From NCBI RefSeq assembly GCF_023721715.1, contig NZ_JAMDLG010000001.1, forward strand, positions 1,651,784-1,715,783: a stretch of DNA of 64,000 bases. The letters run 5' to 3'. Made by a program: the position numbers and the translations under genes. The notes under the pieces were generated by a model. It saw only the letters and a program-made list of their open reading frames with translations, did not search any database and was not told the origin of the DNA. Shown one piece after another: positions 1 to 64,000 of this stretch. Numbering within the stretch: position 1 is the first letter of the stretch; every line of letters starts with the position of its first letter. This stretch comes from Parasegetibacter sp. NRK P23 (GTDB lineage: Bacteria > Bacteroidota > Bacteroidia > Chitinophagales > Chitinophagaceae).

Positions 1-1
1 G

Positions 2-775
2 ATGCTGGTGAACGGTAACCAAACGGCCGTACTCGCATTCAATTACATGATCGAGGCCAGGAAAAAGAAAGGGCTTGCGAAGCCGAACGATATGGTGATC
101 AAAACCATCGTTACAACGGATATGATCGATAAAATCGCGGCCGCCAGCCAGATATCCTGCTATAATGTACTCACGGGCTTTAAATGGATTGCCGAACTGA
201 TCCGTGAAAAGGAAGGAAAAGAAAATTATGTGGTGGGTGGCGAAGAGAGTTACGGTCTCATGATCGGCGACCAGATCCGCGATAAAGATGCCATCAGTGC
301 GGTGGCCCTGCTCTGTGAAATGGCCGCTTACGAAAAAAACAACAACCGCTCCCTGTTTGATAAACTGGTGGAATTGTACGTGCAGCACGGCTTCTTCCTG
401 GAATCCCTGATCTCCATCACCAAAAAAGGCATGAACGGCCAAAAGGAGATCGCGGAAATGATGGAACGTTTCAGAAGCAATCCCCCGGCAACACTCAATG
501 GCGCGAAAGTGGCGCAGTTGCTGGACTACGAATTGCAGAAGGGCAAAAACCTGCTTACAGGGGAAGAATGGCAGATTGAACTGCCTAAATCAAATGTATT
601 GCAGTTTATACTGGAAGACGGCAGCAAGATTTCAGCACGCCCCTCGGGTACCGAGCCGAAGATCAAGTTCTATTTCAGTGTTCAGGCGCCACTTGAAAAC
701 AAAGCCGCCTATGAAAATGTGAAGGTTGAGTTGAAAGGAAGGATCGAAAGCATTATTCAGGACCTGAATCCATAA
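2..775 (+). CDS. phosphoglucomutase/phosphomannomutase, C-terminal part
   Basis: This is the 3' end of an alpha-D-phosphohexomutase gene whose start lies before the window. The enzyme moves a phosphate between C1 and C6 of glucose or mannose. The visible 257 residues hold the sugar-binding loop GGEESYG (about residues 79-85) and, near the C-terminus, the phosphate-binding loop RPSGTEPKIKFY. These mark domains 3 and 4 of the family. The catalytic serine and metal-binding loops of domains 1 and 2 are outside the window. The first ATG at position 2 is internal. Glucose, mannose or both as substrate cannot be settled from this part. The gene ends before a strong hairpin shared with the convergent hexosaminidase gene. 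Confidence 0.9.
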   Translation: MLVNGNQTAVLAFNYMIEARKKKGLAKPNDMVIKTIVTTDMIDKIAAASQISCYNVLTGFKWIAELIREKEGKENYVVGGEESYGLMIGDQIRDKDAISAVALLCEMAAYEKNNNRSLFDKLVELYVQHGFFLESLISITKKGMNGQKEIAEMMERFRSNPPATLNGAKVAQLLDYELQKGKNLLTGEEWQIELPKSNVLQFILEDGSKISARPSGTEPKIKFYFSVQAPLENKAAYENVKVELKGRIESIIQDLNP

Positions 776-876
776 GTAGAAAGGAAATACTACCTTCAGC
801 GAAACTGACGGTGTTCAATGATAAACGAACACATCTTAGGTCGCTAAAAGATTTCCTCTAAAACATAAAATAAAAA

Positions 877-908
877 TGGGTGTATCGGATTTGATACACC
901 CATTTTTT
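877..908. terminator. bidirectional intrinsic terminator
   Basis: A 9-bp perfect stem (878-886 with 893-901, arms GGGTGTATC/GATACACCC, 6-nt loop) is flanked by an A-rich run on the left and seven T on the right. It therefore works in both directions and separates the convergent mutase and hexosaminidase genes. Confidence 0.85.
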
Positions 909-926
909 TATGTGCAAATTACGGGC

Positions 927-2525
927 TTACTTCACCCATTGTTCTCCATTCTTATACGCTTTGCTGTAATCACTCTGCCAAAGATCGTAGCGTTTGTACA
1001 TGGCAGGTAGTTTCTGGTTGAATTTTTCCCAGCTTTTCGCTGCCTTCGGCGACCAAAGGGCTTCGGCCAAAGCGCTCATTCTTGGGAATATCATGTACTC
1101 CACTTTGGATGGATAACGCATGTATTCGGTCCATACATTGCCCTGGGCACCCAGTACATACTGCGCTTCTTCCGCTGTAAGTGCAGCTGGTAAAGGGTCG
1201 TAGCCGTATACTTTTTCAAGCGGAAGGTAACCGCCGATGGTAACGGAGTCTTCTTTTTTCGACTGGCTGTGGTCGATATAGCAATGACTGTTCGGCGTCA
1301 TGATCACCTTGTGTTTTTGCTTCGCCGCTTCTATTCCGCCTTTTTCTCCTCTCCAGCTCATTACGGTGGCATTGGGCGCGAGTCCGCCTTCCAGTATCTC
1401 ATCCCAGCCTATGATCTGACGACCCTTTGAGTTGAGGTGTTTTTCGATGCGGCGGATGAAATAACTCTGCAATTCATGCTCATCCTTCAGGTTTTCATCT
1501 TTGATGCGTTTCTGGCAATCAGGGCAGGTTTCCCATCTTTTTTTCGGACACTCATCTCCGCCGATATGGATATAGGTGGAAGGAAAAAGTGTGATTACTT
1601 CATCCAAAACGTTTTGGAGGAAAGTGAAAGTGCTTTCTTTGCCCGCGCAGAAAACATCGTCGAATACGCCCCAGGTCTGCGCAACGGCGTACGGTCCTCC
1701 GGTACAACCCAGTTCAGGGTAGGAAGTGAGTGCGGCCAGCGCATGACCAGGCAGTTCAATCTCCGGGATAATGGTGATGTGACGCGCAGCGGCGTAACGT
1801 ACCACCTCACGGATTTCATCCTGGGTATAATAGCCGCCGTAACGCTGGTTGTCGTTTCCTGTTCCGGGATAACGACCGATGATAGTACCATTGCGGAAAC
1901 CACCCACTTCGGTAAGTTTCGGATATTTTTTGATTTCGATGCGCCAGCCCTGATCTTCGGTGAGGTGCCAGTGGAAATAGTTCATTTTGTGGAGCGCGAT
2001 GTAGTCGATGTACTTTTTCACAAAATCCACGGAGAAAAAGTGGCGGCCCACATCGAGGTGCATGCCCCTGTAAGCGAAACGCGGGTAGTCTTCCACCTGC
2101 GCAGCGGGTATGACCAGCGCCGCGCCTTTTTCAACCGGCAGCAGTTGGATAAAAGTCTGGATACCGTAGAATACCCCTGCCGGATCTTTCCCTTTAATCG
2201 TAACTGATTTGGCATCCGATACAAACCTGTATTCACCATCCTGCTGCAAGGTGGGATCAAGGGAAAGCAGGATTTTTTTTCCCGCGCCTCCTTTTTGGGC
2301 ATCCGCGCTCACCCCGTAATTCTTTTCGAGGTAATCGGTCAGGAATGCGGCACTGTTCTTCAGTTTTTCATCCGCGTAAGCGATAACGGGCTTTTTACCC
2401 AAAATAAATTGTCCTTTCCCGGATGTAACTTTTACCGGTTCCGGAATAATGTGGATGCCCCCATCCTGGGCAACTGTGGTGAGCGAAGCTGCGAACAGCG
2501 CAAACGACATTAACGTCTTTTTCAT
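927..2525 (-). CDS. beta-N-acetylhexosaminidase, glycoside hydrolase family 20
   Basis: An exported enzyme that removes terminal N-acetylglucosamine or N-acetylgalactosamine by substrate-assisted catalysis. The 532-residue protein starts with a signal peptide (about residues 1-19, ending near TTVAQ). It continues with the small N-terminal GH20b domain (about 25-150) and the TIM-barrel catalytic domain. The motif HIGGDECPK carries the catalytic Asp324-Glu325 pair. There is no C-terminal carbohydrate-binding or sorting domain, so the protein is probably periplasmic or surface-attached. Next on the same strand is an S15-type hydrolase, and a glycosylasparaginase lies beyond it. This suggests glycoprotein or chitooligosaccharide breakdown, which is inference. 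The family call is very secure. Confidence 0.95.
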   Translation of the reverse strand: MKKTLMSFALFAASLTTVAQDGGIHIIPEPVKVTSGKGQFILGKKPVIAYADEKLKNSAAFLTDYLEKNYGVSADAQKGGAGKKILLSLDPTLQQDGEYRFVSDAKSVTIKGKDPAGVFYGIQTFIQLLPVEKGAALVIPAAQVEDYPRFAYRGMHLDVGRHFFSVDFVKKYIDYIALHKMNYFHWHLTEDQGWRIEIKKYPKLTEVGGFRNGTIIGRYPGTGNDNQRYGGYYTQDEIREVVRYAAARHITIIPEIELPGHALAALTSYPELGCTGGPYAVAQTWGVFDDVFCAGKESTFTFLQNVLDEVITLFPSTYIHIGGDECPKKRWETCPDCQKRIKDENLKDEHELQSYFIRRIEKHLNSKGRQIIGWDEILEGGLAPNATVMSWRGEKGGIEAAKQKHKVIMTPNSHCYIDHSQSKKEDSVTIGGYLPLEKVYGYDPLPAALTAEEAQYVLGAQGNVWTEYMRYPSKVEYMIFPRMSALAEALWSPKAAKSWEKFNQKLPAMYKRYDLWQSDYSKAYKNGEQWVK

Positions 2526-2585
2526 CTCTTGTTTTTTTGTTTCTTTTTTGAAAATTAACAGGGGGTATCGTAAGCGTGTGTTTGT

Positions 2586-4469
2586 TTATTTAATGATCGG
2601 AAGCACGATGTTGGAAGCCGAATTGGCGTTGTGTTCGATGGTGATCAGCGAAGGCACGAAATCTTTATCCGAGGCCTGGTAGATGTTCACGAATTGCTGC
2701 GGGTTCCTGTCGGCAAGCGGGAACCACGAACTTTGGACCTGGATCATAAGTCGGTGTCCTTTTTTAAAAGTGTGCGCCACGTCCGGTAGGTGGAACTTTA
2801 CGGTCTCCGTTTTTCCCGGCGTGAATGCCATGGGTTTTTCAAAACTGTTGCGGTAACGCCCCCGCATGATTTCACCCCGTACCAGCATCTGGTAGCCGTT
2901 CATGATGTAATCCGTTTTGGCGCCGGCTTCTGTGGGCCAGTCCGCGGGGTATTCAAAATTATCAGGGAACACGTCGATCAGTTTCACTACAAAATCGGCA
3001 TCGGTGGTAGATATCTTCACTTTCAGGTCGGCGGTTACCGGGCCGCCCAGTGTTAGGTCTTCAGTAAGTGGTTCGGTCTGGAACACGAGTACATCCGGGC
3101 GACGTGCGGCGAAACGCTGGTCGTCGGTCATGTATTCCCTGGTACGGCGAAAATGCACGTCCTCCGTGTAGGGAACGGGTTTGTTAGGATCACTGGTGTA
3201 AGCCGATTCGCCTGATGTGGCAGATGGTTTGGTGAAAGAAAGTTTTCCTCCCGCCGTAAGGTATATGGGGGTTTCCTGCATCGCGGCAGGGGGCCATGCT
3301 TTTTCTTGCTTCCATTCATTGGAGCCGGTGTAAAAAATGGTGGCTTCCGCAAGATTAGGATTGTTGCCTTTTCCTTTCAGGTGGTAATTGAAGAAAGGTA
3401 TTTCGATGTTTTCAGCATACCATTCGGAAGTTTTGCTGTGGAAGCGAACATTGCCAAGGGAACTGCCATTGCCACGGGCCCATTGACCGTGGTACCAGGG
3501 GCCCATCACGAGTTTGTTGCTGGCCGACGGGTTTTGCTTTTCAATGGCTTTGTACAGTTCCCATGCGCCAAAGCAGTCTTCGGCGTCAAACAGTCCGCCT
3601 ACCACCAGCATGGCGGGTTGAATGTTTTTCATCGCCCTTCTCGCGTCGCGGGCCTGCCACCAGGCATCATAGTTTGGGTGGGCGTACATGTCTTTCCAGA
3701 ATTTGATGCTGTCGCCCATCAGTTTGGCGAGGTTGGGCAAAGCGCCTGTATTCAGGTAGAAATTATAATTGTCTTTAGTAGGGAACTCAAATCCCGGAGC
3801 GCCCACTGTTGTAGGCTTTGGACGTGGTTTGCCGAAGCTGGAATAAAAGCTGAACCCATCCATGGGGAAGAAAGCACCGTTGTGGTGAAAATCGTCGCCC
3901 ATGAACCAGTCGGTAACCGGTGCCTGCGGGCTCACCGCTTTTACCGCCGGGTGACCTGAAGCCGCGGCCATACTGGAATAGAAACCGGGGTAGGAGATGC
4001 CGAAAATACCTACGTTGCCATTGGAGGAAGAAAGATTTTTTACCAGCCAATCCACGGTATCGTAGGTATCACTGGACTCATCAATATCGGCCTTGCTTTT
4101 TTTGTTGTGGTTGAATGGACGTACATCCACGAATTCTCCTTCACTCATCCACCTGCCGCGCACATCCTGGGTAACCATAATGTAACCTTCCCGCAGGTAT
4201 TCACGGTAGTGGTTATTGTAAAAAGCTTTGAACTGATCCGCTCCGTAAGGCGCACAGGAATAGGGGGTGCGCGTCATCAGAATCGGATGCTTCTCTGTAT
4301 CGTTTTTAGGGATATAGATGGAAGTGAACAATTTCACGCCATCACGCATGGGAATGTACTGTTCTACTTTAGTGTAATTGTTCCGGAACCAGGCGGAGTC
4401 AATCGTTTGCGCCAATAGCAGGGATTGCTGCCACCAGGAAAGGAGCAGCAACAGCAAGAGTTTTTTCAT
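2586..4469 (-). CDS. CocE/NonD-type alpha/beta hydrolase (peptidase S15 family)
   Basis: A 627-residue exported hydrolase of the X-prolyl dipeptidyl peptidase/cocaine esterase family. I place the start at the ATG at 4469, because it begins an ideal signal peptide (MKKLLLLLLLSWW, cleavage near LLAQ). The open frame continues upstream to 4895, but only as a mirror of the asparaginase gene. Ser159 in GISYPGF is the expected nucleophile. The Asp and His of the triad are likely in GGLFDAEDCF and MGPWYHGQW. The C-terminal third is the jelly-roll domain typical of the family. The substrate could be a proline-containing peptide or an acyl ester, and the sequence does not decide. Family assignment is firm. 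Confidence 0.88.
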   Translation of the reverse strand: MKKLLLLLLLSWWQQSLLLAQTIDSAWFRNNYTKVEQYIPMRDGVKLFTSIYIPKNDTEKHPILMTRTPYSCAPYGADQFKAFYNNHYREYLREGYIMVTQDVRGRWMSEGEFVDVRPFNHNKKSKADIDESSDTYDTVDWLVKNLSSSNGNVGIFGISYPGFYSSMAAASGHPAVKAVSPQAPVTDWFMGDDFHHNGAFFPMDGFSFYSSFGKPRPKPTTVGAPGFEFPTKDNYNFYLNTGALPNLAKLMGDSIKFWKDMYAHPNYDAWWQARDARRAMKNIQPAMLVVGGLFDAEDCFGAWELYKAIEKQNPSASNKLVMGPWYHGQWARGNGSSLGNVRFHSKTSEWYAENIEIPFFNYHLKGKGNNPNLAEATIFYTGSNEWKQEKAWPPAAMQETPIYLTAGGKLSFTKPSATSGESAYTSDPNKPVPYTEDVHFRRTREYMTDDQRFAARRPDVLVFQTEPLTEDLTLGGPVTADLKVKISTTDADFVVKLIDVFPDNFEYPADWPTEAGAKTDYIMNGYQMLVRGEIMRGRYRNSFEKPMAFTPGKTETVKFHLPDVAHTFKKGHRLMIQVQSSWFPLADRNPQQFVNIYQASDKDFVPSLITIEHNANSASNIVLPIIK

Positions 4470-4590
4470 TGTATGTGTTTGGTTAAAGTGGACGAACGGA
4501 CTTTTCCGGTAAAGCACTTGGTGCACTCCGAAATGTAAATGTATGAAAAACTGATTTGGGGAACATACGGGAAGTTCAGAAATTGCACCA

Positions 4591-5616
4591 ATGCAAAACA
4601 GGAGATTTTTTCTGAAACTATTTTCGGCAGGAAGTCTGGGCACGATTCCCTTTTTGAATGCCAGTGCGGGATCGCGGGAAAGAAAACCCGCTAAAGGAAA
4701 GGCTGTTGTAATTTCCACCTGGGATTTCGGGAAGGAAGCGAATGCCGCTGCCTGGAAAACATTGGGTGCCGGAGGCGCTGCGCTGGATGCGGTAGAGCAG
4801 GGTGTACACGTTCCGGAGGCCGATCCAACGAACCAAACCGTTGGCCTGGGCGGATTCCCCGACCGTGATGGCAAAGTAACGCTGGATGCCTGCATTATGG
4901 ACCACCAGTTGAACTGTGGTTCAGTGGCCTGCCTGGAAAATATACTTCACCCCATTTCTGTGGCAAGAAGGGTGATGGAAAAAACACCCCATGTAATGCT
5001 GGTGGGAGAGGGTGCCTTGCAATTCGCGCTGGCGCAGGGTTTCGAGAAAACAAACCTGCTTACGCCCGCTTCCGAAAAAGCCTGGAAAGAATGGCTGAAA
5101 ACATCGCAGTACGAACCGGTCATCAATATCGAGAACAGGAAAAAGGAAGAAGATCCGAAACACTTACCTGGCGGGCCCTACAACCACGATACGATTGGGA
5201 TGCTCGCGCTGGATGCCGACGGCAGGATGGCTGGAGCCTGCACCACTTCAGGGGCGGCCTGGAAAATGCACGGCAGGGTGGGTGATTCTCCGATAATCGG
5301 TGCAGGCTTATATGTAGACAATGAGATCGGTGCAGCTACTTCCAGTGGGTTAGGGGAAGAAGTGATCCGTACCTGCGGCTCGCACCTGGTGGTAGAACTG
5401 ATGCGGCAGGGCAACTCCCCGGAAGAATCCTGTAAAAAAGCGGTGGAACGCATCGTGAAGCGTGATCCCGTAAAAGCGAAGAAACTGCAGGTCGGCTTCC
5501 TGGCACTCAGCAATCAGGGGACTTACGGCGCTTTCGCCATTCATCCCGGGTTCACTTTCTCCGTGAAGAGTCAACAAACGGAAACCATCATAGCGGCAAA
5601 AAGCTGGTTCAAATAA
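4591..5616 (+). CDS. glycosylasparaginase (N4-(beta-GlcNAc)-L-asparaginase)
   Basis: An N-terminal-nucleophile hydrolase that cuts the GlcNAc-asparagine bond of degraded N-glycoproteins. The 341-residue precursor has a Tat-like leader (NRRFF near the start, then a short hydrophobic stretch to about residue 26). The self-cleavage motif is HDTIGM, making Thr201 the nucleophile of the beta chain after autoproteolysis. The alpha chain contains the family's WDFGKEANAAAW-like region. The beta chain has the GDSPIIGAGLYVD segment that binds substrate. The length matches secreted glycosylasparaginases of other Bacteroidota. cutC follows after 5 nt and is probably co-transcribed. An isoaspartyl dipeptidase is the alternative, but the HDTIGM context favours glycosylasparaginase. 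Confidence 0.9.
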   Translation: MQNRRFFLKLFSAGSLGTIPFLNASAGSRERKPAKGKAVVISTWDFGKEANAAAWKTLGAGGAALDAVEQGVHVPEADPTNQTVGLGGFPDRDGKVTLDACIMDHQLNCGSVACLENILHPISVARRVMEKTPHVMLVGEGALQFALAQGFEKTNLLTPASEKAWKEWLKTSQYEPVINIENRKKEEDPKHLPGGPYNHDTIGMLALDADGRMAGACTTSGAAWKMHGRVGDSPIIGAGLYVDNEIGAATSSGLGEEVIRTCGSHLVVELMRQGNSPEESCKKAVERIVKRDPVKAKKLQVGFLALSNQGTYGAFAIHPGFTFSVKSQQTETIIAAKSWFK

Positions 5617-5621
5617 AAAGT

Positions 5622-6419
5622 ATGCGCAAGCTGGAGGTCTGTTGTTATTCCATTGAATCGTGCCTGGTGGCGCAACACAACGGCGCGCACCGCATAGAAC
5701 TTTGCGCCGGACCGGCAGAAGGAGGGGTGACCCCATCGGTTGGCGTGATCCGTCGTGCCCTTCAATTGTGCAGCATCCCGGTGTATCCTATCATTCGTCC
5801 GCGGGGAGGTGATTTTCTGTATTCGGAAGAAGAGTTCAACGTACTGCTCCAGGATGTGGATGAGGTAAGAAGACTGGGATGCAAAGGAATGGTAACGGGT
5901 ATGCTTACGCCGGATGGAAAGGTGGACATCGCCCGGATGAAAGCCGTGAAAGCCATTTCCGGTGAGATGGAACTCACTTTCCACCGTGCCATAGATGTTT
6001 GCGCCGATCCTTTTGAAGCCATCAAAGCGTTGATAGAACTGGGGGTGGAACGGGTGCTGAGTTCGGGCCAGGCTTCCACAGCCCCGGAAGGTGCCGGACT
6101 TTTGAAAGAATTGCAATTGTATTTTGGCAAACATATTATCATTATGCCCGGAGCGGGTATCCGCTCCGCCAACCTGGAAGAATTGGCCCTGTTCACGGAG
6201 GCCAGGGAGTTTCACAGTTCCGCCGCTTTCCAGCAACAGAGCGCCATGCGCTACAGGGCCAGCCGGGTAAGCATGAGCCATGCGGGAAATAATGAGTTTC
6301 AGTGGCCGGAGGCCAGCCCGGTAAGCATGAGCCATGCGGGAAATAATGAGTTTCAGTGGCCGGAGGCCAGCCCGGAAGAAGTACATAAAATGAGTACCCT
6401 GCTCCGCGCGCTGCGTTGA
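5622..6419 (+). CDS. cutC: CutC family protein with an internal 18-residue duplication
   Basis: A TIM-barrel protein of the CutC family, historically linked to copper homeostasis. The true biochemical role is not settled. The family signature is seen in LEVCCYSIESC, GAHRIELCAGPAEGG, PIIRPRGGDF and TFHRAIDVC. The 265-residue product is longer than usual because an 18-residue segment (VSMSHAGNNEFQWPEASP) occurs twice in a row after the conserved RYRA site near residue 213. At DNA level the two 54-bp copies are identical (6267-6320 and 6321-6374). The extra copy lies near the C-terminal helix and keeps the frame, so the protein may still fold. The gene directly follows the asparaginase gene. Confidence 0.9.
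   Translation: MRKLEVCCYSIESCLVAQHNGAHRIELCAGPAEGGVTPSVGVIRRALQLCSIPVYPIIRPRGGDFLYSEEEFNVLLQDVDEVRRLGCKGMVTGMLTPDGKVDIARMKAVKAISGEMELTFHRAIDVCADPFEAIKALIELGVERVLSSGQASTAPEGAGLLKELQLYFGKHIIIMPGAGIRSANLEELALFTEAREFHSSAAFQQQSAMRYRASRVSMSHAGNNEFQWPEASPVSMSHAGNNEFQWPEASPEEVHKMSTLLRALR
6267..6374 (+). repeat. exact tandem duplication, 2 x 54 bp, inside cutC
   Basis: Unit 6267-6320 and unit 6321-6374 are identical over all 54 bases. The 8-bp sequence GGCCAGCC stands in the same register before the first unit (6257-6264) and at the end of each unit. It may be the microhomology through which the duplication arose. Confidence 0.97.
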
Positions 6420-6440
6420 AATTTTGCTTAAATTCAGGGC

Positions 6441-6677
6441 ATGGATTCATATCAACCCATCAATTGCAACTATTACGATATCCTTGAGGGGATGTCTACC
6501 CGTAAAGTGCCCGCTCACATTCAGTATAAGGATGAAGCCGGTGCGCTGCATACCGCCAAAGGACTTATTACCAACCTGTACACCAAGGAAGGCGTGGAAT
6601 ACCTGGAGCTGGACGGGCAGTTACTTACGCGTCTGGATCTGCTCGTATCGGTAAATAATGCTGAAGTGCCCGGGTAA
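6441..6677 (+). CDS. rof: Rof-like protein (Rho-binding antiterminator family)
   Basis: A 78-residue cytoplasmic protein that opens with MDSYQPINCNYYDILEG. This closely follows the start of Escherichia coli Rof/YaeO, which I recall as YQPINCDDYDNLE. The rest fits the family's small Sm-like beta barrel: a basic strand region, then an alternating strand GVEYLELDGQLLTRLDLLVSV. Rof binds transcription terminator Rho and weakens termination in E. coli. Whether this protein does so is inference. The gene begins 21 nt after cutC on the same strand, and I see no promoter between them. The symbol is by resemblance only. Confidence 0.65.
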   Translation: MDSYQPINCNYYDILEGMSTRKVPAHIQYKDEAGALHTAKGLITNLYTKEGVEYLELDGQLLTRLDLLVSVNNAEVPG

Positions 6678-6783
6678 ATGTGTACAAACTCCTTTAATTT
6701 CGCTTTCTGATAGCTTCCAAATCAAAGAAATACACAGTTGTGTATAAGTATTCCCGCCTGGCGCTTAAAAAGATTAAATTAAT

Positions 6784-6814
6784 TTTGGTGTTTCGGGGGA
6801 TTTTCCGACCTTTG
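6784..6814 (+). promoter_or_regulatory. promoter of rpmB operon, TTTG-N19-GACCTTTG
   Basis: TTTG at 6784-6787 and GACCTTTG at 6807-6814 are 19 nt apart. The downstream box has one mismatch to the Bacteroidota consensus TAnnTTTG. It ends 22 nt before the rpmB start. A 16-bp palindrome lies upstream at 6730-6745 (ATACACA-2-TGTGTAT). Confidence 0.6.
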
Positions 6815-6836
6815 CCGTCCTAAATTTCGATAAGTC

Positions 6837-7073
6837 ATGGCAAGAGTATGTCAGGTAACAGGTAAAAAGCCGATCAGTGGTCACCACGTATCGCATTCAA
6901 ATATTAAAACCAAGCGTCGTTTTTTACCGAATCTGCAGACAAAAAGATTCTTTTTGGCTGAGGAAGACAAATGGATCACGCTGAAAGTTTCTTCTGAAGC
7001 TATCCGTACCATCAACAAAAACGGTTTGTACACCGTAGTGAAAGAACTGAGAGCCAAAGGCGTTTCTATTTAA
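6837..7073 (+). CDS. rpmB: 50S ribosomal protein bL28
   Basis: A 78-residue basic protein of the large ribosomal subunit. [22 protein letters not shown] followed by [16 protein letters not shown] is the classical bL28 signature, here without the zinc-binding cysteine set. It leads a transcript with rpmG (24 nt downstream) and the bL38 gene. The start ATG at 6837 is the only reasonable one. No clear Shine-Dalgarno site precedes it, as is usual in this phylum. Identification is essentially certain. Confidence 0.97.
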
Positions 7074-7097
7074 TTAACCTCCTTCAAAAGATAAGAA

Positions 7098-7280
7098 ATG
7101 GCAAAAAAAGGGAACAGGGTGCAGGTGATCCTGGAATGTACCGAGCATAAAAACTCTGGTCTTGCTGGAACAAGTCGCTACATCACCACCAAGAACAAGA
7201 AGAACACCCCTGAGCGCATGGAGTTGAAAAAATTCAACCCCATCATGAAAAAAGTAACTGTTCACAAAGAGATCAAGTAA
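7098..7280 (+). CDS. rpmG: 50S ribosomal protein bL33
   Basis: A 60-residue protein near the tRNA exit site of the large subunit. [19 protein letters not shown] and the lysine-rich [20 protein letters not shown] region match bL33. Only one of the usual zinc-ligand cysteines (in ECTEH) is present, so this is the zinc-free form. It lies between rpmB and the bL38 gene in the order common in Bacteroidota. Confidence 0.97.
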
Positions 7281-7315
7281 GGTCTTTTTACTGTTAACTA
7301 ATTAATATCTGAGTC

Positions 7316-7489
7316 ATGGCAAAAGCAGCTTCAAAGAACGCGAAAATCAAAGATGCCAAAGCATCCGCAGAGGCGAAGAACTGGACCAAAGTGATCAGGG
7401 CCGTGCGTAGCCCCAAAACCGGCGCTTACACTTTCAAAGAAGCGATCGTTCACAAGGAGAAAGTTAAAGACTACATGTCCGAAAAATAA
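7316..7489 (+). CDS. ribosomal protein bL38 (formerly DUF4295)
   Basis: A 57-residue, strongly basic protein beginning MAKAASKNAKIKDAK and ending KEKVKDYMSEK. It contains the family core KVIRAVRSPKTGAYTFKE. DUF4295 proteins are confined to Bacteroidota. To my knowledge the protein was seen as a new large-subunit component, bL38, in the Flavobacterium johnsoniae ribosome. It is easily missed because it is shorter than 60 residues. Start (7316) and stop (7487-7489) were read directly. It follows rpmG by 35 nt and is closed by a strong terminator at 7513-7546. Confidence 0.88.
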   Translation: MAKAASKNAKIKDAKASAEAKNWTKVIRAVRSPKTGAYTFKEAIVHKEKVKDYMSEK

Positions 7490-7512
7490 TTCGGGTCTGT
7501 AATTACATACAC

Positions 7513-7546
7513 AAAAAGCTGTTCTTTCATACGGGAACGGCTTTTT
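7513..7546 (+). terminator. intrinsic terminator of rpmB-rpmG-bL38
   Basis: A 12-bp stem with AAAAAGCTGTTC (7513-7524) and a near-complementary GAACGGCTTTTT (7535-7546, one mismatch) encloses a 10-nt loop and ends in a T-run. It separates the ribosomal genes from ftsY, which has its own promoter a few bases further on. Confidence 0.8.
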
Positions 7547-7552
7547 CTGTTA

Positions 7553-7560
7553 TACCTTTG
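7553..7560 (+). promoter_or_regulatory. promoter box TACCTTTG of ftsY
   Basis: A perfect TAnnTTTG box lies 19 nt before the ftsY ATG and directly after a terminator. A new transcript with a very short leader is expected. No clear -33 TTTG is visible. Confidence 0.6.
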
Positions 7561-7579
7561 CCCTCATCAAAATTGTACT

Positions 7580-8542
7580 ATGGGATTTTTCGGTAAACTG
7601 TTCGGTAAGAAAGAAAAGGAAAGCCTGGACCAGGGATTGCAGAAAACCAAAGAAAGTTTCTTTTCCAAAATCACCAAGGCCATCGCCGGGAAAAGTACCG
7701 TGGATGACGAAGTGCTCGATAGCGTGGAAGAAGCCCTGGTTGGCGCCGATGTGGGGATTGATACCACCGTACAGATCATCAAAAGGATTGAAGAAAGGGT
7801 CGCCAAAGATAAATACCTTAACACCGGGGAACTCAACCGCATCCTCCGCGAAGAGATCCAGGGTATACTGGTGGATGCGCCCGAAAACAGTTACGCAGGC
7901 TACAAACTTCCCGAAGGGAAACGCCCGTACGTGATATTGGTAGTGGGCGTTAATGGTGTTGGAAAGACAACTACCATCGGGAAACTTGCGCATAACTTTA
8001 AGTCTGCCGGTTACTCCGTATTGCTTGGAGCAGCCGATACTTTCCGGGCTGCGGCGGTAGATCAACTCACCATCTGGAGCGAAAGGGCGGGGGTACCTAT
8101 CGTGAAAAAGGAAATGGGCAGCGATCCCGCTTCCGTGGCCTTCGATACCGTGAACAGCGGTGTGGCCAAAGGAGCCGACGTTATCCTGATCGATACGGCT
8201 GGTCGCCTGCACAACAAAGCCCACCTGATGGAGGAACTCTCCAAAATAAAACGCGTGGTGCAGAAAGTGATTCCGGATGCCCCCCACGAAGTGATGCTGG
8301 TACTGGATGGCTCCACAGGGCAGAACGCGCTGGAACAGGCCAAACATTTTACAGCCGCAACCGAGGTTACCGCACTTTCCATCACCAAACTGGATGGCAC
8401 TGCCAAGGGCGGTGTTGTATTGGCCATCGCCAACCAGTTCAAAATTCCGGTGAAGTTCATCGGTGTGGGTGAAAAGATTGAAGATTTGCTGGTGTTCGAT
8501 AAAGGAGAATTCGTGGACAGCCTGTTCAAACTGGAAGAATAA
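7580..8542 (+). CDS. ftsY: signal recognition particle receptor FtsY
   Basis: The SRP receptor GTPase that hands ribosome-nascent chain complexes to the Sec translocon. The 320-residue protein has a short N domain without the long acidic A domain found in E. coli. The NG domain has the P-loop GVNGVGKTT at residues 123-131, then DTFRAAAVDQL, DTAGR and TKLDGTAKGG. The final amphipathic region supports membrane contact. Its separate promoter and the terminator before it imply expression independent of the ribosomal genes just upstream. Identification is certain. Confidence 0.97.
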   Translation: MGFFGKLFGKKEKESLDQGLQKTKESFFSKITKAIAGKSTVDDEVLDSVEEALVGADVGIDTTVQIIKRIEERVAKDKYLNTGELNRILREEIQGILVDAPENSYAGYKLPEGKRPYVILVVGVNGVGKTTTIGKLAHNFKSAGYSVLLGAADTFRAAAVDQLTIWSERAGVPIVKKEMGSDPASVAFDTVNSGVAKGADVILIDTAGRLHNKAHLMEELSKIKRVVQKVIPDAPHEVMLVLDGSTGQNALEQAKHFTAATEVTALSITKLDGTAKGGVVLAIANQFKIPVKFIGVGEKIEDLLVFDKGEFVDSLFKLEE

Positions 8543-8563
8543 TCGCGTGAAATAAAACAAAAA

Positions 8564-8593
8564 AGGACACTGAAACAAATTCAGCATCCTTTC
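8564..8593. terminator. weak hairpin between ftsY and the HMA gene
   Basis: An imperfect stem (GGACACTGAA against TTCAGCATCC, two mismatches) lies between A-rich and T-containing flanks, in the gap of two convergent genes. Possible two-way terminator, not strong. Confidence 0.35.
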
Positions 8594-8615
8594 CCAATAT
8601 TCTCACATCGAAAGC

Positions 8616-8957
8616 TTATTCCTTTTTCTTACAGCAGGAAGGCAACTTCTTATACGCCTCAGGCTCCGCTGTTACATCACCGGCATCATAACCCACATTC
8701 GCGATATGTGTTTTAATCGCCTCAATATTGGTGCGGTCGGTAATGTATTTTACGGTGGTCTCTTTCTTTTTGTAATCTACTTTCACAGTTTGCACGCCAT
8801 CCACCCTTTTCAGGTAGTTCTCAATCTTGTTCTTGCACATTTCACATTGAACGGTAGGCGTCGGGATTTTTTCAGTCTTCACTTTAGGCGTTTGCGCGAA
8901 GGCTCCGGAAACGGCCAGGAATAAAGTGGCCAGCAACAATTGAACGGATTTTTTCAT
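8616..8957 (-). CDS. exported heavy-metal-associated (HMA) domain protein
   Basis: A 113-residue protein with a signal peptide (MKKSVQLLLATLFLAVSGAFAQ) and a single HMA ferredoxin-like fold. The metal site is CEMC (in VQCEMCKNKIENYL), which replaces the usual GMTCxxC. The C-terminus ends in SCCKKKE, a further possible metal ligand pair. The start at 8957 is chosen because it begins the signal peptide, and an in-frame extension to 9008 overlaps pyrE. It probably binds copper or a similar soft metal outside the cytoplasm, which is inference. It follows pyrE by 17 nt and may be co-transcribed. Confidence 0.85.
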   Translation of the reverse strand: MKKSVQLLLATLFLAVSGAFAQTPKVKTEKIPTPTVQCEMCKNKIENYLKRVDGVQTVKVDYKKKETTVKYITDRTNIEAIKTHIANVGYDAGDVTAEPEAYKKLPSCCKKKE

Positions 8958-8974
8958 ACGTATTATTTTAATGT

Positions 8975-9604
8975 TTACCTGCCCCAGGTGGAAGGATTTT
9001 CCCGCCATTGCAGGAGCAGATTTTCCTGGTCGGAAGTTACAATTCCTTTCTCTATCGCCAAACTGATCAGACTGGAATAATTCGTTAAAGAAATCCAGGG
9101 CACACCCGCTTTTTCGAAAGCTTCGGCCGCCACGGGGAATCCGTAATTGAAAATGGATACCATGCCCACCACTTCCAGTCCTGCCGCACGGAGTACATCC
9201 ACTACCTGTAAACTGCTTTTTCCCGTGGAAATCAGGTCTTCAATCACCACCACTTTCTGCCCGGCTTCGTAAGCGCCTTCAATTTGGTTGCCTAACCCGT
9301 GCTCTTTGGGCTTGGGACGAACATACATATAAGGCAGTTTCAACTGATCGGCAGCCAGGGCACCCCAGGCGATTCCGGCGGTGGCCACGCCCGCAAGCAC
9401 ATCGGCTTCAGGGAATTTTTCAAAGAGGACATTGCTCATCTCCGACTTCACAAAATCACGGATGAAAGGGAAAGAAAGCACTTTTCTGTTGTCGCAATAA
9501 ATGGGACTTTTCCATCCTGACGCCCAGGTAAAAGGTTCCTGAACATTCAACCGGATAGCGTTACTTTGTAAAAGTTTTTCGGCTACTGCTTTTTCGTTTA
9601 CCAT
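8975..9604 (-). CDS. pyrE: orotate phosphoribosyltransferase
   Basis: Joins orotate to PRPP to make orotidine 5'-phosphate, the fifth step of pyrimidine synthesis. The 209-residue protein shows the PRPP-binding motif VVVIEDLISTGKSS, the flexible catalytic loop around RPKPKEHGLGNQIEG and the early substrate segment WASGWKSPIYCDNR. Length and motif order are normal. Upstream, divergently, is a NUDIX hydrolase gene 44 nt away. A box TACCTTCG (9616-9609, one mismatch to TAnnTTTG) lies so close to the ATG that a nearly leaderless transcript would result if it is used. Confidence 0.95.
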   Translation of the reverse strand: MVNEKAVAEKLLQSNAIRLNVQEPFTWASGWKSPIYCDNRKVLSFPFIRDFVKSEMSNVLFEKFPEADVLAGVATAGIAWGALAADQLKLPYMYVRPKPKEHGLGNQIEGAYEAGQKVVVIEDLISTGKSSLQVVDVLRAAGLEVVGMVSIFNYGFPVAAEAFEKAGVPWISLTNYSSLISLAIEKGIVTSDQENLLLQWRENPSTWGR

Positions 9605-9648
9605 GGCGCGAAGGTAGCCGATAATTCGCTTTCTAAATACTGCACCGC

Positions 9649-10290
9649 ATGCTTCTTAAAATTTTTTTCAACGATAAGCCCCTGTTCCTGACCGATAAGA
9701 TTACGCCTGAACTTGAACCTTTCCTCCACCACGATGATGCTGTTTTTATCGATGAATTTTCGCTCCCCGCGGTAAAATCCATGCTGCACGAAATGGAACA
9801 ACCCAAAGTGCATGCGGGGATATTTCTCCACGAAGACCCGCTTGCCCTGCAAAAGGCTTTCTGGAAAAAATTCATGATCGTGGAAGCTGCCGGCGGTGCC
9901 GTACTGAACGAAAGGAATGAACTGCTGCTGATCTTCAGAAGAGGAAAATGGGACCTTCCCAAAGGAAAAATGGAAACCGGAGAAACACCTTCAGAATGCG
10001 CCGTAAGGGAAGTGATGGAGGAAACAGGTCTGGAAGAAGTAGCACTTATCAAACCGCTTTTAACCACTTATCATACTTATAATGAGAGCGGGCATCATAT
10101 CCTCAAACCTTCTCACTGGTTCCTGATGCGCACCAAAAACCAGGATAAACTCACGCCCCAGACCGAGGAGGATATCTTGCAAACGGAGTGGGTAGCCCTG
10201 ACCGACCTGGACAAATACATGGAAAACACTTTCCCGAGTATCCGTGATGTGGTCGAAAAACTGCTCCCCGAACTGCGGGGTTTTTATTAA
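9649..10290 (+). CDS. NUDIX hydrolase
   Basis: A 213-residue NUDIX hydrolase. The metal-binding Nudix box is complete: GKMETGETPSECAVREVMEE, followed by TGL. About 75 residues precede the NUDIX fold and form a family-specific N-terminal extension (MLLKIFFNDKPLFLTDKI). The substrate, some nucleoside diphosphate linked to another group, cannot be read from sequence. The last codons contain a terminator hairpin (10266-10285), and the stop codon overlaps the stop of the convergent lipoprotein gene. The gene is divergent from pyrE. Confidence 0.88.
   Translation: MLLKIFFNDKPLFLTDKITPELEPFLHHDDAVFIDEFSLPAVKSMLHEMEQPKVHAGIFLHEDPLALQKAFWKKFMIVEAAGGAVLNERNELLLIFRRGKWDLPKGKMETGETPSECAVREVMEETGLEEVALIKPLLTTYHTYNESGHHILKPSHWFLMRTKNQDKLTPQTEEDILQTEWVALTDLDKYMENTFPSIRDVVEKLLPELRGFY
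10266..10285 (+). terminator. intrinsic terminator inside the end of the NUDIX gene
   Basis: CCCCG (10266-10270), loop AACTG, CGGGG (10276-10280), then five T. It lies within the last codons of the NUDIX reading frame, where there is no room for a 3' UTR. Confidence 0.65.
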
Positions 10291-10736
10291 AATTCGATCC
10301 GTTGAATGCCTTCGTATTGAAGGGGAACATTCATAAAAATACCGGAGCGCCCCACTTTTACATTTCCGTTCACGCGAACTTTAACCTCTTTTTTCAACAG
10401 GGCCAGTCCGGCACCGAGCAATTTACCTGTCTCCGTTTGCAGACTAACGGGGATCATAAACGTGTCTTTTGCGGGCATCCGTAGCAGTGTGTCCAGTACG
10501 AAATGTCCCAGGAATTTATCCTCCACAAATACATCACAGTCCGCTTTTTTGAGTTGAAGCGCAAAGCTGTTCGGGTTAAAATAACGCACCTCCGCGTTAA
10601 TGGTGGTTTGCTTTGATCCCATCTGTTCTATTCCCCAATTGGTGGTGGAAACATACTGAAGGTCCTTTGGCTTCCCGCAGGCAGCAAATATCGAAGCTGC
10701 CATTATTACACCTGTAATTTTAATTGAAGTACCCAT
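10287..10736 (-). CDS. LEA14-like lipoprotein (WHy domain)
   Basis: A 149-residue lipoprotein. The signal peptide ends in a lipobox (ASIFAACGK), giving a lipidated cysteine at about residue 20. The mature part has the single immunoglobulin-like beta fold of LEA type 2/WHy proteins: ...INAEVRYFNPNSFALQL...VFVEDKFLGHF...VRVNGNVKVG. Such proteins are linked to stress tolerance in plants and archaea, but the bacterial role is unknown. The start at 10736 begins the signal peptide, and a longer frame to 10808 lacks support. The stop overlaps the NUDIX stop. Confidence 0.75.
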   Translation of the reverse strand: MGTSIKITGVIMAASIFAACGKPKDLQYVSTTNWGIEQMGSKQTTINAEVRYFNPNSFALQLKKADCDVFVEDKFLGHFVLDTLLRMPAKDTFMIPVSLQTETGKLLGAGLALLKKEVKVRVNGNVKVGRSGIFMNVPLQYEGIQRIEF

Positions 10737-11059
10737 TTTATATTTCGATCTTATTGATATCTGATGGATTTTGTAGCAGAAATAAATGTAGTAGAAAAAC
10801 TGTTCCATGTAGAACGAGCACAGAAAAAATTAAGAAAACCTTTACTAAAAGTATTAGCTTTACAGGGTGGCAGAATGACAGCATTATCTGTTTATAAACA
10901 TCTAATTTTATTAGTATTGCTATTATCAATTAAATAATTAATAATCAATTAATTATGATCTTTAATTTATTTTTTACTAAATCAAAAAATCGGAAAAATC
11001 AGGTTTGTAAATACTTTTTTCAACATAAGTTAACCTCGAATTAAATTCTATATAATATA
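10737..11059. other. AT-rich gap of 323 bp without a gene
   Basis: No reading frame, tRNA or terminator was seen. Composition falls sharply: the 60 bases 10921-10980 contain only five G or C. A perfect 12-bp palindrome TGTTTATAAACA lies at 10889-10900. The region should hold the promoters of the divergent lipoprotein and WbqC genes, but no perfect TAnnTTTG box was found. The low GC continues into the first codons of the WbqC gene. Confidence 0.7.
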
Positions 11060-11674
11060 ATGACTTTAATAACTGAATTTCAATATTTTGGGTGTATTAA
11101 CTATTATAAAACTTTGTTTCGGGTAACAAATATTGAATTTGACGTATATCATCCTTATAAAAAAATGAGTTTTCGGAACAGGACCCTCCTATCAGGGGGT
11201 AATGGCATCATCGAATTGTCCGTTCCACTCGTTCACGGGAGGAACCAGCGTATTCCAATGCGTGAAGTAAAAATCGACAATCAGCAAAAATGGCAGGTAC
11301 AACATTGGCGTTCTATTGTTTCCGCATACAACAGATCACCCTGGTTCGAGTATTATAAGCACACACTTGAAATTTTATTTGAACTGCGTTTTGAATACCT
11401 CTGGGAGTGGGATGAAGCCTGTTGGAAATGGAGCCTTGAAAGCCTGAAATGGAAACCGGATTGGAGGGTGATACAAGATGCCACGGACGTTATTCAGGAA
11501 GAAAACCGGGAAGATGTAACAGACCAATGGCTGCCCAAAAACTATCTTTCGGGAGATGCACCCGTGTACCCCCAGGTGTTCGGAGAGCGGCACGGGTTTC
11601 AACCCAACTTATCGGTGCTTGACCTCATTTTCTGTACAGGTCCTTCAGCCAGGGATTTTCTCGCCGGATCGTAA
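11060..11674 (+). CDS. WbqC family protein
   Basis: A 204-residue cytoplasmic protein of the WbqC family. Family hallmarks are the early YF (QYFGCINYYKTLF), the NRT motif in SFRNRTLLSGGNG, LSVPLVHGR and WRSIVSAYNRSPWFEYY. WbqC genes often occur in O-antigen clusters. The biochemical function is unknown, and a role in sugar or lipid modification is only suspected. This one stands alone, with no polysaccharide genes nearby. The N-terminus is a little shorter than usual, and the first 100 bp are much richer in A+T than the rest. That leaves some doubt about the start and hints at transfer or a relaxed region. Confidence 0.75.
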   Translation: MTLITEFQYFGCINYYKTLFRVTNIEFDVYHPYKKMSFRNRTLLSGGNGIIELSVPLVHGRNQRIPMREVKIDNQQKWQVQHWRSIVSAYNRSPWFEYYKHTLEILFELRFEYLWEWDEACWKWSLESLKWKPDWRVIQDATDVIQEENREDVTDQWLPKNYLSGDAPVYPQVFGERHGFQPNLSVLDLIFCTGPSARDFLAGS

Positions 11675-11718
11675 AGCATGCGGGATATTCGATATATTAC
11701 AGGTTCAACCATTGCTAT

Positions 11719-12771
11719 ATGAAGCTGCGGCGTTACGTTTTCAGTGCCTGTTTCCTGGCAGGCCTTTTCTGTTTATCTTTTGTATTTCAGGAGGTAGCCG
11801 CTCAGCAACGCCCACATTATACGCAATACATCTTTAATAATTATGTGCTGAATCCGGCACTCAGTGGCATTGAAAACTACACCGATGTCAAACTCAGCCA
11901 CCGTCACCAATGGGCCGGTATAGATGGGACGCCCGTTACCACTTACCTGACCATACAGGGCCCTTTGGGGAAAAAAGACTACAGAACAAACGCAACCTCA
12001 TTTGCTGTTCCGGGAGAAAATCCAAGGGGAAAAGCTTACTGGGAATCCTATACTGTTCCGGAACCCCATCATGGCATCGGTCTGCAGGTGGTGAACGACA
12101 GAACAGGCCCGCTCAACCGGTTCTCGGCCCAGGCTACTTACGCTTATCACCTGGGGCTCACCCCTGCGCTGGCGCTCTCCGCTGGCTTTGGCGCTGGCGT
12201 TTCAAACACTTCTTTAAACAGGAGCAAACTTGATTTCGTGAATACGGTGGTGGATCCTGCCGTGTATGGGAACGGGGCGCTGAACAACGTTCGGCCGGAT
12301 CTTTCAGCGGGCGTCTGGCTTTACGGGGCTAATTTTTTCGCTGGTTTGTCGGCCCAGCAGGTGATCCCGCAAGCCCTCCGCTTTTCGGAGGCTGATAATA
12401 CGGTTACAACAGAAGAAGGGAAACTGGTTCCGCACCTGTTCTTTACCACTGGCTACCGGTTCTTTTTAAGTGATGATGTTTCGGCGCTTCCCTCCATTAT
12501 GGCCAAATATGTTCAGCCTGCATCGGTTCAGGCGGACCTTAATATTAAACTTCAATACCGCGACTTGCTCTGGGCGGGCGGTGGATTCCGCACCGGAAAT
12601 GGATGGCAGGCCATGGTTGGCGTGAATATTTCTAATACGTTCAATATCGGGTACGCGTACGACCATACCAATACGCTTTTAAGCACCGTAAGCAGGGGGA
12701 CCCACGAATTCATGCTGGGATTCCTGATCGGTAACAGGTACGGTGACTGGTGCCCGAGAAACGTTTGGTAA
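11719..12771 (+). CDS. PorP/SprF family type IX secretion membrane protein
   Basis: An outer-membrane beta-barrel protein of 350 residues. The signal peptide covers about residues 1-29 (cleavage near VAAQ). It is followed by the family start QRPHYTQYIFNNYVLNPALSG, glycine-rich amphipathic strands and the C-terminal motif CPRNVW. PorP/SprF proteins work with the type IX secretion system and are often paired with a large secreted or gliding adhesin. No such partner is in view, so its cargo is unknown. An AsmA-like protein gene begins 8 nt downstream and may be co-expressed. The family call is strong. Confidence 0.9.
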   Translation: MKLRRYVFSACFLAGLFCLSFVFQEVAAQQRPHYTQYIFNNYVLNPALSGIENYTDVKLSHRHQWAGIDGTPVTTYLTIQGPLGKKDYRTNATSFAVPGENPRGKAYWESYTVPEPHHGIGLQVVNDRTGPLNRFSAQATYAYHLGLTPALALSAGFGAGVSNTSLNRSKLDFVNTVVDPAVYGNGALNNVRPDLSAGVWLYGANFFAGLSAQQVIPQALRFSEADNTVTTEEGKLVPHLFFTTGYRFFLSDDVSALPSIMAKYVQPASVQADLNIKLQYRDLLWAGGGFRTGNGWQAMVGVNISNTFNIGYAYDHTNTLLSTVSRGTHEFMLGFLIGNRYGDWCPRNVW

Positions 12772-12779
12772 ACCCCATC

Positions 12780-14498
12780 ATGCCTATGCTTTCGCGTAAA
12801 TGGATCTGGATAGGACTTTTTATCGGTCTGGCCGTTATCACCGGGTGGTTCGTTTTCCGATGGGTAGCCTCCTCGAATGTGGCCGCCAGGAAGATGCAAA
12901 AAGAATTGGAGCGACTGGTGGAGCAGGGTAGCGGCGGGTTGTACAACCTGGAGATCGGTTCCATTAAAGTGGTACCTGAAAAATTACAGGTTCATTTATA
13001 CGAACTGAAACTTGTTCCTGATCAGGCGGTGTACCAGGACCAGGTGAACAACGGATCAGCGGCCCCGGACCTTTTTTCCTTCAGCGCCGACAAACTGACC
13101 ATCAACAACATCACTCCGGCCGATTTCATTGCCGATAAATCCATCATGCTGCAATCCATTCAACTGCACGAGGTACTGGTGGAAGTGATTCATACCGATT
13201 CTTTGGTAAACAGGAGCAAAAGGCAAAAAAAGGATACCACAGCTTTCGATGCAGAAGGACTTTATGACCGCATCAAAAAAGATGTGCGCAAAATAGCCGT
13301 GGATACGGTGCTCTTCTCTTCCCTGAATCTCCGGTACATCAATTCTGAAAAACAACGGGATACCACATTTTTAAAGAACCTGAACATTTTTGCGGAGGAC
13401 TTTCTGCTGAATGATTCCTCGGCACTTGACAGCAGCAGGTTCCTCTTTACAAAATCCCTGGTGGTGCAATCCTGGCAATTTGAGGCGCCGCTCAAAAATG
13501 AAAACTATAAACTGAAATTCGACACACTGCGCATGGTGATTGCCGGGAACACCCATACCACCATCCGCAATTTTAAGTTGCAGCCCCTGTATACCGAGCA
13601 AGAATACAGTAAGCGGATTTCCACTCAACTGGAACGTTTTAATGTATCAGTCCCCACGATAAAACTGGTAAATTTCCAGTACGATCAGTTGCTCCGGAAA
13701 GGTGTGATCGTAGCCGATTCACTGTATTTACGGAACGCGTTCATTGGCGTTTATAAGGACCGCACCAAAAAATTCGACGGCAAAACCAGGTTGGGGAAAT
13801 ATCCGCACCAGTTGCTACAACATTCCGGGCTACCGATAGATGTGGATGTATGTGTGCTCACCGGTTCCGATATTGTTTACCGGGAAAGATCGGATAAGAC
13901 GGAAGAAACGGGGGAAGTAAAATTCACCGGTACCTATGCGGTGGTGAAACCCATCAGGAGTGTAGGTTCAGGCGCAGAACCGGTAATGGTGGATGCGGAT
14001 ACCCGTTTTATGGGAACCACGGCAGTTAAAACCACTTTCATGTTGTACCCCGCTTCCCCAGACGGTGATTTTACCGTAAAAGCTGATTTTGCTCCCCTCG
14101 ACATGAAGGTGCTGAACAAGGCAACCATTCACCTGGGCGAAGTGCGCATCGATTCCGGAAACGTTGAAACCCTGAAGTTTGCCATCAGGGGAAACGATCA
14201 TTTCTCCACCACGGACCTGCATTTTAAATATTCAGGTCTGAAGGCCAGTATGCTGAAGCAGGAGCAGGACGGAGGGTACAAAAAAAGAGGATTGCTCAGC
14301 CTTGTCGCCAATGCTTTTGTACTTAAATCAGACAACAGGAAACGTGAAAAACATGTGGTGGTAAGGTATCGGCGCGACACCGACAAATCAATGTTCAACC
14401 TGATATGGAAAGGCGTATTCTCAGGCATGAAGGAAATCGCGGGCGCTGGCGCTTTAGGTAAGGATAAAGACAGGGTTGAAGTGCTGCGCAAAGATTAG
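12780..14498 (+). CDS. AsmA-like single-pass membrane protein
   Basis: A 572-residue protein with one N-terminal membrane segment (WIWIGLFIGLAVITGWFVF) and a long periplasmic region rich in beta strands. The start-like segment LYNLEIGSIKVVPEKLQVHLYEL and repeated patterns such as DKLTINNITP resemble AsmA/DUF748 proteins. This family includes lipid-transfer and envelope-maintenance proteins. I cannot name a close relative. I chose ATG 12780. A GTG at 12750 would overlap the PorP gene by 22 nt, and ATG 12786 is also possible. It is probably co-transcribed with PorP. The stop overlaps that of the convergent blaR1-like gene. Confidence 0.55.
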   Translation: MPMLSRKWIWIGLFIGLAVITGWFVFRWVASSNVAARKMQKELERLVEQGSGGLYNLEIGSIKVVPEKLQVHLYELKLVPDQAVYQDQVNNGSAAPDLFSFSADKLTINNITPADFIADKSIMLQSIQLHEVLVEVIHTDSLVNRSKRQKKDTTAFDAEGLYDRIKKDVRKIAVDTVLFSSLNLRYINSEKQRDTTFLKNLNIFAEDFLLNDSSALDSSRFLFTKSLVVQSWQFEAPLKNENYKLKFDTLRMVIAGNTHTTIRNFKLQPLYTEQEYSKRISTQLERFNVSVPTIKLVNFQYDQLLRKGVIVADSLYLRNAFIGVYKDRTKKFDGKTRLGKYPHQLLQHSGLPIDVDVCVLTGSDIVYRERSDKTEETGEVKFTGTYAVVKPIRSVGSGAEPVMVDADTRFMGTTAVKTTFMLYPASPDGDFTVKADFAPLDMKVLNKATIHLGEVRIDSGNVETLKFAIRGNDHFSTTDLHFKYSGLKASMLKQEQDGGYKKRGLLSLVANAFVLKSDNRKREKHVVVRYRRDTDKSMFNLIWKGVFSGMKEIAGAGALGKDKDRVEVLRKD

Positions 14499-16132
14499 AG
14501 CCTGATAATGGGCTTTGCCTTCTTCTTTGCGATGATACGCAAAGAATCTAAGGTCTTGGCGCTCAGTTGAGCGGCTTCCACTTCAAGGGCTATCTGGGCG
14601 GCGCTGGCTTTCAATTGCTCCCACTGCACATCTTTCATCGCTTTAGCAATCTCCTCCTGCATCAGGTGGATCGATTCCATTCCTTTGGCCTGCTCGTGGG
14701 CGATCTTTTCCCAGTCCAGTTTGTCGAGGAAGCTCGATAATTTACCCAGGTCAAGCGCTTTCATGTACTCACCCTGAACAAGGTTGTACAGCAGCAACGC
14801 CGTGGAATCTTTGGTAAGTGTAATGGTAAATGGTTTCGCCTCTGCTGTTACGGCCGCTGTGGCGTTAGCGGTAACTTTGCCTGTATATTTTTCACCGTCT
14901 ACAACAATGGTGTATTCTTTATCGGCCACCGCAATGAACTGATCCTTCGGTTCGTCTTCGTGCCAGGTAAATGTTTCAGGGGAGAAAATAGCTGCATCCG
15001 CGCCATCTGATTCGCTCGTAATAGTGGTTTCAGCCAGTTCTGTTCTTTCTTCTGTTACCGCATCCGATACAATTACCGAAGGTGTTCTTTCCTGGAAAAG
15101 TGAGGCTACCGCCATGGGATAATCGCCAAAGTTGCGGTCACCTGTTGTTGTATCGTTTTCTTTTGGTGTAACCGGAACCCTTAATGGGAGTACACCCAGG
15201 AGCAGCAGTAATAAAGCCGCCACGAAGGGTTGGAACGATATTTTTTTTCTGTGCACCGGCATTCCGGTAATGCGTTGCACCCTTTCCATCAGTGCGTCCT
15301 TCTCACCAATGGCTGCGAGCTGCAAACGGTTCTGCTTCAGGACCAGTCTGTTTTTTTCTGCCTGTAAAAGAGCCGCTGCATACATTGCGGGCTTATAGCG
15401 GAATTGAAGTACCAGGTCGTCGCAAAGAAACTCACGGTCTTTACGAATTTCTTTTCCCAGCAGGTGAACGAAGGGGTGGAAGAAAAGAACACCTTCCATC
15501 ACCGCCAGCAGTATATTCAATAAGTAATCGTTCCTTTTGATGTGCGCGAGTTCATGAAGAATCACGGCTTCCATTTGTTCGGCGGAAAGCTGGTTCACCA
15601 TGGAAACCGGAATCAGGATCATGGGTTTAAAGAACCCAACCGTAACGGGACTGTCGGCCAACTCAGACAGCCAGATGTGTATGTGTTTTTTTATGCCCAG
15701 GATTGCGGCGCTCTCACGGGTGAAAAGCCGCCATTCAAAGGGCATTTTAGCGTGTTTTTCCTGTTGAAGTGTGCGCACATAGCCGAAAGCACGCATGAAT
15801 TTCACGGAACCAGCCACCAGCAACAGCAGATAGATGGAAGAAAGATAAGGGAGTATCGAATCCATCCATTGGGCCAGCGTTCCCGTGAACAAATGACCGC
15901 TAAACCCGGTAGCTTCGGGTTCATTGTAATGAACAACAGCGGTTACTATAAACGCGCACAGCCCCGCCAGCAGGGAGAACATGGCCAGCATGATGCGCGC
16001 GCCATGGTGACTGCGCAAAAAAAGTTGCGCGATCAATTTATAAACCAGCCACAGGATAGTAATTTGCCAGGTGCTTTGAACGATGGCCCATCCCAGGGAT
16101 TGTAAGAAAGCAGACTGTACCAGTGTTTGCAT
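14495..16132 (-). CDS. BlaR1-type M56 membrane metallopeptidase
   Basis: A 545-residue integral membrane protease of the BlaR1/MecR1 group. Four membrane segments are visible (about residues 13-33, 45-65, 85-107 and 295-315). The zinc site HELAHIKRND lies on the cytoplasmic loop before the last of these, with the second ligand region near KEIRKDREFLCDD. The extracellular part has no penicillin-binding SxxK sensor domain. Instead it has an acidic linker, a short beta segment and a C-terminal helical region rich in Ala, Glu and Lys. What it senses is therefore unknown. It lies 9 nt after the BlaI-type repressor gene and should cleave that repressor on induction, which is family knowledge. Confidence 0.88.
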   Translation of the reverse strand: MQTLVQSAFLQSLGWAIVQSTWQITILWLVYKLIAQLFLRSHHGARIMLAMFSLLAGLCAFIVTAVVHYNEPEATGFSGHLFTGTLAQWMDSILPYLSSIYLLLLVAGSVKFMRAFGYVRTLQQEKHAKMPFEWRLFTRESAAILGIKKHIHIWLSELADSPVTVGFFKPMILIPVSMVNQLSAEQMEAVILHELAHIKRNDYLLNILLAVMEGVLFFHPFVHLLGKEIRKDREFLCDDLVLQFRYKPAMYAAALLQAEKNRLVLKQNRLQLAAIGEKDALMERVQRITGMPVHRKKISFQPFVAALLLLLLGVLPLRVPVTPKENDTTTGDRNFGDYPMAVASLFQERTPSVIVSDAVTEERTELAETTITSESDGADAAIFSPETFTWHEDEPKDQFIAVADKEYTIVVDGEKYTGKVTANATAAVTAEAKPFTITLTKDSTALLLYNLVQGEYMKALDLGKLSSFLDKLDWEKIAHEQAKGMESIHLMQEEIAKAMKDVQWEQLKASAAQIALEVEAAQLSAKTLDSLRIIAKKKAKPIIRL

Positions 16133-16141
16133 ACAAACGGT

Positions 16142-16525
16142 TTATTGACGTTTCAACTGATCAATCAAACGCTCCAGTTCCTCCAGCTCCTCTTTGGTGG
16201 TTTGGTGGTTGCCCAGCGCTTGTATAACAAGTTGCGTGGGAGAACCGCCGAAAAGATTATCGATCATTTTGCCCAACAGGTGCTTTTGTGTTCTTTCCCT
16301 GGTAACCGCCGGCTGGTAAATATGAGTTTTAATGGAATCATCGCGCAGCACGAGTCCTTTTTCGTGCATAATCTGCATCAGTTTCAGGGTAGTGGTATAA
16401 CCTGCTTCCTTGGTTTTCAGCAGTTCCTCGTGTACCTCCCTTACGGTGGCGGTCTTCTTTTCCCACAGCACCTGCAGTATCTCCAGTTCGCTCTCCGTGG
16501 GCTTAATGGTCTTTGTCTGCGACAT
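16142..16525 (-). CDS. BlaI/MecI/CopY family repressor
   Basis: A 127-residue winged-helix repressor: MSQTKTIKPTESELEILQVL, helix-turn-helix KTATVREVHEELLKTKEAGYTTTLKL, then a C-terminal dimerisation region containing the cleavage-sensitive helix. In this family the partner M56 protease inactivates the repressor, which relieves repression of both genes. A perfect dyad 24 nt upstream of its start (16549-16566) is a good candidate for its own operator. No beta-lactamase gene of class A, B or D is adjacent, so the regulated process is not obvious. Confidence 0.92.
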   Translation of the reverse strand: MSQTKTIKPTESELEILQVLWEKKTATVREVHEELLKTKEAGYTTTLKLMQIMHEKGLVLRDDSIKTHIYQPAVTRERTQKHLLGKMIDNLFGGSPTQLVIQALGNHQTTKEELEELERLIDQLKRQ

Positions 16526-16548
16526 ACTTTTACTTTTCTGCGTCCAAT

Positions 16549-16566
16549 TTACGATTAGTTTCGTAA
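16549..16566. promoter_or_regulatory. candidate BlaI-type operator, TTACGA-N6-TCGTAA
   Basis: A perfect 6+6 dyad lies 24-41 nt upstream of the repressor's start codon, where autoregulation is expected. The arms differ from the known staphylococcal BlaI core (TACA/TGTA) but share the spaced-dyad design. Function is inferred from position. Confidence 0.5.
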
Positions 16567-16570
16567 TAAC

Positions 16571-16619
16571 AAAAAATACGAACGCCCGTTCATAAAATTT
16601 AACATTTACGAACGGGCGT
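16571..16619 (-). terminator. intrinsic terminator after the 16630-17103 gene
   Basis: Perfect 10-bp arms (16610-16619 with 16582-16591; ACGCCCGTTC/GAACGGGCGT read on the minus strand) enclose an 18-nt AU-rich loop. TCGTATTTTTT follows on the minus strand. It insulates the blaI gene from the gene upstream. Confidence 0.7.
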
Positions 16620-16629
16620 AAGCGTGGTG

Positions 16630-17103
16630 TTATTGAACGGTAGTGGTGTACTTGGTCACCGTGTAGTATTTGCTTGTTTTTACGGATAGCTTATCGTCCG
16701 TGGCGGTAATGGTTTTGTATTCGCGGAATGCTCCCTTTTTATCCTTGAAGCCCAGCAGAATAACGTTTTTTCCTTCTCCTTTCTGGAGAACGGGTTCGGG
16801 CATAATGCCAAAATCGGGCAATCTTACGGTATCCTCTGCGGTAAATTCCTGGTATTTCAATTTCAGGACATAGGAGAATGTTTTTGGGGTTTCATACAAT
16901 TCAGCCTTGTATTGAAAGCCGCCGGGAAGGTCTTCTACGTATTGCGCGGCAGGTTCCTTACGCACATCGGTGCGGTCGGGGGAAATAGCCGGGGCGGGCT
17001 GTTCCTCTGAGGGCCGGAAAGTTTCTTCTTTTTTTTCAGAAGCGTTGTTCTTACAATGGAAGCCGGAGATAGCCAGCAAAGCAAACAAAGGTAGAAAGCG
17101 CAT
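16630..17103 (-). CDS. exported protein of unknown function
   Basis: A 157-residue protein with a hydrophobic signal segment (MRFLPLFALLAISGFHC). The cysteine at residue 17 may be lipidated, although FHC is not a standard lipobox. A charged, proline-rich spacer (about 18-55) follows. The rest is a beta-rich domain with GGFQYKAELYETPKTFSY and a threonine/tyrosine-rich end. I recognise no family. Terminators on both sides suggest a single-gene transcript. Confidence 0.6.
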   Translation of the reverse strand: MRFLPLFALLAISGFHCKNNASEKKEETFRPSEEQPAPAISPDRTDVRKEPAAQYVEDLPGGFQYKAELYETPKTFSYVLKLKYQEFTAEDTVRLPDFGIMPEPVLQKGEGKNVILLGFKDKKGAFREYKTITATDDKLSVKTSKYYTVTKYTTTVQ

Positions 17104-17130
17104 AAGGTTCTTTTAAAGGTTTATAAAAAT

Positions 17131-17160
17131 AAAAAGCCCCAGTATAGACATACCGGGACT
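17131..17160 (-). terminator. intrinsic terminator of hppA
   Basis: Arms CCCAGTAT (17138-17145) and ATACCGGG (17150-17157) form a stem with one A-C mismatch and a 4-nt loop. Reading on the minus strand it is followed by GCTTTTT, about 30 nt after the hppA stop. Confidence 0.7.
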
Positions 17161-17190
17161 TCATGTTTAAGGTTTTGATTAGTACCTCTT

Positions 17191-19467
17191 TTATTCCCCG
17201 AAGGGGATGGTATTTTTAACGTGTCCCTCATGGTGAACGGTAGCCGTTTTTACCACCGGGGTCACCTTTTGTTCGTTTGTTTTCGCTGTTTCCCTGGTGC
17301 CGTGCAGGCTTGCCAGTGTGGGAGCGAGCACCAAAGATACGATCGACATCAATTTGATCAAAATATTCATCGATGGCCCTGAAGTATCTTTGAAGGGATC
17401 ACCCACCGTATCGCCTGTAACGGAGGCTTTATGCGGTTCAGACTTTTTGTAGAAAAGTTCCCCATTGATGTTCACGCCTTTCTCGAAGCTCTTCTTGGCA
17501 TTGTCCCATGCTCCGCCTGCATTGTTCTGGAACATCCCCATCAGTACGCCGCTCACGGTGGCGCCTGCGAGGAAACCACCCAGCGCTTCGGGGCCCATGA
17601 GGAAACCGATAATGATGGGAGAAAGAATAGCGATGGCACCCGGCATCATCATCTTCTGGATGGAAGCCTGGGTAGAGATGGCCACGCATTTATCGTATTC
17701 GGGTTTGGCGGTTCCTTCCATGATACCGGGAATGTTTTTGAATTGCCTTCTCACTTCTTCCACCATACTCATGGCCGCTTCGCCTACCGCACGGATGGCG
17801 AGGGAAGAAAAGATGAAAGGAATCATGCCGCCAACAAACAGGCAGGCCAGCACATCCGCCTTATAAATATCTATACCGCTGATGCCCGCCACACCAACAA
17901 AAGCGGCGAACAATGCCAGTGCGGTAAGCGCGGCGGAAGCAATCGCAAACCCTTTACCGGTAGCGGCGGTGGTATTGCCCACGGCGTCCAGTACGTCGGT
18001 TTTTTCCCGTACTTCTTTGGGCAGTTCACTCATTTCCGCGATTCCCCCGGCATTGTCGGCGATAGGACCAAATGCGTCAATGGCGAGCTGCATGGCGGTG
18101 GTGGCCATCATACCCGCGGCGGCAATGGCAACACCGTAAAGCCCGGCGAATGCGTAAGAACCATAAATACCACCTGCAAGCACTAAGATGGGGAGGAACG
18201 TGGATTCCATTCCAACCGCCAATCCACCGATTACATTGGTGGCGTGCCCCGTGGCTGATTGCCTGATAATGGACATCACCGGACGTTTGCCCATGGCGGT
18301 GTAATACTCGGTGATGATGCTCATAAGCGTACCTACTACAAGGCCAACCAAAATAGCTCCGATCACCCCGTTTTGCGTGATGGCAGAAGCCCCGGCAACA
18401 ACTTCATCCGTTCTGGTTCCATTTACCCAAACATAATCGCGGCTCAGGTAGAAAGCCGTTTCCGGAAGTATTAGGTAAACGAGCACAACGGAGGCAATTG
18501 CTGTAAGTACGATAGAGCCCCAGTTCCCCATATTCAATGCTCGTTGAACTGCATCGGTACTGATGCCCGATTTATCTGAAATCCTGACAAAGAATGTTCC
18601 TACGATAGAGAAGAGAATTCCGACACCGGCGATCACCATTGGAAGAAGTATTGGCGAATATCCGTTAAAAGCATCGGTTGCAATAGCTTCCTGTCCCAGC
18701 ACCATGGTCGCCAGTACCGTTGCCACATAAGAGCCGAACAGGTCGGCGCCCATTCCGGCCACGTCCCCCACGTTATCGCCTACGTTATCGGCGATGGTAG
18801 CGGGGTTGCGGGGATCGTCTTCTGGAATGCCGGCTTCCACTTTCCCCACGAGGTCGGCGCCAACATCGGCGGCCTTCGTGTAGATGCCACCACCCACGCG
18901 GGCGAAGAGCGCGATGGATTCGGCACCCAGCGAAAAGCCCGTGAGCACTTCGATGGCCTTTGCGACCAGTTGATCATTGGCGGCCAGGCCTGGCGCGAAC
19001 ATTTGTACCAGGATGATGAATAAGCCTCCTAATCCCAATACGGCGAGCCCGGCTACGCCCAATCCCATTACGGAGCCGCCCGTGAAAGACACAGCCAGCG
19101 CTTTGCTGAGACTGGTTCTTGCGGCCTGCGCCGTGCGCACATTACTCTTTGTGGCAATGCGCATGCCGATGAAACCGGCCAGGGCACTGAATATCGCGCC
19201 GATGACAAAGGCCACAGCGATGGTCCAGTGCGAATGTTCGTTCCTGCTGGCCATAAAACCAAGCAGGAGCGCCACCACAATTACGAAATAAGAGAGAATT
19301 TTGTACTCCGCTTTCAGGAAGGCCATCGCTCCTTCGGCGATGTACGTGCTGATTTCCTTCATGCGGTCGTTTCCGGCATCCTGTTTAGATACCCAATTAA
19401 ATTTGGCAAGCGTGTAGAGCAGTCCAATGGCGCCCATAACCGGCACCAGGTAGATGAGTTTGTCCAT
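17191..19467 (-). CDS. hppA: membrane-bound K+-dependent ion-pumping pyrophosphatase
   Basis: Couples hydrolysis of pyrophosphate to pumping of H+ or Na+ across the cytoplasmic membrane. The 758-residue protein has about 16 predicted membrane helices. The substrate-binding stretch contains [14 protein letters not shown], then [20 protein letters not shown] second acidic motif is [14 protein letters not shown]. The alanine in [16 protein letters not shown] marks the K+-dependent subclass (K+-independent forms have lysine here). Whether Na+ or H+ is moved cannot be decided safely by eye. The last 50 residues form a loose His-rich tail after the final helix. It is followed by its own terminator. 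Confidence 0.95.
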
Positions 19468-19544
19468 AAGCGTAGGTCCGATTTTTTTTAGTCATTCAAA
19501 ATATTCTTTTTTCGTTTGATAAAAAAAAGAAATACCTGCGAATG

Positions 19545-21053
19545 TTAATAACCGATAGAAACTGTTGAAAAGGCAGCCGGAAGTGACTTGATAATATCTC
19601 CGGCCTTCATACTGATGGGGTGGTTGTTCGTGGCCGCGACATCGCCCGCCTTTCCGTGCAGCCAAACGCCTGCCAGGCAGGCGTGAAGCGGCGAAAGTTT
19701 CTGTGCCAGCAAACCGGTGAGCAATCCTGCTAATACATCACCACTGCCGCCGGTGGCCATTCCGGGATTCCCTGTCGTATTGAAGTATCCTCTTCCTTCA
19801 GGCGTCGCGATAAAGGTGAACCTTCCTTTCAATACCACATATATATTGTGCAATGCCGCCAGGTGAAGCGCCTGTTCAAGGGAGGAGAACCCGTCGGAGG
19901 GTTTTCCGGTGAGGCGTGCAAACTCGCCCGGATGTGGCGTAAGCAATGATCCTGCCGGAATATGGTACCAAAGGTATTTGTTTTGCGAAAGAATATTCAA
20001 TGCATCTGCATCAATTACAATAGGTTGTGAAAAGTGCTTAAATATTTTTTCAAGATATGCCACCTGATCCGAAGCGGTACCCCAGCCCGGTCCGATACCA
20101 ATGGACTGGATATTTTTATCTGATATCCAGCCGGAGATATTTTCCTGGGAAAGTTCAATGACCATTGCTTCCGGCACCGCGGTTTGTAAGATGTGGCGCT
20201 CCTCCCAGGTGGTCATTACGGTAAGTTTACCCGCTCCACTCCGGGTGCAGGAAGCTGCTGCCAATACCGCCGCGCCCATCATGCCGGGTTTTCCGGCCAC
20301 CAACAAAGCATGGCCATAAGTACCCTTGTGTGCAAATGAGGTGCGGTGCGGAAGGATAGAAGTGATCAGCGAGGATTCAATCGTTTCAAACCGGGCTTCT
20401 TCCAATCCCGGAAAATCGGGGCTGAGACCAATATCCAAAACATGTACTTCCCCGGAAAGCGCACCATACTCCGGGAGCAGGAACGGCAATTTGGTGAGCT
20501 GGAAACTCAGGGTGAAATCAGCTTTAACGCAAGGAGCATCTTCATCGTACCGGTCCATGAACATGCCCGAGGGTATATCGATGGATACCACTACTGCTTT
20601 AGAAATGTTGATATGGCGCACCGTCGCGGCATATATGCCTTCCAGCGCGCGGTTCAGGCCGCTGCCGAAAAGCGCATCAATAACAATTGCGTCACCCGGA
20701 ATGGCAGGAATAGTTTTTTCATCTTGAATGGTGATTACAGGAACGCCCGCGTGTTCAAGTCGTTCCAGGTTCACCGTAAAATCCGCGCTTTTTTGGGCTT
20801 TATCTGTTGCGATCACGTAAACTGAAACGGTGTAGTTTTTCTCCGATAATAACCTTGCGATCGCAAGTCCGTCACCCCCATTATTACCGGTTCCCGCCAA
20901 TATAACGAATGGGGAAGACGTATTGAATTTTTCCGTGATCCAATGGGTACACGCTTTTGCGGCCCGTTCCATCAGGTCGGTGGAGGATATGGGTTCCTGT
21001 TGAATGGTCCATTCGTCCCATGCTCTTGTCGCTTCAACTGTAAGCAGTTTCAT
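19545..21053 (-). CDS. nnrD: bifunctional NAD(P)HX epimerase/dehydratase
   Basis: Repairs hydrated NADH and NADPH. The N-terminal YjeF_N epimerase domain (about residues 1-210) shows AGTGNNGGDGLAIARLL and VIDALFGSGLNRAL. The C-terminal ADP-dependent dehydratase domain (about 225-500) shows HKGTYGHALLVAGKPGMMGA, DADALN, LTPHPGEFARL and GNPGMATGGSGDVLAGLL. The 502-residue length fits the fused form. I take ATG 21053, since the frame extends to a TTG at 21071 with no support. The serine-hydrolase gene ends 35 nt upstream on the same strand. Confidence 0.95.
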   Translation of the reverse strand: MKLLTVEATRAWDEWTIQQEPISSTDLMERAAKACTHWITEKFNTSSPFVILAGTGNNGGDGLAIARLLSEKNYTVSVYVIATDKAQKSADFTVNLERLEHAGVPVITIQDEKTIPAIPGDAIVIDALFGSGLNRALEGIYAATVRHINISKAVVVSIDIPSGMFMDRYDEDAPCVKADFTLSFQLTKLPFLLPEYGALSGEVHVLDIGLSPDFPGLEEARFETIESSLITSILPHRTSFAHKGTYGHALLVAGKPGMMGAAVLAAASCTRSGAGKLTVMTTWEERHILQTAVPEAMVIELSQENISGWISDKNIQSIGIGPGWGTASDQVAYLEKIFKHFSQPIVIDADALNILSQNKYLWYHIPAGSLLTPHPGEFARLTGKPSDGFSSLEQALHLAALHNIYVVLKGRFTFIATPEGRGYFNTTGNPGMATGGSGDVLAGLLTGLLAQKLSPLHACLAGVWLHGKAGDVAATNNHPISMKAGDIIKSLPAAFSTVSIGY

Positions 21054-21088
21054 GCCCTGAAGTTCGTTCAATTAAGGCAAACGGGTGG

Positions 21089-22237
21089 TTATTCTTCCAG
21101 TTCTTCCTGGCTTCCCCCATAATGCGGGAAGTACCTGAACAGTGGCTTGACCCTGTAAATCGCGCCATTGCGCTTGTTGCCCAACACAATTATCGTAGCG
21201 GTATCGGCGATCAGCCTGGTGAACACGGTATTGTTGCCGTGCCACCATCCATTGTGGTAGATTACTTTTGGCCCTGAAGCCGGCACCTGCATGCGCCAAC
21301 CCAGTCCGTAGTTACGCACGCCGGGTTTTTCAAGGCTGTAAGGCGTAAAGGCGGAATCCATGGTTGCCGCTGAAAACAATTTTCCTGCATACAGCGCCTG
21401 GTCCCATTTGAGAAGATCACGGGGTGTACTGTAAATGTTTTTGTCGCCATAAACCAGGTCCAGGAAATCGAAAGGGTAGAGGCGGGTATTGTATTCGTAG
21501 GAAGGGGTTACACGTGCGGAATCGGACCATTGGAAAACGAAACTGTTGTCCATTTTCAAAGGGCGGAAAAATGTTTCCGCAAGGTATTCACCGTACCATT
21601 TTCCGCTCACCTGTTCTATAATCAGCGCCAGCAGCGCATAGTTCGTATTGCAGTAGCTGAAGTGTCTGCCGGTGGCGAACTGCAGCGGGGGCCTGTAGGT
21701 ATAAAGCGATTGAAGCACATCCTTATTGGTGGCCCTGATTTTCTTGTCCCATTTGTAATGGTCGAGATAATGCGTATAGTTGGCCAGGCCGCTGCGGTGG
21801 TTCAGTAGCATCCGGATATCAATACCGGGATAGGGGAAGGCCGGGAAATATTTGCCCAGGGAATCGCTCAGGGAGAGTTTCTTTTCCTCCCACAGTTTCA
21901 GGATCGCCATGGCGGTAAAAGTCTTTGAAACGGAAGCCAGATGGAATGAGGTATTCGCATCAATGGTATCTGTTCCTTTGAGGTGACGGGTACCCGAATA
22001 CTGTTCGAACACGATCTCGCCATTTTTAGCGACCAGCATCGCACCATTGAAACCGATGGGCGCAAGCGCCGAATCGTAAAAATGCCTGGCGGCGTTGGCG
22101 TACCTCGCATGTTCTGCCGGGGAAAGACGGCTCGTTGTGCTGTCTGCCGTTACTTCGGCCACCCGCCCGGGTTCTGTCTGGAAACAACCTGTTGCTAATA
22201 AGATGCTCAAGCTGAAAATAACGAAAGTGAATTTCAA
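21089..22237 (-). CDS. beta-lactamase-fold serine hydrolase, lipoprotein
   Basis: A 382-residue exported lipoprotein of the class C beta-lactamase/penicillin-binding family. The signal peptide KFTFVIFSLSILLATGC has a lipobox ending at Cys18. The active-site motifs are SVSK (SxxK; in HLASVSKTFTAMAI), YCN (YxN; in FSYCNTNYAL) and HNG (in YHNGWWHGN, in place of KTG). Most such proteins are esterases or D-amino peptidases, and antibiotic hydrolysis is not implied. I choose TTG 22237 as start. The frame reaches back to a TTG at 22273, but that codon lies inside a perfect promoter box (22271-22278), so transcription should begin after it. Confidence 0.85.
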   Translation of the reverse strand: MKFTFVIFSLSILLATGCFQTEPGRVAEVTADSTTSRLSPAEHARYANAARHFYDSALAPIGFNGAMLVAKNGEIVFEQYSGTRHLKGTDTIDANTSFHLASVSKTFTAMAILKLWEEKKLSLSDSLGKYFPAFPYPGIDIRMLLNHRSGLANYTHYLDHYKWDKKIRATNKDVLQSLYTYRPPLQFATGRHFSYCNTNYALLALIIEQVSGKWYGEYLAETFFRPLKMDNSFVFQWSDSARVTPSYEYNTRLYPFDFLDLVYGDKNIYSTPRDLLKWDQALYAGKLFSAATMDSAFTPYSLEKPGVRNYGLGWRMQVPASGPKVIYHNGWWHGNNTVFTRLIADTATIIVLGNKRNGAIYRVKPLFRYFPHYGGSQEELEE

Positions 22238-22270
22238 CGGATATTCTTTTCGGAGTGATACAAACTGGGA

Positions 22271-22278
22271 CAAAGGTA
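22271..22278 (-). promoter_or_regulatory. promoter box TACCTTTG of the serine hydrolase
   Basis: Read on the minus strand, this is a perfect TAnnTTTG box 33 nt before the TTG at 22237. It decides between two possible TTG starts. A divergent near-match, TAACTTAG (22305-22312), may serve serA. Confidence 0.55.
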
Positions 22279-22341
22279 AGGACAGTTTTTTCTTTTTTAT
22301 CCTGTAACTTAGCCCACCTCAAAACAAACATAGCACTCAAC

Positions 22342-23580
22342 ATGGCAGAAAAGAAAACAACGAGCTACCCCAAGGAGAAGATCAATATTCTTTTCCTCGA
22401 GAACATCAGCGATAAAGCCGTTAATCATTTCAAGGAATCCGGCTACAGCAATGTGAAGAAACTCGGGGGAGCGCTTTCGGAAGAAGAACTCATTAAAGCG
22501 GTGAAAGATGTTCATTTGCTGGGTATCCGTTCCAAAACACAGATCACCGAAAACGTATTAAAAGCCGCCACCAAATTACAGGCCATCGGCTGTTTCTGCA
22601 TCGGTGTGAACCAGGTCGACCTGAAAAGCGCCCGCAAACACGGGGTGGCCGTATTCAATGCCCCTTACTCCAACACCCGTTCCGTGGCCGAACTGGTAAT
22701 GGGCGCCTCCGTAATGCTGATCCGTAAAATTGTTGATAAGAATAAAGCCGCGCATGAAGGCACCTGGATGAAGGATGCCAAAGGAAGTTATGAGCTGAGG
22801 GGCAAAACACTGGGCATCATCGGCTACGGAAATATCGGTTCGCAGGTGAGCGTGCTGGCGGAAGCTTTCGGCATGAAAGTGATCTTTTACGATGTGGTAA
22901 CAAAGTTACCTCTTGGTAACGCAGTTGCTAAAAAGACGCTGAAAGATGTGGTGTCTCAGGCCGATGTAATTACGTTGCATGTTCCTGAAACCGCACAAAC
23001 AAAGAATCTTATTAATAAATCAGTATTAAAACATTTTAAGAAAGGAGCCATTTTGCTGAACTATGCCCGTGGGGAAGTGGTAGACCTGGATGCGCTCGCG
23101 AAAGCCCTGGAAGACGGTACCGTAGGCGGTGCCGGTATTGATGTGTATCCCTGGGAACCGGAAAAGAATGGCGATACATTCACCACACCGCTGCAGAACC
23201 TTTCCAACGTGATCCTCACCCCGCACATAGGAGGTTCAACAGAAGAAGCCCAGCAAAACATTGGCGAAGATGTGAGCAATAAGTTGTTCCAGTACCTGGA
23301 AATGGGCGGCACCACAGGCTCGCATACCGTACCATCACTCAGTTTACCACCACAGGAAGGTACGCACCGGATTCTGCACATTCACAACAACGTACCCGGA
23401 GTACTTTCTGAAATCAACACCCAGCTTTCCAACCATAAGATCAACATTCTGAGTCAATACCTCAAAACGAATGATGAGATTGGTTACGTGGTGCTGGATG
23501 TGGATAAGAAACTTTCCGCCCAGGCATTTCAACTGCTGAAAGAAGTGAAAGAAACCATCAAAGTGAGAATGTTGTATTAA
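22342..23580 (+). CDS. serA: D-3-phosphoglycerate dehydrogenase
   Basis: First enzyme of the phosphorylated serine pathway: oxidises 3-phosphoglycerate with NAD. The 412-residue protein has the substrate/NAD domain with GIIGYGNIGSQVSVLAEAFGM, the catalytic Arg/Glu/His region (LLNYARGEVVD and LTPHIGGSTEEA) and a C-terminal ACT domain (LHIHNNVPGVLSEINTQLSN) of the serine-feedback type. The size matches the E. coli enzyme (about 410). ATG 22342 gives the family start MAEKKTTSYPKEKINILFLE, and the longer frame is not supported. A strong terminator follows. Confidence 0.97.
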   Translation: MAEKKTTSYPKEKINILFLENISDKAVNHFKESGYSNVKKLGGALSEEELIKAVKDVHLLGIRSKTQITENVLKAATKLQAIGCFCIGVNQVDLKSARKHGVAVFNAPYSNTRSVAELVMGASVMLIRKIVDKNKAAHEGTWMKDAKGSYELRGKTLGIIGYGNIGSQVSVLAEAFGMKVIFYDVVTKLPLGNAVAKKTLKDVVSQADVITLHVPETAQTKNLINKSVLKHFKKGAILLNYARGEVVDLDALAKALEDGTVGGAGIDVYPWEPEKNGDTFTTPLQNLSNVILTPHIGGSTEEAQQNIGEDVSNKLFQYLEMGGTTGSHTVPSLSLPPQEGTHRILHIHNNVPGVLSEINTQLSNHKINILSQYLKTNDEIGYVVLDVDKKLSAQAFQLLKEVKETIKVRMLY

Positions 23581-23601
23581 TCTCCTTCCGCATAAAATGA
23601 T

Positions 23602-23635
23602 GAAGCCCGGCTGATTTAGTTAGCCGGGCTTCTTT
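23602..23635 (+). terminator. intrinsic terminator of serA
   Basis: Perfect 11-bp arms (23602-23612 and 23622-23632; GAAGCCCGGCT/AGCCGGGCTTC) with a 9-nt loop and a short T-run. Confidence 0.85.
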
Positions 23636-23840
23636 CATAAAAGATCAATTGATGGATTTTGTGAATTGATTTTCAATTTTTTATAGAGATTTTCAGAAGG
23701 TGTTTTTTGAATTGAATATCAAGGTCGCCATACAAAATACCTTCATACCTCAACAATCCCTTATATTTACACGTCAGTATATTGAATGCAGTAAGAAGAA
23801 AGGCATTTTGCTTTTTCGAAAAATAAAACAGAACAGAAAG

Positions 23841-25166
23841 GTGACTTTTGCAGATTTTAATTTAGATGAACAGTTGATGGAAGGTTTGGAAGCGATGAAT
23901 TTTAATACGCCCACCCCCATCCAACAACAAGCGATCCCCATAATTTTACAAGATAAGGACCTCGTGGCCTGCGCACAAACAGGAACAGGGAAAACCGCTG
24001 CCTATCTGCTGCCGGTGATCCACAAACTGATGCAGAAAGAAGACCGTAAACTGAACACCCTGATCCTCGCCCCCACAAGGGAACTTGCGCAGCAGATCGA
24101 CCAGCAGGTGGAGGGCATCGGTTATTTTACCGGCGTAAGTTCCATGGCCATTTATGGCGGTGGCGATGGCGCATTGTGGACCCAACAGAAGAAAGCCATC
24201 CTGGAAGGCGCGGATATTATTATCGCCACACCAGGCAGGTTGATCGGCCATCTTGCTTCCGGCGCCATCAATTTTCACCACCTGGAACACCTTATCCTGG
24301 ATGAGGCCGACAGGATGCTGGACATGGGTTTCTATGACGATATCGTCCGCATCATTCAGTTCCTGCCGCAGAAAAGGCAGACGCTGTTGTTCTCGGCCAC
24401 CATGCCACCAAAGATCAGGACGCTGGCCAATAAGATTCTGCACGAACCCGAACAGATCAACATCTCGGTTTCCAAACCCGCAGAAGGTATTCTGCAACAG
24501 GCTTACATGGTTTTCGATGAACAGAAAACACCGCTCATTAGTTCCCTCCTGAAAGATACACCGCACCAAAGCATCATCATCTTCGCCTCCACAAAGGAAA
24601 CGGTGAAAAAGCTGCATACCACTTTAAAGCGCAAAGGCTTTGGTATTGAAGCTTTCCACTCCGACCTGGAGCAGGCGGAAAGGGAGGCGATCCTACAACA
24701 ATTTAAAAGCCGCAGGCTACCGATACTGATCGGTACCGATGTGCTTTCCCGTGGTATCGATGTGGAGGGAATAGGGTTGGTGGTGAACTACGACGTGCCG
24801 CCTGATCCCGAAGATTATATTCACCGTATTGGTCGTACCGCCCGTGCAGCTACCACGGGAACCGCCATCACTTTCATTACCCCACGCGATCAGCGCAGGT
24901 TCCACCAGGTGGAACAATTGATGGAAAGGGAAGTAAGTAAGTTACCTGTTCCGGAAGAACTGGGTCCGGTTCCTGAATACAATCCAGGTGCAGGTCGCGG
25001 CAGCGGTGGCGGACGAAATTTTGGCGGCAACAGAAAGGGCGGGGGCAACAATTTTAACCGCAGGCAGCCGCCCAGGCACCAGCACAACAAAGAACAGCAT
25101 AAGGGACAACGATCCGGTGGCGGACAAAGAGGTGGCGGGAACGCTTCACCCAAGCAGGGAGAGTAA
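23841..25166 (+). CDS. DEAD-box RNA helicase, RhlE-like
   Basis: An ATP-dependent RNA helicase of about 441 residues. Motifs in order: Q motif (NTPTPIQQQAIP), AQTGTGKT, PTRELAQQ, TPGRL, DEAD (LILDEADRML), SAT, and HRIGRTARA near the end of the second RecA domain. The last 65 residues are a disordered Gly/Arg/Asn-rich tail (GRGSGGGRNFGGN) typical of RNA-binding tails. I place the start at GTG 23841 (VTFADFNLDEQL), which matches where relatives begin. The frame stays open back to 23700, but those residues look non-coding. The 3' end overlaps the convergent HEAT-protein gene by 21 nt. A role in ribosome assembly or RNA decay is usual for the family. Confidence 0.9.
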   Translation: MTFADFNLDEQLMEGLEAMNFNTPTPIQQQAIPIILQDKDLVACAQTGTGKTAAYLLPVIHKLMQKEDRKLNTLILAPTRELAQQIDQQVEGIGYFTGVSSMAIYGGGDGALWTQQKKAILEGADIIIATPGRLIGHLASGAINFHHLEHLILDEADRMLDMGFYDDIVRIIQFLPQKRQTLLFSATMPPKIRTLANKILHEPEQINISVSKPAEGILQQAYMVFDEQKTPLISSLLKDTPHQSIIIFASTKETVKKLHTTLKRKGFGIEAFHSDLEQAEREAILQQFKSRRLPILIGTDVLSRGIDVEGIGLVVNYDVPPDPEDYIHRIGRTARAATTGTAITFITPRDQRRFHQVEQLMEREVSKLPVPEELGPVPEYNPGAGRGSGGGRNFGGNRKGGGNNFNRRQPPRHQHNKEQHKGQRSGGGQRGGGNASPKQGE

Positions 25167-25685
25167 TCTCCTGGCCCTTACTTTAAATGAAGGAAGGGCA
25201 TCCTCCATTAATGTTGTCAGTATTATCCTGAGTTCATCCCCGATCTCAGGATATTCATACCAGAGGTTTTCCAGGATTGAAATAGAAAAAGCTTTTACGG
25301 CAGCGGCTTCTTTCGGATCTTCCAGGAAACGGAAGCAGGTATCCATTACCGCACCGAGGAAGTCTTCCGGCAGGTGAACATATTGTAATGCACGTGTGAT
25401 ATTTCTCCGGATGGCGGGATGTCGGTTAGGTTCCACCATCCACTCCAGCAATTTACCGAGGTGTGGAACAAGGTGATAGTGGCTCCTTTCACCCACATAG
25501 CCCAATACCCAGGAAGCCCGCTGTGATAGTTTTTTATCGCTGCTCCCCACTATATTAACCAGTGCATCCACTTTCTTTTTATCATCGCCTATGTAAGTAA
25601 GTACTTCCTCACAAATTTCTTTGTTGTGCCCTTCCTGCAATTTGTTCTTCAAAATCAAATCCAGGGTATCCTTTTTTTCGTTCAT
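25146..25685 (-). CDS. small HEAT-repeat-like helical protein
   Basis: A 179-residue, apparently all-helical cytoplasmic protein. Repeated two-helix units are visible, for example SQRASWVLGYVGERS, HPAIRRNITRALQYV and VRARRLLSLLG, which suggests HEAT or adenylate-cyclase-like ARM repeats. Function unknown. The start at ATG 25685 is preferred because the longer frame to 25799 would run through the divergent lipoprotein gene. It is divergent from the DUF4394 gene (16 nt apart), and its end overlaps the helicase end by 21 nt. Confidence 0.65.
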   Translation of the reverse strand: MNEKKDTLDLILKNKLQEGHNKEICEEVLTYIGDDKKKVDALVNIVGSSDKKLSQRASWVLGYVGERSHYHLVPHLGKLLEWMVEPNRHPAIRRNITRALQYVHLPEDFLGAVMDTCFRFLEDPKEAAAVKAFSISILENLWYEYPEIGDELRIILTTLMEDALPSFKVRARRLLSLLG

Positions 25686-25701
25686 AGCGGAAATTAATGA
25701 T

Positions 25702-27219
25702 ATGAAACCAAGCTTAACACTTTCAAAAGCAGGCATGCTGGCTTTAACCGGTTTGCTGCTCAGCCTTTCATCCTGCAAAAAAGATAAAAAAGATGACATG
25801 GGACAGTCAATAGAAGCGGTTGATTTTTACTTGCTCACCACTTCTAATGCGCTGATCAAATATAACGGAGAAAATCCATCAATGCCACTGGCCACAACGC
25901 CCATTTCCGGTATAGCTTCGGGGGAGAATATTGTAAGCATCGACTTCAGGCCGGCTACAGGTCAGCTTTACGGGATCAGCAATATGAGCAAACTCTTCGT
26001 GATCAATCCTGATAATGGAATGGCGAAGCAGGTGGGGGCGGAACCGTTTACACCCGCTTTAAACAGTACAAAAGTTTCCATCGATTTTAACCCCACAGTT
26101 GATCGCCTGCGGGTGATTACAGATAAGGGCCAGAACCTCCGTATGAATCCTGAAACAGGAACTGTGGTGGCTACCGATGGCAATATCAATGGCGTTATGA
26201 ACGCGGCCATTACAGGTGCAGCCTACACGAATAGTAAGGCAGGTGCTACTTCCACGGTATTGTTCGATATTGATGCAACGACACAAAAATTATACAAGCA
26301 GAATCCGCCCAACGATGGTAAGCTCGAAGAAGTTGGTGCGTTGAAAGTCAATTTTTCCGGGGTGGCGGCATTCGATATCAGCCCGGATAATAAAGTAAGT
26401 ATCGCAGCGCTCACCACCAACAGTGGCACCGGCCTTTATTTCATTGATGTGAACACGGGAAAGGCGACTATGGTTACAAAAATCGCACAAGCCGTAATAG
26501 GACTGGCCATTCAGAGCGCACCTGTAGCTTATGCCACTGATGCATCGAACGGACTGATCATCTTTAACCCGATGATGCCTTCGTATATGGTGTCCAAACC
26601 AGCGACCGGCATTGCAACCGGAGACAAAATTGTTGGACTGGATTTTCGTCCGGCCAACAGTCAGCTGTATGCGCTTGGTTCCACCGGCAGAATATATACC
26701 GTAAATACTTCCAACGCTGCTTTCACGCAGGTGGGTAATGTATTTGCGACTGCCTTGATGGGAACCGAATTTGGCTTCGACTTCAACCCTACGGTTGACC
26801 GCATAAGGTTAGTGAGCAATATGGGACAGAACTTACGCCTTAACCCTAATGATGGCACCGTAGCAATGGTGGATGGCATGCTCAACCCGGGAACGCCGGC
26901 CGTTACAGCGGCCGCGTATACGAATAATTTTGCGGGGGCAACTACCACAACGCTCTTCGTGGTGGATGCGGCAGCTGGCAAATTGTTTAAACAGGATCCT
27001 CCCAATAATGGTACATTGGTTGAAATTGGTACACTTGGCGGGATGTTCAACGGGAGCAACGGATTTGATATCGGGGGAAGAACCGGGATGGCTTATGCGG
27101 TATTGACCAGTGGTACTGCTACGGGCATCTATTCCATAAACCTCACTACGGGTAGAGCTACTATGATGAGCAGTTTCGGAACCCAGGTATCTGCTATGGC
27201 AGTTTCTCCGGGACTATAA
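25702..27219 (+). CDS. lipoprotein with two DUF4394 domains
   Basis: A 505-residue lipoprotein. Its signal peptide ends in the lipobox LSSCKKD (Cys near residue 25). The mature protein is two copies of DUF4394 of about 230 residues each. Each copy has the phrase IDFRPATGQLYG or LDFRPANSQLYA, followed by FNPTVDRLRVITDKGQNLRMNP or its counterpart. These suggest a beta-propeller. The two copies are diverged, so the duplication is old. Function is unknown, and exported proteins of this type are common in Bacteroidota and often annotated as surface proteins. A strong two-way terminator follows. Confidence 0.85.
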   Translation: MKPSLTLSKAGMLALTGLLLSLSSCKKDKKDDMGQSIEAVDFYLLTTSNALIKYNGENPSMPLATTPISGIASGENIVSIDFRPATGQLYGISNMSKLFVINPDNGMAKQVGAEPFTPALNSTKVSIDFNPTVDRLRVITDKGQNLRMNPETGTVVATDGNINGVMNAAITGAAYTNSKAGATSTVLFDIDATTQKLYKQNPPNDGKLEEVGALKVNFSGVAAFDISPDNKVSIAALTTNSGTGLYFIDVNTGKATMVTKIAQAVIGLAIQSAPVAYATDASNGLIIFNPMMPSYMVSKPATGIATGDKIVGLDFRPANSQLYALGSTGRIYTVNTSNAAFTQVGNVFATALMGTEFGFDFNPTVDRIRLVSNMGQNLRLNPNDGTVAMVDGMLNPGTPAVTAAAYTNNFAGATTTTLFVVDAAAGKLFKQDPPNNGTLVEIGTLGGMFNGSNGFDIGGRTGMAYAVLTSGTATGIYSINLTTGRATMMSSFGTQVSAMAVSPGL

Positions 27220-27264
27220 GCACATGCAGCATTAAGCTGTATATATTTTTCCAGGGTGTCAGGA

Positions 27265-27304
27265 AAAAGAGCGGCCGTATCCATCTGATACGGCCGCTTC
27301 TTAT
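27265..27304. terminator. bidirectional intrinsic terminator
   Basis: Perfect 11-bp arms GCGGCCGTATC (27271-27281) and GATACGGCCGC (27287-27297) with loop CATCT, flanked by an A-rich left side and TTCTT on the right. It serves the DUF4394 gene and the convergent lpd gene. Confidence 0.85.
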
Positions 27305-27332
27305 TGATTTCTTTTGTATTAAACAGATACGC

Positions 27333-28736
27333 TTACAAGTGGATCGCTTCACCGTACGCCACTTCGATCGCGTCTTTCACGCTTTCAGAAATAGTGGGGT
27401 GGGGGTGAATACTGTTCAGCACTTCCTGGTAAGTAGTTTCCAGTTTGCGCGCGGTCACGGTTTGAGCGATGATCTCAGTTACGTTGTAACCGATCATATG
27501 TGTACCGAGCCATTCTCCATATTTCGCGTCGAAGATCACTTTTACGAAACCTTCTGTATGTCCGGCAGCGGAAGCTTTTCCGGAAGCGCTCAGGGGGAAC
27601 TTGCCCACTTTGATTTCGTAGCCGGCTTCTTTCGCCGCTTTTTCGGTGAAGCCCACGGAAGCGATCTCTGGTGTGCAATAGGTACAACCGGGCACATTGC
27701 CGTAATCGAGGGCTTCTGGTTTGTGGTGGTATTTTTTCTCGTTGTAACCGAGTGCCTCTACACAAATGATGGCTTCTTTGGAAGCCACGTGCGCGAGCGC
27801 CTGACCGGGAACACAGTCGCCGATGGCGTAGATGCCGGGCACATTGGTCTGGTAGAATTTATCCACCACGATCTTGCCTTTATCGGTTTTCACACCAACA
27901 GTTTCCAGGCCGATGTTCTCAATATTGGCCACCACACCTGCTGCGCTCAGCAGAATATCGGCTTCCAGCGTCACTTCTCCGGTTGGTGTTTTTACTTTGG
28001 CTTTCACGCCGGCACCTGAAGTATCTACACTGAGTACTTCGCTGCTGGTCATGATGTCGATGCCAATTTTCTTATAGCTCTTTTCGAGTTCTTTTGAGAT
28101 ATCGTCGTCTTCTACCGGAACTACTTTCGGCATAAATTCCACGATGGTCACTTTGGTGCCCATGCTGTTGTAGAAGTAGGCGAATTCCACGCCGATCGCG
28201 CCACTGCCCACCACGATCATGGATTTGGGCATTTCAGGCAGCACCATCGCCTCACGGTATCCGATCACTTTTTTGCCATCCTGTTTCATGGAAGGCAGTT
28301 CACGGCTTCTTCCGCCGGTGGCCACAATAATATGTTTGGCTTCCAGCACCTGTACCTTACCATCGGTCCCGGTAACTTCGAGCTGGCCTTTGGCCTTGAT
28401 TTTACCATAGCCCATGTGTACATCAATCTTATTCTTACGCATCAGGAACTGAACGCCCTTGCTCATTTTATCGGCCACACCGCGGCTTCTCTTCACCACG
28501 GCACCAAAATCTGCGCTACCGTTCGCTTCCAGACCAAAATCTTTCGCATGCTTAATGTATTCAAATACCTGCGCGCTTTTTAACAAAGCTTTGGTAGGAA
28601 TACAGCCCCAGTTCAAACAAACCCCACCCAGACTTTCCTTTTCCACGATGGCGGTTTTAAAACCAAGCTGAGATGCCCTGATAGCCGCTACATAGCCGCC
28701 GGGGCCACTCCCAAGAACAATTACGTCGTATGCCAT
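27333..28736 (-). CDS. lpdA: dihydrolipoyl dehydrogenase (E3)
   Basis: FAD enzyme that reoxidises dihydrolipoamide in 2-oxoacid dehydrogenase complexes and glycine cleavage. The 467-residue protein has the N-terminal FAD motif GSGPGGYVAAIRASQLG, the redox disulfide GGVCLNWGCIPTK, an NAD motif GSGAIGVEFAYFYNSMG, the second FAD motif YAIGDC, and the C-terminal HPHPTISE segment that donates the catalytic His-Glu pair. Length and order are standard. No E1 or E2 gene is adjacent, so the enzyme probably serves several complexes. Confidence 0.97.
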   Translation of the reverse strand: MAYDVIVLGSGPGGYVAAIRASQLGFKTAIVEKESLGGVCLNWGCIPTKALLKSAQVFEYIKHAKDFGLEANGSADFGAVVKRSRGVADKMSKGVQFLMRKNKIDVHMGYGKIKAKGQLEVTGTDGKVQVLEAKHIIVATGGRSRELPSMKQDGKKVIGYREAMVLPEMPKSMIVVGSGAIGVEFAYFYNSMGTKVTIVEFMPKVVPVEDDDISKELEKSYKKIGIDIMTSSEVLSVDTSGAGVKAKVKTPTGEVTLEADILLSAAGVVANIENIGLETVGVKTDKGKIVVDKFYQTNVPGIYAIGDCVPGQALAHVASKEAIICVEALGYNEKKYHHKPEALDYGNVPGCTYCTPEIASVGFTEKAAKEAGYEIKVGKFPLSASGKASAAGHTEGFVKVIFDAKYGEWLGTHMIGYNVTEIIAQTVTARKLETTYQEVLNSIHPHPTISESVKDAIEVAYGEAIHL

Positions 28737-28808
28737 AGTTATTGATTTCGTTTAAAATGACAGGCGAAAGTAAGCCAATTGGGGCAAAAAGCAAAAAGAG
28801 GAAATGCC

Positions 28809-28816
28809 TACCTTTG
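28809..28816 (+). promoter_or_regulatory. promoter box TACCTTTG of bshB1
   Basis: Perfect TAnnTTTG box 28 nt before the bshB1 ATG, in the divergent gap to lpdA. No -33 TTTG at the usual spacing. Confidence 0.55.
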
Positions 28817-28844
28817 TGCCGCAAAAAAGCATAAACCGTTCATA

Positions 28845-29582
28845 ATGAAACTTGATATACTGGCTATAGCCGTGCACCCCGATGATGTGGAACTGTGTTG
28901 CGCGGGTACGTTGATGATGGAAAAACTGAAAGGGAAAAAAACAGGTATCGTGGACCTGACACGCGGAGAACTGGGCACACGGGGAACGCCCGAACTGCGC
29001 CTCGAAGAAGCCCAAAAAGCGGCGGCCATCATGGAAGTGGACGTACGAGAGAACCTGGGCATGGCCGATGGTTTTTTCCGGGACGATGAAGCGCACCAGC
29101 GGAAGATCATCGAGGTGATCCGTAAATACAGGCCCGAAATTGTACTCACCAACCCACTTTCCGACCGGCATCCCGATCATGGACGTGCCGGAAAACTGAT
29201 TGCCACCGCCGCTTTCCTAAGTGGATTGCGGAAAATTGAAACAACGGGCGCAGATGGAAAGCCACAGGAACACTGGCGGCCAAAGTATGTTTTCCATACT
29301 ATCCAGGATACTTACCACGAACCGGATTTTGTGTACGATATCACCCCGGTGGCGGCAAGGAAACTGGAGGCGATCAAAGCCTATTCATCCCAATTCTTCT
29401 CCGAAACCTACAAAGCGGATGAACCACAAACCTATATTTCAAACCCGGGTTTCCTGGAGTTTGTGGCGGGAAGAGATAAAATGCTCGGCAAAATGGTGGG
29501 AGTGGCCCACGCCGAGGGATTTACTACAGAAAAAATGATTGGTGTTCAATCATTTGATGCGTTCGTTCAACAAACCACCTGA
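28845..29582 (+). CDS. bshB1: bacillithiol biosynthesis deacetylase BshB1
   Basis: Zinc deacetylase of the PIG-L/LmbE fold that releases GlcN-malate from GlcNAc-malate in bacillithiol synthesis. The 245-residue protein shows the zinc motif AVHPDDVE near the N-terminus and the second zinc ligand region DRHPDHGRAG. GELGTRGTPELRLEEAQKAA is specific for BshB1. The start at ATG 28845 fits the promoter box 28 nt upstream, and the longer frame to 28779 overlaps that box. No other bsh gene is in the window. Confidence 0.92.
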   Translation: MKLDILAIAVHPDDVELCCAGTLMMEKLKGKKTGIVDLTRGELGTRGTPELRLEEAQKAAAIMEVDVRENLGMADGFFRDDEAHQRKIIEVIRKYRPEIVLTNPLSDRHPDHGRAGKLIATAAFLSGLRKIETTGADGKPQEHWRPKYVFHTIQDTYHEPDFVYDITPVAARKLEAIKAYSSQFFSETYKADEPQTYISNPGFLEFVAGRDKMLGKMVGVAHAEGFTTEKMIGVQSFDAFVQQTT

Positions 29583-29636
29583 TTACCCCCTTTTTAATTT
29601 ACCTTTCCGCTTCATCAATTTATCAGTAACCTGCAT

Positions 29637-29644
29637 TATATTTG
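29637..29644 (+). promoter_or_regulatory. promoter box TATATTTG of the desaturase gene
   Basis: Perfect TAnnTTTG box 21 nt before ATG 29666. It rules out the upstream in-frame start at 29642, which lies within the box. Confidence 0.6.
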
Positions 29645-29665
29645 CCGGTTTATAGTATTTATCTC

Positions 29666-30736
29666 ATGGCAACACCGAAATTCGCATCAGTTCCAATGTC
29701 CTTTCACTCCGAACTTAAAAAGAGGGTTCAGGAGTATTTCGATCAGAAAAAAATCTCTCCCACAGGTGACTTCAGGCTTTTTTCCAAGGCAATCATTCTT
29801 TTACTTTCTTTGGTGGCAGTGTATGTTCACCTGGTCTTTTTTGAATCTCCGGTTTGGGTAGCGCTGCTGGAATGCGTTGTGTTGGGCGGCGTGGTATCCG
29901 CGATCGGCTTCAATGTAATGCACGACGGCGCACATGGCAGTTTCAGTCAGCACAAATGGATGAACAATATCGCCGCTTTCTCCCTTAATGTGTTGGGCGG
30001 AAGCAGCTTCATGTGGAACGTAAAACACAATATCATTCACCATGCCTACACCAATATCGATGGTATGGATGATGATATCGATATCAAGCCTTTCATGCGC
30101 ATGAGCGTTTCGCAAAAGAAGTATAAACTGCATAAATTCCAGCACATCTATTTCTGGTTCCTTTATTGCCTGCTCTATATTTTCTGGATTTTTGTTTCCG
30201 ATTATAAAAAGTATTTCACCAAAAAGATCGGCGATATGCCCCTTAAAAAGATGGCGTTGAAAGATCATCTTTTCTTCTGGGGATTCAAAGCGCTGAACCT
30301 TTTCCTGTTCATCGGTTTACCAATATATGTTGTCGGTTTTCAACACTGGCTCATCGGCTTCCTCGTGTTTACGGTAGTGGCTGGTCTGGTACTGAGTGTA
30401 GTGTTCCAACTGGCGCATACTGTTGAACATACCGCGTTCCCCATGCCTGATGAAGTAACCGGTAAACTGGAAGACGAGTGGGCGGTTCACCAATTGCGCA
30501 CCACCGCGAATTTCGCTACCCAGAACAAGGTTGTTTGCTGGCTGGTAGGCGGCTTGAATTTCCAGGTAGAGCACCATCTTTTCCCGAAGATTTCCCACGT
30601 ACATTATCCTGCGATCAATAAAATTATTAAGCAGGCTTGTGCCGAATATGGTGTGGTGTATATTGAATATGCCAGGGTAAGACAGGCGCTGGCTTCGCAT
30701 ATTTCCTACCTGAAGATGGTGGGACAGGCAGCATAA
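29666..30736 (+). CDS. acyl-CoA/lipid fatty acid desaturase
   Basis: A 356-residue di-iron membrane desaturase. The three histidine boxes are HDGAHGS, HNIIHHAYTN and QVEHHLFP. The glutamine at the start of the third box is typical of front-end and bacterial acyl-lipid desaturases. Four or more membrane segments are present (for example AIILLLSLVAVYVHLVFF and FIGLPIYVVGFQHWLIGFLVF). It inserts a double bond into membrane fatty acids, probably adjusting fluidity, and position specificity is unknown. It is a single-gene unit, with its own promoter upstream and a terminator downstream. Confidence 0.92.
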   Translation: MATPKFASVPMSFHSELKKRVQEYFDQKKISPTGDFRLFSKAIILLLSLVAVYVHLVFFESPVWVALLECVVLGGVVSAIGFNVMHDGAHGSFSQHKWMNNIAAFSLNVLGGSSFMWNVKHNIIHHAYTNIDGMDDDIDIKPFMRMSVSQKKYKLHKFQHIYFWFLYCLLYIFWIFVSDYKKYFTKKIGDMPLKKMALKDHLFFWGFKALNLFLFIGLPIYVVGFQHWLIGFLVFTVVAGLVLSVVFQLAHTVEHTAFPMPDEVTGKLEDEWAVHQLRTTANFATQNKVVCWLVGGLNFQVEHHLFPKISHVHYPAINKIIKQACAEYGVVYIEYARVRQALASHISYLKMVGQAA

Positions 30737-30760
30737 TTATTGGAGTTTAAAAATTTTATT

Positions 30761-30797
30761 AAAGCTGCTTCTGAATTTAGGAGCAGCTTTTGTTTTT
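30761..30797 (+). terminator. intrinsic terminator of the desaturase gene
   Basis: Arms AAAGCTGCT (30761-30769) and AGCAGCTTT (30782-30790) with a 12-nt loop, then TGTTTTT. Confidence 0.8.
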
Positions 30798-30849
30798 ATC
30801 CTTAGTTAACTTGGTCAGTTGTTATTCATTCCTGATAACAAATGTGGTG

Positions 30850-30881
30850 TTTGGTGCCTGAAGTTTAAAAGAGTAAATTTG
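30850..30881 (+). promoter_or_regulatory. promoter TTTG-N20-TAAATTTG of the toxin-antitoxin pair
   Basis: TTTG at 30850-30853 and TAAATTTG at 30874-30881, 20 nt apart: a full match to the Bacteroidota vegetative promoter. The box ends 17 nt before the antitoxin ATG. Confidence 0.7.
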
Positions 30882-30898
30882 AAACAAATAGTTTGAAA

Positions 30899-31159
30899 AT
30901 GGGACTTGCAAATCCAGTTCAGCAACAGATAACGCAATATTTACCCAGGCTGAGTGCGGAACAGCAGAAAGCGGTATTAACCGTAGTAAAAACTTTTGTG
31001 AAACAACAGGAAACGCATCATTCGAGCCCTTTAGAGGATTCGGCGTTTGTTGCTGAAATGGATCGGCGCATGGCTGAATTGGAAAACAATGAGGTTAAAG
31101 GTGTTAGCTGGGAAGAAGTGAAACGTAAAGCCCGTAAGTCGGTAAAATCATCCAAGTAA
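30899..31159 (+). CDS. antitoxin-like addiction module protein
   Basis: An 86-residue hydrophilic, mostly helical protein. The C-terminal part MDRRMAELENNEVKGVSWEEVKRKAR matches the addiction-module component family (TIGR02574-like) that pairs with ParE/RelE toxins. The extended N-terminus VQQQITQYLPRLSAEQQKAVLTVVKTFV may form the dimerisation and DNA-contact part. ATG 30899 is preferred over TTG 30893. The stop codon overlaps the toxin start by one base (TAATG), so translation is probably coupled. The family call rests on the C-terminal motif and on the partner. Confidence 0.75.
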   Translation: MGLANPVQQQITQYLPRLSAEQQKAVLTVVKTFVKQQETHHSSPLEDSAFVAEMDRRMAELENNEVKGVSWEEVKRKARKSVKSSK

Positions 31160-31464
31160 TGAAGTATGCACTTGTATTTCATCCCGCTTCACAGATGGAA
31201 TATACAGAAGCATTCATATGGTATGAAAAACAGCAAGCAGGACTTGGACATGAATTTGAGGAAGCATTGGAAGAAAGATTACTTCAAATTGCACAACATC
31301 CGGAACATTACAGTGCTGTAAAGAAGCCTTACAGGGAAGCGAGCGTTAATAAATTTCCTTTTGTAATTGTATATAAGATCAGTAAACAGACACGAAGTGT
31401 GTTTATTTTCTCTATTTTTCATACAAGTAGAAATCCGAGACTGAAGTACCGAAAGAAAAATTGA
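31159..31464 (+). CDS. ParE/RelE-superfamily toxin
   Basis: A 101-residue basic protein with the ParE fold pattern: MKYALVFHPASQMEYTEAFIWYE, a helix pair ending LLQIAQHPEHYS, then strands REASVNKFPFVIVYKI and VFIFSIFHTSRNPRLK. In this superfamily the toxin either poisons gyrase (ParE) or cleaves mRNA on the ribosome (RelE). The sequence alone does not decide, although the FHTSRNP ending is common in ParE. Its start overlaps the antitoxin stop. The pair has a complete promoter of its own. Confidence 0.85.
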   Translation: MKYALVFHPASQMEYTEAFIWYEKQQAGLGHEFEEALEERLLQIAQHPEHYSAVKKPYREASVNKFPFVIVYKISKQTRSVFIFSIFHTSRNPRLKYRKKN

Positions 31465-31482
31465 TCTCTCTCCGATCAATTT
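31458..31482 (+). terminator. hairpin at the end of the toxin gene
   Basis: Arms AAATTGATC (31458-31466) and GATCAATTT (31474-31482) are perfect with a 7-nt loop, and the stop codon lies in the first arm. No T-run follows, so it may stabilise the mRNA end rather than terminate. Confidence 0.4.
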
Positions 31483-31516
31483 GATGTTATTCCTATATAC
31501 ACTTTCATTTTTATAT

Positions 31517-31528
31517 TAACGACCGTTA
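31517..31528. promoter_or_regulatory. small dyad TAACG-N2-CGTTA upstream of the acyl-CoA dehydrogenase
   Basis: Perfect 5-bp arms (31517-31521 and 31524-31528), 11 nt upstream of the promoter box. It resembles the short palindromes bound by TetR-type lipid regulators, but no regulator gene is nearby. Inference only. Confidence 0.35.
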
Positions 31529-31539
31529 GTTTTTTCTCC

Positions 31540-31547
31540 TATATTTG
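31540..31547 (+). promoter_or_regulatory. promoter box TATATTTG of the acyl-CoA dehydrogenase gene
   Basis: Perfect TAnnTTTG box 18 nt before ATG 31566. It argues against the in-frame start at 31545. Confidence 0.6.
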
Positions 31548-31565
31548 TTGCATAAACAACTATGT

Positions 31566-32705
31566 ATGCAATTTCATTTGTCTGAAGAACATTTGATGAT
31601 ACGCCAGGCAGCCAGGGATTTTGCACAGAACGATTGCCTGCCCGGAGTGATTGAAAGGGACGAAAAACAACAGTTTCCCAAAGAACAGATCAAAAAACTG
31701 GGTGAACTCGGTTTTATGGGTATGATGGTGGATCCGAAATACGGCGGGGCCGGAATGGATACCATCAGCTATGTACTCGCTATGGAGGAAATCAGTAAAG
31801 TGGACGCGAGTGTGAGCGTATGTATGAGCGTAAACAACAGCCTGGTGTGCTGGGGACTTGAAAAGTTTGGGAGTGAAGAACAGAAGCAGCAATACCTTGT
31901 GCCGTTGGCGAAAGGGGAGAAGATCGGCGCTTTCCTGTTGAGCGAACCGGAAGCCGGCAGTGATGCCACCTCACAGCGTACCATCGCAGAAGACAAAGGC
32001 GATCATTACCTGCTGAACGGCACAAAGAACTGGATCACCAACGGATCTTCCGCGGAAATATATCTTGTGATGGCACAAACCGATGTAGCAAAAGGTTCAA
32101 AGGGCATCAACGCGTTCATCGTGGAAAAATCATGGCCCGGAGTAACCGTGGGGCCTAAAGAAAACAAAATGGGCATCCGTGGAAGTGATACGCACAGTAT
32201 CATGTTCCAGGATGTGCGGGTTCCCAAAGAGAACAGGATCGGTGAAGATGGTTTCGGTTTCAAATTCGCCATGAAAACACTGGCGGGAGGAAGGATCGGG
32301 ATCGCGGCACAGGCGCTCGGCATTGCAAGCGGTTCCTATGAACTGGCCCTTAAATATTCAAAAGAAAGAAAAGCCTTCGGGAAAGAGATCATGCAGCACC
32401 AGGCCATCCAGTTCAAACTGGCGGATATGGCTACAAGGGTAGAAGCGGCCCGGTTGCTGTGCCTGAAAGCCGCCTGGGAAAAAGATAACGGTCTGGACTA
32501 CACGCTCAGCAGTTCCATGGCCAAGGTTTACGCATCTGAAACCGCCATGTGGGCAAGCACGGAAGCCGTTCAGGTGCACGGTGGCTATGGTTATGTGAAA
32601 GAATACCATGTGGAACGCCTGATGCGCGATGCCAAGATCACACAGATTTATGAAGGTACTTCTGAAGTACAACGCATCGTGATCTCCAGGGGAATTCTCC
32701 AGTAA
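31566..32705 (+). CDS. acyl-CoA dehydrogenase
   Basis: FAD enzyme that introduces the alpha-beta double bond of acyl-CoA in fatty-acid or branched-chain amino-acid breakdown. The 379-residue protein has family signatures GAFLLSEPEAGSDA, near residue 120, and QVHGGYGYVKEYHVERLMRD near the C-terminus. The catalytic glutamate is in ITQIYEGTSEVQ. It looks like a short- or medium-chain enzyme, but substrate is not decidable. ATG 31566 (MQFHLSEEH) matches the usual start. It has its own promoter. A 153-nt gap with strong inverted repeats separates it from the next gene. Confidence 0.94.
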   Translation: MQFHLSEEHLMIRQAARDFAQNDCLPGVIERDEKQQFPKEQIKKLGELGFMGMMVDPKYGGAGMDTISYVLAMEEISKVDASVSVCMSVNNSLVCWGLEKFGSEEQKQQYLVPLAKGEKIGAFLLSEPEAGSDATSQRTIAEDKGDHYLLNGTKNWITNGSSAEIYLVMAQTDVAKGSKGINAFIVEKSWPGVTVGPKENKMGIRGSDTHSIMFQDVRVPKENRIGEDGFGFKFAMKTLAGGRIGIAAQALGIASGSYELALKYSKERKAFGKEIMQHQAIQFKLADMATRVEAARLLCLKAAWEKDNGLDYTLSSSMAKVYASETAMWASTEAVQVHGGYGYVKEYHVERLMRDAKITQIYEGTSEVQRIVISRGILQ

Positions 32706-32714
32706 TGTTGAGGA

Positions 32715-32856
32715 AGGTTTTAAGTGGTACGGTAAATGTTGGGATGAACGGATAGGGTTGAAAACCCGGATGATTTATCTTTACAATGTTGTTGTGTAAG
32801 ATTAAATTGCAACGCCAACCTGTACTGCACCACTTAAAACCTAAAATCAACATTGT
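32715..32856 (+). other. structured leader of the yggS-like gene: two interleaved inverted repeats
   Basis: Repeat A has perfect 14-bp arms (AGGTTTTAAGTGGT, 32715-32728; complement at 32829-32842). Repeat B has perfect 9-bp arms (ACAATGTTG, 32783-32791; complement at 32848-32856). They are ordered A-B-A'-B', the topology of a pseudoknot. The last arm ends 2 nt before the ATG at 32859. A small hairpin GGGTT-3-AACCC lies at 32755-32767. Arms were read directly, and the RNA function is inferred. Confidence 0.6.
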
Positions 32857-32858
32857 TA

Positions 32859-33530
32859 ATGGGCATCAATCTCGTTCAATACAGGCATCTTCTTCAAACG
32901 CTTCCTCAGGATGTTACGCTGGTGGCGGTTTCCAAGCTGAAACCCGCTTCCGATATTCTTGCGCTTTACAATGAAGGCCACCGCGATTTCGGGGAAAATT
33001 ATGTACAGGAACTGACGGATAAACAGGGCCAGTTACCTAAAGATATCAACTGGCATTTTATAGGACATCTGCAATCCAATAAAGTAAAATACATAGCGCC
33101 ATTTGTAAGTCTGATCCACGGTGTGGACAGCTTGAAATTGCTGGCTGAAGTGAACAAACAGGCGATTAAAAATAAAAAGACCATCCCGGTATTGTTACAG
33201 GTGCATATCGCGAAGGAAGAAACCAAGTTCGGACTGGACGCAGCGGAACTGGATCAACTGATACAGGAAATACAGGGGCAACCTGAAATATGGACGGGCA
33301 TTCGGCTCTCCGGCTTGATGGGCATGGCCTCTTTTACGGAAGATGCCAGCCAGGTGAAAGCGGAGTTTGATATATTGGCAGAACTTTTCGAAAAATACAA
33401 GCCTGTGCAAACCGCAAACATCTCGTTCCGTCACCTTTCTATGGGGATGAGCAACGATTATGAGCTGGCCATTTCCTGCGGAAGCAATATGATACGCATC
33501 GGCAGTATGTTGTTTGGCGCACGAAACTGA
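32859..33530 (+). CDS. YggS/PROSC family PLP-binding protein
   Basis: A 223-residue TIM-barrel protein that binds pyridoxal phosphate and keeps B6 and amino-acid pools in balance. It has no known catalytic activity. Signatures are VTLVAVSKLKP (PLP-binding lysine), DFGENYVQEL, WHFIGHLQSNK and FRHLSMGMSNDYELAISCGSNMIRIGSMLFG. ATG 32859 gives the normal N-terminus, and the TTG at 32853 is less likely. The leader upstream is unusually structured (32715-32856). The gene is convergent with the mutase gene, with a single base between the two stop codons. Confidence 0.93.
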   Translation: MGINLVQYRHLLQTLPQDVTLVAVSKLKPASDILALYNEGHRDFGENYVQELTDKQGQLPKDINWHFIGHLQSNKVKYIAPFVSLIHGVDSLKLLAEVNKQAIKNKKTIPVLLQVHIAKEETKFGLDAAELDQLIQEIQGQPEIWTGIRLSGLMGMASFTEDASQVKAEFDILAELFEKYKPVQTANISFRHLSMGMSNDYELAISCGSNMIRIGSMLFGARN

Positions 33531-33531
33531 T

Positions 33532-35091
33532 TTAGCGGTATTCCCCGAAAACTTCTCTTAACACGCCCGCTATTTCGCCCAGGGTGCAATGCGCCTCTAC
33601 GGCATCGATAACGAGCGGCATCAGGTTGTTGCCGTTGGTGGCGGCGGAACGTATCGCATCAAGGCAGTCAGAAGCTGTTTGGTTGTCTCTTTTCTCCTTT
33701 AACAGGGTTATTCTTTCCGATTGAACGGTTCTGATCGTTTCATCGATCTTCATCACGGGGATGGCGGCTTCATCTTCTACACGGAACTTGTTCATGCCCA
33801 CAATCACCTGCTCGCCGCTTTCAATTCTTTTCTGGTATTCGTAAGCGCTGGCAGCTATTTCCTGTTGCATGAACCCATCTTCGATGGCTTTCACACTTCC
33901 GCCCATTTCATCAATGGTGGCCATCAGTTCCAGCGCCTTTTGTTCAATCGCGGCAGTCATGGCTTCCACATAATAACTACCCGCCAGCGGATCGGCGGTA
34001 TCGGCGGCCCCGCTTTCGTACGCAACGATCTGCTGGGTGCGGAGCGCGATGCGCGCCGCTTCTTCGGTGGGCAGACTCAACGCTTCATCATATCCGTTCG
34101 TATGTAAACTTTGAGTTCCGCCCAATACGGCCGCAAGCGTTTGAATGGTGACCCTGCTGATGTTGTTCAGGGGCTGCTGCGCCGTGAGCGTACTTCCGCC
34201 GGTTTGTGTATGGAAACGCAGCATCATGGCCTTTTCGTCGGTAGCGCCCAACGATTTCATCATATTGGCCCAGATCTTCCTGGCGGCCCTGAATTTGGCC
34301 ACTTCTTCCAGCATATTGTTGTGCGCGTTGAAAAAGAACGAAAGTCTTTTCCCGAAAACATTGATGTCAAGTCCTTTTTCAAGCGCCGATTGCACGTAGG
34401 CCTTACCGTTACTTAAGGTGAAAGCGATCTCCTGTACTGCCGTACTGCCTGCTTCCCGGATATGATATCCTGAAATGGAAATAGTGTTCCATTTCGGCAG
34501 TTCCTTACTGCACCATTCAAAAATATCGGTGATGATGCGCATGGACGGGCGTGGAGGGTAGATGTAAGTTCCTCTCGCAGCGTATTCTTTCAGGATATCG
34601 TTCTGTATCGTGCCGGTGAGTTTGGAAAGATCTGCGCCCTGCTTCTTGGCCAGCGCCACATACATGGCCAGCAGGATAAAGCCCGTGGCGTTGATGGTCA
34701 TGGAAGTGGAAACGTCTTCCAATTTAATGTTGTGAAACAACCGCTCCATATCTTCCAGCGAATCGATGGCCACACCTACTTTCCCCACTTCTCCTTCCGA
34801 AAGCGGGTGATCGCTGTCGTAACCGATTTGTGTTGGCAGGTCGAACGCCACGCTCAGGCCCATTACACCTTGTGAAAGCAGGTAGTGGTACCGTTTGTTG
34901 CTTTCTTCCGCGGTTGAAAAGCCGGCGTATTGCCGCATGGTCCAGAGGCGCCCACGGTACATATCGGGTTGGATGCCCCTGGTGTATGGGAACTCGCCGG
35001 GAGAAGGGGCAGCCGTGGCAGGCAGATCATTGGGGGTATAAATGGTTCTTACCTCGATCCCTGAAGAGGTTTCAAGTGGCTTATTTTTCAT
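33532..35091 (-). CDS. acyl-CoA mutase large subunit (methylmalonyl-CoA mutase family)
   Basis: A 519-residue substrate-binding TIM barrel of the B12-dependent acyl-CoA mutases. [20 protein letters not shown] followed by QYAGF, the [14 protein letters not shown] segment and [13 protein letters not shown] are family hallmarks. It ends after the barrel without the C-terminal cobalamin-binding DxHxxG domain. It must therefore pair with a separate small subunit, as in archaeal-type methylmalonyl-CoA and isobutyryl-CoA mutases. No such subunit is in the window. Which acyl-CoA is used cannot be told safely. It lies 25 nt after the DUF7935-like gene and probably shares its promoter (35671-35678). 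Confidence 0.9.
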
Positions 35092-35116
35092 TTGGCAGGC
35101 AGTTTAGGTAAATAGA

Positions 35117-35650
35117 TTACATCAGTTTCTTGGCTTCGAAACTGAGTGCTTCGGCAACAACATTGTGCAGGGACGCGCCAGGCGTATTCGCCAGCAGTTC
35201 CAGCAAATGGCGGTTGAGTTCCTGTGCGGAAGCCTCTGGCGGCATAAAGCCCGCCACTTTGTTGATGATCATGATGTTCTGCTCTTTAAAACTGGAGAGC
35301 GCATGCCATGCTTCAGGACTCACATAAATCTGCTGGGTAATGTTATGGTCGTACTCCTGGCGAATGGTATGTACAAGTATCTGCTGCATTTCAGCCGCCG
35401 AAATATCGGCTCTGCCCACACGTTGAATCAGGTTCGGAAGCGCAATACGTTCCGCCAGTAAAATCAATCTTTCATAAGCCTGAAGGCGGAGCGGGAGTAC
35501 CTGGTAAGGTTCCTGTTGCGGAGCCGGGGGCTGTGCCGCTTTTCTGCGTTCTTTCCAGAAAAGATAAGCGAGTATTCCACTGAGAAGGGCCGCCACAGCA
35601 ACCGCCCAAAGCATGGCCTGATCTGAGATATACAGCAATGTAACTGTCAT
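35117..35650 (-). CDS. membrane-anchored protein of unknown function (DUF7935-like)
   Basis: A 177-residue protein with one N-terminal membrane helix (AMLWAVAVAALLSGILAYLFW). A basic, proline-rich linker and a cytoplasmic helical domain of about 125 residues follow (LPLRLQAYERLILLAERIALPNLIQRV). I believe this is the Bacteroidota family now called DUF7935, but the name is from memory. The start at ATG 35650 is set by the promoter box at 35671-35678. It is upstream of, and probably co-transcribed with, the mutase large subunit. A functional link is unproven. Confidence 0.65.
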   Translation of the reverse strand: MTVTLLYISDQAMLWAVAVAALLSGILAYLFWKERRKAAQPPAPQQEPYQVLPLRLQAYERLILLAERIALPNLIQRVGRADISAAEMQQILVHTIRQEYDHNITQQIYVSPEAWHALSSFKEQNIMIINKVAGFMPPEASAQELNRHLLELLANTPGASLHNVVAEALSFEAKKLM

Positions 35651-35670
35651 GTTAATGTCCGTTCTTTTTT

Positions 35671-35678
35671 CAAAAATA
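35671..35678 (-). promoter_or_regulatory. promoter box TATTTTTG of the DUF7935-mutase unit
   Basis: Read on the minus strand, a perfect TAnnTTTG box 20 nt before ATG 35650. It is back to back with the iscA-type promoter at 35709-35716. Confidence 0.55.
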
Positions 35679-35708
35679 AGGGAAAGTAAGCACGCTTTAT
35701 TTTTGTTG

Positions 35709-35716
35709 TATATTTG
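35709..35716 (+). promoter_or_regulatory. promoter box TATATTTG of the A-type Fe-S gene
   Basis: Perfect TAnnTTTG box 17 nt before ATG 35734. It is embedded in an inverted repeat (35710-35729). Confidence 0.6.
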
Positions 35717-35729
35717 TACAAACAAATAT
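35710..35729. promoter_or_regulatory. candidate operator, ATATTTGT-N4-ACAAATAT
   Basis: Perfect 8-bp arms with a 4-nt centre cover the promoter box and the expected transcription start of the Fe-S carrier gene. A bound regulator would block RNA polymerase. The regulator is unknown, and an iron or Fe-S sensor would fit the gene's role. Confidence 0.45.
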
Positions 35730-35733
35730 CAGA

Positions 35734-36078
35734 ATGGAAACGATGGTATCAATACCCATAAGCCTTACGGCCAATGCGGTGGAAGAAATAAAAAGACTGA
35801 TGAACGAACCTGGATTTGACGCTTCACAGCAATTGAGGATCGGTGTAAAAGGAGGTGGTTGTTCGGGCATGACCTATGTACTCGGCTTCGACCAATCCAT
35901 GGATGGTGATGAAAGTTTCGAAATAGAAGGCATCCCGTGCATCATGAACAAATCGCACCAGATGTACCTTTTCGGTATGCAGGTGGATTGGCAGGATGGC
36001 CTGAACGCCAGAGGGTTCACGTTTACCAACCCCAATGCGAGCAAAACCTGTGGTTGCGGAACATCATTCTCCGTTTAG
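35734..36078 (+). CDS. A-type iron-sulfur carrier (HesB/IscA/ErpA family)
   Basis: A 114-residue protein that carries Fe-S clusters or iron to target enzymes. The three conserved cysteines are in GGGCSGMTY (residue 46) and the C-terminal CGCGTSFSV. NPNASKTCGCG is the family end. SVERI-type specificity between IscA, SufA and ErpA cannot be told. It stands apart from any suf or isc operon. The promoter overlaps a 20-bp inverted repeat. The last bases overlap the stop of the convergent response-regulator gene. Confidence 0.94.
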   Translation: METMVSIPISLTANAVEEIKRLMNEPGFDASQQLRIGVKGGGCSGMTYVLGFDQSMDGDESFEIEGIPCIMNKSHQMYLFGMQVDWQDGLNARGFTFTNPNASKTCGCGTSFSV

Positions 36079-36779
36079 CCACTCACGTTGAAGCGGTAAC
36101 CTATCCCGTGAATGGTCTCCAGTTGAAGGGTGTTATCGGGTTTGATGTGTTTCCGGAGTTTGGTCACGAAAACATCCATACTTCTGCCCAGGAAATAATC
36201 ATCTTTTCCCCAAACGTTCAGCAATACTTCTTCCCGTTTAAGGATCACATTTTTATTTTCACAAAAGAAGCGGAGCAATTCTGCTTCTTTTTGTGTTAAA
36301 GAACTGGACTGTTCGCCGTTGTATATTTTGAGTTCGTTAAACTTGAAAAGGAGGGAACCAATCTGGTATTCCACCACGTTGGAACTCTGTATTTTCTTAC
36401 TGCGGCGCAGAAACACTTCCATACGCAGCAACAGTTCCTTCATGCTGAAAGGCTTGGTAATATAATCATCCGCGCCGGTCTCGAAACCTTTGATGCGGTC
36501 TTCTTCCATGGATCGGGAAGTGAGAAAGAGGATGGGGATCACGTCCGACTGCTGCCTGATCCTCGATGCCACACTGAACCCATCTCGCGCGGGCATCATG
36601 ATATCCAGCAACACGATATCATGCAGGTTCTTGTCAAAACTTTCAATAGCTGTTTGTCCATCGGTGCACAGGGCCACTTCATACCCTCTTTCTTCCAGGT
36701 TATCTTTGATCACAAAACCGAGGGCTGTATCATCTTCGGCAAGCAGGACTTTGATCTTTTTTTCGCCGCTCAAAGGCAT
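36075..36779 (-). CDS. OmpR-family response regulator
   Basis: A 234-residue DNA-binding response regulator. The receiver domain (about residues 8-125) has the acidic pair in LLAEDDTALG, the phospho-acceptor Asp in IVLLDIMMPARDG, Thr/Ser in LFLTSR and the conserved Lys in ITKPFSM. The C-terminal winged helix (about 135-232) shows LTQKEAELLRFFCENKN and the recognition region RSMDVFVTKLRKHI, ending HGIGYRFNVSG. ATG 36779 is used, since the longer frame reaches into the kinase gene. It follows the kinase gene by 10 nt. Candidate binding sites are the two dyads at 37773-37834. Confidence 0.94.
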   Translation of the reverse strand: MPLSGEKKIKVLLAEDDTALGFVIKDNLEERGYEVALCTDGQTAIESFDKNLHDIVLLDIMMPARDGFSVASRIRQQSDVIPILFLTSRSMEEDRIKGFETGADDYITKPFSMKELLLRMEVFLRRSKKIQSSNVVEYQIGSLLFKFNELKIYNGEQSSSLTQKEAELLRFFCENKNVILKREEVLLNVWGKDDYFLGRSMDVFVTKLRKHIKPDNTLQLETIHGIGYRFNVSG

Positions 36780-36789
36780 AGGTTTGAAT

Positions 36790-37710
36790 TTATTGTGGAA
36801 GATACACAATAAATTCACTGCCTTTACCATCTTCGGAACGAAGTTCAATTTTTCCTTTGTGCCGGTCCACTATTTTCTTTACGAAATAGAGGCCCAGGCC
36901 GAAGCCTTTTACATTGTGGATATTGCCCGTGGGCACCCTGTAGAACTTCTGGAACACCCGTTCCTGGTGGGCTTTGTCCAGTCCCGGGCCATTGTCCCGG
37001 CAACTGATGGCGCTCATGTTTTTTTTCCTGAAAGTGGACAATATTATTTGGGGATGGGCGGAATATTTCAGGGCGTTTTCCAATAAATCTATCACCACCA
37101 TCTGTAGTTGTTGTTCATCCGCCTCCACTATACTACAGGCCGGATCAATACTGAAACGGATGTCCGCATTCTTCTTATGAATAAGTGGTTCGAGCAGCGA
37201 TACGGCGTGTTCAAATATGGACCGAACCACTACTTGTTTTTTTTCCGGCGCCATCAACCGTTGATCGGTAAGCGAAATTTTTAATAATTTATCTACCTGT
37301 CCCTGCAAGTGATCCGTTTGCTGCTGTATGATGGAACCGTATTTTTTAAGCTTTTCCGGTTGTTTCAGGATCTGCTCGTCGGTAAGCACATCACTTGCGA
37401 TTTTCATTACCGCCAAAGGGGTTTTGAATTCGTGCGTAATGTTGTTGACGAAATCTTTCTGCAAAACATCCATCGATCTTCTACGGGAGAAACAATAAAA
37501 ACAGGCCGCTATGGCCACCAGCGCAAGTAAGACTAACGCGGCGCTCCATATTGAGAAACTGACCTGTTCTCCGGGATAGCCTTCCGGAACTTTTTCAGCA
37601 TTACTAATGAAAAGGTACAATTTTCCCAGCCAGAACACCTGGCACACCAGCGCCACCAGAACCAGTGAGCCGGTTACCAGTAAAATATACCTGAGGGAGG
37701 ATGCCCGCAT
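36790..37710 (-). CDS. sensor histidine kinase with a minimal sensor loop
   Basis: A 306-residue HisKA/HATPase kinase and partner of the adjacent regulator. Two membrane helices (about 8-27 and 53-71) enclose an outside loop of only about 25 residues (KLYLFISNAEKVPEGYPGEQ), too small for a folded ligand domain. The phospho-acceptor is in NITHEFKTPLAVMK. The ATP site shows LLENALKYS (N box), DNGPGLD (G1) and GFGLGLYFVKKIVDRH (G2). The short loop suggests sensing within the membrane or through another protein. ATG 37710 is used instead of TTG 37719. Confidence 0.93.
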   Translation of the reverse strand: MRASSLRYILLVTGSLVLVALVCQVFWLGKLYLFISNAEKVPEGYPGEQVSFSIWSAALVLLALVAIAACFYCFSRRRSMDVLQKDFVNNITHEFKTPLAVMKIASDVLTDEQILKQPEKLKKYGSIIQQQTDHLQGQVDKLLKISLTDQRLMAPEKKQVVVRSIFEHAVSLLEPLIHKKNADIRFSIDPACSIVEADEQQLQMVVIDLLENALKYSAHPQIILSTFRKKNMSAISCRDNGPGLDKAHQERVFQKFYRVPTGNIHNVKGFGLGLYFVKKIVDRHKGKIELRSEDGKGSEFIVYLPQ

Positions 37711-37772
37711 GGAACGCAAATTGATAATCCGGTAAATTTCCGAACCTCAATTGGATTATGGTACTTGATCCT

Positions 37773-37834
37773 GGTTAATCAGATGTTAACCGGTACTTCT
37801 CCCTGAAAATGATTTGGTTAACGCCCCGTTAACC
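37773..37834. promoter_or_regulatory. paired operator-like dyads upstream of the two-component genes
   Basis: GGTTAAT-CAGAT-GTTAACC (37773-37791) and GGTTAAC-GCCCC-GTTAACC (37816-37834) have the same 7-5-7 layout, and their centres are 43 bp apart (about four helical turns). They lie 63-124 bp upstream of the kinase ATG. This is a good candidate for autoregulation by the OmpR-type regulator. The regulator assignment is inference. Confidence 0.55.
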
Positions 37835-37877
37835 ACTAATATTTTTTTCTAAATATTTAATATGTTTTCTATCTTTA

Positions 37878-37984
37878 CTGAGCAATATCACAAAACATTA
37901 ACAAATCAAAGTCATTATAAACTAGCTAGTAAGGTTTAGCAAGGGTTAACTTGGCGCTGCTTGTCTAAGCAGCGCATTTTTTTT
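37878..37984 (+). ncRNA. candidate small RNA of about 100 nt
   Basis: A strong plus-strand terminator at 37954-37984 has no plus-strand gene before it for 1.9 kb. A near-match promoter box TATCTTTA lies at 37870-37877 (last base A, not G). Together they would give a transcript of roughly 100 nt from about 37884. No long open frame lies inside, and no known RNA family is recognised. The alternative is termination of an antisense readthrough from the Fe-S gene. Confidence 0.4.
37954..37984 (+). terminator. orphan intrinsic terminator, plus strand
   Basis: Perfect 9-bp arms GCGCTGCTT (37954-37962) and AAGCAGCGC (37967-37975), loop GTCT, then one A and eight T. The minus strand has no T-run after the hairpin, so it is directional. 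Confidence 0.85.
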
Positions 37985-38058
37985 GCCGCAACCTTAGCAT
38001 TACAGCTTTTCCTGATCAGAAATATTTTCCCGTAAATAATTGGTCTTCTTTAAAAGCA

Positions 38059-38089
38059 TAAAAAAAGTCCCGCGTTTTGCGGGACTTTT
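38059..38089 (-). terminator. intrinsic terminator of secDF
   Basis: Perfect 11-bp arms (38063-38073 and 38079-38089; AAAAGTCCCGC/GCGGGACTTTT) with a 5-nt loop. The minus strand ends in a run of T. It lies about 20 nt after the secDF stop. Confidence 0.9.
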
Positions 38090-38110
38090 CATTATCTGTA
38101 TTAAATCGGA

Positions 38111-41100
38111 TTAAGCTTTGGCCGCTTCATTTTCCGCGGGGGCGTTGGCAGCTGCGTCCAGCTTCTTACTCTTACCGAGATCAAGCAGGACAGGGGCGGC
38201 AACGAATACGGAAGAGTACACACCGGTGAACACACCGATCAGCATCGCGAACGCGAAACCTTTGGTTACTTCACCACCTACCAGGAACAGGATCAGAATG
38301 GTGAGGAACACGGTGAGTGAAGTGATGATGGTACGGCTCAGTGTTTCGTTGATGGAACGGTTGATGATGGCACTGTAAGAAGCACCTTTCATCAGGCCGC
38401 TGTTTTCGCGGATCCTGTCGAACACCACCACGGTATCGTTCATTGAGAAACCGATCACCGTAAGGATGGCCGCGATGAAGTGTTGGTCAACTTCCAGCGG
38501 GAAGGGCACTACATCTTTCAGGAAAGAGAAGATGATCACCACAACCAGTACGTCGTGCAGCAAGGCTACAATGGTACCGGCGGCGAATCTCCAGTCACGG
38601 AAACGAAGCACGATATAGATGCTGATCAGTACGAGCGACCAGAAGGTGGCCCATTTAGCACCGGCTTTCAAGTCATCGGATATCGTGGGCAACACTGTTT
38701 TGCTGCCTTGTTTGTAGGTTGTGGAGAATTGCTCATAAGTTGTTCCTTCAGGCAGGAAGGATTTTACGCCTTCATACACTTTGGTTTGAACCACGGAATC
38801 AACGGATGCACCGGTTTCGGAGATCATGTAAGCTGTTGTGATCTCCAGTTGGTTAGCGCCGCCCACTGTTTTCAGAATAGGCGCTTCGGTGAGTGTTTTC
38901 TCGAGTGCGTCACGAACCTGCTCCACTTTCACGGCCTGCGGGAAGCGCACAGTGTAACTGCGTCCTCCGGCGAACTCAACACCGTAGTCGAATCCGTGGA
39001 AGAAGGAAGCGATTCCCAATGCGATTACAACAAAGAACACCACGTAAGCGGCTTTACGCATACCGGTGAAGTTGTAGTTCGCATTCTTCAGTAGGTTGCT
39101 GGCCAGTTTGGTGAAATATTTAAAGTGACGGTCCTTCTTGGTCCAAACATCTGTGATCAGCCTTGAAACAAGGATACCGCAGAACAGGGAGAGCAGGATA
39201 CCGAGTATTTGTGTGGTCGCGAATCCGAGTACGGGACCCAAACCAAAGTAGAAGAGGATGATTGCGGTAAGGAGTGTGGTGATGTGACCATCCAGCACCG
39301 GAGCCATAGACCTTCTGTAACCATCGGCAACGGCCAGTTGATAGGTCTTCCCTCTGCCCAGTTCTTCCTTTATACGTTCAAAGATCAGTACGTTAGTGTC
39401 CACCGCCATACCAATGGTAAGTACCAGACCGGCGATACCAGGCGCGGTTAATGTTGCGCCGAGTGCGCTCAGGATACCAACGGTAAAGAGCAGGTTCAGG
39501 ATCAAGGCGATATTCGCTACCCATCCGGCGGTGTTGAAGTACACCAGCATCAGGATGAAGATTACAGCGAAAGAGAGGATGAATGCGAGGGAACCACCTT
39601 CAATCGCTTCCTGACCAAGTGTTGGTCCTACTTGCTGCTCCTGCACGATCTTGGCAGGTGTAGGCAATTTACCCGCTTTGAGGATATTCGCGAGATCCTG
39701 CGCATCTTCAATGGTATAACTTCCGGAGATACGGGAACTTCCGTTGGGAATTGGTTCGTTCACATTAGGAGCGGAATAAACGAGGTCGTCCAGTACGATG
39801 GCGATCGCACGGCCAACGTTCTTTTCGGTCATCTGCGCCCATATTTTGGCACCTGCCTTATCCATTACCATGTTTACGTTCACCTGGTTGGTGATGGGGT
39901 CGAAATCCTGTCCCGCATCAATGATGCGCTCACCTTCCAGGCGGGCACTAGCCGTACCGGGAAGGGTCTTTATAGCGTAAAGGGGCACAAAATTCTGTGC
40001 TTTACCATTCTTGTCTTTTTCGGCTATGCCAAAGAGGAAACGTACATTCTGAGGGAACTTACTCAGGAAAACGGGGTTGTCCAAGTAAGCGCGCAATGCG
40101 AAAGTGTCGGCAACGGCAACATAACCCAGGGCTGGGGAGAATTCAGGTCTTCCGTCCTGGTTCTGGTCAGAAGGAGGAATGAATTGCACCATGGAGAGCA
40201 GGGGGTGCTCGGCACGTTGTTGTTCCATGGAAAGCGCTGCGCTGTCTTTCGCGGCGGCTGCGCCCGTATCTTTTCCTTTATTTCCGGCCAGCATTTCGGA
40301 GAGGTTCTCACTCGCCGCTTTCGTGGTGTCGGTTGAAGTAGTTGCTGCTGCCGTAGTATCGTCGGAGGTAGCAGTAGCTGCTGCGCCTCCTTTCAGGTAA
40401 GCGACCAGTGCTTTTTCGCCTTCTGAAAGTGAGTTGTCGAGTTCCTGGATGTTGTAAAGCTCCCAGAACTGGAGGTTGGCGGAAGACTGCAGGTATTTAC
40501 GAACACGTTCAGCATCGTTCACTCCGGCGAGTTCAACGGTGATGATACCTTTGGCTTCATCCAGGTTCACGTTGGGCTGGGCCACACCGAATTTATCGAT
40601 ACGTGTCTGCAATACGCGGTAAGTACGTTTTACGGCTTCAGTAGCTTCTTTCCTTACTTCGCGCAGCACTTCCTCATCGGAAGAACCGATCTTGATGTTT
40701 TTGTTGTTGGCGTTGGCGAACAGGGAAGCGAGCCTTGCACCGGGGGCCGCTTTTTTATATTCATCAGCGAAAAGCGTGATGTAATCAGCATCGCTGGTAG
40801 ACTTACGTTTGGTCGCGTTCTCCAGTGCTTTCAGGAAGTTGGGGTCCTTGGAGTTGTTGGCCATGGAGCGGATCAATCCTTCCAGTTCCACTTCCATTGT
40901 AACGTTCATACCACCCTGGAGGTCAAGTCCCAGGTTCAGTTCACTTTCCTTGGCTTTCTGGTAGCTGATGGCGCCGCCAATACCATAGGTGAGGGTCTGG
41001 TCCTTGGTGCTGTCGAGCAATCTTGCGAGCCGTGCTTCATAGAGCTGATCCAATGTATCCTTGTAAAGCGCTTGGAGGTCTTTGTTTCCGGGATATTTTT

Positions 41101-41251
41101 GTTCAGGGGTCGGGAGCGAGGAAATGGCTTTTCGTGCCTTCTCTTCCATCTTACTTTCATGGCTGTTCACAAACCAGGTAAAAGAAAGCTGGTATAAAGA
41201 AATCACGATCAGTGCAATCGTAAAAAACCTTACCAATCCTTTCAGTTGCAT
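38111..41251 (-). CDS. secDF: SecD-SecF fusion, protein translocase subunit SecDF
   Basis: Uses the proton-motive force to pull exported proteins through SecYEG. The 1046-residue protein is SecD (about residues 1-720) fused to SecF (about 730-1025). Signatures are LGLDLQGGMNVTMEVE and the membrane region GIAGLVLTIGMAVDTNVLIF for SecD. SecF shows FAGGRSYTVRFPQ and the ILTVIGFSMNDTVVVFDRIR motif. An Ala/Thr/Asp-rich insert of about 90 residues (near 285-375) lies in the periplasmic part and looks disordered. The fused form is normal in Bacteroidota. A single promoter box upstream and a terminator downstream make it monocistronic. Confidence 0.97.
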   Translation of the reverse strand: MQLKGLVRFFTIALIVISLYQLSFTWFVNSHESKMEEKARKAISSLPTPEQKYPGNKDLQALYKDTLDQLYEARLARLLDSTKDQTLTYGIGGAISYQKAKESELNLGLDLQGGMNVTMEVELEGLIRSMANNSKDPNFLKALENATKRKSTSDADYITLFADEYKKAAPGARLASLFANANNKNIKIGSSDEEVLREVRKEATEAVKRTYRVLQTRIDKFGVAQPNVNLDEAKGIITVELAGVNDAERVRKYLQSSANLQFWELYNIQELDNSLSEGEKALVAYLKGGAAATATSDDTTAAATTSTDTTKAASENLSEMLAGNKGKDTGAAAAKDSAALSMEQQRAEHPLLSMVQFIPPSDQNQDGRPEFSPALGYVAVADTFALRAYLDNPVFLSKFPQNVRFLFGIAEKDKNGKAQNFVPLYAIKTLPGTASARLEGERIIDAGQDFDPITNQVNVNMVMDKAGAKIWAQMTEKNVGRAIAIVLDDLVYSAPNVNEPIPNGSSRISGSYTIEDAQDLANILKAGKLPTPAKIVQEQQVGPTLGQEAIEGGSLAFILSFAVIFILMLVYFNTAGWVANIALILNLLFTVGILSALGATLTAPGIAGLVLTIGMAVDTNVLIFERIKEELGRGKTYQLAVADGYRRSMAPVLDGHITTLLTAIILFYFGLGPVLGFATTQILGILLSLFCGILVSRLITDVWTKKDRHFKYFTKLASNLLKNANYNFTGMRKAAYVVFFVVIALGIASFFHGFDYGVEFAGGRSYTVRFPQAVKVEQVRDALEKTLTEAPILKTVGGANQLEITTAYMISETGASVDSVVQTKVYEGVKSFLPEGTTYEQFSTTYKQGSKTVLPTISDDLKAGAKWATFWSLVLISIYIVLRFRDWRFAAGTIVALLHDVLVVVIIFSFLKDVVPFPLEVDQHFIAAILTVIGFSMNDTVVVFDRIRENSGLMKGASYSAIINRSINETLSRTIITSLTVFLTILILFLVGGEVTKGFAFAMLIGVFTGVYSSVFVAAPVLLDLGKSKKLDAAANAPAENEAAKA

Positions 41252-41286
41252 ACGTATTAGTGTTTACTTTTATTTTTCAAAGATGG

Positions 41287-41294
41287 CAAAGATA
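41287..41294 (-). promoter_or_regulatory. promoter box TATCTTTG of secDF
   Basis: Read on the minus strand, a perfect TAnnTTTG box 35 nt before the secDF ATG. Confidence 0.6.
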
Positions 41295-41399
41295 GTATTT
41301 ACGGTAAAAAAAAGTACATAGCGCCATATATTGTTAAAAATCATGTCTATATAGTATTTTAACGATGATTTATACGTTGGCAGGCAGTAACTTGCGTGT

Positions 41400-42128
41400 A
41401 TGAAACAAATGTTGCTGCTGTTGGCTTTGTTCAGCCTGGCGCTGGTTTCCTGTGAAAAGGAGGAACTCCTTCCCGGGAAAAGCGCCGGTTTTGTATTTGT
41501 TCACGCTTCGGACACCACGGGAAGCGCGCTGGTTACCTTGAGCGGGGAAGAAGTGGTGCGGTCGGGGCTGAACTATGGAGAAAGCACGGCAACAACGGAT
41601 CAACCCTATATTTTTACAGCTTCAGGCATCAGGAATGTTTTGATTAGTTCTGAAGAAAAGAATGTAGTGGCGCCCTACAATACTTTGCTCTCCGAAAATC
41701 GGCTTTTCAGTTGCTGGTTATACGATACGCTGCAGGCAAACGGAAAAAGATCCCCCAACGTGTTGCAGTTAACGGACCAGTTATTCGCTTTAAACGACAG
41801 CACGCATTTCCGATTCCTTCACCTTGCTACAGGCAAAAACGAAGTGGCGCTGCGTCTGGTTCGTGCAACCACTACCGATACGCTGGTGGTTGGCGGACTG
41901 AAATCACTGCCACTGAACAATGCGAATACTACGTCGTTGGCGACTTTCAGCCATTTTCTGAAAGAGGGTGATTTCAAAGTGGAACTTATCGATAATACCG
42001 GTGCTATTCTGCAAACCCAACCCGGGTTCACTGTGGCAAAAGGTACTTATACCACCTTCTATACTTCCGGCGCTTACAATTCTTCCGCGCCTGTACCATT
42101 TTCTTTGAATTTTATCCAACATAGGTAA
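41400..42128 (+). CDS. lipoprotein, DUF4397-like
   Basis: A 242-residue lipoprotein. The signal peptide MKQMLLLLALFSLALVSC ends in a clear lipobox with Cys18. The mature part is beta-rich and contains FVFVHASDTTGSALVTLSG, then FRFLHLATGKNEVALRLVR. These two similar openings suggest a pair of DUF4397-type Ig-like domains, but the match is loose. Function unknown. GTAACTTG lies just 5 nt before the ATG. If this is a variant promoter box, the mRNA would be leaderless. Confidence 0.6.
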   Translation: MKQMLLLLALFSLALVSCEKEELLPGKSAGFVFVHASDTTGSALVTLSGEEVVRSGLNYGESTATTDQPYIFTASGIRNVLISSEEKNVVAPYNTLLSENRLFSCWLYDTLQANGKRSPNVLQLTDQLFALNDSTHFRFLHLATGKNEVALRLVRATTTDTLVVGGLKSLPLNNANTTSLATFSHFLKEGDFKVELIDNTGAILQTQPGFTVAKGTYTTFYTSGAYNSSAPVPFSLNFIQHR

Positions 42129-42148
42129 CGCATCATTAAAAAATCGGT

Positions 42149-42156
42149 TACCTTTG
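42149..42156 (+). promoter_or_regulatory. promoter box TACCTTTG of aspC
   Basis: Perfect TAnnTTTG box 27 nt before the ATG. A dyad AGGTAAC-N17-GTTACCT (42123-42153) overlaps it. Confidence 0.6.
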
Positions 42157-42183
42157 CTCACTTTTGTCAAGAATCAACTAATT

Positions 42184-43374
42184 ATGGAACTATCTTCATT
42201 ACTCGACCGGTTCGCAGAACCGGAAACCCTTAAAATGGCCAAACTGGGCCGCGAATTAAGGGCGCAGGGCATCGACGTGATCGACCTCAGTCTTGGTGAA
42301 CCCGATTTCGATACGCCCCAGCACATTAAGGATGCCGCTATTAAAGCCATCAACGACAACTGGAGCCACTACACACCCGTTGCCGGTTTTCTCGACCTGA
42401 AAGAAGCGGTTTGCACCAAACTGAAACGCGACAACAACCTCGATTATAAACCTGAACAAATCGTTACTTCCACAGGTGCCAAACAAAGTCTGGCCAATGC
42501 CATTCTTGCACTGGTAGATGAAGGTGATGAGGTGATCATTCCCACCCCATACTGGGTAACTTATTCCGAACTGGTGAAGATCGCCCGCGGAAAAGTAGTG
42601 GAAGTGCGCACCAGCCCCGCCGCGGAATTCAAAATATCTCCCGCGCAACTGGAAGCCGCCATTACACCGAAGACTAAACTCTTCATGTTCTCTTCTCCCT
42701 GCAATCCTTCCGGTGCGGTATATACGAAGAGTGAACTGACCGCCCTCGCGGAAGTGTTCAAAAAACATCCTAATGTATTCATCATCTCCGATGAAATTTA
42801 CGAATACATCAACTTCGAAGGTCAACACGAGAGCATCGCCCAGTTCGATGAACTGAAAGACCGCATCGTGATCATCAACGGACTGAGTAAAGGTTTCGCC
42901 ATGACCGGCTGGCGCCTCGGTTACACCGCTTCCAACGTAACGGTGGCGAAAGCGATGGAAAAACTGCAGGGCCAAATCACCAGCGGTACCTGTTCCATCA
43001 CCCAGAAAGCAGCGGTAACGGCGCTTACAGGCGATATTGCGCCTTCCATGGAAATGACCAAAGAATTCACCCGCCGCCGTCAGCGCGTGCTGGAACTGAT
43101 CAAAGAAGTGCCGGGCGTGACCTGCTTCGAGCCACAGGGCGCCTTCTACATCTTCCCCGATGTATCTTCTTATTATGGAAAGTCCGATGGCACCACCACC
43201 ATACAGAATTCCGCTGATTTCTGTATGTATGTGCTGAATACGGCACACGTGTCTTCCGTAATGGGTGATGCCTTCGGTGAACCTAACTGCGTTCGTTTCT
43301 CCTTCGCCAACAGCATGGAGAATATCGAAAGAGCATGGGCCCGCGTGAAAGACGCGCTTTCGAAACTGAAGTGA
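42184..43374 (+). CDS. aspC: class I aspartate-type aminotransferase
   Basis: PLP enzyme of aminotransferase subfamily Ib, 396 residues. It transfers amino groups between aspartate (or a related amino acid) and 2-oxoglutarate. Seen are LSLGEPDFDTPQHI, YTPVAGFLDLKEA, the PLP-contact SSPCNPSGAVYT, ISDEIYEYI and the Schiff-base lysine in NGLSKGFAMTGWRLGY. The conserved arginine for the alpha-carboxylate is in NCVRFSFAN. ATG 42184 (MELSSLLDRF) follows a promoter box at good distance. The symbol assumes the common assignment for this subfamily. A role in tyrosine or prephenate transamination is also possible. Confidence 0.9.
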   Translation: MELSSLLDRFAEPETLKMAKLGRELRAQGIDVIDLSLGEPDFDTPQHIKDAAIKAINDNWSHYTPVAGFLDLKEAVCTKLKRDNNLDYKPEQIVTSTGAKQSLANAILALVDEGDEVIIPTPYWVTYSELVKIARGKVVEVRTSPAAEFKISPAQLEAAITPKTKLFMFSSPCNPSGAVYTKSELTALAEVFKKHPNVFIISDEIYEYINFEGQHESIAQFDELKDRIVIINGLSKGFAMTGWRLGYTASNVTVAKAMEKLQGQITSGTCSITQKAAVTALTGDIAPSMEMTKEFTRRRQRVLELIKEVPGVTCFEPQGAFYIFPDVSSYYGKSDGTTTIQNSADFCMYVLNTAHVSSVMGDAFGEPNCVRFSFANSMENIERAWARVKDALSKLK

Positions 43375-43390
43375 TTCCATTTACATACCA

Positions 43391-43434
43391 TACCCTTACT
43401 TGTTGGCATACCGGCAGGTAAGGGTATTCTTTTT
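43391..43434 (+). terminator. intrinsic terminator of aspC
   Basis: Perfect 9-bp arms TACCCTTAC (43391-43399) and GTAAGGGTA (43418-43426) with an 18-nt loop, then TTCTTTTT. Confidence 0.8.
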
Positions 43435-43493
43435 GCAGCATACTTACAATCACATTTCCCCACCCGGTTTATGATTAAGCCGTAACTTGTAGT

Positions 43494-45335
43494 ATGTTCA
43501 GAAGGGCGCGCAATTTTCTACGATTCAAAAGATTCCTCCACCAGCTTACCATTGCAGGCATTGCCGTAAGGAACCTGTTGCTGCGCATGCTTACCTGGTT
43601 TATCCCGCTGCTCAGTTTTTTATGCGGCGCGATAGTGGTGTACGATCTTGGATTCAATACTTTCTACAACAACCAGGTTCAGCTTTCACTGGTACTGCGC
43701 TTTCTGCTGCTGCTGCTGGTAATCGCCATGGCGCTCCGTTTTACCGGGGAATGTTTTGTGCCGAAAAAACGGTCGGCGCGTGTGTTCCATCTTGTGTTGC
43801 TGGTACTCTTCTTTTACCTGTACAACGGACCTTCCTGGGACAATATCATCCTGGCCGGAGAACGGACCAATACTTATTTCATCAATAAACTGGTGCTGTA
43901 CGGCGGGATTCTGTTCTTATTGATTACCGAAGCCTCGCATTTGCTGGGTTTTATTTATAAGAAAAGTTTCAACCCCGCATTGCTTTTCGTGCTGAGCTTT
44001 CTCCTGATCATCCTGGTAGGAACAGGATTGTTATCCCTGCCAAGGGCCACTGTGGAGGGCATCAGTATTACCGACGCGCTTTTCACGGCCACCAGCGCGG
44101 TTTGTGTTACCGGCCTTACCGTTGTGGACACGGCCACGCATTTCACCACTTTCGGCCATGTGATCCTGTTGTTGCTGATACAGATCGGCGGATTGGGCAT
44201 CATGACTTTCGCCGGTTTATTGGGATATGCCATGTCGGGTGGCGCTTCCTTCCAGAGCCAACTCGCGTTGAAGGACATGATGAGCGGAGATAAGATCGGC
44301 ACGGTGATCCGGACCGTGAACCAGATCATCCTGGTTACGCTTTGTTTCGAAGCCGTGGGTGCATTCATATTGTATTTCTCCCTCGAAGATGTTTTGTTTG
44401 AAAGAAAATTGCACAAGGTATTCTTCAGCGTATTTCATTCCGTTTCCGCTTTTTGCAATGCCGGTTTCTCCACCTTGCCCGACGGTCTTTTCAACTTTCA
44501 TTTCCGGTTCAATTATTTCCTGCACATTGTAATTGCCGGGCTGATCATTTTGGGTGGAATGGGCTTTCCCATCGTGTTCAATATCTACAATTACGGACTC
44601 TCCAAAGCATTCAACCTGAAACAAAAGATACTGGGAAGGGACAATAGAAGGTATACGCCCCGGCTCATGAACATCAATACCCGGTTGGCACTGGTTACCA
44701 CTACAATACTATTGGTGGCGGGCACCATAAGTTTTTTCATTTTTGAACAAAATGCCGGACTTATCGTGCATCCCACGATGAAAGGCAAGATTATCAGCAG
44801 TTTTTTCGGCTCCGTTACGGCCAGAACCGCGGGATTCAATACAGTTGACACGAACGTCATGCGGTTGCCCACCATTATGATCTACCTGTTGCTGATGTGG
44901 ATTGGTGCGTCGCCAGGTTCAACTGGTGGCGGTATCAAAACAACCACGGCCGCGGTGGCCTTGCTGAATATGGCCAGCATCATTCGGGGAAAGGACAGGA
45001 CTGAGTATGCAAAGGTAGAAATATCCAAACACTCCATCAACAGGGCGTTTGCCATCATGATGCTCTCGCTGATCGTGATCGGGGTGGCGGTATTCCTGCT
45101 CTCGGTAAACGACGGGCATTTTGGTTTGATTAAACTTTCTTTCGAAGTGTTTTCGGCATTTTCAACAGTAGGACTCACACTTGGTTTGACGCCTTCGCTT
45201 ACTGATTTCAGTAAGGTGGTACTTGTCGCCACCATGTTCATCGGAAGGGTGGGGGCGCTCACTTTGTGCGTGGCACTGGTGAAACAACAGCAGCAACTTT
45301 ATTACAGGTACCCGCAGGAAGAGATCAGTTTCTGA
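43494..45335 (+). CDS. ktrB: potassium uptake channel subunit, KtrB/TrkH family
   Basis: A 613-residue membrane channel for K+ (possibly Na+-coupled). The four pore loops each carry a filter segment: TSAVCVTGLTVVD, SAFCNAGFSTLP, TARTAGFNTVDT and FSTVGLTLGLTPS. The N-terminal 150 residues add several extra membrane helices not present in Bacillus KtrB. The regulatory RCK protein gene follows at 17 nt, forming a standard two-gene unit. GTAACTTG sits 4 nt before the start, as in the lipoprotein gene at 41400, so a leaderless transcript is possible. Confidence 0.93.
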   Translation: MFRRARNFLRFKRFLHQLTIAGIAVRNLLLRMLTWFIPLLSFLCGAIVVYDLGFNTFYNNQVQLSLVLRFLLLLLVIAMALRFTGECFVPKKRSARVFHLVLLVLFFYLYNGPSWDNIILAGERTNTYFINKLVLYGGILFLLITEASHLLGFIYKKSFNPALLFVLSFLLIILVGTGLLSLPRATVEGISITDALFTATSAVCVTGLTVVDTATHFTTFGHVILLLLIQIGGLGIMTFAGLLGYAMSGGASFQSQLALKDMMSGDKIGTVIRTVNQIILVTLCFEAVGAFILYFSLEDVLFERKLHKVFFSVFHSVSAFCNAGFSTLPDGLFNFHFRFNYFLHIVIAGLIILGGMGFPIVFNIYNYGLSKAFNLKQKILGRDNRRYTPRLMNINTRLALVTTTILLVAGTISFFIFEQNAGLIVHPTMKGKIISSFFGSVTARTAGFNTVDTNVMRLPTIMIYLLLMWIGASPGSTGGGIKTTTAAVALLNMASIIRGKDRTEYAKVEISKHSINRAFAIMMLSLIVIGVAVFLLSVNDGHFGLIKLSFEVFSAFSTVGLTLGLTPSLTDFSKVVLVATMFIGRVGALTLCVALVKQQQQLYYRYPQEEISF

Positions 45336-45352
45336 TGCGGTTTAAAATTTGA

Positions 45353-46039
45353 ATGATGAAATTCGTAGTATTTGGTTTGGGCAATTTTGGCGCCTCTCTT
45401 TCGCAGAAGCTGGTGGGTTTGGGGCATGAAGTGATTGGCACGGATGTAAAGCCTGAACTGGCCGATAAACTGAAAAACAGGATCACGCATACCATTACGC
45501 TTGACGCGACCAACCGAAGCGCGATGCAGGTGTTGCCACTGGCCGATGTAGAAGCCGCCATTGTGGCGATAGGAGAGAATGAAGGCGTAAACATTATGGC
45601 CACCGCTTTGCTGAAGGAACTGAAAGTAAAGCGCATCATCTGCCGGGTTACTTCTCCTTTGCAAAAGACGGTACTCGAAGCCATGAACATCAACGAGTTC
45701 ACCTATCCTGAAGAAGATTCCGCTGAACGACTGGCTTACAAACTGGATGTAAAAGGCGCTATCGATTCGTTTAAGGTATCCGATGAATACCAATTGCTGG
45801 AAGCCGAAATTCCTGTCCGTTTTTTTGACAGGAAAGTGTCCGAAATTGAATGGACGGAGAAGTACAAAGTGCAGCTTGTAACCATTATCCGTAATGTTGA
45901 GGAGAAAAATATCTTTGGTTTGAAAGGACGAAAGCCAAAGGTACTGGGCGTTCTTTCCTCGGACACCACGATGCGCGAAGGGGATATATTGGTGCTGTTT
46001 GGCGCTATCGGCGACCTGGAGCGGTTCCTCGAATCCTGA
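45353..46039 (+). CDS. ktrA: potassium channel regulatory subunit, KtrA/TrkA family
   Basis: A 228-residue cytoplasmic RCK protein that gates the KtrB channel through nucleotide binding. The Rossmann N-terminal domain starts MKFVVFGLGNFGASLSQKL (GxGxxG) and has the acidic residue of the second strand in VIGTDVKPE. The C-terminal RCK_C domain spans about residues 140-225 (LGVLSSDTTMREGDILVLFG). Start is ATG 45353 or 45356. It is convergent with hemJ, with 5 nt between the stop codons. Confidence 0.94.
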   Translation: MMKFVVFGLGNFGASLSQKLVGLGHEVIGTDVKPELADKLKNRITHTITLDATNRSAMQVLPLADVEAAIVAIGENEGVNIMATALLKELKVKRIICRVTSPLQKTVLEAMNINEFTYPEEDSAERLAYKLDVKGAIDSFKVSDEYQLLEAEIPVRFFDRKVSEIEWTEKYKVQLVTIIRNVEEKNIFGLKGRKPKVLGVLSSDTTMREGDILVLFGAIGDLERFLES

Positions 46040-46044
46040 GGACT

Positions 46045-46596
46045 TTATTTTCCCGAACGGATATTTTTATAGATTCTGATCGCGCTCATCAAAACGATCA
46101 CGAATACTAGCAATCCACCAAGTGCCCAAACCAGGCTGAGTCCCGTTTTTACCACCACGAGCATGACGATAGCCACGAGGAAGATGGTGGCGACCTCGTT
46201 CCAAACGCGCAATTGCTGCGAAGAATACTGAAATTTACCCCTAAGCTGTGTTTTATAGAGATATTGCAGCGAAAAGTGGTATCCATATAAAAGCAGCACC
46301 AATACCAGTTTAATCAGCAGCCACCTCCCTTCCGGGCGGAACACAATCAGATGCCAGTTTCCGCTGAAGAGCGTGGAGAGCCCGAACACCAGGGTCAATA
46401 CGGCTGAGGGCCAGGTAATGCCGTACCAAAGGCGTGTGAGCATGATACGGTACTGTTCCTGTAATACTTTCCGTTCAGCGTCCGGACGTACCTGCGCTTC
46501 TGTATGGTAGATCAGCAAGCGCACCATATAGAACAGCCCGGCGAACCAGGTCACCACAAATATGATGTGCAGCGCTTTGATGTACAGGTTTCCCAT
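46045..46596 (-). CDS. hemJ: protoporphyrinogen IX oxidase HemJ family
   Basis: A 183-residue, four- to five-helix membrane protein that oxidises protoporphyrinogen IX in heme synthesis. Signatures are KALHIIFVVTWFAGLFYMVR (haem-ligand His near residue 10), a WLLIKLVLVLLLYGYHF helix and RVWNEVATIFLVAIVMLVVVK. In close relatives the motif reads FYMPRL, whereas here it is FYMVRL. coaE ends 1 nt before its start, so the two are co-transcribed. CopD-like is the loose alternative name. Confidence 0.85.
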   Translation of the reverse strand: MGNLYIKALHIIFVVTWFAGLFYMVRLLIYHTEAQVRPDAERKVLQEQYRIMLTRLWYGITWPSAVLTLVFGLSTLFSGNWHLIVFRPEGRWLLIKLVLVLLLYGYHFSLQYLYKTQLRGKFQYSSQQLRVWNEVATIFLVAIVMLVVVKTGLSLVWALGGLLVFVIVLMSAIRIYKNIRSGK

Positions 46597-46597
46597 A

Positions 46598-47206
46598 TCA
46601 GGTGGTTTGGTCTTTTGCTTTGGCGCGTTCCAGCAGTTGTTCGTGCAAGGCTAAAACCTGCGGAATCACCATTTCCTGGTCGTTGTTGACGATCACGGCG
46701 TCGCACAAACGCATTTTGATCTGTTCCTGGATTTGTTTTTCCATCCGTTGTTTCACCAGTTCCCTTGAAACGTTATCCCGCTCCATCACACGGTGGATGC
46801 GTAAAGCATCTGGTGCGTAAACACCTATAATGAAATTGAGCTGGGCGGCGGTGCCTGTTTCAAAAAGCAGCGCGGCTTCTTTGATGGCGTATGGATAGGT
46901 TTGTCGTGCGAGCCATTCGTTTCCGAAGCGGATGGTGGCGGGATGTACAATAGCGTTGAGCTGCGCCAGTTTGTTTTTGTCGTTGAACACTTTGGAAGAA
47001 AGCACCTTGCGTTGTAAGGTGCCGCCTTCGTAAACATCTTCCCCGAATATGCCTACAATTGCTTGCTTCACTTCGGGATTCACGTTCATAATGTGTTTGG
47101 CGGCATCATCCGCATAATAAACGGGTACACCCAGTGTGGAGAACACCTGTGCCACGGTTGATTTTCCCGAGCCAATGCCACCGGTAATGCCTACTTTGAA
47201 CGTCAT
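46598..47206 (-). CDS. coaE: dephospho-CoA kinase
   Basis: Last step of coenzyme A synthesis: phosphorylates the 3' hydroxyl of dephospho-CoA. The 202-residue P-loop kinase starts FKVGITGGIGSGKST (Walker A at about 9-17), has YYADDAAKH, the CoA-binding helix region HPATIRFGNEWL and the lid RVMERDNVSRELVKQRMEKQ. Standard length. It lies immediately before hemJ and after the yajC terminator. Confidence 0.96.
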   Translation of the reverse strand: MTFKVGITGGIGSGKSTVAQVFSTLGVPVYYADDAAKHIMNVNPEVKQAIVGIFGEDVYEGGTLQRKVLSSKVFNDKNKLAQLNAIVHPATIRFGNEWLARQTYPYAIKEAALLFETGTAAQLNFIIGVYAPDALRIHRVMERDNVSRELVKQRMEKQIQEQIKMRLCDAVIVNNDQEMVIPQVLALHEQLLERAKAKDQTT

Positions 47207-47223
47207 GTGAGCAGGAAAAAATG

Positions 47224-47254
47224 AAAAGAAAAAGCCGGAAATGAATCCGGCTTT
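47224..47254 (-). terminator. intrinsic terminator of yajC
   Basis: Perfect 9-bp arms AAAGCCGGA (47231-47239) and TCCGGCTTT (47246-47254), 6-nt loop. The minus strand continues into a T-rich tract. It lies 4 nt after the yajC stop. Confidence 0.8.
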
Positions 47255-47257
47255 CAG

Positions 47258-47599
47258 TTATTTGGCGGCTTCTGCTTTTTTATTCAGTTGCGCTGTCCAT
47301 TCCATGGAGATGGCGGATTTTTCGATCTTCAGGTAGCTGCCGGGGCTCACTTCCAACTGGATCGTACCATCTTCGTTTATTTTGAAAACGGTGCCGTGGA
47401 TGCCTGCGATGGTCACTACTTTAGAACCTTTTTCCATGTTTTCGATGAACTTCTTTTGTTCTTTCGCTTTTTTAGCCTGCGGGCGGATCATGAACAACCA
47501 GAAAACCACGATCATGAGTCCCAGGAAAATGAACTGAAATCCTGAACCGCCTTGTGCGCCACCGGGGTTGGCCGCCAGGAAAAAAAATGCTTGTGTCAT
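47258..47599 (-). CDS. yajC: Sec translocase accessory subunit YajC
   Basis: A 113-residue single-pass inner-membrane protein that associates with SecDF. The helix FIFLGLMIVVFWLFMIRPQ followed by KKAKEQKKFIENMEKGSKVV is the YajC signature, and a small beta-rich cytoplasmic domain ends the protein. In this window its partner secDF is 6 kb away. It follows the DUF1573 gene by 37 nt on the same strand. Confidence 0.95.
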   Translation of the reverse strand: MTQAFFFLAANPGGAQGGSGFQFIFLGLMIVVFWLFMIRPQAKKAKEQKKFIENMEKGSKVVTIAGIHGTVFKINEDGTIQLEVSPGSYLKIEKSAISMEWTAQLNKKAEAAK

Positions 47600-47636
47600 T
47601 GCTACTTATTTATATGATTTGGATTGAACCCTGAGG

Positions 47637-48095
47637 TTATTTTTTCATGGCCACCACTTCGCCTTCGAAAACGAGGGTATGGCTTTGTGTGCCTTTGGTG
47701 TTGGCGGTTACTACGATGGTCTTGTGCAGCATACCCACGCGCCCATTGCTGTCGAATTCGCCTTTGATCTCGGCTTCGTTGCCGGGAGCGATGGGCCTTT
47801 CGGGCTTATCGGCCACCGTACAGCCACAACCGGGAGAGACGGTTTGAATGATAAGGGGTTTATCGCCGGTGTTTTTAAACCTGAAACTGAGCACCAGCTT
47901 TTGTCCTTCGTTGATCTTACCGACCTGCTTCACCGAATCGATCCACTGAATGGTGGTGAAGGTACTGCTGTCTACCTGCTCGGGACCAAGTTGCGGGTCG
48001 GGTTGCAGGGTCGCGTTTTTACCCTGCGTATCCGCGTTGTTGCAGGCTGCAAGGAAGCCGGCGAGCAGTAAGGATGCCAATATAAATCGCTTCAT
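47637..48095 (-). CDS. DUF1573 lipoprotein
   Basis: A 152-residue lipoprotein with signal peptide MKRFILASLLLAGFLAAC (lipobox Cys18). A single Ig-like DUF1573 domain follows (SFRFKNTGDKPLIIQTVSPG, then CGCT). The CGC pair is conserved in the family, but its role is unknown. It is flanked by nusB and yajC in an order common in Bacteroidota. Its own promoter box lies 18 nt upstream of the ATG. Confidence 0.9.
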   Translation of the reverse strand: MKRFILASLLLAGFLAACNNADTQGKNATLQPDPQLGPEQVDSSTFTTIQWIDSVKQVGKINEGQKLVLSFRFKNTGDKPLIIQTVSPGCGCTVADKPERPIAPGNEAEIKGEFDSNGRVGMLHKTIVVTANTKGTQSHTLVFEGEVVAMKK

Positions 48096-48112
48096 AGAAT
48101 TTATTTGAGAGG

Positions 48113-48120
48113 CAAAGGTA
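48113..48120 (-). promoter_or_regulatory. promoter box TACCTTTG of the DUF1573-yajC unit
   Basis: Read on the minus strand, a perfect TAnnTTTG box 17 nt before the ATG at 48095. Confidence 0.6.
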
Positions 48121-48140
48121 ATTAATTGCTTTATATCGGT

Positions 48141-49064
48141 TTACCGGAAGTTCACTTTGTGCAACTTGCCCGCTGAGGAAAGGTCTTTGTGAATATTATC
48201 CAGCAATCCGTTCACGAACTGTCCGCTTTGCGGGGTGCTGTATTCCTTGGCGAGGTCGATGTACTCGTTGATGGTTACTTTCGGGGGAATGGTTTCAAAG
48301 TAAAGAAATTCTGAAATCCCCATCTGGAGCAGGATCAGGTCGAGTACGGCGATCCGTTCCGCGTCCCAGTTTTTGAGTCTGGGGCGGATCAGTTCCATAT
48401 TGGTCTCTTTTTTCTCCAGCACGGTGCGGAGCAGGCCGAAGGCGAATTCACGTTTTTCTTTGCTCACCATTTCCTGGAAAGCGCCGTTGCCGGGTTTTAG
48501 AATGTATTGAAGGGTGAGCTGGTGCACCATTTCGGCATCATCGTCCCAGTTGGAGAAATGCTCTTCAACGTGTCCCAGAAAATCGTCGCTGCCCATCATC
48601 AGTTGGGTGAAGATGTATTCGATGATCTGCTTTTCCGTTTTCTTTTCCCTGCCATCCTGGAGGATGTACAATTTATAAATGTCGGATTCCACCAGTTCGA
48701 GGTAGAGTTTACGCACCAGTTCGGCGGAACCTTCCACGTGTTGTGGTTTTACGGAACCCAGGGCGATGGCCCAGGCGGGATCTTCCATGATTTTCCATAG
48801 CAATTCGTTGCCCGCGAGCTTGATGTTCACGTTCAGGTCTTCTTGCGAGGGGAGGTGTTTGGAGGAGCGGAGCCTGCTGTCGGTTTCGGCGTAACGCGCG
48901 ATCTCAGTAACCATGTAAACGAGGTAAACGAACAGTTCCCGGGTCTGATCAAGATGTTTCTGGAGTATCTTCGCCGGTTCTCCCGGCTTCAAATCTGCTT
49001 CGAGGGCGTCCAGCGTGTACAAACTCTGCATCACTTTCACCCTGATGTTTCTTCTGCTGATCAT
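48141..49064 (-). CDS. nusB: transcription antitermination factor NusB, long form
   Basis: A 307-residue helical protein that binds boxA RNA with NusE for rRNA antitermination. The N-terminus MISRRNIRVKVMQSLYTLDA and the C-terminal NWDAERIAVLDLILLQMGISEF followed by PPKVTINEYIDLAKEYSTPQ are NusB signatures. About 150 residues are inserted between them, making it roughly twice the size of E. coli NusB (139), as is usual in Bacteroidota. It has a complete promoter upstream. Confidence 0.94.
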   Translation of the reverse strand: MISRRNIRVKVMQSLYTLDALEADLKPGEPAKILQKHLDQTRELFVYLVYMVTEIARYAETDSRLRSSKHLPSQEDLNVNIKLAGNELLWKIMEDPAWAIALGSVKPQHVEGSAELVRKLYLELVESDIYKLYILQDGREKKTEKQIIEYIFTQLMMGSDDFLGHVEEHFSNWDDDAEMVHQLTLQYILKPGNGAFQEMVSKEKREFAFGLLRTVLEKKETNMELIRPRLKNWDAERIAVLDLILLQMGISEFLYFETIPPKVTINEYIDLAKEYSTPQSGQFVNGLLDNIHKDLSSAGKLHKVNFR

Positions 49065-49426
49065 GTATTAAGAACTGATTTAGGCGGGCAAAATTAGGAC
49101 ATTGCGGCATACTTTCAAAGCATTTCTGCCCGGCTGGGCGCTTATGCAGAGGGAAAAAACAGGGTACGGAGCAAATAAGCTGTGGTTCCGGGTAAAGGCG
49201 CAGGCCGAATGGTTTTATATACGTGACAAATTTGTCATTGGATTTTTTTATAAAGCCTAACAATGATAGCTTCGCTGAAAAATTGACATTGCCGCCAGCC
49301 TTTCCCACCCTTTGTTCCTGCCAAACCTGAAAAAAATACCGGAAGATTGGCTTTGGTACAGAATTAGTTATCCGTTATGCGCCGTACAGGCACTGTATTC
49401 ATAAACTACAAAAAAACCATACTACT
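49065..49426. other. 362-bp divergent gap between nusB and groES
   Basis: No gene seen. It holds the nusB promoter (49089-49119) and a perfect 14-bp palindrome TGACAAATTTGTCA (49224-49237). No CIRCE element (TTAGCACTC-N9-GAGTGCTAA) and no perfect TAnnTTTG box was found for groES. The groES promoter is therefore unassigned. Confidence 0.7.
49089..49119 (-). promoter_or_regulatory. promoter TTTG-N19-TAATTTTG of nusB
   Basis: On the minus strand TTTG (49119-49116) and TAATTTTG (49096-49089) are 19 nt apart, a complete consensus match. The box ends 24 nt before the nusB ATG. Confidence 0.75.
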
Positions 49427-49708
49427 ATGGCTAAGAAGTTAAGTGTTACTCCTTTGCACGACAGGGTGATCGTAAAACCAGCCCCTGCTGAAGAAAAATC
49501 ATCCGGCGGAATCATTATCCCCGACACCGCCAAGGAAAAACCCCAGAGAGGTACCGTGGTAGCCGCAGGTCCCGGTAAAAAAGATGAACCCGTTACTGTG
49601 AAAGCGGGCGATACCGTTCTGTATGGCAAATATGCCGGAACGGAAATCAGCATCGAAGGATTGGATTACCTCATCATGCGTGAGAGCGATATCCTCGCGA
49701 TCGTTTAA
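49427..49708 (+). CDS. groES: co-chaperonin GroES
   Basis: The 10-kDa lid of the GroEL folding chamber, 93 residues. [20 protein letters not shown], the mobile loop [27 protein letters not shown] and the ending [13 protein letters not shown] are standard. groEL starts 47 nt downstream. No heat-shock operator of the CIRCE type precedes it. Confidence 0.98.
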
Positions 49709-49755
49709 TCAAATTCCCTCATTTTTTTTCTGAATCATTTTAATTCTACAATAAC

Positions 49756-51390
49756 ATGGCTAAACAATTGTTCTTCGATATCGAAGCCCGCAATAGGATG
49801 AAGAAAGGCGTTGACACGCTTGCCAACGCAGTGAAAGTTACCCTCGGTCCAAAAGGCCGTAACGTGGTAATCGAAAAGAAATTCGGCGCCCCCTCCATTA
49901 CTAAAGATGGTGTGAGTGTTGCAAAAGAAATTGAACTGGAAGATCCCATCGAGAACATGGGTGCCCAGATGGTGAAAGAAGTGGCTTCCAAAACTGCTGA
50001 CATCGCCGGAGACGGTACCACAACAGCTACCGTTCTCGCACAATCCATCATCTCCGAAGGATTGAAAATGGTGGCCGCAGGCGCTAACCCTATGGACCTG
50101 AAACGCGGTATCGACAAAGCCGTGAGCTTGGTGGTGGAAAACCTGAAAGGACAAAGCCAGACCGTAGGCAACGATTCCAAAAAAATCCAGCAGGTGGCCA
50201 GCATCTCCGCCAACAACGACGAAACCATCGGTAAACTCATCGCCGAAGCTTTCGCCCGTGTAGGTAAAGAAGGGGTGATTACCGTAGAAGAAGCTAAAGG
50301 TACCGATACTACTGTGGAAGTAGTGGAAGGTATGCAGTTCGACCGTGGCTACATTTCTCCCTACTTCGTGACCAACAGCGAGAAAATGGAAGCTGAACTG
50401 CAGAACCCATATATCCTGATCTACGACAAGAAGATCAGCGCCATGAAAGACATCCTCCATATCCTGGAGAAAGTAGCTCAAAGTGGCCGTCCGCTGCTCA
50501 TCATCGCAGAAGACCTCGAAGGTGAAGCACTGGCTACCCTGGTGGTGAACAAACTGCGTGGCACCCTGAAAGTGGCCGCTGTTAAAGCACCTGGCTTCGG
50601 TGACCGCAGAAAAGAAATGCTGACTGATATCGCGATCCTGACCGCAGGTACCGTTATCAGCGAAGAACTGGGCCACAAACTGGAAGGGGCCGACCTTTCT
50701 TCCCTTGGTCAGGCTGCTTCTGTTACCATCGATAAAGACAATACCACTATCGTAGGCGGTAAAGGTAAAAAAGCCGATATCACTGCCCGCGTAAACCAGA
50801 TCAAAGCACAGGTGGAGAACACAACTTCCGATTACGATCGTGAGAAACTCCAGGAGCGTCTGGCCAAACTGGCTGGCGGTGTTGCCGTACTGTACGTAGG
50901 TGCCGCTACAGAAGTGGAAATGAAAGAGAAAAAAGACCGTGTTGACGACGCCCTGCACGCTACCCGCGCCGCAGTAGAAGAAGGTATCGTTCCCGGTGGT
51001 GGTGTCGCGTTCATCCGCGCCATTGAAAGCCTGGAAGCGAAAGTGAAAGGCCAGATCGCCGACGAACAAACCGGTATGGCCATCGTTCGCCGTGCACTGG
51101 AAGAACCCATCCGCACGCTGACCGCTAACGCAGGTATCGACGGTTCTATCGTGGTACAACGCATCAAAGAAGGTAAAGGTGATTTCGGCTTCAATGCCCG
51201 CACCGAGAACTTCGAAAACCTGTTCAAAGCAGGGGTGATCGATCCTACCAAAGTAAGCCGTGTTGCCCTTGAGAACGCCGCTTCTATCGCCGGTATGCTC
51301 CTCACTACTGAGTGCGTAATCGCCGATAAACCCAAGAAAGAAGAAGCACACGCTCATCCCGGCGCTCCCGGAATGGACATGGGCTACTAA
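49756..51390 (+). CDS. groEL: chaperonin GroEL
   Basis: The 60-kDa chaperonin, 544 residues, forming the double-ring folding machine. [39 protein letters not shown], the ATP-binding [13 protein letters not shown] and the [18 protein letters not shown] segment are canonical. The C-terminal tail is short, [13 protein letters not shown], instead of a long GGM repeat. A terminator follows. The long minus-strand frame across it is only a codon-usage shadow. Confidence 0.99.
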
Positions 51391-51412
51391 GCTGAATAGT
51401 CTTAAAAAAGAG

Positions 51413-51440
51413 ACCCCGCTCCACAAGAGCGGGGTTTTTT
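51413..51440 (+). terminator. intrinsic terminator of groES-groEL
   Basis: Perfect 9-bp arms ACCCCGCTC (51413-51421) and GAGCGGGGT (51427-51435), loop CACAA, then T-run. Confidence 0.9.
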
Positions 51441-51476
51441 ATTGAACCAGGCAGCCCTTTCATCCGTATATAAGGT

Positions 51477-52190
51477 ATGAAAATACCGGCCATCCTGAAA
51501 TGGAGTTGCTTACTCGGCGCATTGTCGTTTTCCATGGCGCATTGCAGAAAAAATGAAACGTCCGCGCCTTTACCACAAACGGACACCACATTGCGGTGGC
51601 TGGCCCTCGGCGATTCCTACACCATAGGTGAATCCGTGCTGCCCGCTGAAAGGTATCCCGTTCAGGCCGTAAAACTGCTTGCGGAGGAAAACATCCGCTT
51701 CGCATCCCCCGAAATCATTGCCAGGACCGGTTGGACCACGGCAGATTTGTGGTACGCACTCCAGGATAAACCAACCTCCCCGCAATATGACCTGGTTACC
51801 CTCCTGATCGGCGTTAACAACCAATACCAGGGCCGGTCACAGGAGGAATACACGAACGGGTTCTCACAACTACTCTCCAAAGCAGTGCAGTTTGCCGGCA
51901 ACCGGCCACAAAGGGTGATTGTACTCTCCATCCCCGACTATGCTGTTACACCTTTTGCAAGAGGGGCCGATACAGAGCGCATCAGCCGCGAAATAGACCA
52001 GTTCAACGCGATCAACAAAAAAATAACACAACAGGCCGGCATCGCTTACGTAGACGTTACCACCGCCTCAAGAACTGCGGCCTCTGATCCTTCCCTTATT
52101 GCATCCGACAGCCTGCACTTCTCCGGAAAAGCCTATACCCAGTGGGCCAAAATGCTGGTCCCGGTAGTGAAAAACGCCTTACGCCCCTAA
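51477..52190 (+). CDS. SGNH/GDSL esterase-like exported protein
   Basis: A 237-residue exported hydrolase. The signal segment ends near SFSMAHCRKN, where Cys23 may be lipidated although the lipobox is weak. Catalytic blocks: LALGDSYTIGES (nucleophile Ser), GVNNQYQGR (block III Asn) and DSLHFSGKAY (Asp and His). It probably removes acyl or acetyl groups from lipids or polysaccharides, which is the family's general activity. Strong GC-rich hairpins follow its stop codon. Confidence 0.88.
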   Translation: MKIPAILKWSCLLGALSFSMAHCRKNETSAPLPQTDTTLRWLALGDSYTIGESVLPAERYPVQAVKLLAEENIRFASPEIIARTGWTTADLWYALQDKPTSPQYDLVTLLIGVNNQYQGRSQEEYTNGFSQLLSKAVQFAGNRPQRVIVLSIPDYAVTPFARGADTERISREIDQFNAINKKITQQAGIAYVDVTTASRTAASDPSLIASDSLHFSGKAYTQWAKMLVPVVKNALRP

Positions 52191-52191
52191 G

Positions 52192-52242
52192 CGGTGCCAC
52201 CGCTATAGCGGCGGCACCGGGTACCCGTATTTTAACGGTGCC
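52192..52242 (+). other. GC-rich hairpins with mutually exclusive pairing
   Basis: CGGTGCC (52192-52198), GGCACCG (52213-52219) and CGGTGCC (52236-52242) allow arm 2 to pair with arm 1 or arm 3. Inside the first pair is the palindrome CCGCTATAGCGG (52200-52211), and GGGTACCC lies at 52219-52226. Only TATTTT follows the second stem, so a classic terminator is uncertain. It lies directly behind the GDSL gene. Confidence 0.5.
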
Positions 52243-52266
52243 CGATCCTCCCCAAAAATTTCTTCC

Positions 52267-52274
52267 TACCTTTG
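52267..52274 (+). promoter_or_regulatory. promoter box TACCTTTG of the MscS-type gene
   Basis: Perfect TAnnTTTG box 58 nt before the ATG, giving a longer leader than its neighbours in this window. Confidence 0.55.
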
Positions 52275-52332
52275 GAACCTGATTTGCACTACCACTCACC
52301 GGAAATTGATCGTTCACTTTTAAATCGATAGC

Positions 52333-53433
52333 ATGGAATCAATTCTTCAAAGGGAGTACTGGGGCAACAGTATCCAGGATTATCTGATCGCACTGGGTAT
52401 TTTTATCGGCATCATCATCGCCATCAGGATTTTCAGGTCAATCATTCTTTCGCGGCTGAAAAAATTCTCGGCCAATACCACGAGTAATATTGACGATATT
52501 CTGATACAGATCGTGGAGAAGTCCATCCTCCCGATCGTGAATGTGGCCGCGGTGTACGCTGCTTTACATTACCTGACCTTAAGCGCAAGAACCAGCCAGG
52601 TGGCAAGGATCGCATTATCTGTGGTCATGACGTATTTCGCGATTAAACTGATCACAACAGTATTGAGCCATATTCTCACCGGCTACATGCGCAGGCAGGA
52701 CAAATGGGAAGAGAAGCAAACGCAGGTGAAAGGCATCATGATTGTGGTGAATATTGTGGTGTGGGCATTGGGAATCGTATTCCTGCTTGATAACCTCGGG
52801 TTCGACATTACAGCGGTGATCACAGGTCTGGGAATCGGCGGTGTGGCCATCGCCCTGGCTTCGCAGGCCATCCTGGCCGACCTGTTCAGCTATTTTGTAA
52901 TCTTCTTCGACCGGCCGTTTGAATTAGGCGATTTCGTGGTCGTGGATGATAAGAACGGTATCGTGGAGCATGTGGGGGTAAAAACCACCCGGATCAAAAC
53001 CCTTTCAGGAGAACAGTTGGTTTTCTCCAATACCGATCTTACCAATTCGCGCATTCACAACTACAAAAAAATGGCGCGCAGAAGGGTATTGTTCAAGATT
53101 GGGATCGTGTATAATACCGACACGGCACTTTTAAAAGAAGCGCCGGGCATCATCAAAGAGATCATTGTAAAACAGGAGAACGCTACGTTCGACCGTTCTC
53201 ATTTTATGAACTTCGGTAATTTCAGTCTGGACATCGAAACCGTATATTTTATCGAAAGTCCTGATTACAACATTTACATGGATATTCACCAGGCTGTTCT
53301 TACTGAGATATTCGAAACCTTCAACACCAAAGGCATTTCCTTCGCATTCCCCACACAAACGCTTTTCATGGAGAATATGGGCGGAAACGGGAAAGATGAT
53401 GCGAAGAAATCTTCCGCTACCTTATTATCCTGA
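52333..53433 (+). CDS. MscS-family mechanosensitive ion channel
   Basis: A 366-residue membrane protein that releases solutes on osmotic downshock. Four or five membrane helices are predicted. The pore helix is recognisable in ITGLGIGGVAIALASQAILADLFS, followed by the beta domain FELGDFVVVDDKNGIVEHVG, TTRIKTLSGEQLVFSNTDL and the C-terminal alpha/beta part. No cyclic-nucleotide domain is present. It has its own promoter, and its last 17 nt overlap the convergent HU/SPOR gene. Confidence 0.93.
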   Translation: MESILQREYWGNSIQDYLIALGIFIGIIIAIRIFRSIILSRLKKFSANTTSNIDDILIQIVEKSILPIVNVAAVYAALHYLTLSARTSQVARIALSVVMTYFAIKLITTVLSHILTGYMRRQDKWEEKQTQVKGIMIVVNIVVWALGIVFLLDNLGFDITAVITGLGIGGVAIALASQAILADLFSYFVIFFDRPFELGDFVVVDDKNGIVEHVGVKTTRIKTLSGEQLVFSNTDLTNSRIHNYKKMARRRVLFKIGIVYNTDTALLKEAPGIIKEIIVKQENATFDRSHFMNFGNFSLDIETVYFIESPDYNIYMDIHQAVLTEIFETFNTKGISFAFPTQTLFMENMGGNGKDDAKKSSATLLS

Positions 53434-54355
53434 CGGGAGAAGCATAATATATCCGTAAAGAATCTTTCACCCTGGCCGTATCTGTAACGGGTACGGCCAG
53501 ACTAAGATACACGATGGAAGTGGTGGAATCCACGGCCTGGATTTGTACGGGGATACCATAACTTTTTAATTGCTGGTACCTTTTTTCGGCCGCCGGGCGC
53601 GGCGCTGTGCGGATCACAAATTTCCATTGTCCGGGGGATGGTGCCGTTGTGACGGGAGGAGCAACCTCGGGCGCGGGCATATTCAGTCCGGTAGTGGAAG
53701 TATCTTGTAATGAATTGTTGGAAATGCTGGTGGAATCGGGTTCAGTTATAACCGATGAATCCGCGTTATCTGGAGCAGCAGATAATAAAGAGTCTTCAGG
53801 CGCTTTGCCAGAAAGGTTTTGCGCCTCATACTGTTTGTAAAAGAAATAACCGCCCCAACCAATCAGACCAATACCCGCAAATATGGCTATACCCAAAAAA
53901 AGTGTGCGCATGGTGCTGCGGGAAGCCGTTTCGCTGTAGTATTCTTTTTCGTGTACGGCCACCGGTTTTTCAACCAGCGTGGTCTTCACTTCTTCGATTT
54001 TGGTGTGAACAGGAGTACCCTGCACAAAATCGTAGCTGCCGTCCCTGTTTTTGGTGAGGGTGCCTATGCCTTCCAGGAAGCAGGGTTTACCGATGTTGAT
54101 GAATTCTTTGATATCGATGAGGTAGGAGTCCAGATCAGCTTCGGCAAGGGTACGCATCTTACCGGTATGAGATTTTACGAAATCGATGAGTTCAGGTTCA
54201 AAGGATTTTGTGCCGCCGGGTGCGAACTGTACGGTGCCTGAGGCGGGGGATTTTTCTTCCGGAACCTGTCCTTCAAACTGGAAGGTGCCGATGCCCGGTA
54301 ACGAAAGTTGCTTGTACTGGTATAGGTATTGGGCCAGGAGTAACGGTAGTTTCAA
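53417..54355 (-). CDS. CCDC81-type HU domain protein with SPOR domain
   Basis: A 312-residue protein with unusual architecture. The N-terminal part (about 1-115) resembles the Bacteroidota HU-CCDC81 tandem (LPGIGTFQFEG, then FLEGIGTLTKNRDGSYDF). A basic linker and one membrane helix follow (FLGIAIFAGIGLIGWGGYFFY, about 153-173), then an acidic/Ser/Thr-rich stretch. The C-terminal SPOR domain (about 240-312, WKFVIRTAPRPAAEKRYQQL) is expected outside. SPOR domains bind denuded peptidoglycan at division sites, whereas the inner HU part could bind DNA or protein. TTG 54355 is the only start in reach. Confidence 0.8.
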   Translation of the reverse strand: MKLPLLLAQYLYQYKQLSLPGIGTFQFEGQVPEEKSPASGTVQFAPGGTKSFEPELIDFVKSHTGKMRTLAEADLDSYLIDIKEFINIGKPCFLEGIGTLTKNRDGSYDFVQGTPVHTKIEEVKTTLVEKPVAVHEKEYYSETASRSTMRTLFLGIAIFAGIGLIGWGGYFFYKQYEAQNLSGKAPEDSLLSAAPDNADSSVITEPDSTSISNNSLQDTSTTGLNMPAPEVAPPVTTAPSPGQWKFVIRTAPRPAAEKRYQQLKSYGIPVQIQAVDSTTSIVYLSLAVPVTDTARVKDSLRIYYASPVRIIR

Positions 54356-54407
54356 AATCTATTGGTTTTCACACAATGTACGTATTTTATGAGAAAACAC
54401 ATAGTCG

Positions 54408-54415
54408 TACCTTTG
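54408..54415 (+). promoter_or_regulatory. promoter box TACCTTTG of the 54431 gene
   Basis: Perfect TAnnTTTG box 15 nt before ATG 54431. It excludes the upstream in-frame ATGs at 54362 and 54389. Confidence 0.55.
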
Positions 54416-54430
54416 CCCCAAACAGCCGCT

Positions 54431-54733
54431 ATGTTGACCGAAGAAGAAAAGACTTTCCTGGAATACTGGGAGAAGAACCGCGATAAAGAAAAGAAGTGGA
54501 CCAGGCAATTGATGTTCGGGCTTCCGCTTGGACTGATCTTCGGTTTGCCCATCATCCTCAATTACCTTTCCGGTTGGTACAAGCGCGCCAATATGGTGGG
54601 CAATACACAGTTCAACCCTAATGTCCTCATCGTGGCGGTGCTCATCATCGCTGTATTCGTGGCCATCTTCTACAAAAGACAACGCTGGGAACAATTAGAG
54701 CAACGCTACCATGAGTTGAAGAACCGCGGATAA
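54431..54733 (+). CDS. small two-helix membrane protein of unknown function
   Basis: A 100-residue protein. The acidic N-terminus LTEEEKTFLEYWEKNRDKEKK precedes two membrane helices (LMFGLPLGLIFGLPIILNYL and VLIVAVLIIAVFVAIFYK). A short charged tail follows (RQRWEQLEQRYHELKNRG). I recognise no family beyond a general Bacteroidota conserved type. The start is set by the promoter box. Confidence 0.7.
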   Translation: MLTEEEKTFLEYWEKNRDKEKKWTRQLMFGLPLGLIFGLPIILNYLSGWYKRANMVGNTQFNPNVLIVAVLIIAVFVAIFYKRQRWEQLEQRYHELKNRG

Positions 54734-54743
54734 TTCAGTATTG

Positions 54744-55358
54744 TCAGCCTTTCACGCGTTTGATACCACAACCTACGGAACGACTGTTGGTAACGGAAAC
54801 CGGTGTTCCTTTCACCAGCTCATCGATGGCCGTTTTCAGGTGTTCCCGTTTGATGTTTTCCGGATCGGCAGGCGAATCATCGATGGCGCCGTGGTAAACC
54901 AGTTTGGATTCCTTGTCGAAAAGGTAACACTCGGGGGTACGCGAAGCGCCAAAGGCGTCGGCCAGTTTGGAGCCTTCATCCAGCACATAATTCCAGTCGT
55001 AGCCCTGTTCGGCGGCATACGCTTTCATCGCTTCAAAGGAGTCGTCGGAACTGCGACTGGCTTCATTGGAGTTCACCAGTAAGATACCGATGTTATTAGC
55101 TTTGGCATGAGCAGCGATCGCTTTCGTGCGCTCCTGATTCTTAATTACATAAGGGCAGGTATTGCAGGTGAACATCACGAGCAGGCCTTTCTTTCCCATT
55201 AAATCGTTCATGGAAACACGCTTCTGCTGAAGGTTTTTCATCCTGTAATCAGGAAGGGGCGCCTTGGCACCTATGGGAAGCGGATCAAGGGTTACACGAA
55301 AACTTGCCGCCGCTATTACTACCAACGCAAGCATTGTTATGCGGAAAAGACTTTTCAT
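54744..55358 (-). CDS. exported thioredoxin-like protein (AhpC/TSA/redoxin fold)
   Basis: A 204-residue protein with a signal peptide (MKSLFRITMLALVVIAAASF) and a thioredoxin fold. The redox site is CNTC in LLVMFTCNTCPYVIKNQERT. The rest fits the redoxin family that often carries ASRTPECYLFD and a C-terminal SVGCGIKR cysteine. ATG 55358 begins the signal peptide, and the longer frame to 55433 is not supported. Its partner substrate is unknown. Confidence 0.88.
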   Translation of the reverse strand: MKSLFRITMLALVVIAAASFRVTLDPLPIGAKAPLPDYRMKNLQQKRVSMNDLMGKKGLLVMFTCNTCPYVIKNQERTKAIAAHAKANNIGILLVNSNEASRSSDDSFEAMKAYAAEQGYDWNYVLDEGSKLADAFGASRTPECYLFDKESKLVYHGAIDDSPADPENIKREHLKTAIDELVKGTPVSVTNSRSVGCGIKRVKG

Positions 55359-55410
55359 AGCTAATCTATTTAAAGTGAACCAATACCTAAATTTCAGGAA
55401 AAAATACCGA

Positions 55411-56373
55411 TCATCCCGCAACCGGCTTTTCATTTTTAACTCTTTCTTCAGATTGCTGGCGCAGATAGGTAAGGCTGACGTTCAATTCGAACCCGATCAG
55501 CAGGATCAATGAGTTGATGAAGATAAACAGCATCAGGATGATGATGGTACCAATGGAACCGTATATCTTATTGAAATTGTTGAAGTTGTTGACCCAGAAG
55601 GAGAACAGGTAAGTGGTGGCGATGATCAGGAAAGTGGCCAGCACGGTTCCGGGAGATATCAGCTTCCAGCGCTTGTGCACGGAAGGACCGTATTTATAAA
55701 TAAACGCGATGCTGTAAAAAAACAGCGCCATGATCACGACCCAGCGGATCAGCTTGATGAGAAAGCGCACCGCAAATGTATCCTGTTTGAAATATTGCAG
55801 GATGTATTCGAGGATCTTTCCCTGGGTAATCAGCACCACGATGGTGGCTATTACCAGCAGAATAAACAACGCGGTCAGTTTGATGGCCATCCAGCGGTAG
55901 GAAAAGAAGTTCCGCTTTCTAACCGGGATCAGCGAGCGGTCGAAGGAGCGCATGATCCCGATCATGGCGTTGCTGGCATAGAAAACAGCCAGCAGGAAAC
56001 CGAAGGAGAGGAGGCCGCTCCGGGGGGTGTTCAGGAAGTCGTTGATGAAGTCCCTTACCAGCGTATAGGTATTATAGTTAGGCGTAATGTCTCTTGCCAG
56101 TACCAGTAGTTCTTCCGTGAATTGCTTCGATACCGGCAGATAGGGCACCAGTGTGAATAGGAAGATGCAGGAGGCCGGGATGGCCATGAGGAAGTTGAAG
56201 GAAATAGCGGCGGCACGTTCATTCAACCCAACTTTTTTTACCTGTTTGAAGAAGAACCGCGACACATCGTAAAGTGGCAGCCCCTGGAAGCCGGGCACAT
56301 GGATGTGTTTGCTTTTCTCCCGGATGAAGCGCAACGGGGCAAGGTTCCATATAATCCTCTCCAGTTTGGTCAT
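55411..56373 (-). CDS. YihY/BrkB family membrane protein
   Basis: A 320-residue integral membrane protein with about six helices. Family marks are NERAAAISFNFLMAIPASCIFL, the GLLSFGFLLAVFYASNAMIGIM region and KRWKLISPGTVLATFLIIATT. The family was once called ribonuclease BN by mistake, and its real function is unknown, perhaps transport. It begins 2 nt after mltG ends on the same strand. Confidence 0.88.
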   Translation of the reverse strand: MTKLERIIWNLAPLRFIREKSKHIHVPGFQGLPLYDVSRFFFKQVKKVGLNERAAAISFNFLMAIPASCIFLFTLVPYLPVSKQFTEELLVLARDITPNYNTYTLVRDFINDFLNTPRSGLLSFGFLLAVFYASNAMIGIMRSFDRSLIPVRKRNFFSYRWMAIKLTALFILLVIATIVVLITQGKILEYILQYFKQDTFAVRFLIKLIRWVVIMALFFYSIAFIYKYGPSVHKRWKLISPGTVLATFLIIATTYLFSFWVNNFNNFNKIYGSIGTIIILMLFIFINSLILLIGFELNVSLTYLRQQSEERVKNEKPVAG

Positions 56374-56375
56374 GC

Positions 56376-57425
56376 TTATTTTCCTAAGCTGGTATCTGCT
56401 TTTTGCTGGCGTTTCAGGAACAGGCTGTCGAGTGCTTTCTGGTATTCTTTCGCGTATTTCAGATGTGTGGGGTAATCGGCCGCGAATACGTGCGTGCCGT
56501 TGAACTGACTGCTGGCCACGAAGTAAATGTATTTTGTTTCAGGTGCGTTCAGCACTTCATCAATGGTAATGGAAGAAGGGGTGCAAATGGGGCCCGGAGG
56601 CAACCCTTTCACCCTGTAAGTATTGTACGGGGAAGATACGGTAAGGTGTTTCTGGTAGATACGCTTCAGTGTGAAGTCCTGTAACGCGAACTTTACGGTA
56701 GGATCGGCCTGCAGCGGCATCCCGATTTTTATGCGGTTGAGGTAAACGCTGGCCACGTTTCCTTTTTCAGCGCGGTTGTTCGTTTCTTCTTCCACAATGG
56801 AGGCGACGGTATATACCTGGGTGGGCGTTAAGCCTTTGGCTGCGGCCTTTGCTTTTCGTTCTTCATTCCAGAAGTCCTTGTGTCTTTTAACGAGTTTGGA
56901 GAAGATGGTGGCCGGATCACTGTTCCAGTAATACGTGTAGGTATCGGGTATCACAAGACTGATCGCGGTTGCTGAATCTAGTCCATGTGCTGAAAGAAAT
57001 TCTCTGGAGTACATGGTTTCCAGGAAAGCGGCGGAATCACATTCGAATTTATTGCCCACCATTTGCGCCAGTTGTTTACCGGTGCGTATTTTATTGATCA
57101 CCAGGTTAACGGGTGTTTGCTGGCCCGAACGCAGTTTCCGTACCAGTTGAAAAGTATTCATCCCCGCGGGTACCTCGTATTTGCCTGGTTTGATCTGTTT
57201 CCAGTAATCGAGCCGGTCGGCGAACAGGTTGAAGAGCCAGGGCTGACGCAGTACTGAATCTTTCTTTAAGACATCAAGCACTGCTTCTTTACTGTTTGTT
57301 CCGGTAGGGATGTACACGAATTTCTTTTTGCCTTCAAAGGAAGTGGTGCGGGCATTGAAGAAATAGGCCGCAATGGCCGCTCCGGCAAGCATTACAACAA
57401 GCGTAACAAGGAAGGCTTTTTTCAT
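56376..57425 (-). CDS. mltG: endolytic murein transglycosylase MltG
   Basis: Cuts nascent glycan strands and is thought to end their elongation. The 349-residue protein has an N-terminal membrane anchor (AFLVTLVVMLAGAAIAAYFF) and a LysM-like early part. The YceG domain has catalytic Glu in VASIVEEETNNRAEKGNVAS and the signature YNTYRVKGLPPGPICTPS. ATG 57425 is chosen because the alternative TTG at 57464 lies in the U-tract of the secG terminator. yihY follows without a gap. Confidence 0.94.
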   Translation of the reverse strand: MKKAFLVTLVVMLAGAAIAAYFFNARTTSFEGKKKFVYIPTGTNSKEAVLDVLKKDSVLRQPWLFNLFADRLDYWKQIKPGKYEVPAGMNTFQLVRKLRSGQQTPVNLVINKIRTGKQLAQMVGNKFECDSAAFLETMYSREFLSAHGLDSATAISLVIPDTYTYYWNSDPATIFSKLVKRHKDFWNEERKAKAAAKGLTPTQVYTVASIVEEETNNRAEKGNVASVYLNRIKIGMPLQADPTVKFALQDFTLKRIYQKHLTVSSPYNTYRVKGLPPGPICTPSSITIDEVLNAPETKYIYFVASSQFNGTHVFAADYPTHLKYAKEYQKALDSLFLKRQQKADTSLGK

Positions 57426-57460
57426 CCGATGGTTTTTCTTTTTGTGCGGGAACAAATTAA

Positions 57461-57489
57461 ACAAAAAACCCTGTCTGTGCGACAGGGTT
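57461..57489 (-). terminator. intrinsic terminator of secG
   Basis: Perfect 9-bp arms AACCCTGTC (57467-57475) and GACAGGGTT (57481-57489), loop of 5. The minus strand ends in TTTT then GTTT. Confidence 0.8.
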
Positions 57490-57511
57490 CTTCTATTTCA
57501 AAAAGAAATAA

Positions 57512-57877
57512 TTACTTTTTAGTGGAATCTGCACCGGGAAGGGTGGTGGTTCCGGCCGGGTTTGTATTGGCAGGAGCGGGTGTTACCGGGGTGGTGGTAT
57601 TTACCGGGTTGGTATTCAGTTTGTCCAGTACATTGCTGCCGCCTTTAGAACCTGAATTAATGAACAGTGCGGAGAGGATGCAAAGCAATCCTACCACAAC
57701 GGCGAAGATCCAGGTACCTTTTTCCAATACGTCGGTGGTTTGTTTAACGCCCATGAACTGGTTGCTGAAACCGGCGATGTTACCGGCCAGTCCGCCACCT
57801 TTGGGGTTTTGTACCAGTACAAAGAATGCGAGCGCCACGGAAGCAATGATGATCAGTATCAGAAAAAGCAGGTTCAT
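57512..57877 (-). CDS. secG: Sec translocon subunit SecG
   Basis: A 121-residue inner-membrane protein with two helices (LLFLILIIIASVALAFFVLV and WIFAVVVGLLCILSALFI). The SecG motif VQNPKGGGLAGNIAGFSNQF lies between them. The C-terminal tail is Thr/Pro/Asn-rich and probably disordered. Its ATG overlaps the stop of the upstream gene (ATGA), so translation is coupled. Its own terminator follows. Confidence 0.94.
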   Translation of the reverse strand: MNLLFLILIIIASVALAFFVLVQNPKGGGLAGNIAGFSNQFMGVKQTTDVLEKGTWIFAVVVGLLCILSALFINSGSKGGSNVLDKLNTNPVNTTTPVTPAPANTNPAGTTTLPGADSTKK

Positions 57878-58809
57878 GACAATAATTTGTTTAAATCTTC
57901 AATAAGAGACGCAAAATAAGTGGATTTGGCGGGATTCTGCAAACTTAATTTGCGGTACATTTCAATGGCCCGGTCGTATCTTTTTTGTTTCACCAGCACA
58001 TCGGCCATGGCTTCCGTGGTGATTTCGGTACCGGCTATGGAATGGGCGGCGATGTTCTGGATGTTCTGGTTCGTGGCATCGTCAATATCGGCGGTGCTTT
58101 CCGAGGCGGGAATGCGTTTCATGGTTTTGAGCCACTCTGTGAATTTCTTCAGTTGCCTTCCCATCTGGTCCTTATTCAGGTCGTCGTTCTTCAGTTGTAT
58201 GCCCTGGGACGCGAAATAGTCGATGCTGTGATAAGGATCAACAGGTATCGCGGTATCTTCCGGAACAGTGGTTTTAGCAGGACCTGCTTTGAGTGCAGCG
58301 ATCGTTTGGTCCAGTCCTTCATCTGTTGGCAATGGAACTTCCTGCTGCAGTCGTGGATCAACCAGTTCTTCTTCTTCTTCTAAAGCCGGCTCTTCCGGTT
58401 CATCATGAATAGCTGCTTCGGCCCAGGTGGAAGGCGGCGGATCAGATACGGCTTGCACGGCGGGAATTTCTGCCACTACCGGCTCCTCCGGGGAAGCATC
58501 AGTTGGGTCGTTTTCCCCGAATACATCTTCTTCGGCTTCCTCAGCTACCACCGCATCGTTATACGAAAGACCATCGTGCAAAACATATTGCAGCCAATGG
58601 ACATCGGGCATGTAAACGGCTGCCATTTTCTGCCGTTCTTCAACCTGCGGAAGGTTATTTTCGAGCGCCTTGCGCGCGAGCAGAAAGCGTGTGAGCGGGA
58701 AATAAGGATAATCCTTCACCAGGTCCTCCAATTGCTGCACGCTGGTTTCCGCCAGCGATTTTTTGCGCAGCAGTCGATAGACCATTTCATCAACGGCGGT
58801 TTGCATCAT
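57874..58809 (-). CDS. hypothetical protein with TPR-like end
   Basis: A 311-residue, probably cytoplasmic protein. The N-terminus is helical (VDEMVYRLLRKKSLAETSVQ, LEDLVKDYPYFPLTRFLLAR). A long acidic and proline-rich centre of about 80 residues looks disordered. The C-terminus resembles one TPR unit (MADVLVKQKRYDRAIEMYRKLSLQNP). It occurs beside secG and lptE in related genomes as far as I recall. Function unknown. Its stop overlaps the secG start. Confidence 0.65.
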   Translation of the reverse strand: MMQTAVDEMVYRLLRKKSLAETSVQQLEDLVKDYPYFPLTRFLLARKALENNLPQVEERQKMAAVYMPDVHWLQYVLHDGLSYNDAVVAEEAEEDVFGENDPTDASPEEPVVAEIPAVQAVSDPPPSTWAEAAIHDEPEEPALEEEEELVDPRLQQEVPLPTDEGLDQTIAALKAGPAKTTVPEDTAIPVDPYHSIDYFASQGIQLKNDDLNKDQMGRQLKKFTEWLKTMKRIPASESTADIDDATNQNIQNIAAHSIAGTEITTEAMADVLVKQKRYDRAIEMYRKLSLQNPAKSTYFASLIEDLNKLLS

Positions 58810-58827
58810 AATCAAACTTACAGAAAC

Positions 58828-59334
58828 TTACCAGTTAGAGAAGATTTTATTGAAAATTTCGTCGGTCAGGTTTTTGAGAATATCCTCTCTCAACTGGGCC
58901 TCGGCCTGGGAAAGGGAAAGGTTAGCGGAGAAGTCGAAGCTACGGCTGATATCGCTTTCCGTATCCTTGTTGTTCACGTTATCCCGAAGTTCCAGGTGAA
59001 ACGTAACGTTCAGCCTGTTCACCGAAGCCTGTTGCTGGGAAACACCTGTGGTGATTACATCGTAACCGGTGATCTGCCCGGAGATCACGTAATGCGCATC
59101 GTCGTTATTCGTCTGGATCAGTCTGGTCTGGTTCACGATCTTCTGGCGCAGCCTGTCCGTCAGTTGCGGCGATAAAGTAGGATTGATGTACCTGGCTTTG
59201 TTTTCAAGATAATTCACCTTCACCGTTTTAATCTCAGGCGGAATGGAAACATCCTTGAAAGTGTAGCACCCGGGCAGGAGCCACAGTATGCCGATCAGGG
59301 TGAGGAAACGTGTAAAAACAGCTATTCTATTCAT
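58828..59334 (-). CDS. lptE: LPS-assembly lipoprotein LptE
   Basis: A 168-residue outer-membrane lipoprotein. The signal peptide ends LLPGCYTF (Cys near residue 23). The mature domain shows KTVKVNYLENKARYINPTLS, then QLTDRLRQKIVNQTRL, VISGQITGYDVI and the C-terminal helix EDILKNLTDEIFNKIFSNW, which fit the LptE family of Bacteroidota. It plugs the LptD barrel in LPS export. It overlaps the sigma-54 activator gene by 8 nt. Confidence 0.85.
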   Translation of the reverse strand: MNRIAVFTRFLTLIGILWLLPGCYTFKDVSIPPEIKTVKVNYLENKARYINPTLSPQLTDRLRQKIVNQTRLIQTNNDDAHYVISGQITGYDVITTGVSQQQASVNRLNVTFHLELRDNVNNKDTESDISRSFDFSANLSLSQAEAQLREDILKNLTDEIFNKIFSNW

Positions 59335-60586
59335 TGATATCGTACTCTTTGAGTTTTCTGTAAAGTGTTCTTTCGCTGATGCCCAGGTCTGTGGCTGCGT
59401 CTTTCCGTTTTCCTTTGTGTTTTTTCAATGCGCGCACGATCAGTTCTTTTTCTTTGTCCATGATATTGAGCGATTCCTCCACTTCTTCATGGTGGTGAAT
59501 ATCATGTTCGTTGTGCAGGATTACCGGTTGTGCCGTGGCGGGCATTTGCTGTACGGGTTGCACCAGCGCCGGGGGCTGGAACATTTCCGTTGTTTTCAAC
59601 TCTTTCAGCTCGTTGATGATGCCGGGATGTTGCGCGGCCACCTGTGGGTTCTGCAAAATCTCAAGGAACATCTTTTTAAGTTCCGTTACATCTTTCTTCA
59701 TATCGAAGAACAGCTTGTAAAGGATTTCTCTTTCGTTGGAAAAATCGTTTCCACTAAAGCCCTGATGCTGATTCCCGGCCAGTACCGGCATGTTGGTGTG
59801 GTGCGTGCCATCGGGCAGGAACCTGCTCAGTTCCTGCGCACCTACATGCTTATCCTGCGCCAGTACCGATATCTGCTCCGCAATATTCTTCAGTTCCCGC
59901 ACATTTCCACGCCAGGGATAGTTAATTAACATATTTCTCGCTTCCTCATCCAGTTGAACGGGGGAGGTTTTGTAACGTTCCGCGAAGTCCACCGCGAATT
60001 TTCTGAACAGGAGCATCACATCTTCCTTACGGTCGCGGAGGGAAGGTACCCTGATGGGCACGGTGCTTAACCGGTAATAAAGGTCCTCCCGGAATTTCCC
60101 CTGCCTTGTACCTTCCAGCAATTCGCGGTTGGTGGCGGCGATCACGCGCACATCGGTTTTCTGCACTTTGGAAGAACCGACCCGGATGAATTCTCCTGTT
60201 TCCAGAACACGGAGCAACCTTGCCTGCGTGCCCAACGGCATTTCGCCGATCTCATCCAGGAAAATCGTACCGCCGTTCACGGTTTCAAAATAACCTTTCC
60301 GGGCGTCCACCGCTCCCGTGAAGGAACCTTTCTCGTGGCCGAAAAGTTCTGAATCAATGGTGCCTTCGGGGATGGCCCCACAGTTCACGGCTATAAAAGG
60401 GTTGTGCTTCCTGGCCGAGAGCGCGTGAATGATCTGCGAGAAGACTTCCTTACCCACACCGCTTTCCCCCACAATCAATACGGTAAGGTCTGTGTTGGCT
60501 ACCTGGGCGGCCACCTGCAGCGCGTAATTGAGGGCCGGCGAGTTCCCGATGATGCCGAATCTGTTCTTTATGCTTTGTAAATCCAT
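59327..60586 (-). CDS. sigma-54-dependent transcriptional activator (no receiver domain)
   Basis: A 419-residue AAA+ enhancer-binding protein. The N-terminus starts directly with the ATPase domain: Walker A GESGVGKEVF, the sigma-54 contact loop GSFTGA and Walker B GGTIFLDEIGEM. RVGSSKVQKTDVRVIAATNR follows, then an arginine-finger region. A linker of about 100 residues rich in Gln, His and Pro precedes a Fis-type helix-turn-helix (KDAATDLGISERTLYRKLKEYD). With no receiver or GAF domain, control must come from expression or partner proteins. It lies in an operon of miaB, lptE and secG, so envelope genes may be targets. Confidence 0.93.
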   Translation of the reverse strand: MDLQSIKNRFGIIGNSPALNYALQVAAQVANTDLTVLIVGESGVGKEVFSQIIHALSARKHNPFIAVNCGAIPEGTIDSELFGHEKGSFTGAVDARKGYFETVNGGTIFLDEIGEMPLGTQARLLRVLETGEFIRVGSSKVQKTDVRVIAATNRELLEGTRQGKFREDLYYRLSTVPIRVPSLRDRKEDVMLLFRKFAVDFAERYKTSPVQLDEEARNMLINYPWRGNVRELKNIAEQISVLAQDKHVGAQELSRFLPDGTHHTNMPVLAGNQHQGFSGNDFSNEREILYKLFFDMKKDVTELKKMFLEILQNPQVAAQHPGIINELKELKTTEMFQPPALVQPVQQMPATAQPVILHNEHDIHHHEEVEESLNIMDKEKELIVRALKKHKGKRKDAATDLGISERTLYRKLKEYDINE

Positions 60587-60604
60587 TGGTATATTTCCGT
60601 TTTA

Positions 60605-62020
60605 TCAGGCAACAATGTCTCCCAGTAAAGTGGCCTGTGTGGCATCCTTCACTTTTACCATGACGTAGTCGCCTTTCTGATAAGCATGGTTTCCTTTAGG
60701 GAACACCACCACTTTGTTTTGTGAATTTCTTCCCGCCCAATCGTGTTCACTTCTTTTGGAATTGCCTTCTATTAGTACTTTGAAGGTTTTCCCGATATCG
60801 TTCCTGTAGCTTTCTTTCGAGAGCCTGTTCTGTACTTCCACCACTTCGGCGAGCCTGCGTTTCTTCACTTCCAGGGGTACATCGTCTTCGTACCGGCGGT
60901 GGGCGAGGGTTCCCGGACGCACACTGTAAAAGTACATGTAACTGATATCGTATTTTGAATACTCCATGATGGAGATGGTCTCCAGGTGGTCGTCTTCTGT
61001 TTCAGAACAGAAACCGGTAATCACATCGGAAGTAATGCTGCAATCGGGCATGATCTCGCGGATGCGGTTCACCTTCGCGATGTACCATTCACGGGTATAG
61101 GTCCTGTTCATCAATTGAAGGATACGGGACGAACCGCTTTGAACGGGCAGGTGAATACACTTGCAGATGTTTTCGTATTTCGCCATGGTATGCAGCACAT
61201 CATCTGTAATGTCTTTCGGGTGGGAGGTACTGAAGCGTACCCGTAACTCCGGTGAAACGAGCGCGACCATCTCGAGCAATTCAGCGAAAGTAATGGGCTT
61301 TTCGTTTTTACCTTCAGGCGTGAAGTAATAGCTGTCTACGTTCTGTCCCAGCAGGGTTACTTCTTTGTAACCTTTTTCGAAAAGTTCACGGCATTCTGCA
61401 ACTATGGATTGTGCATCTCTGCTGCGTTCGCGGCCGCGGGTAAAAGGCACCACGCAGAAGGAACACATGTTGTTGCAACCGCGCATGATGCTTACGAAGG
61501 CGGTAATGCCGTTGCTATCCAGGCGAACAGGAGCGATATCGGCATAAGTTTCTTCCCGGCTCAGCAATACGTTCACGGCTTTCTGACCAGATTCCGCTTC
61601 TTCTATGAGACCTGGCAATGTGCGGTAAGCGTCGGGCCCTACCACCATATCCACGAGTTTTTCTTCTTCCAGCAGTTTCGATTTCAGTCTTTCAGCCATA
61701 CAGCCCAGCACGCCCACCAATGTTCCCGGACGTGCATCCTTTAATTTACGAAACTCGGTAAGGCGTTTGCGGACGGTCTGTTCCGCTTTTTCGCGGATGG
61801 AACAGGTGTTCACCAGGATAAGGTCCGCCTCTTCCGAATTGCGGGTGGCGCCAAAGCCTTTTTCCTGAAGAATAGATGCCACGATTTCGCTGTCACTGAA
61901 ATTCATGGCACAGCCATAACTCTCTATGTAAAATTTCTTCGCGTAAGTATTAGGATCAGCTGCGAACGGAGCGAACGCTTCTCCCTGCCTGCTCTCGTCC
62001 TGGATCTTTGCCTCCAACAT
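60605..62020 (-). CDS. miaB: tRNA methylthiotransferase MiaB
   Basis: Radical-SAM enzyme that adds a methylthio group to i6A37 of tRNA. The 471-residue protein has the N-terminal UPF0004 domain with its three Fe-S cysteines ([37 protein letters not shown]). The radical-SAM motif is [18 protein letters not shown], followed by a C-terminal TRAM domain ([13 protein letters not shown]). ATG 62020 fits the promoter 21 nt upstream, and the longer frame to 62071 overlaps it. It heads the operon. Confidence 0.96.
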
Positions 62021-62041
62021 CTGAAAAATCTGTTTAGGGGG

Positions 62042-62073
62042 CAAAGATAGGGAATGAAACAATGGTGACAAAC
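62042..62073 (-). promoter_or_regulatory. promoter TTTG-N20-TATCTTTG of miaB
   Basis: On the minus strand TTTG (62073-62070) and TATCTTTG (62049-62042) are 20 nt apart: a full consensus match ending 21 nt before the miaB ATG. Confidence 0.75.
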
Positions 62074-62145
62074 TGGCAGAATGCGCTATTTTCAGTCAAA
62101 TCGATTAACTTGTATCCTGTTTCCCCCTTGTAACCTGCACCACTC

Positions 62146-64000
62146 ATGCGTTATTACTTTGTTTTACTGCTATGCTGCTTGTGTTTCCATTCGGAAGCGC
62201 AGTTGCGTGCCCGGTTAGCAGGTATGGTAAAAGATACCAGTGGAACGGTGTTGGAAGGATTATCGGTATCTCTCAAGGCAAATGACGATACCACCGTTGT
62301 CTTTAATACAAGTACAGATGCTCAGGGGAAATTTTCCTTTGAAAGCATTCCGCTAAAAAAATACACGCTCAGCATAACAGGCACCGGTTTTCTTGATTTG
62401 GTATTGAATGAGATAGCACCGGGAGCGCCAGGGTTACCAGATTTTACCATGGAAACGATTTCCCCGCAAATGGAGGAAGTAGTGGTGGTGGCGGAAAAAC
62501 CATTGTTTGAAGATAAAGACGGTGTGCTCACCATGAATGTTTCCGCTTCCCCCGCAGCCAATAGTTCCAGCGCTGGCGAACTGCTGAAAAACATGCCCAT
62601 GATGGCCAGCGATCCGGATGGGAAACTTTTACTGAAAGGCAAAGAACCCCGTATTCTGATTGATGATAAACCCACCGGACTGAATGCACAGCAACTTGCG
62701 GATCTCTTGGAATCGCTTCCGGGTTCAGCCATTGAAAAAATTGAAATGATGATGAACCCGCCGCCACAATACGCCAGTGAAGAAGGTGGGGTGATCAATA
62801 TCGTAACCAAAAAAGGAAAGATTGGTTTTACCGGAAGACTCAATTCATTTTACGGCACACGCGGAGAAATTAACCTGAACGGGAACTTTTCCTACCGCGA
62901 TAAGAAATGGGCCGTGGACTTCATTGCCGGTAATTCCCTTACACAAACACCCGGCAGCAGCCAGTCGAGGCGCGAGAACTTCTATACGGATTCCACCAGT
63001 CAGTTGCTTACAAACGGACGTTTCGATAACAGCCAGTGGCGGCCCCATTTCAGGCTATCCGGAGATTATGAGATCAACCCAAGCCACCGTTTCAACCTGG
63101 TGGCGCAGGGGCAATATGCCGACCTGGATAACCTCAGTTTAACCGCCTACCGGAACGTAAACCGCTTCGATGAGGTGTATCGCCTGAATACCCGCGCCAA
63201 CGGTACATTGGGCAGAAATGTGACACCCGGCGCCACCGCTTCGTACATTTTCAAAGGCAAGAACCCTGCGCAGCAATTAAAGCTGATCGCGGGAATCAAT
63301 GGTGGTTTGTACGACAATACACGCATCGCCACCCAGCGCTTCCTTTCTCCCAAAGATGAAACGACCATCGCCCCGGATAGTATTCAGCAACAACTCACCA
63401 ATAACGGGAGCCGCAGCCTGAACATCCGGGCCGATTATACACATCCTTCAGGCTGGAAACCACTCACGTTTTCCACCGGCTTCACCTTCCTGAACAGCAG
63501 AAACAACAACAAACTGGACGTATCTTACACCAATCGTGACAACGGCGCGCAGGTTCCGATCCCGCACATGGGCAACGATTTTGTTTTTCTTCAACAAGTG
63601 CTCGGTTACAGAGGTTCCGTTATTTTCAGACTCAATAAAAAATGGCAGGTGAACGGTGGGACGACTTTCGAGCAAACTGCTATGCGGTTCCGGTTTTTTA
63701 CCGGCAATACGCCGCCTACCACCAACCGTTATGGCAATCTTTTGCCGCAGGCCACGCTCCGGAAGGAGTGGAGCGGTAACCGTACGGCCACACTTTCCTA
63801 CCGGAAAACCGTTCGCAGACCCGGCATCCGTGAACTCAATCCTACCGTGGATGAATACACCGATCCTTATAACATCCGGTTTGGCAATCCTTTCCTGGCA
63901 CCGGCGCTCGCGCACAACTATGATCTTACGCTGGGTAAATACAAAGGGAAGTCTTATGTGAACTTTTCGCTGGGCTACAACAAAGTAGAAGACATCATTC
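62146..64000 (+). CDS. TonB-dependent-receptor-like outer-membrane barrel, 5' part
   Basis: The start of a large outer-membrane protein, open to the window end (618 codons visible). A signal peptide (MRYYFVLLCCLCFHSEAQ) is followed by a CarboxypepD_reg/Ig-like domain (about 20-105; RLAGMVKDTSGTVLEGLSVS). A plug-like region contains VVVVAEKPLFEDKDGV, ILIDDKPTG and INIVTKKGK. Barrel strands begin near residue 230, with repeated aromatic-ended segments. This layout fits the outer-membrane beta-barrel family (OMP_b-brl_3), a TonB-receptor branch whose substrates are mostly unknown. No SusD-like gene is in view. Start 62146 was read directly. Confidence 0.88.
   Translation, partial: MRYYFVLLLCCLCFHSEAQLRARLAGMVKDTSGTVLEGLSVSLKANDDTTVVFNTSTDAQGKFSFESIPLKKYTLSITGTGFLDLVLNEIAPGAPGLPDFTMETISPQMEEVVVVAEKPLFEDKDGVLTMNVSASPAANSSSAGELLKNMPMMASDPDGKLLLKGKEPRILIDDKPTGLNAQQLADLLESLPGSAIEKIEMMMNPPPQYASEEGGVINIVTKKGKIGFTGRLNSFYGTRGEINLNGNFSYRDKKWAVDFIAGNSLTQTPGSSQSRRENFYTDSTSQLLTNGRFDNSQWRPHFRLSGDYEINPSHRFNLVAQGQYADLDNLSLTAYRNVNRFDEVYRLNTRANGTLGRNVTPGATASYIFKGKNPAQQLKLIAGINGGLYDNTRIATQRFLSPKDETTIAPDSIQQQLTNNGSRSLNIRADYTHPSGWKPLTFSTGFTFLNSRNNNKLDVSYTNRDNGAQVPIPHMGNDFVFLQQVLGYRGSVIFRLNKKWQVNGGTTFEQTAMRFRFFTGNTPPTTNRYGNLLPQATLRKEWSGNRTATLSYRKTVRRPGIRELNPTVDEYTDPYNIRFGNPFLAPALAHNYDLTLGKYKGKSYVNFSLGYNKVEDII

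Follow-up and report, generated by a model that had tools for sequence, protein, structure and literature searches.

A single-copy inverted repeat fills the gap between an acyl-CoA dehydrogenase gene and yggS in Parasegetibacter sp. NRK P23 and is predicted to fold into a nested RNA hairpin

Results

An inverted repeat spans the ACAD-yggS gap

We analysed a 64,000-nucleotide stretch of the Parasegetibacter sp. NRK P23 genome (the window) and found that the gap between an acyl-CoA dehydrogenase gene (ACAD) and the downstream yggS gene is filled by an inverted repeat. We propose, with a probability of about one half, that this element is a lineage-specific, single-copy intercistronic hairpin that covers the flank of the yggS start in a read-through mRNA. 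The features of the junction are collected in Table 1.

Table 1. Features at the ACAD-yggS junction, with positions in the window
Feature	Position	Strand	Remark
Acyl-CoA dehydrogenase gene (ACAD), upstream	31566..32705	+	Start codon picked by eye
Antisense ORF	32638-32853	antisense	
Whole inverted-repeat element	32703..32856	+	Predicted nested RNA hairpin; fills the ACAD-yggS gap
Outer 5' strand, TAATGTTGA	32703..32711	+	Begins at the ACAD stop codon; absent from the first-pass annotation
Main 5' arm	32715..32742	+	14 nt at its start perfect
Promoter-like match, sigma-70 type	32758..32787	+	10/12; inside the loop
Promoter-like variant, TATCTTTA	32776		In the window gap
Second promoter-like match, sigma-70 type	32780-32808		Overlaps the 32758-32787 match
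Arm B, ACAATGTTG	32783..32791	+	Described in the first-pass annotation; possible pseudoknot partner
Main 3' arm	32815..32842	+	14 nt at its end perfect
Outer 3' strand, TCAACATTG	32847..32855	+	Directly 5' of the yggS ATG; 32783-32791 is an alternative partner
yggS, YggS family pyridoxal-phosphate protein	32859..33530	+	Domain match

The identities of both genes rest on domain matches: PF00441, PF02771 and PF02770 for ACAD, whose TAA stop codon lies at 32703-32705, and TIGR00044 (E 9.5e-61) for YggS, whose ATG is at 32859. On the other side of ACAD, 5' of the gene (30893-31464), lies a small pair encoding a putative addiction-module component (PF09720) and a ParE-type toxin (PF05016), which is an ordinary toxin-antitoxin pair.

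A first-pass annotation of the window had described two pairs of complementary arms in front of yggS, one of 14 bp (32715-32728/32829-32842) and one of 9 bp (32783-32791/32848-32856), interleaved in the order A-B-A'-B'. Both pairs are indeed perfect, lie at these positions and interleave as described. The 14-bp arms belong to a longer inverted repeat (32715-32742/32815-32842) with 28-nt arms that are 86% complementary and stand 72 nt apart, the longest of the six repeats with arms of at least 18 nt within 250 nt found across the 64 kb. Under the one scoring scheme used it reaches a score of 19.0, against a maximum of 16 in first-order Markov copies (464 kb in three runs; 864 kb in five runs, loops of at least 40 nt). 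The inverted repeat thus exceeds chance, as the first-pass annotation had judged for its arms.

The short motif AATGTTG had been counted twice in this region, at 32735 and 32785. Both sites are there, and a third copy, the first in order, starts at 32704, where it overlaps the TAA stop codon of ACAD. When this upstream part is included, the element is flush with its neighbours: the main arms end 9 and 16 nt from the flanking genes, and the whole element ends at distances of -3 and 2 nt. A 5-bp direct repeat, TAATG, is found at 32703-32707 and 32857-32861, overlapping the inverted repeat as well as the stop and start codons.

The predicted RNA fold is a nested hairpin

Since the third AATGTTG copy (32704) can pair with the arm that precedes the ATG, the minimum-energy fold is one nested hairpin, running from the ACAD stop codon to just 5' of the yggS ATG. 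In this predicted structure 32703-32711 pairs with 32847-32855, outside the 14-bp stem and nested with it. The hairpin has a folding energy of -56.9 kcal/mol, compared with a mean of -37.9 (s.d. 3.9) for shuffled sequences (z -4.9), and none of 200 shuffles was as low.

The interleaved arms had been read as a pseudoknot-like leader. The interleaved complementarity is real; the need for a pseudoknot falls away because B' has a nested partner. The outer stem is in turn not assured, because B:B' alone is the stronger duplex: as isolated duplexes, B:B' gives -9.0 (-10.2 when extended) and the outer pairing -7.6. Folding energy is -59.1 for the nested structure; keeping both B strands unpaired gives -52.7, to which B:B' would contribute -10.2 before any pseudoknot penalty. 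These rough energies are close, and a pseudoknot is possible.

We also calculated how accessible the stretch before the yggS start would be. In the read-through RNA the predicted unpaired probability of 32847-32855 is 0-0.16. When the RNA before 32719 is withheld, as it would be by a ribosome finishing ACAD, that of 32847-32853 rises to 0.68-0.96; 32854-32855 have 0.23 and 0.14, and in the ATG the T has 0.08 and the G 0.03 (local fold). These last four positions stay mostly paired without the upstream strand, so opening would be partial. The earlier suggestion that the leader hides or exposes the yggS start is accordingly plausible in silico as far as pairing of the start flank in read-through RNA goes; its ligand-sensing part is not supported.

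The element has a single copy and the yggS leaders of related genomes are unrelated

A search of the organism's own genome returned one copy: the 13 matches at E <= 10 consist of the element, two matches to its own palindrome and ten matches of 14-24 nt. At the level of the family, one other genome had a match at E <= 0.001 (195 genomes), and at the level of the order eight others had a match at E <= 0.01 (396 genomes). The order matches are 20-36 nt long, and each overlaps an open frame of at least 150 codons (stop to stop). We take the short family and order matches to be chance. Plasmids gave no match to the element at E <= 0.1, and Rfam gave no covariance-model match up to E 10 in the 601 bases scanned. 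Our literature search, which covered listings and abstract openings and so gives no proof of absence, found no report of the element and none on a PLP riboswitch.

YggS is present in 140 of the 147 family genomes. We examined 90 of these 140 loci, our own included, and dropped 19 that had no usable match or start; in 28 of the 71 oriented loci that were left, again including our own, ACAD lies immediately 5' of yggS. Despite this common gene order the gap sequences are unrelated among relatives. The relatives' leaders, whose alignment the first-pass annotation had advised, are unrelated in sequence, with no conservation of the arms in the 70 leaders: the 14-bp arm pair is absent from them, the best candidate having 8 mismatches in 28 positions and shuffled leaders 7. 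Of the relatives compared, the nearest has 65% of YggS in common with ours, and the genus is represented in the collection by our own genome alone.

We then compared the ACAD-yggS gap of 26 relatives with gaps shorter than 300 nt (L028, with a gap of 596, was excluded). A terminator-like hairpin occurs in 13 of these gaps and a TAnnTTTG motif in 13; among the 17 relatives whose gap is at least 60 nt, 13 have a terminator-like hairpin. The window gap contains neither a terminator-like site nor a TAnnTTTG motif, and no T-run follows the stem on either strand. TAnnTTTG is enriched 5' of genes in our genome, where it was found in 88 of 290 upstream regions, compared with 13 after shuffling. The gap does contain two sigma-70-type promoter-like matches (Table 1), against a shuffle mean of 1.1 for the 601 bases scanned. 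Lacking both a terminator-like site and the motif, the gap gives no more than a hint that ACAD and yggS share a transcript.

Other structures were seen in the relatives. One of them (locus L031, genome G002) carries in its 250-nt ACAD-yggS gap an unrelated, very long GC-rich hairpin with CGCCTCCGGCGA-like repeats and a predicted folding energy of -152.8 kcal/mol. Repeats with a 7-nt period and differing sequence were seen by eye just 5' of yggS in five loci (L013, L015, L016, L030 and L033). When the 70 leaders are pooled, identity is 0.290 at lag 7 and 0.288 at lag 14, with 0.287 at lag 17 and 0.299 at lag 3, and pooling the gaps of our genome gives no increase at lag 7. As a signal, the 7-nt period in the relatives' leaders is weak.

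One-off long-loop repeats are rare in the genome but not unique

For background we used 864 kb, including the window, of the 4.83-Mb genome, with genes called by a home-made hexamer scorer and not by a standard gene finder. This sequence holds 38 long-loop inverted repeats scoring at least 13, against 7-16 in five Markov copies. Among the 24 scoring at least 17, 17 fall by eye into two dispersed types, which we call octad and heptad; the others are the window element, two overlapping repeats in L132, two parS-like repeats in L263, L261:17220-17356 and L250:16189-16292. One-off long-loop repeats are therefore rare in this genome without being unique.

We ranked the 169 gaps of 60-300 nt that lie between same-strand genes. 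For pairing of stop to start, the window element is second, with 8.66 expected pairs (10.18 in L254); at least 5 expected pairs are reached in 10 of the 169. For arm-to-arm pairing, which we calculated in the 107 gaps that exceed 97 nt, it is first with 32.1 expected pairs, followed by L254 with 31.7 and a third gap with 21.0. By fold energy per base the window gap is eighth of the 169.

The heptad elements, built of ATTCAAA-like units, are dispersed inverted repeats that adjoin gene ends: L254:19083-19214 is separated by 6 and 2 nt from the same-strand genes on its two sides, L258:11516-11641 by 2 and 3 nt from a convergent pair, and L129:3488-3622 lies 4 nt before a start. A search with one of these elements gave 75 matches in our genome at E <= 10, with 40 of the 84 candidates scored. 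In the family, 35 of the 117 genomes, our own among them, had matches at E <= 0.001. Like the heptad elements, whose loops are 56-76 nt, the window element (72 nt between its main arms) has arms that sit close to or directly at gene ends, and L254 likewise fills a same-strand gap. An early resemblance suggested membership of the family, which we rejected: the heptad profile did not match the element at E <= 50, and a 7-nt period is lacking (lag-7 p 0.43 for the left arm and 0.24 for the right).

Octad elements have an 8-nt unit of the TTTCTCGCAACG... type and lie in intergenic gaps (L141:12996-13254, L139:5497-5696, L143:10873-11111 and others); by eye, the window element has no likeness to them. 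Integron attC sites were also considered, and their core motifs were not seen by eye. In L263:5049-5335 there are three copies of GTTCCACGTGGAAC (at 5054, 5259 and 5315), which resemble parS partition sites.

Discussion

We propose that ACAD and yggS share one transcript, and that in this read-through RNA a nested hairpin, its imperfect arms about 40 nt long, would join, at its base, the stop codon of ACAD to the stretch before the yggS ATG. Such a hairpin would make the yggS start flank less accessible unless the outer stem were opened, perhaps partly, by a ribosome that terminates at the ACAD stop. The long stem may also protect the RNA or attract its processing. The element would occupy the place that a terminator-like hairpin takes in most relatives with a gap of similar size, and no ligand need be involved. 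The lack of sequence conservation suits a spacer better than a sensor. A transcript starting from a promoter within the gap would lose the 5' arm, which counts against an intercistronic role.

Intercistronic stem-loops in operon mRNAs act in processing, stability and coupling. The window element resembles them as a stable predicted hairpin between same-strand genes; it differs in spanning the gap from stop to start, in that its co-transcription is a proposal, and in having no relatives that would indicate selection. It also has a counterpart of sorts in the terminator-like hairpins of the corresponding gap in relatives (L018, L187 and L243), but there the loops measure 3-12 nt (the limit of the scan) and a T-run is present, whereas the window arms stand 72 nt apart without a T-run. 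The short-loop, GC-rich stem followed by a T-run that marks an intrinsic terminator is not found here, nor is any Rfam match of the kind expected from a riboswitch or known leader.

The main rival to the intercistronic hairpin is a one-off palindrome that is neutral, having arisen for example by inverted duplication within the gap, and that has no function other than spacing. We regard this as rather unlikely, although the element's single copy, the lack of any relatives found and its non-conservation in 70 leaders all agree with it; absence from relatives fits it equally well, and other long-loop repeats outside both dispersed families (such as those in L250 and L261) show that palindromes of this kind occur. 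What speaks against it is that the arms still match across 28 nt and that both ends are flush with genes (main arms, 9 and 16 nt; whole element, -3 and 2 nt). A remnant of a MITE-like mobile element would share with MITEs its small size and terminal inverted arms (about 40 nt), and TAATG could be its target duplication or could be chance, being built from the stop and start codons. Unlike MITEs, the element is single-copy and without relatives found: there is no second copy in its own genome (E <= 10), the 195 genomes of the family and 396 of the order gave nothing beyond short matches that look like chance, and plasmids gave none. The direct repeat moreover overlaps the inverted repeat, leaving the ends misaligned. 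We thus consider such an origin improbable, and the earlier idea of a mobile element bounded by the 14-bp repeat is unsupported.

Two further explanations give the element a regulatory part of another kind. It might be an unusual ACAD terminator, with a long loop and no T-run, that replaces the ordinary one of relatives, with yggS transcribed from a promoter in the loop. The terminator-like hairpins in 13 of 17 relatives' gaps of at least 60 nt and the promoter-like match at 32758-32787 point this way; the lack of a terminator-like site in the window gap and of a T-run after the stem on either strand makes it quite unlikely. A pseudoknotted leader that senses a ligand such as PLP and gates yggS can draw on the A-B-A'-B' complementarity and on the good B:B' duplex (-9.0, extended -10.2), but B' has a nested partner, the arms are not conserved in 70 leaders, Rfam has no match and the literature searched holds nothing on a PLP riboswitch. 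We hold this proposal of the first-pass annotation to be very improbable. Nothing indicates PLP, and we found no evidence for PLP sensing or for mobility.

What began as a pseudoknot or riboswitch lead has thus become a nested hairpin of an ordinary kind. It has no known relatives, was found in a single genome and has an unusual gap-filling shape. As a long shot, gap-filling inverted repeats of unrelated sequence might serve as stop-to-start clamps in this genome and perhaps the family, with the heptad element L254:19083-19214 and one-off palindromes like that of the window as examples. The hairpin would join a stop codon to the start that follows it, and the second gene would then be translated mostly in the wake of ribosomes completing the first; coupling would take the place of a terminator and promoter. 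The phylum makes little use of Shine-Dalgarno sites. If such coupling were true, it would give a simple linkage of two neighbouring genes and a use for inverted-repeat spacers that lie flush with gene ends.
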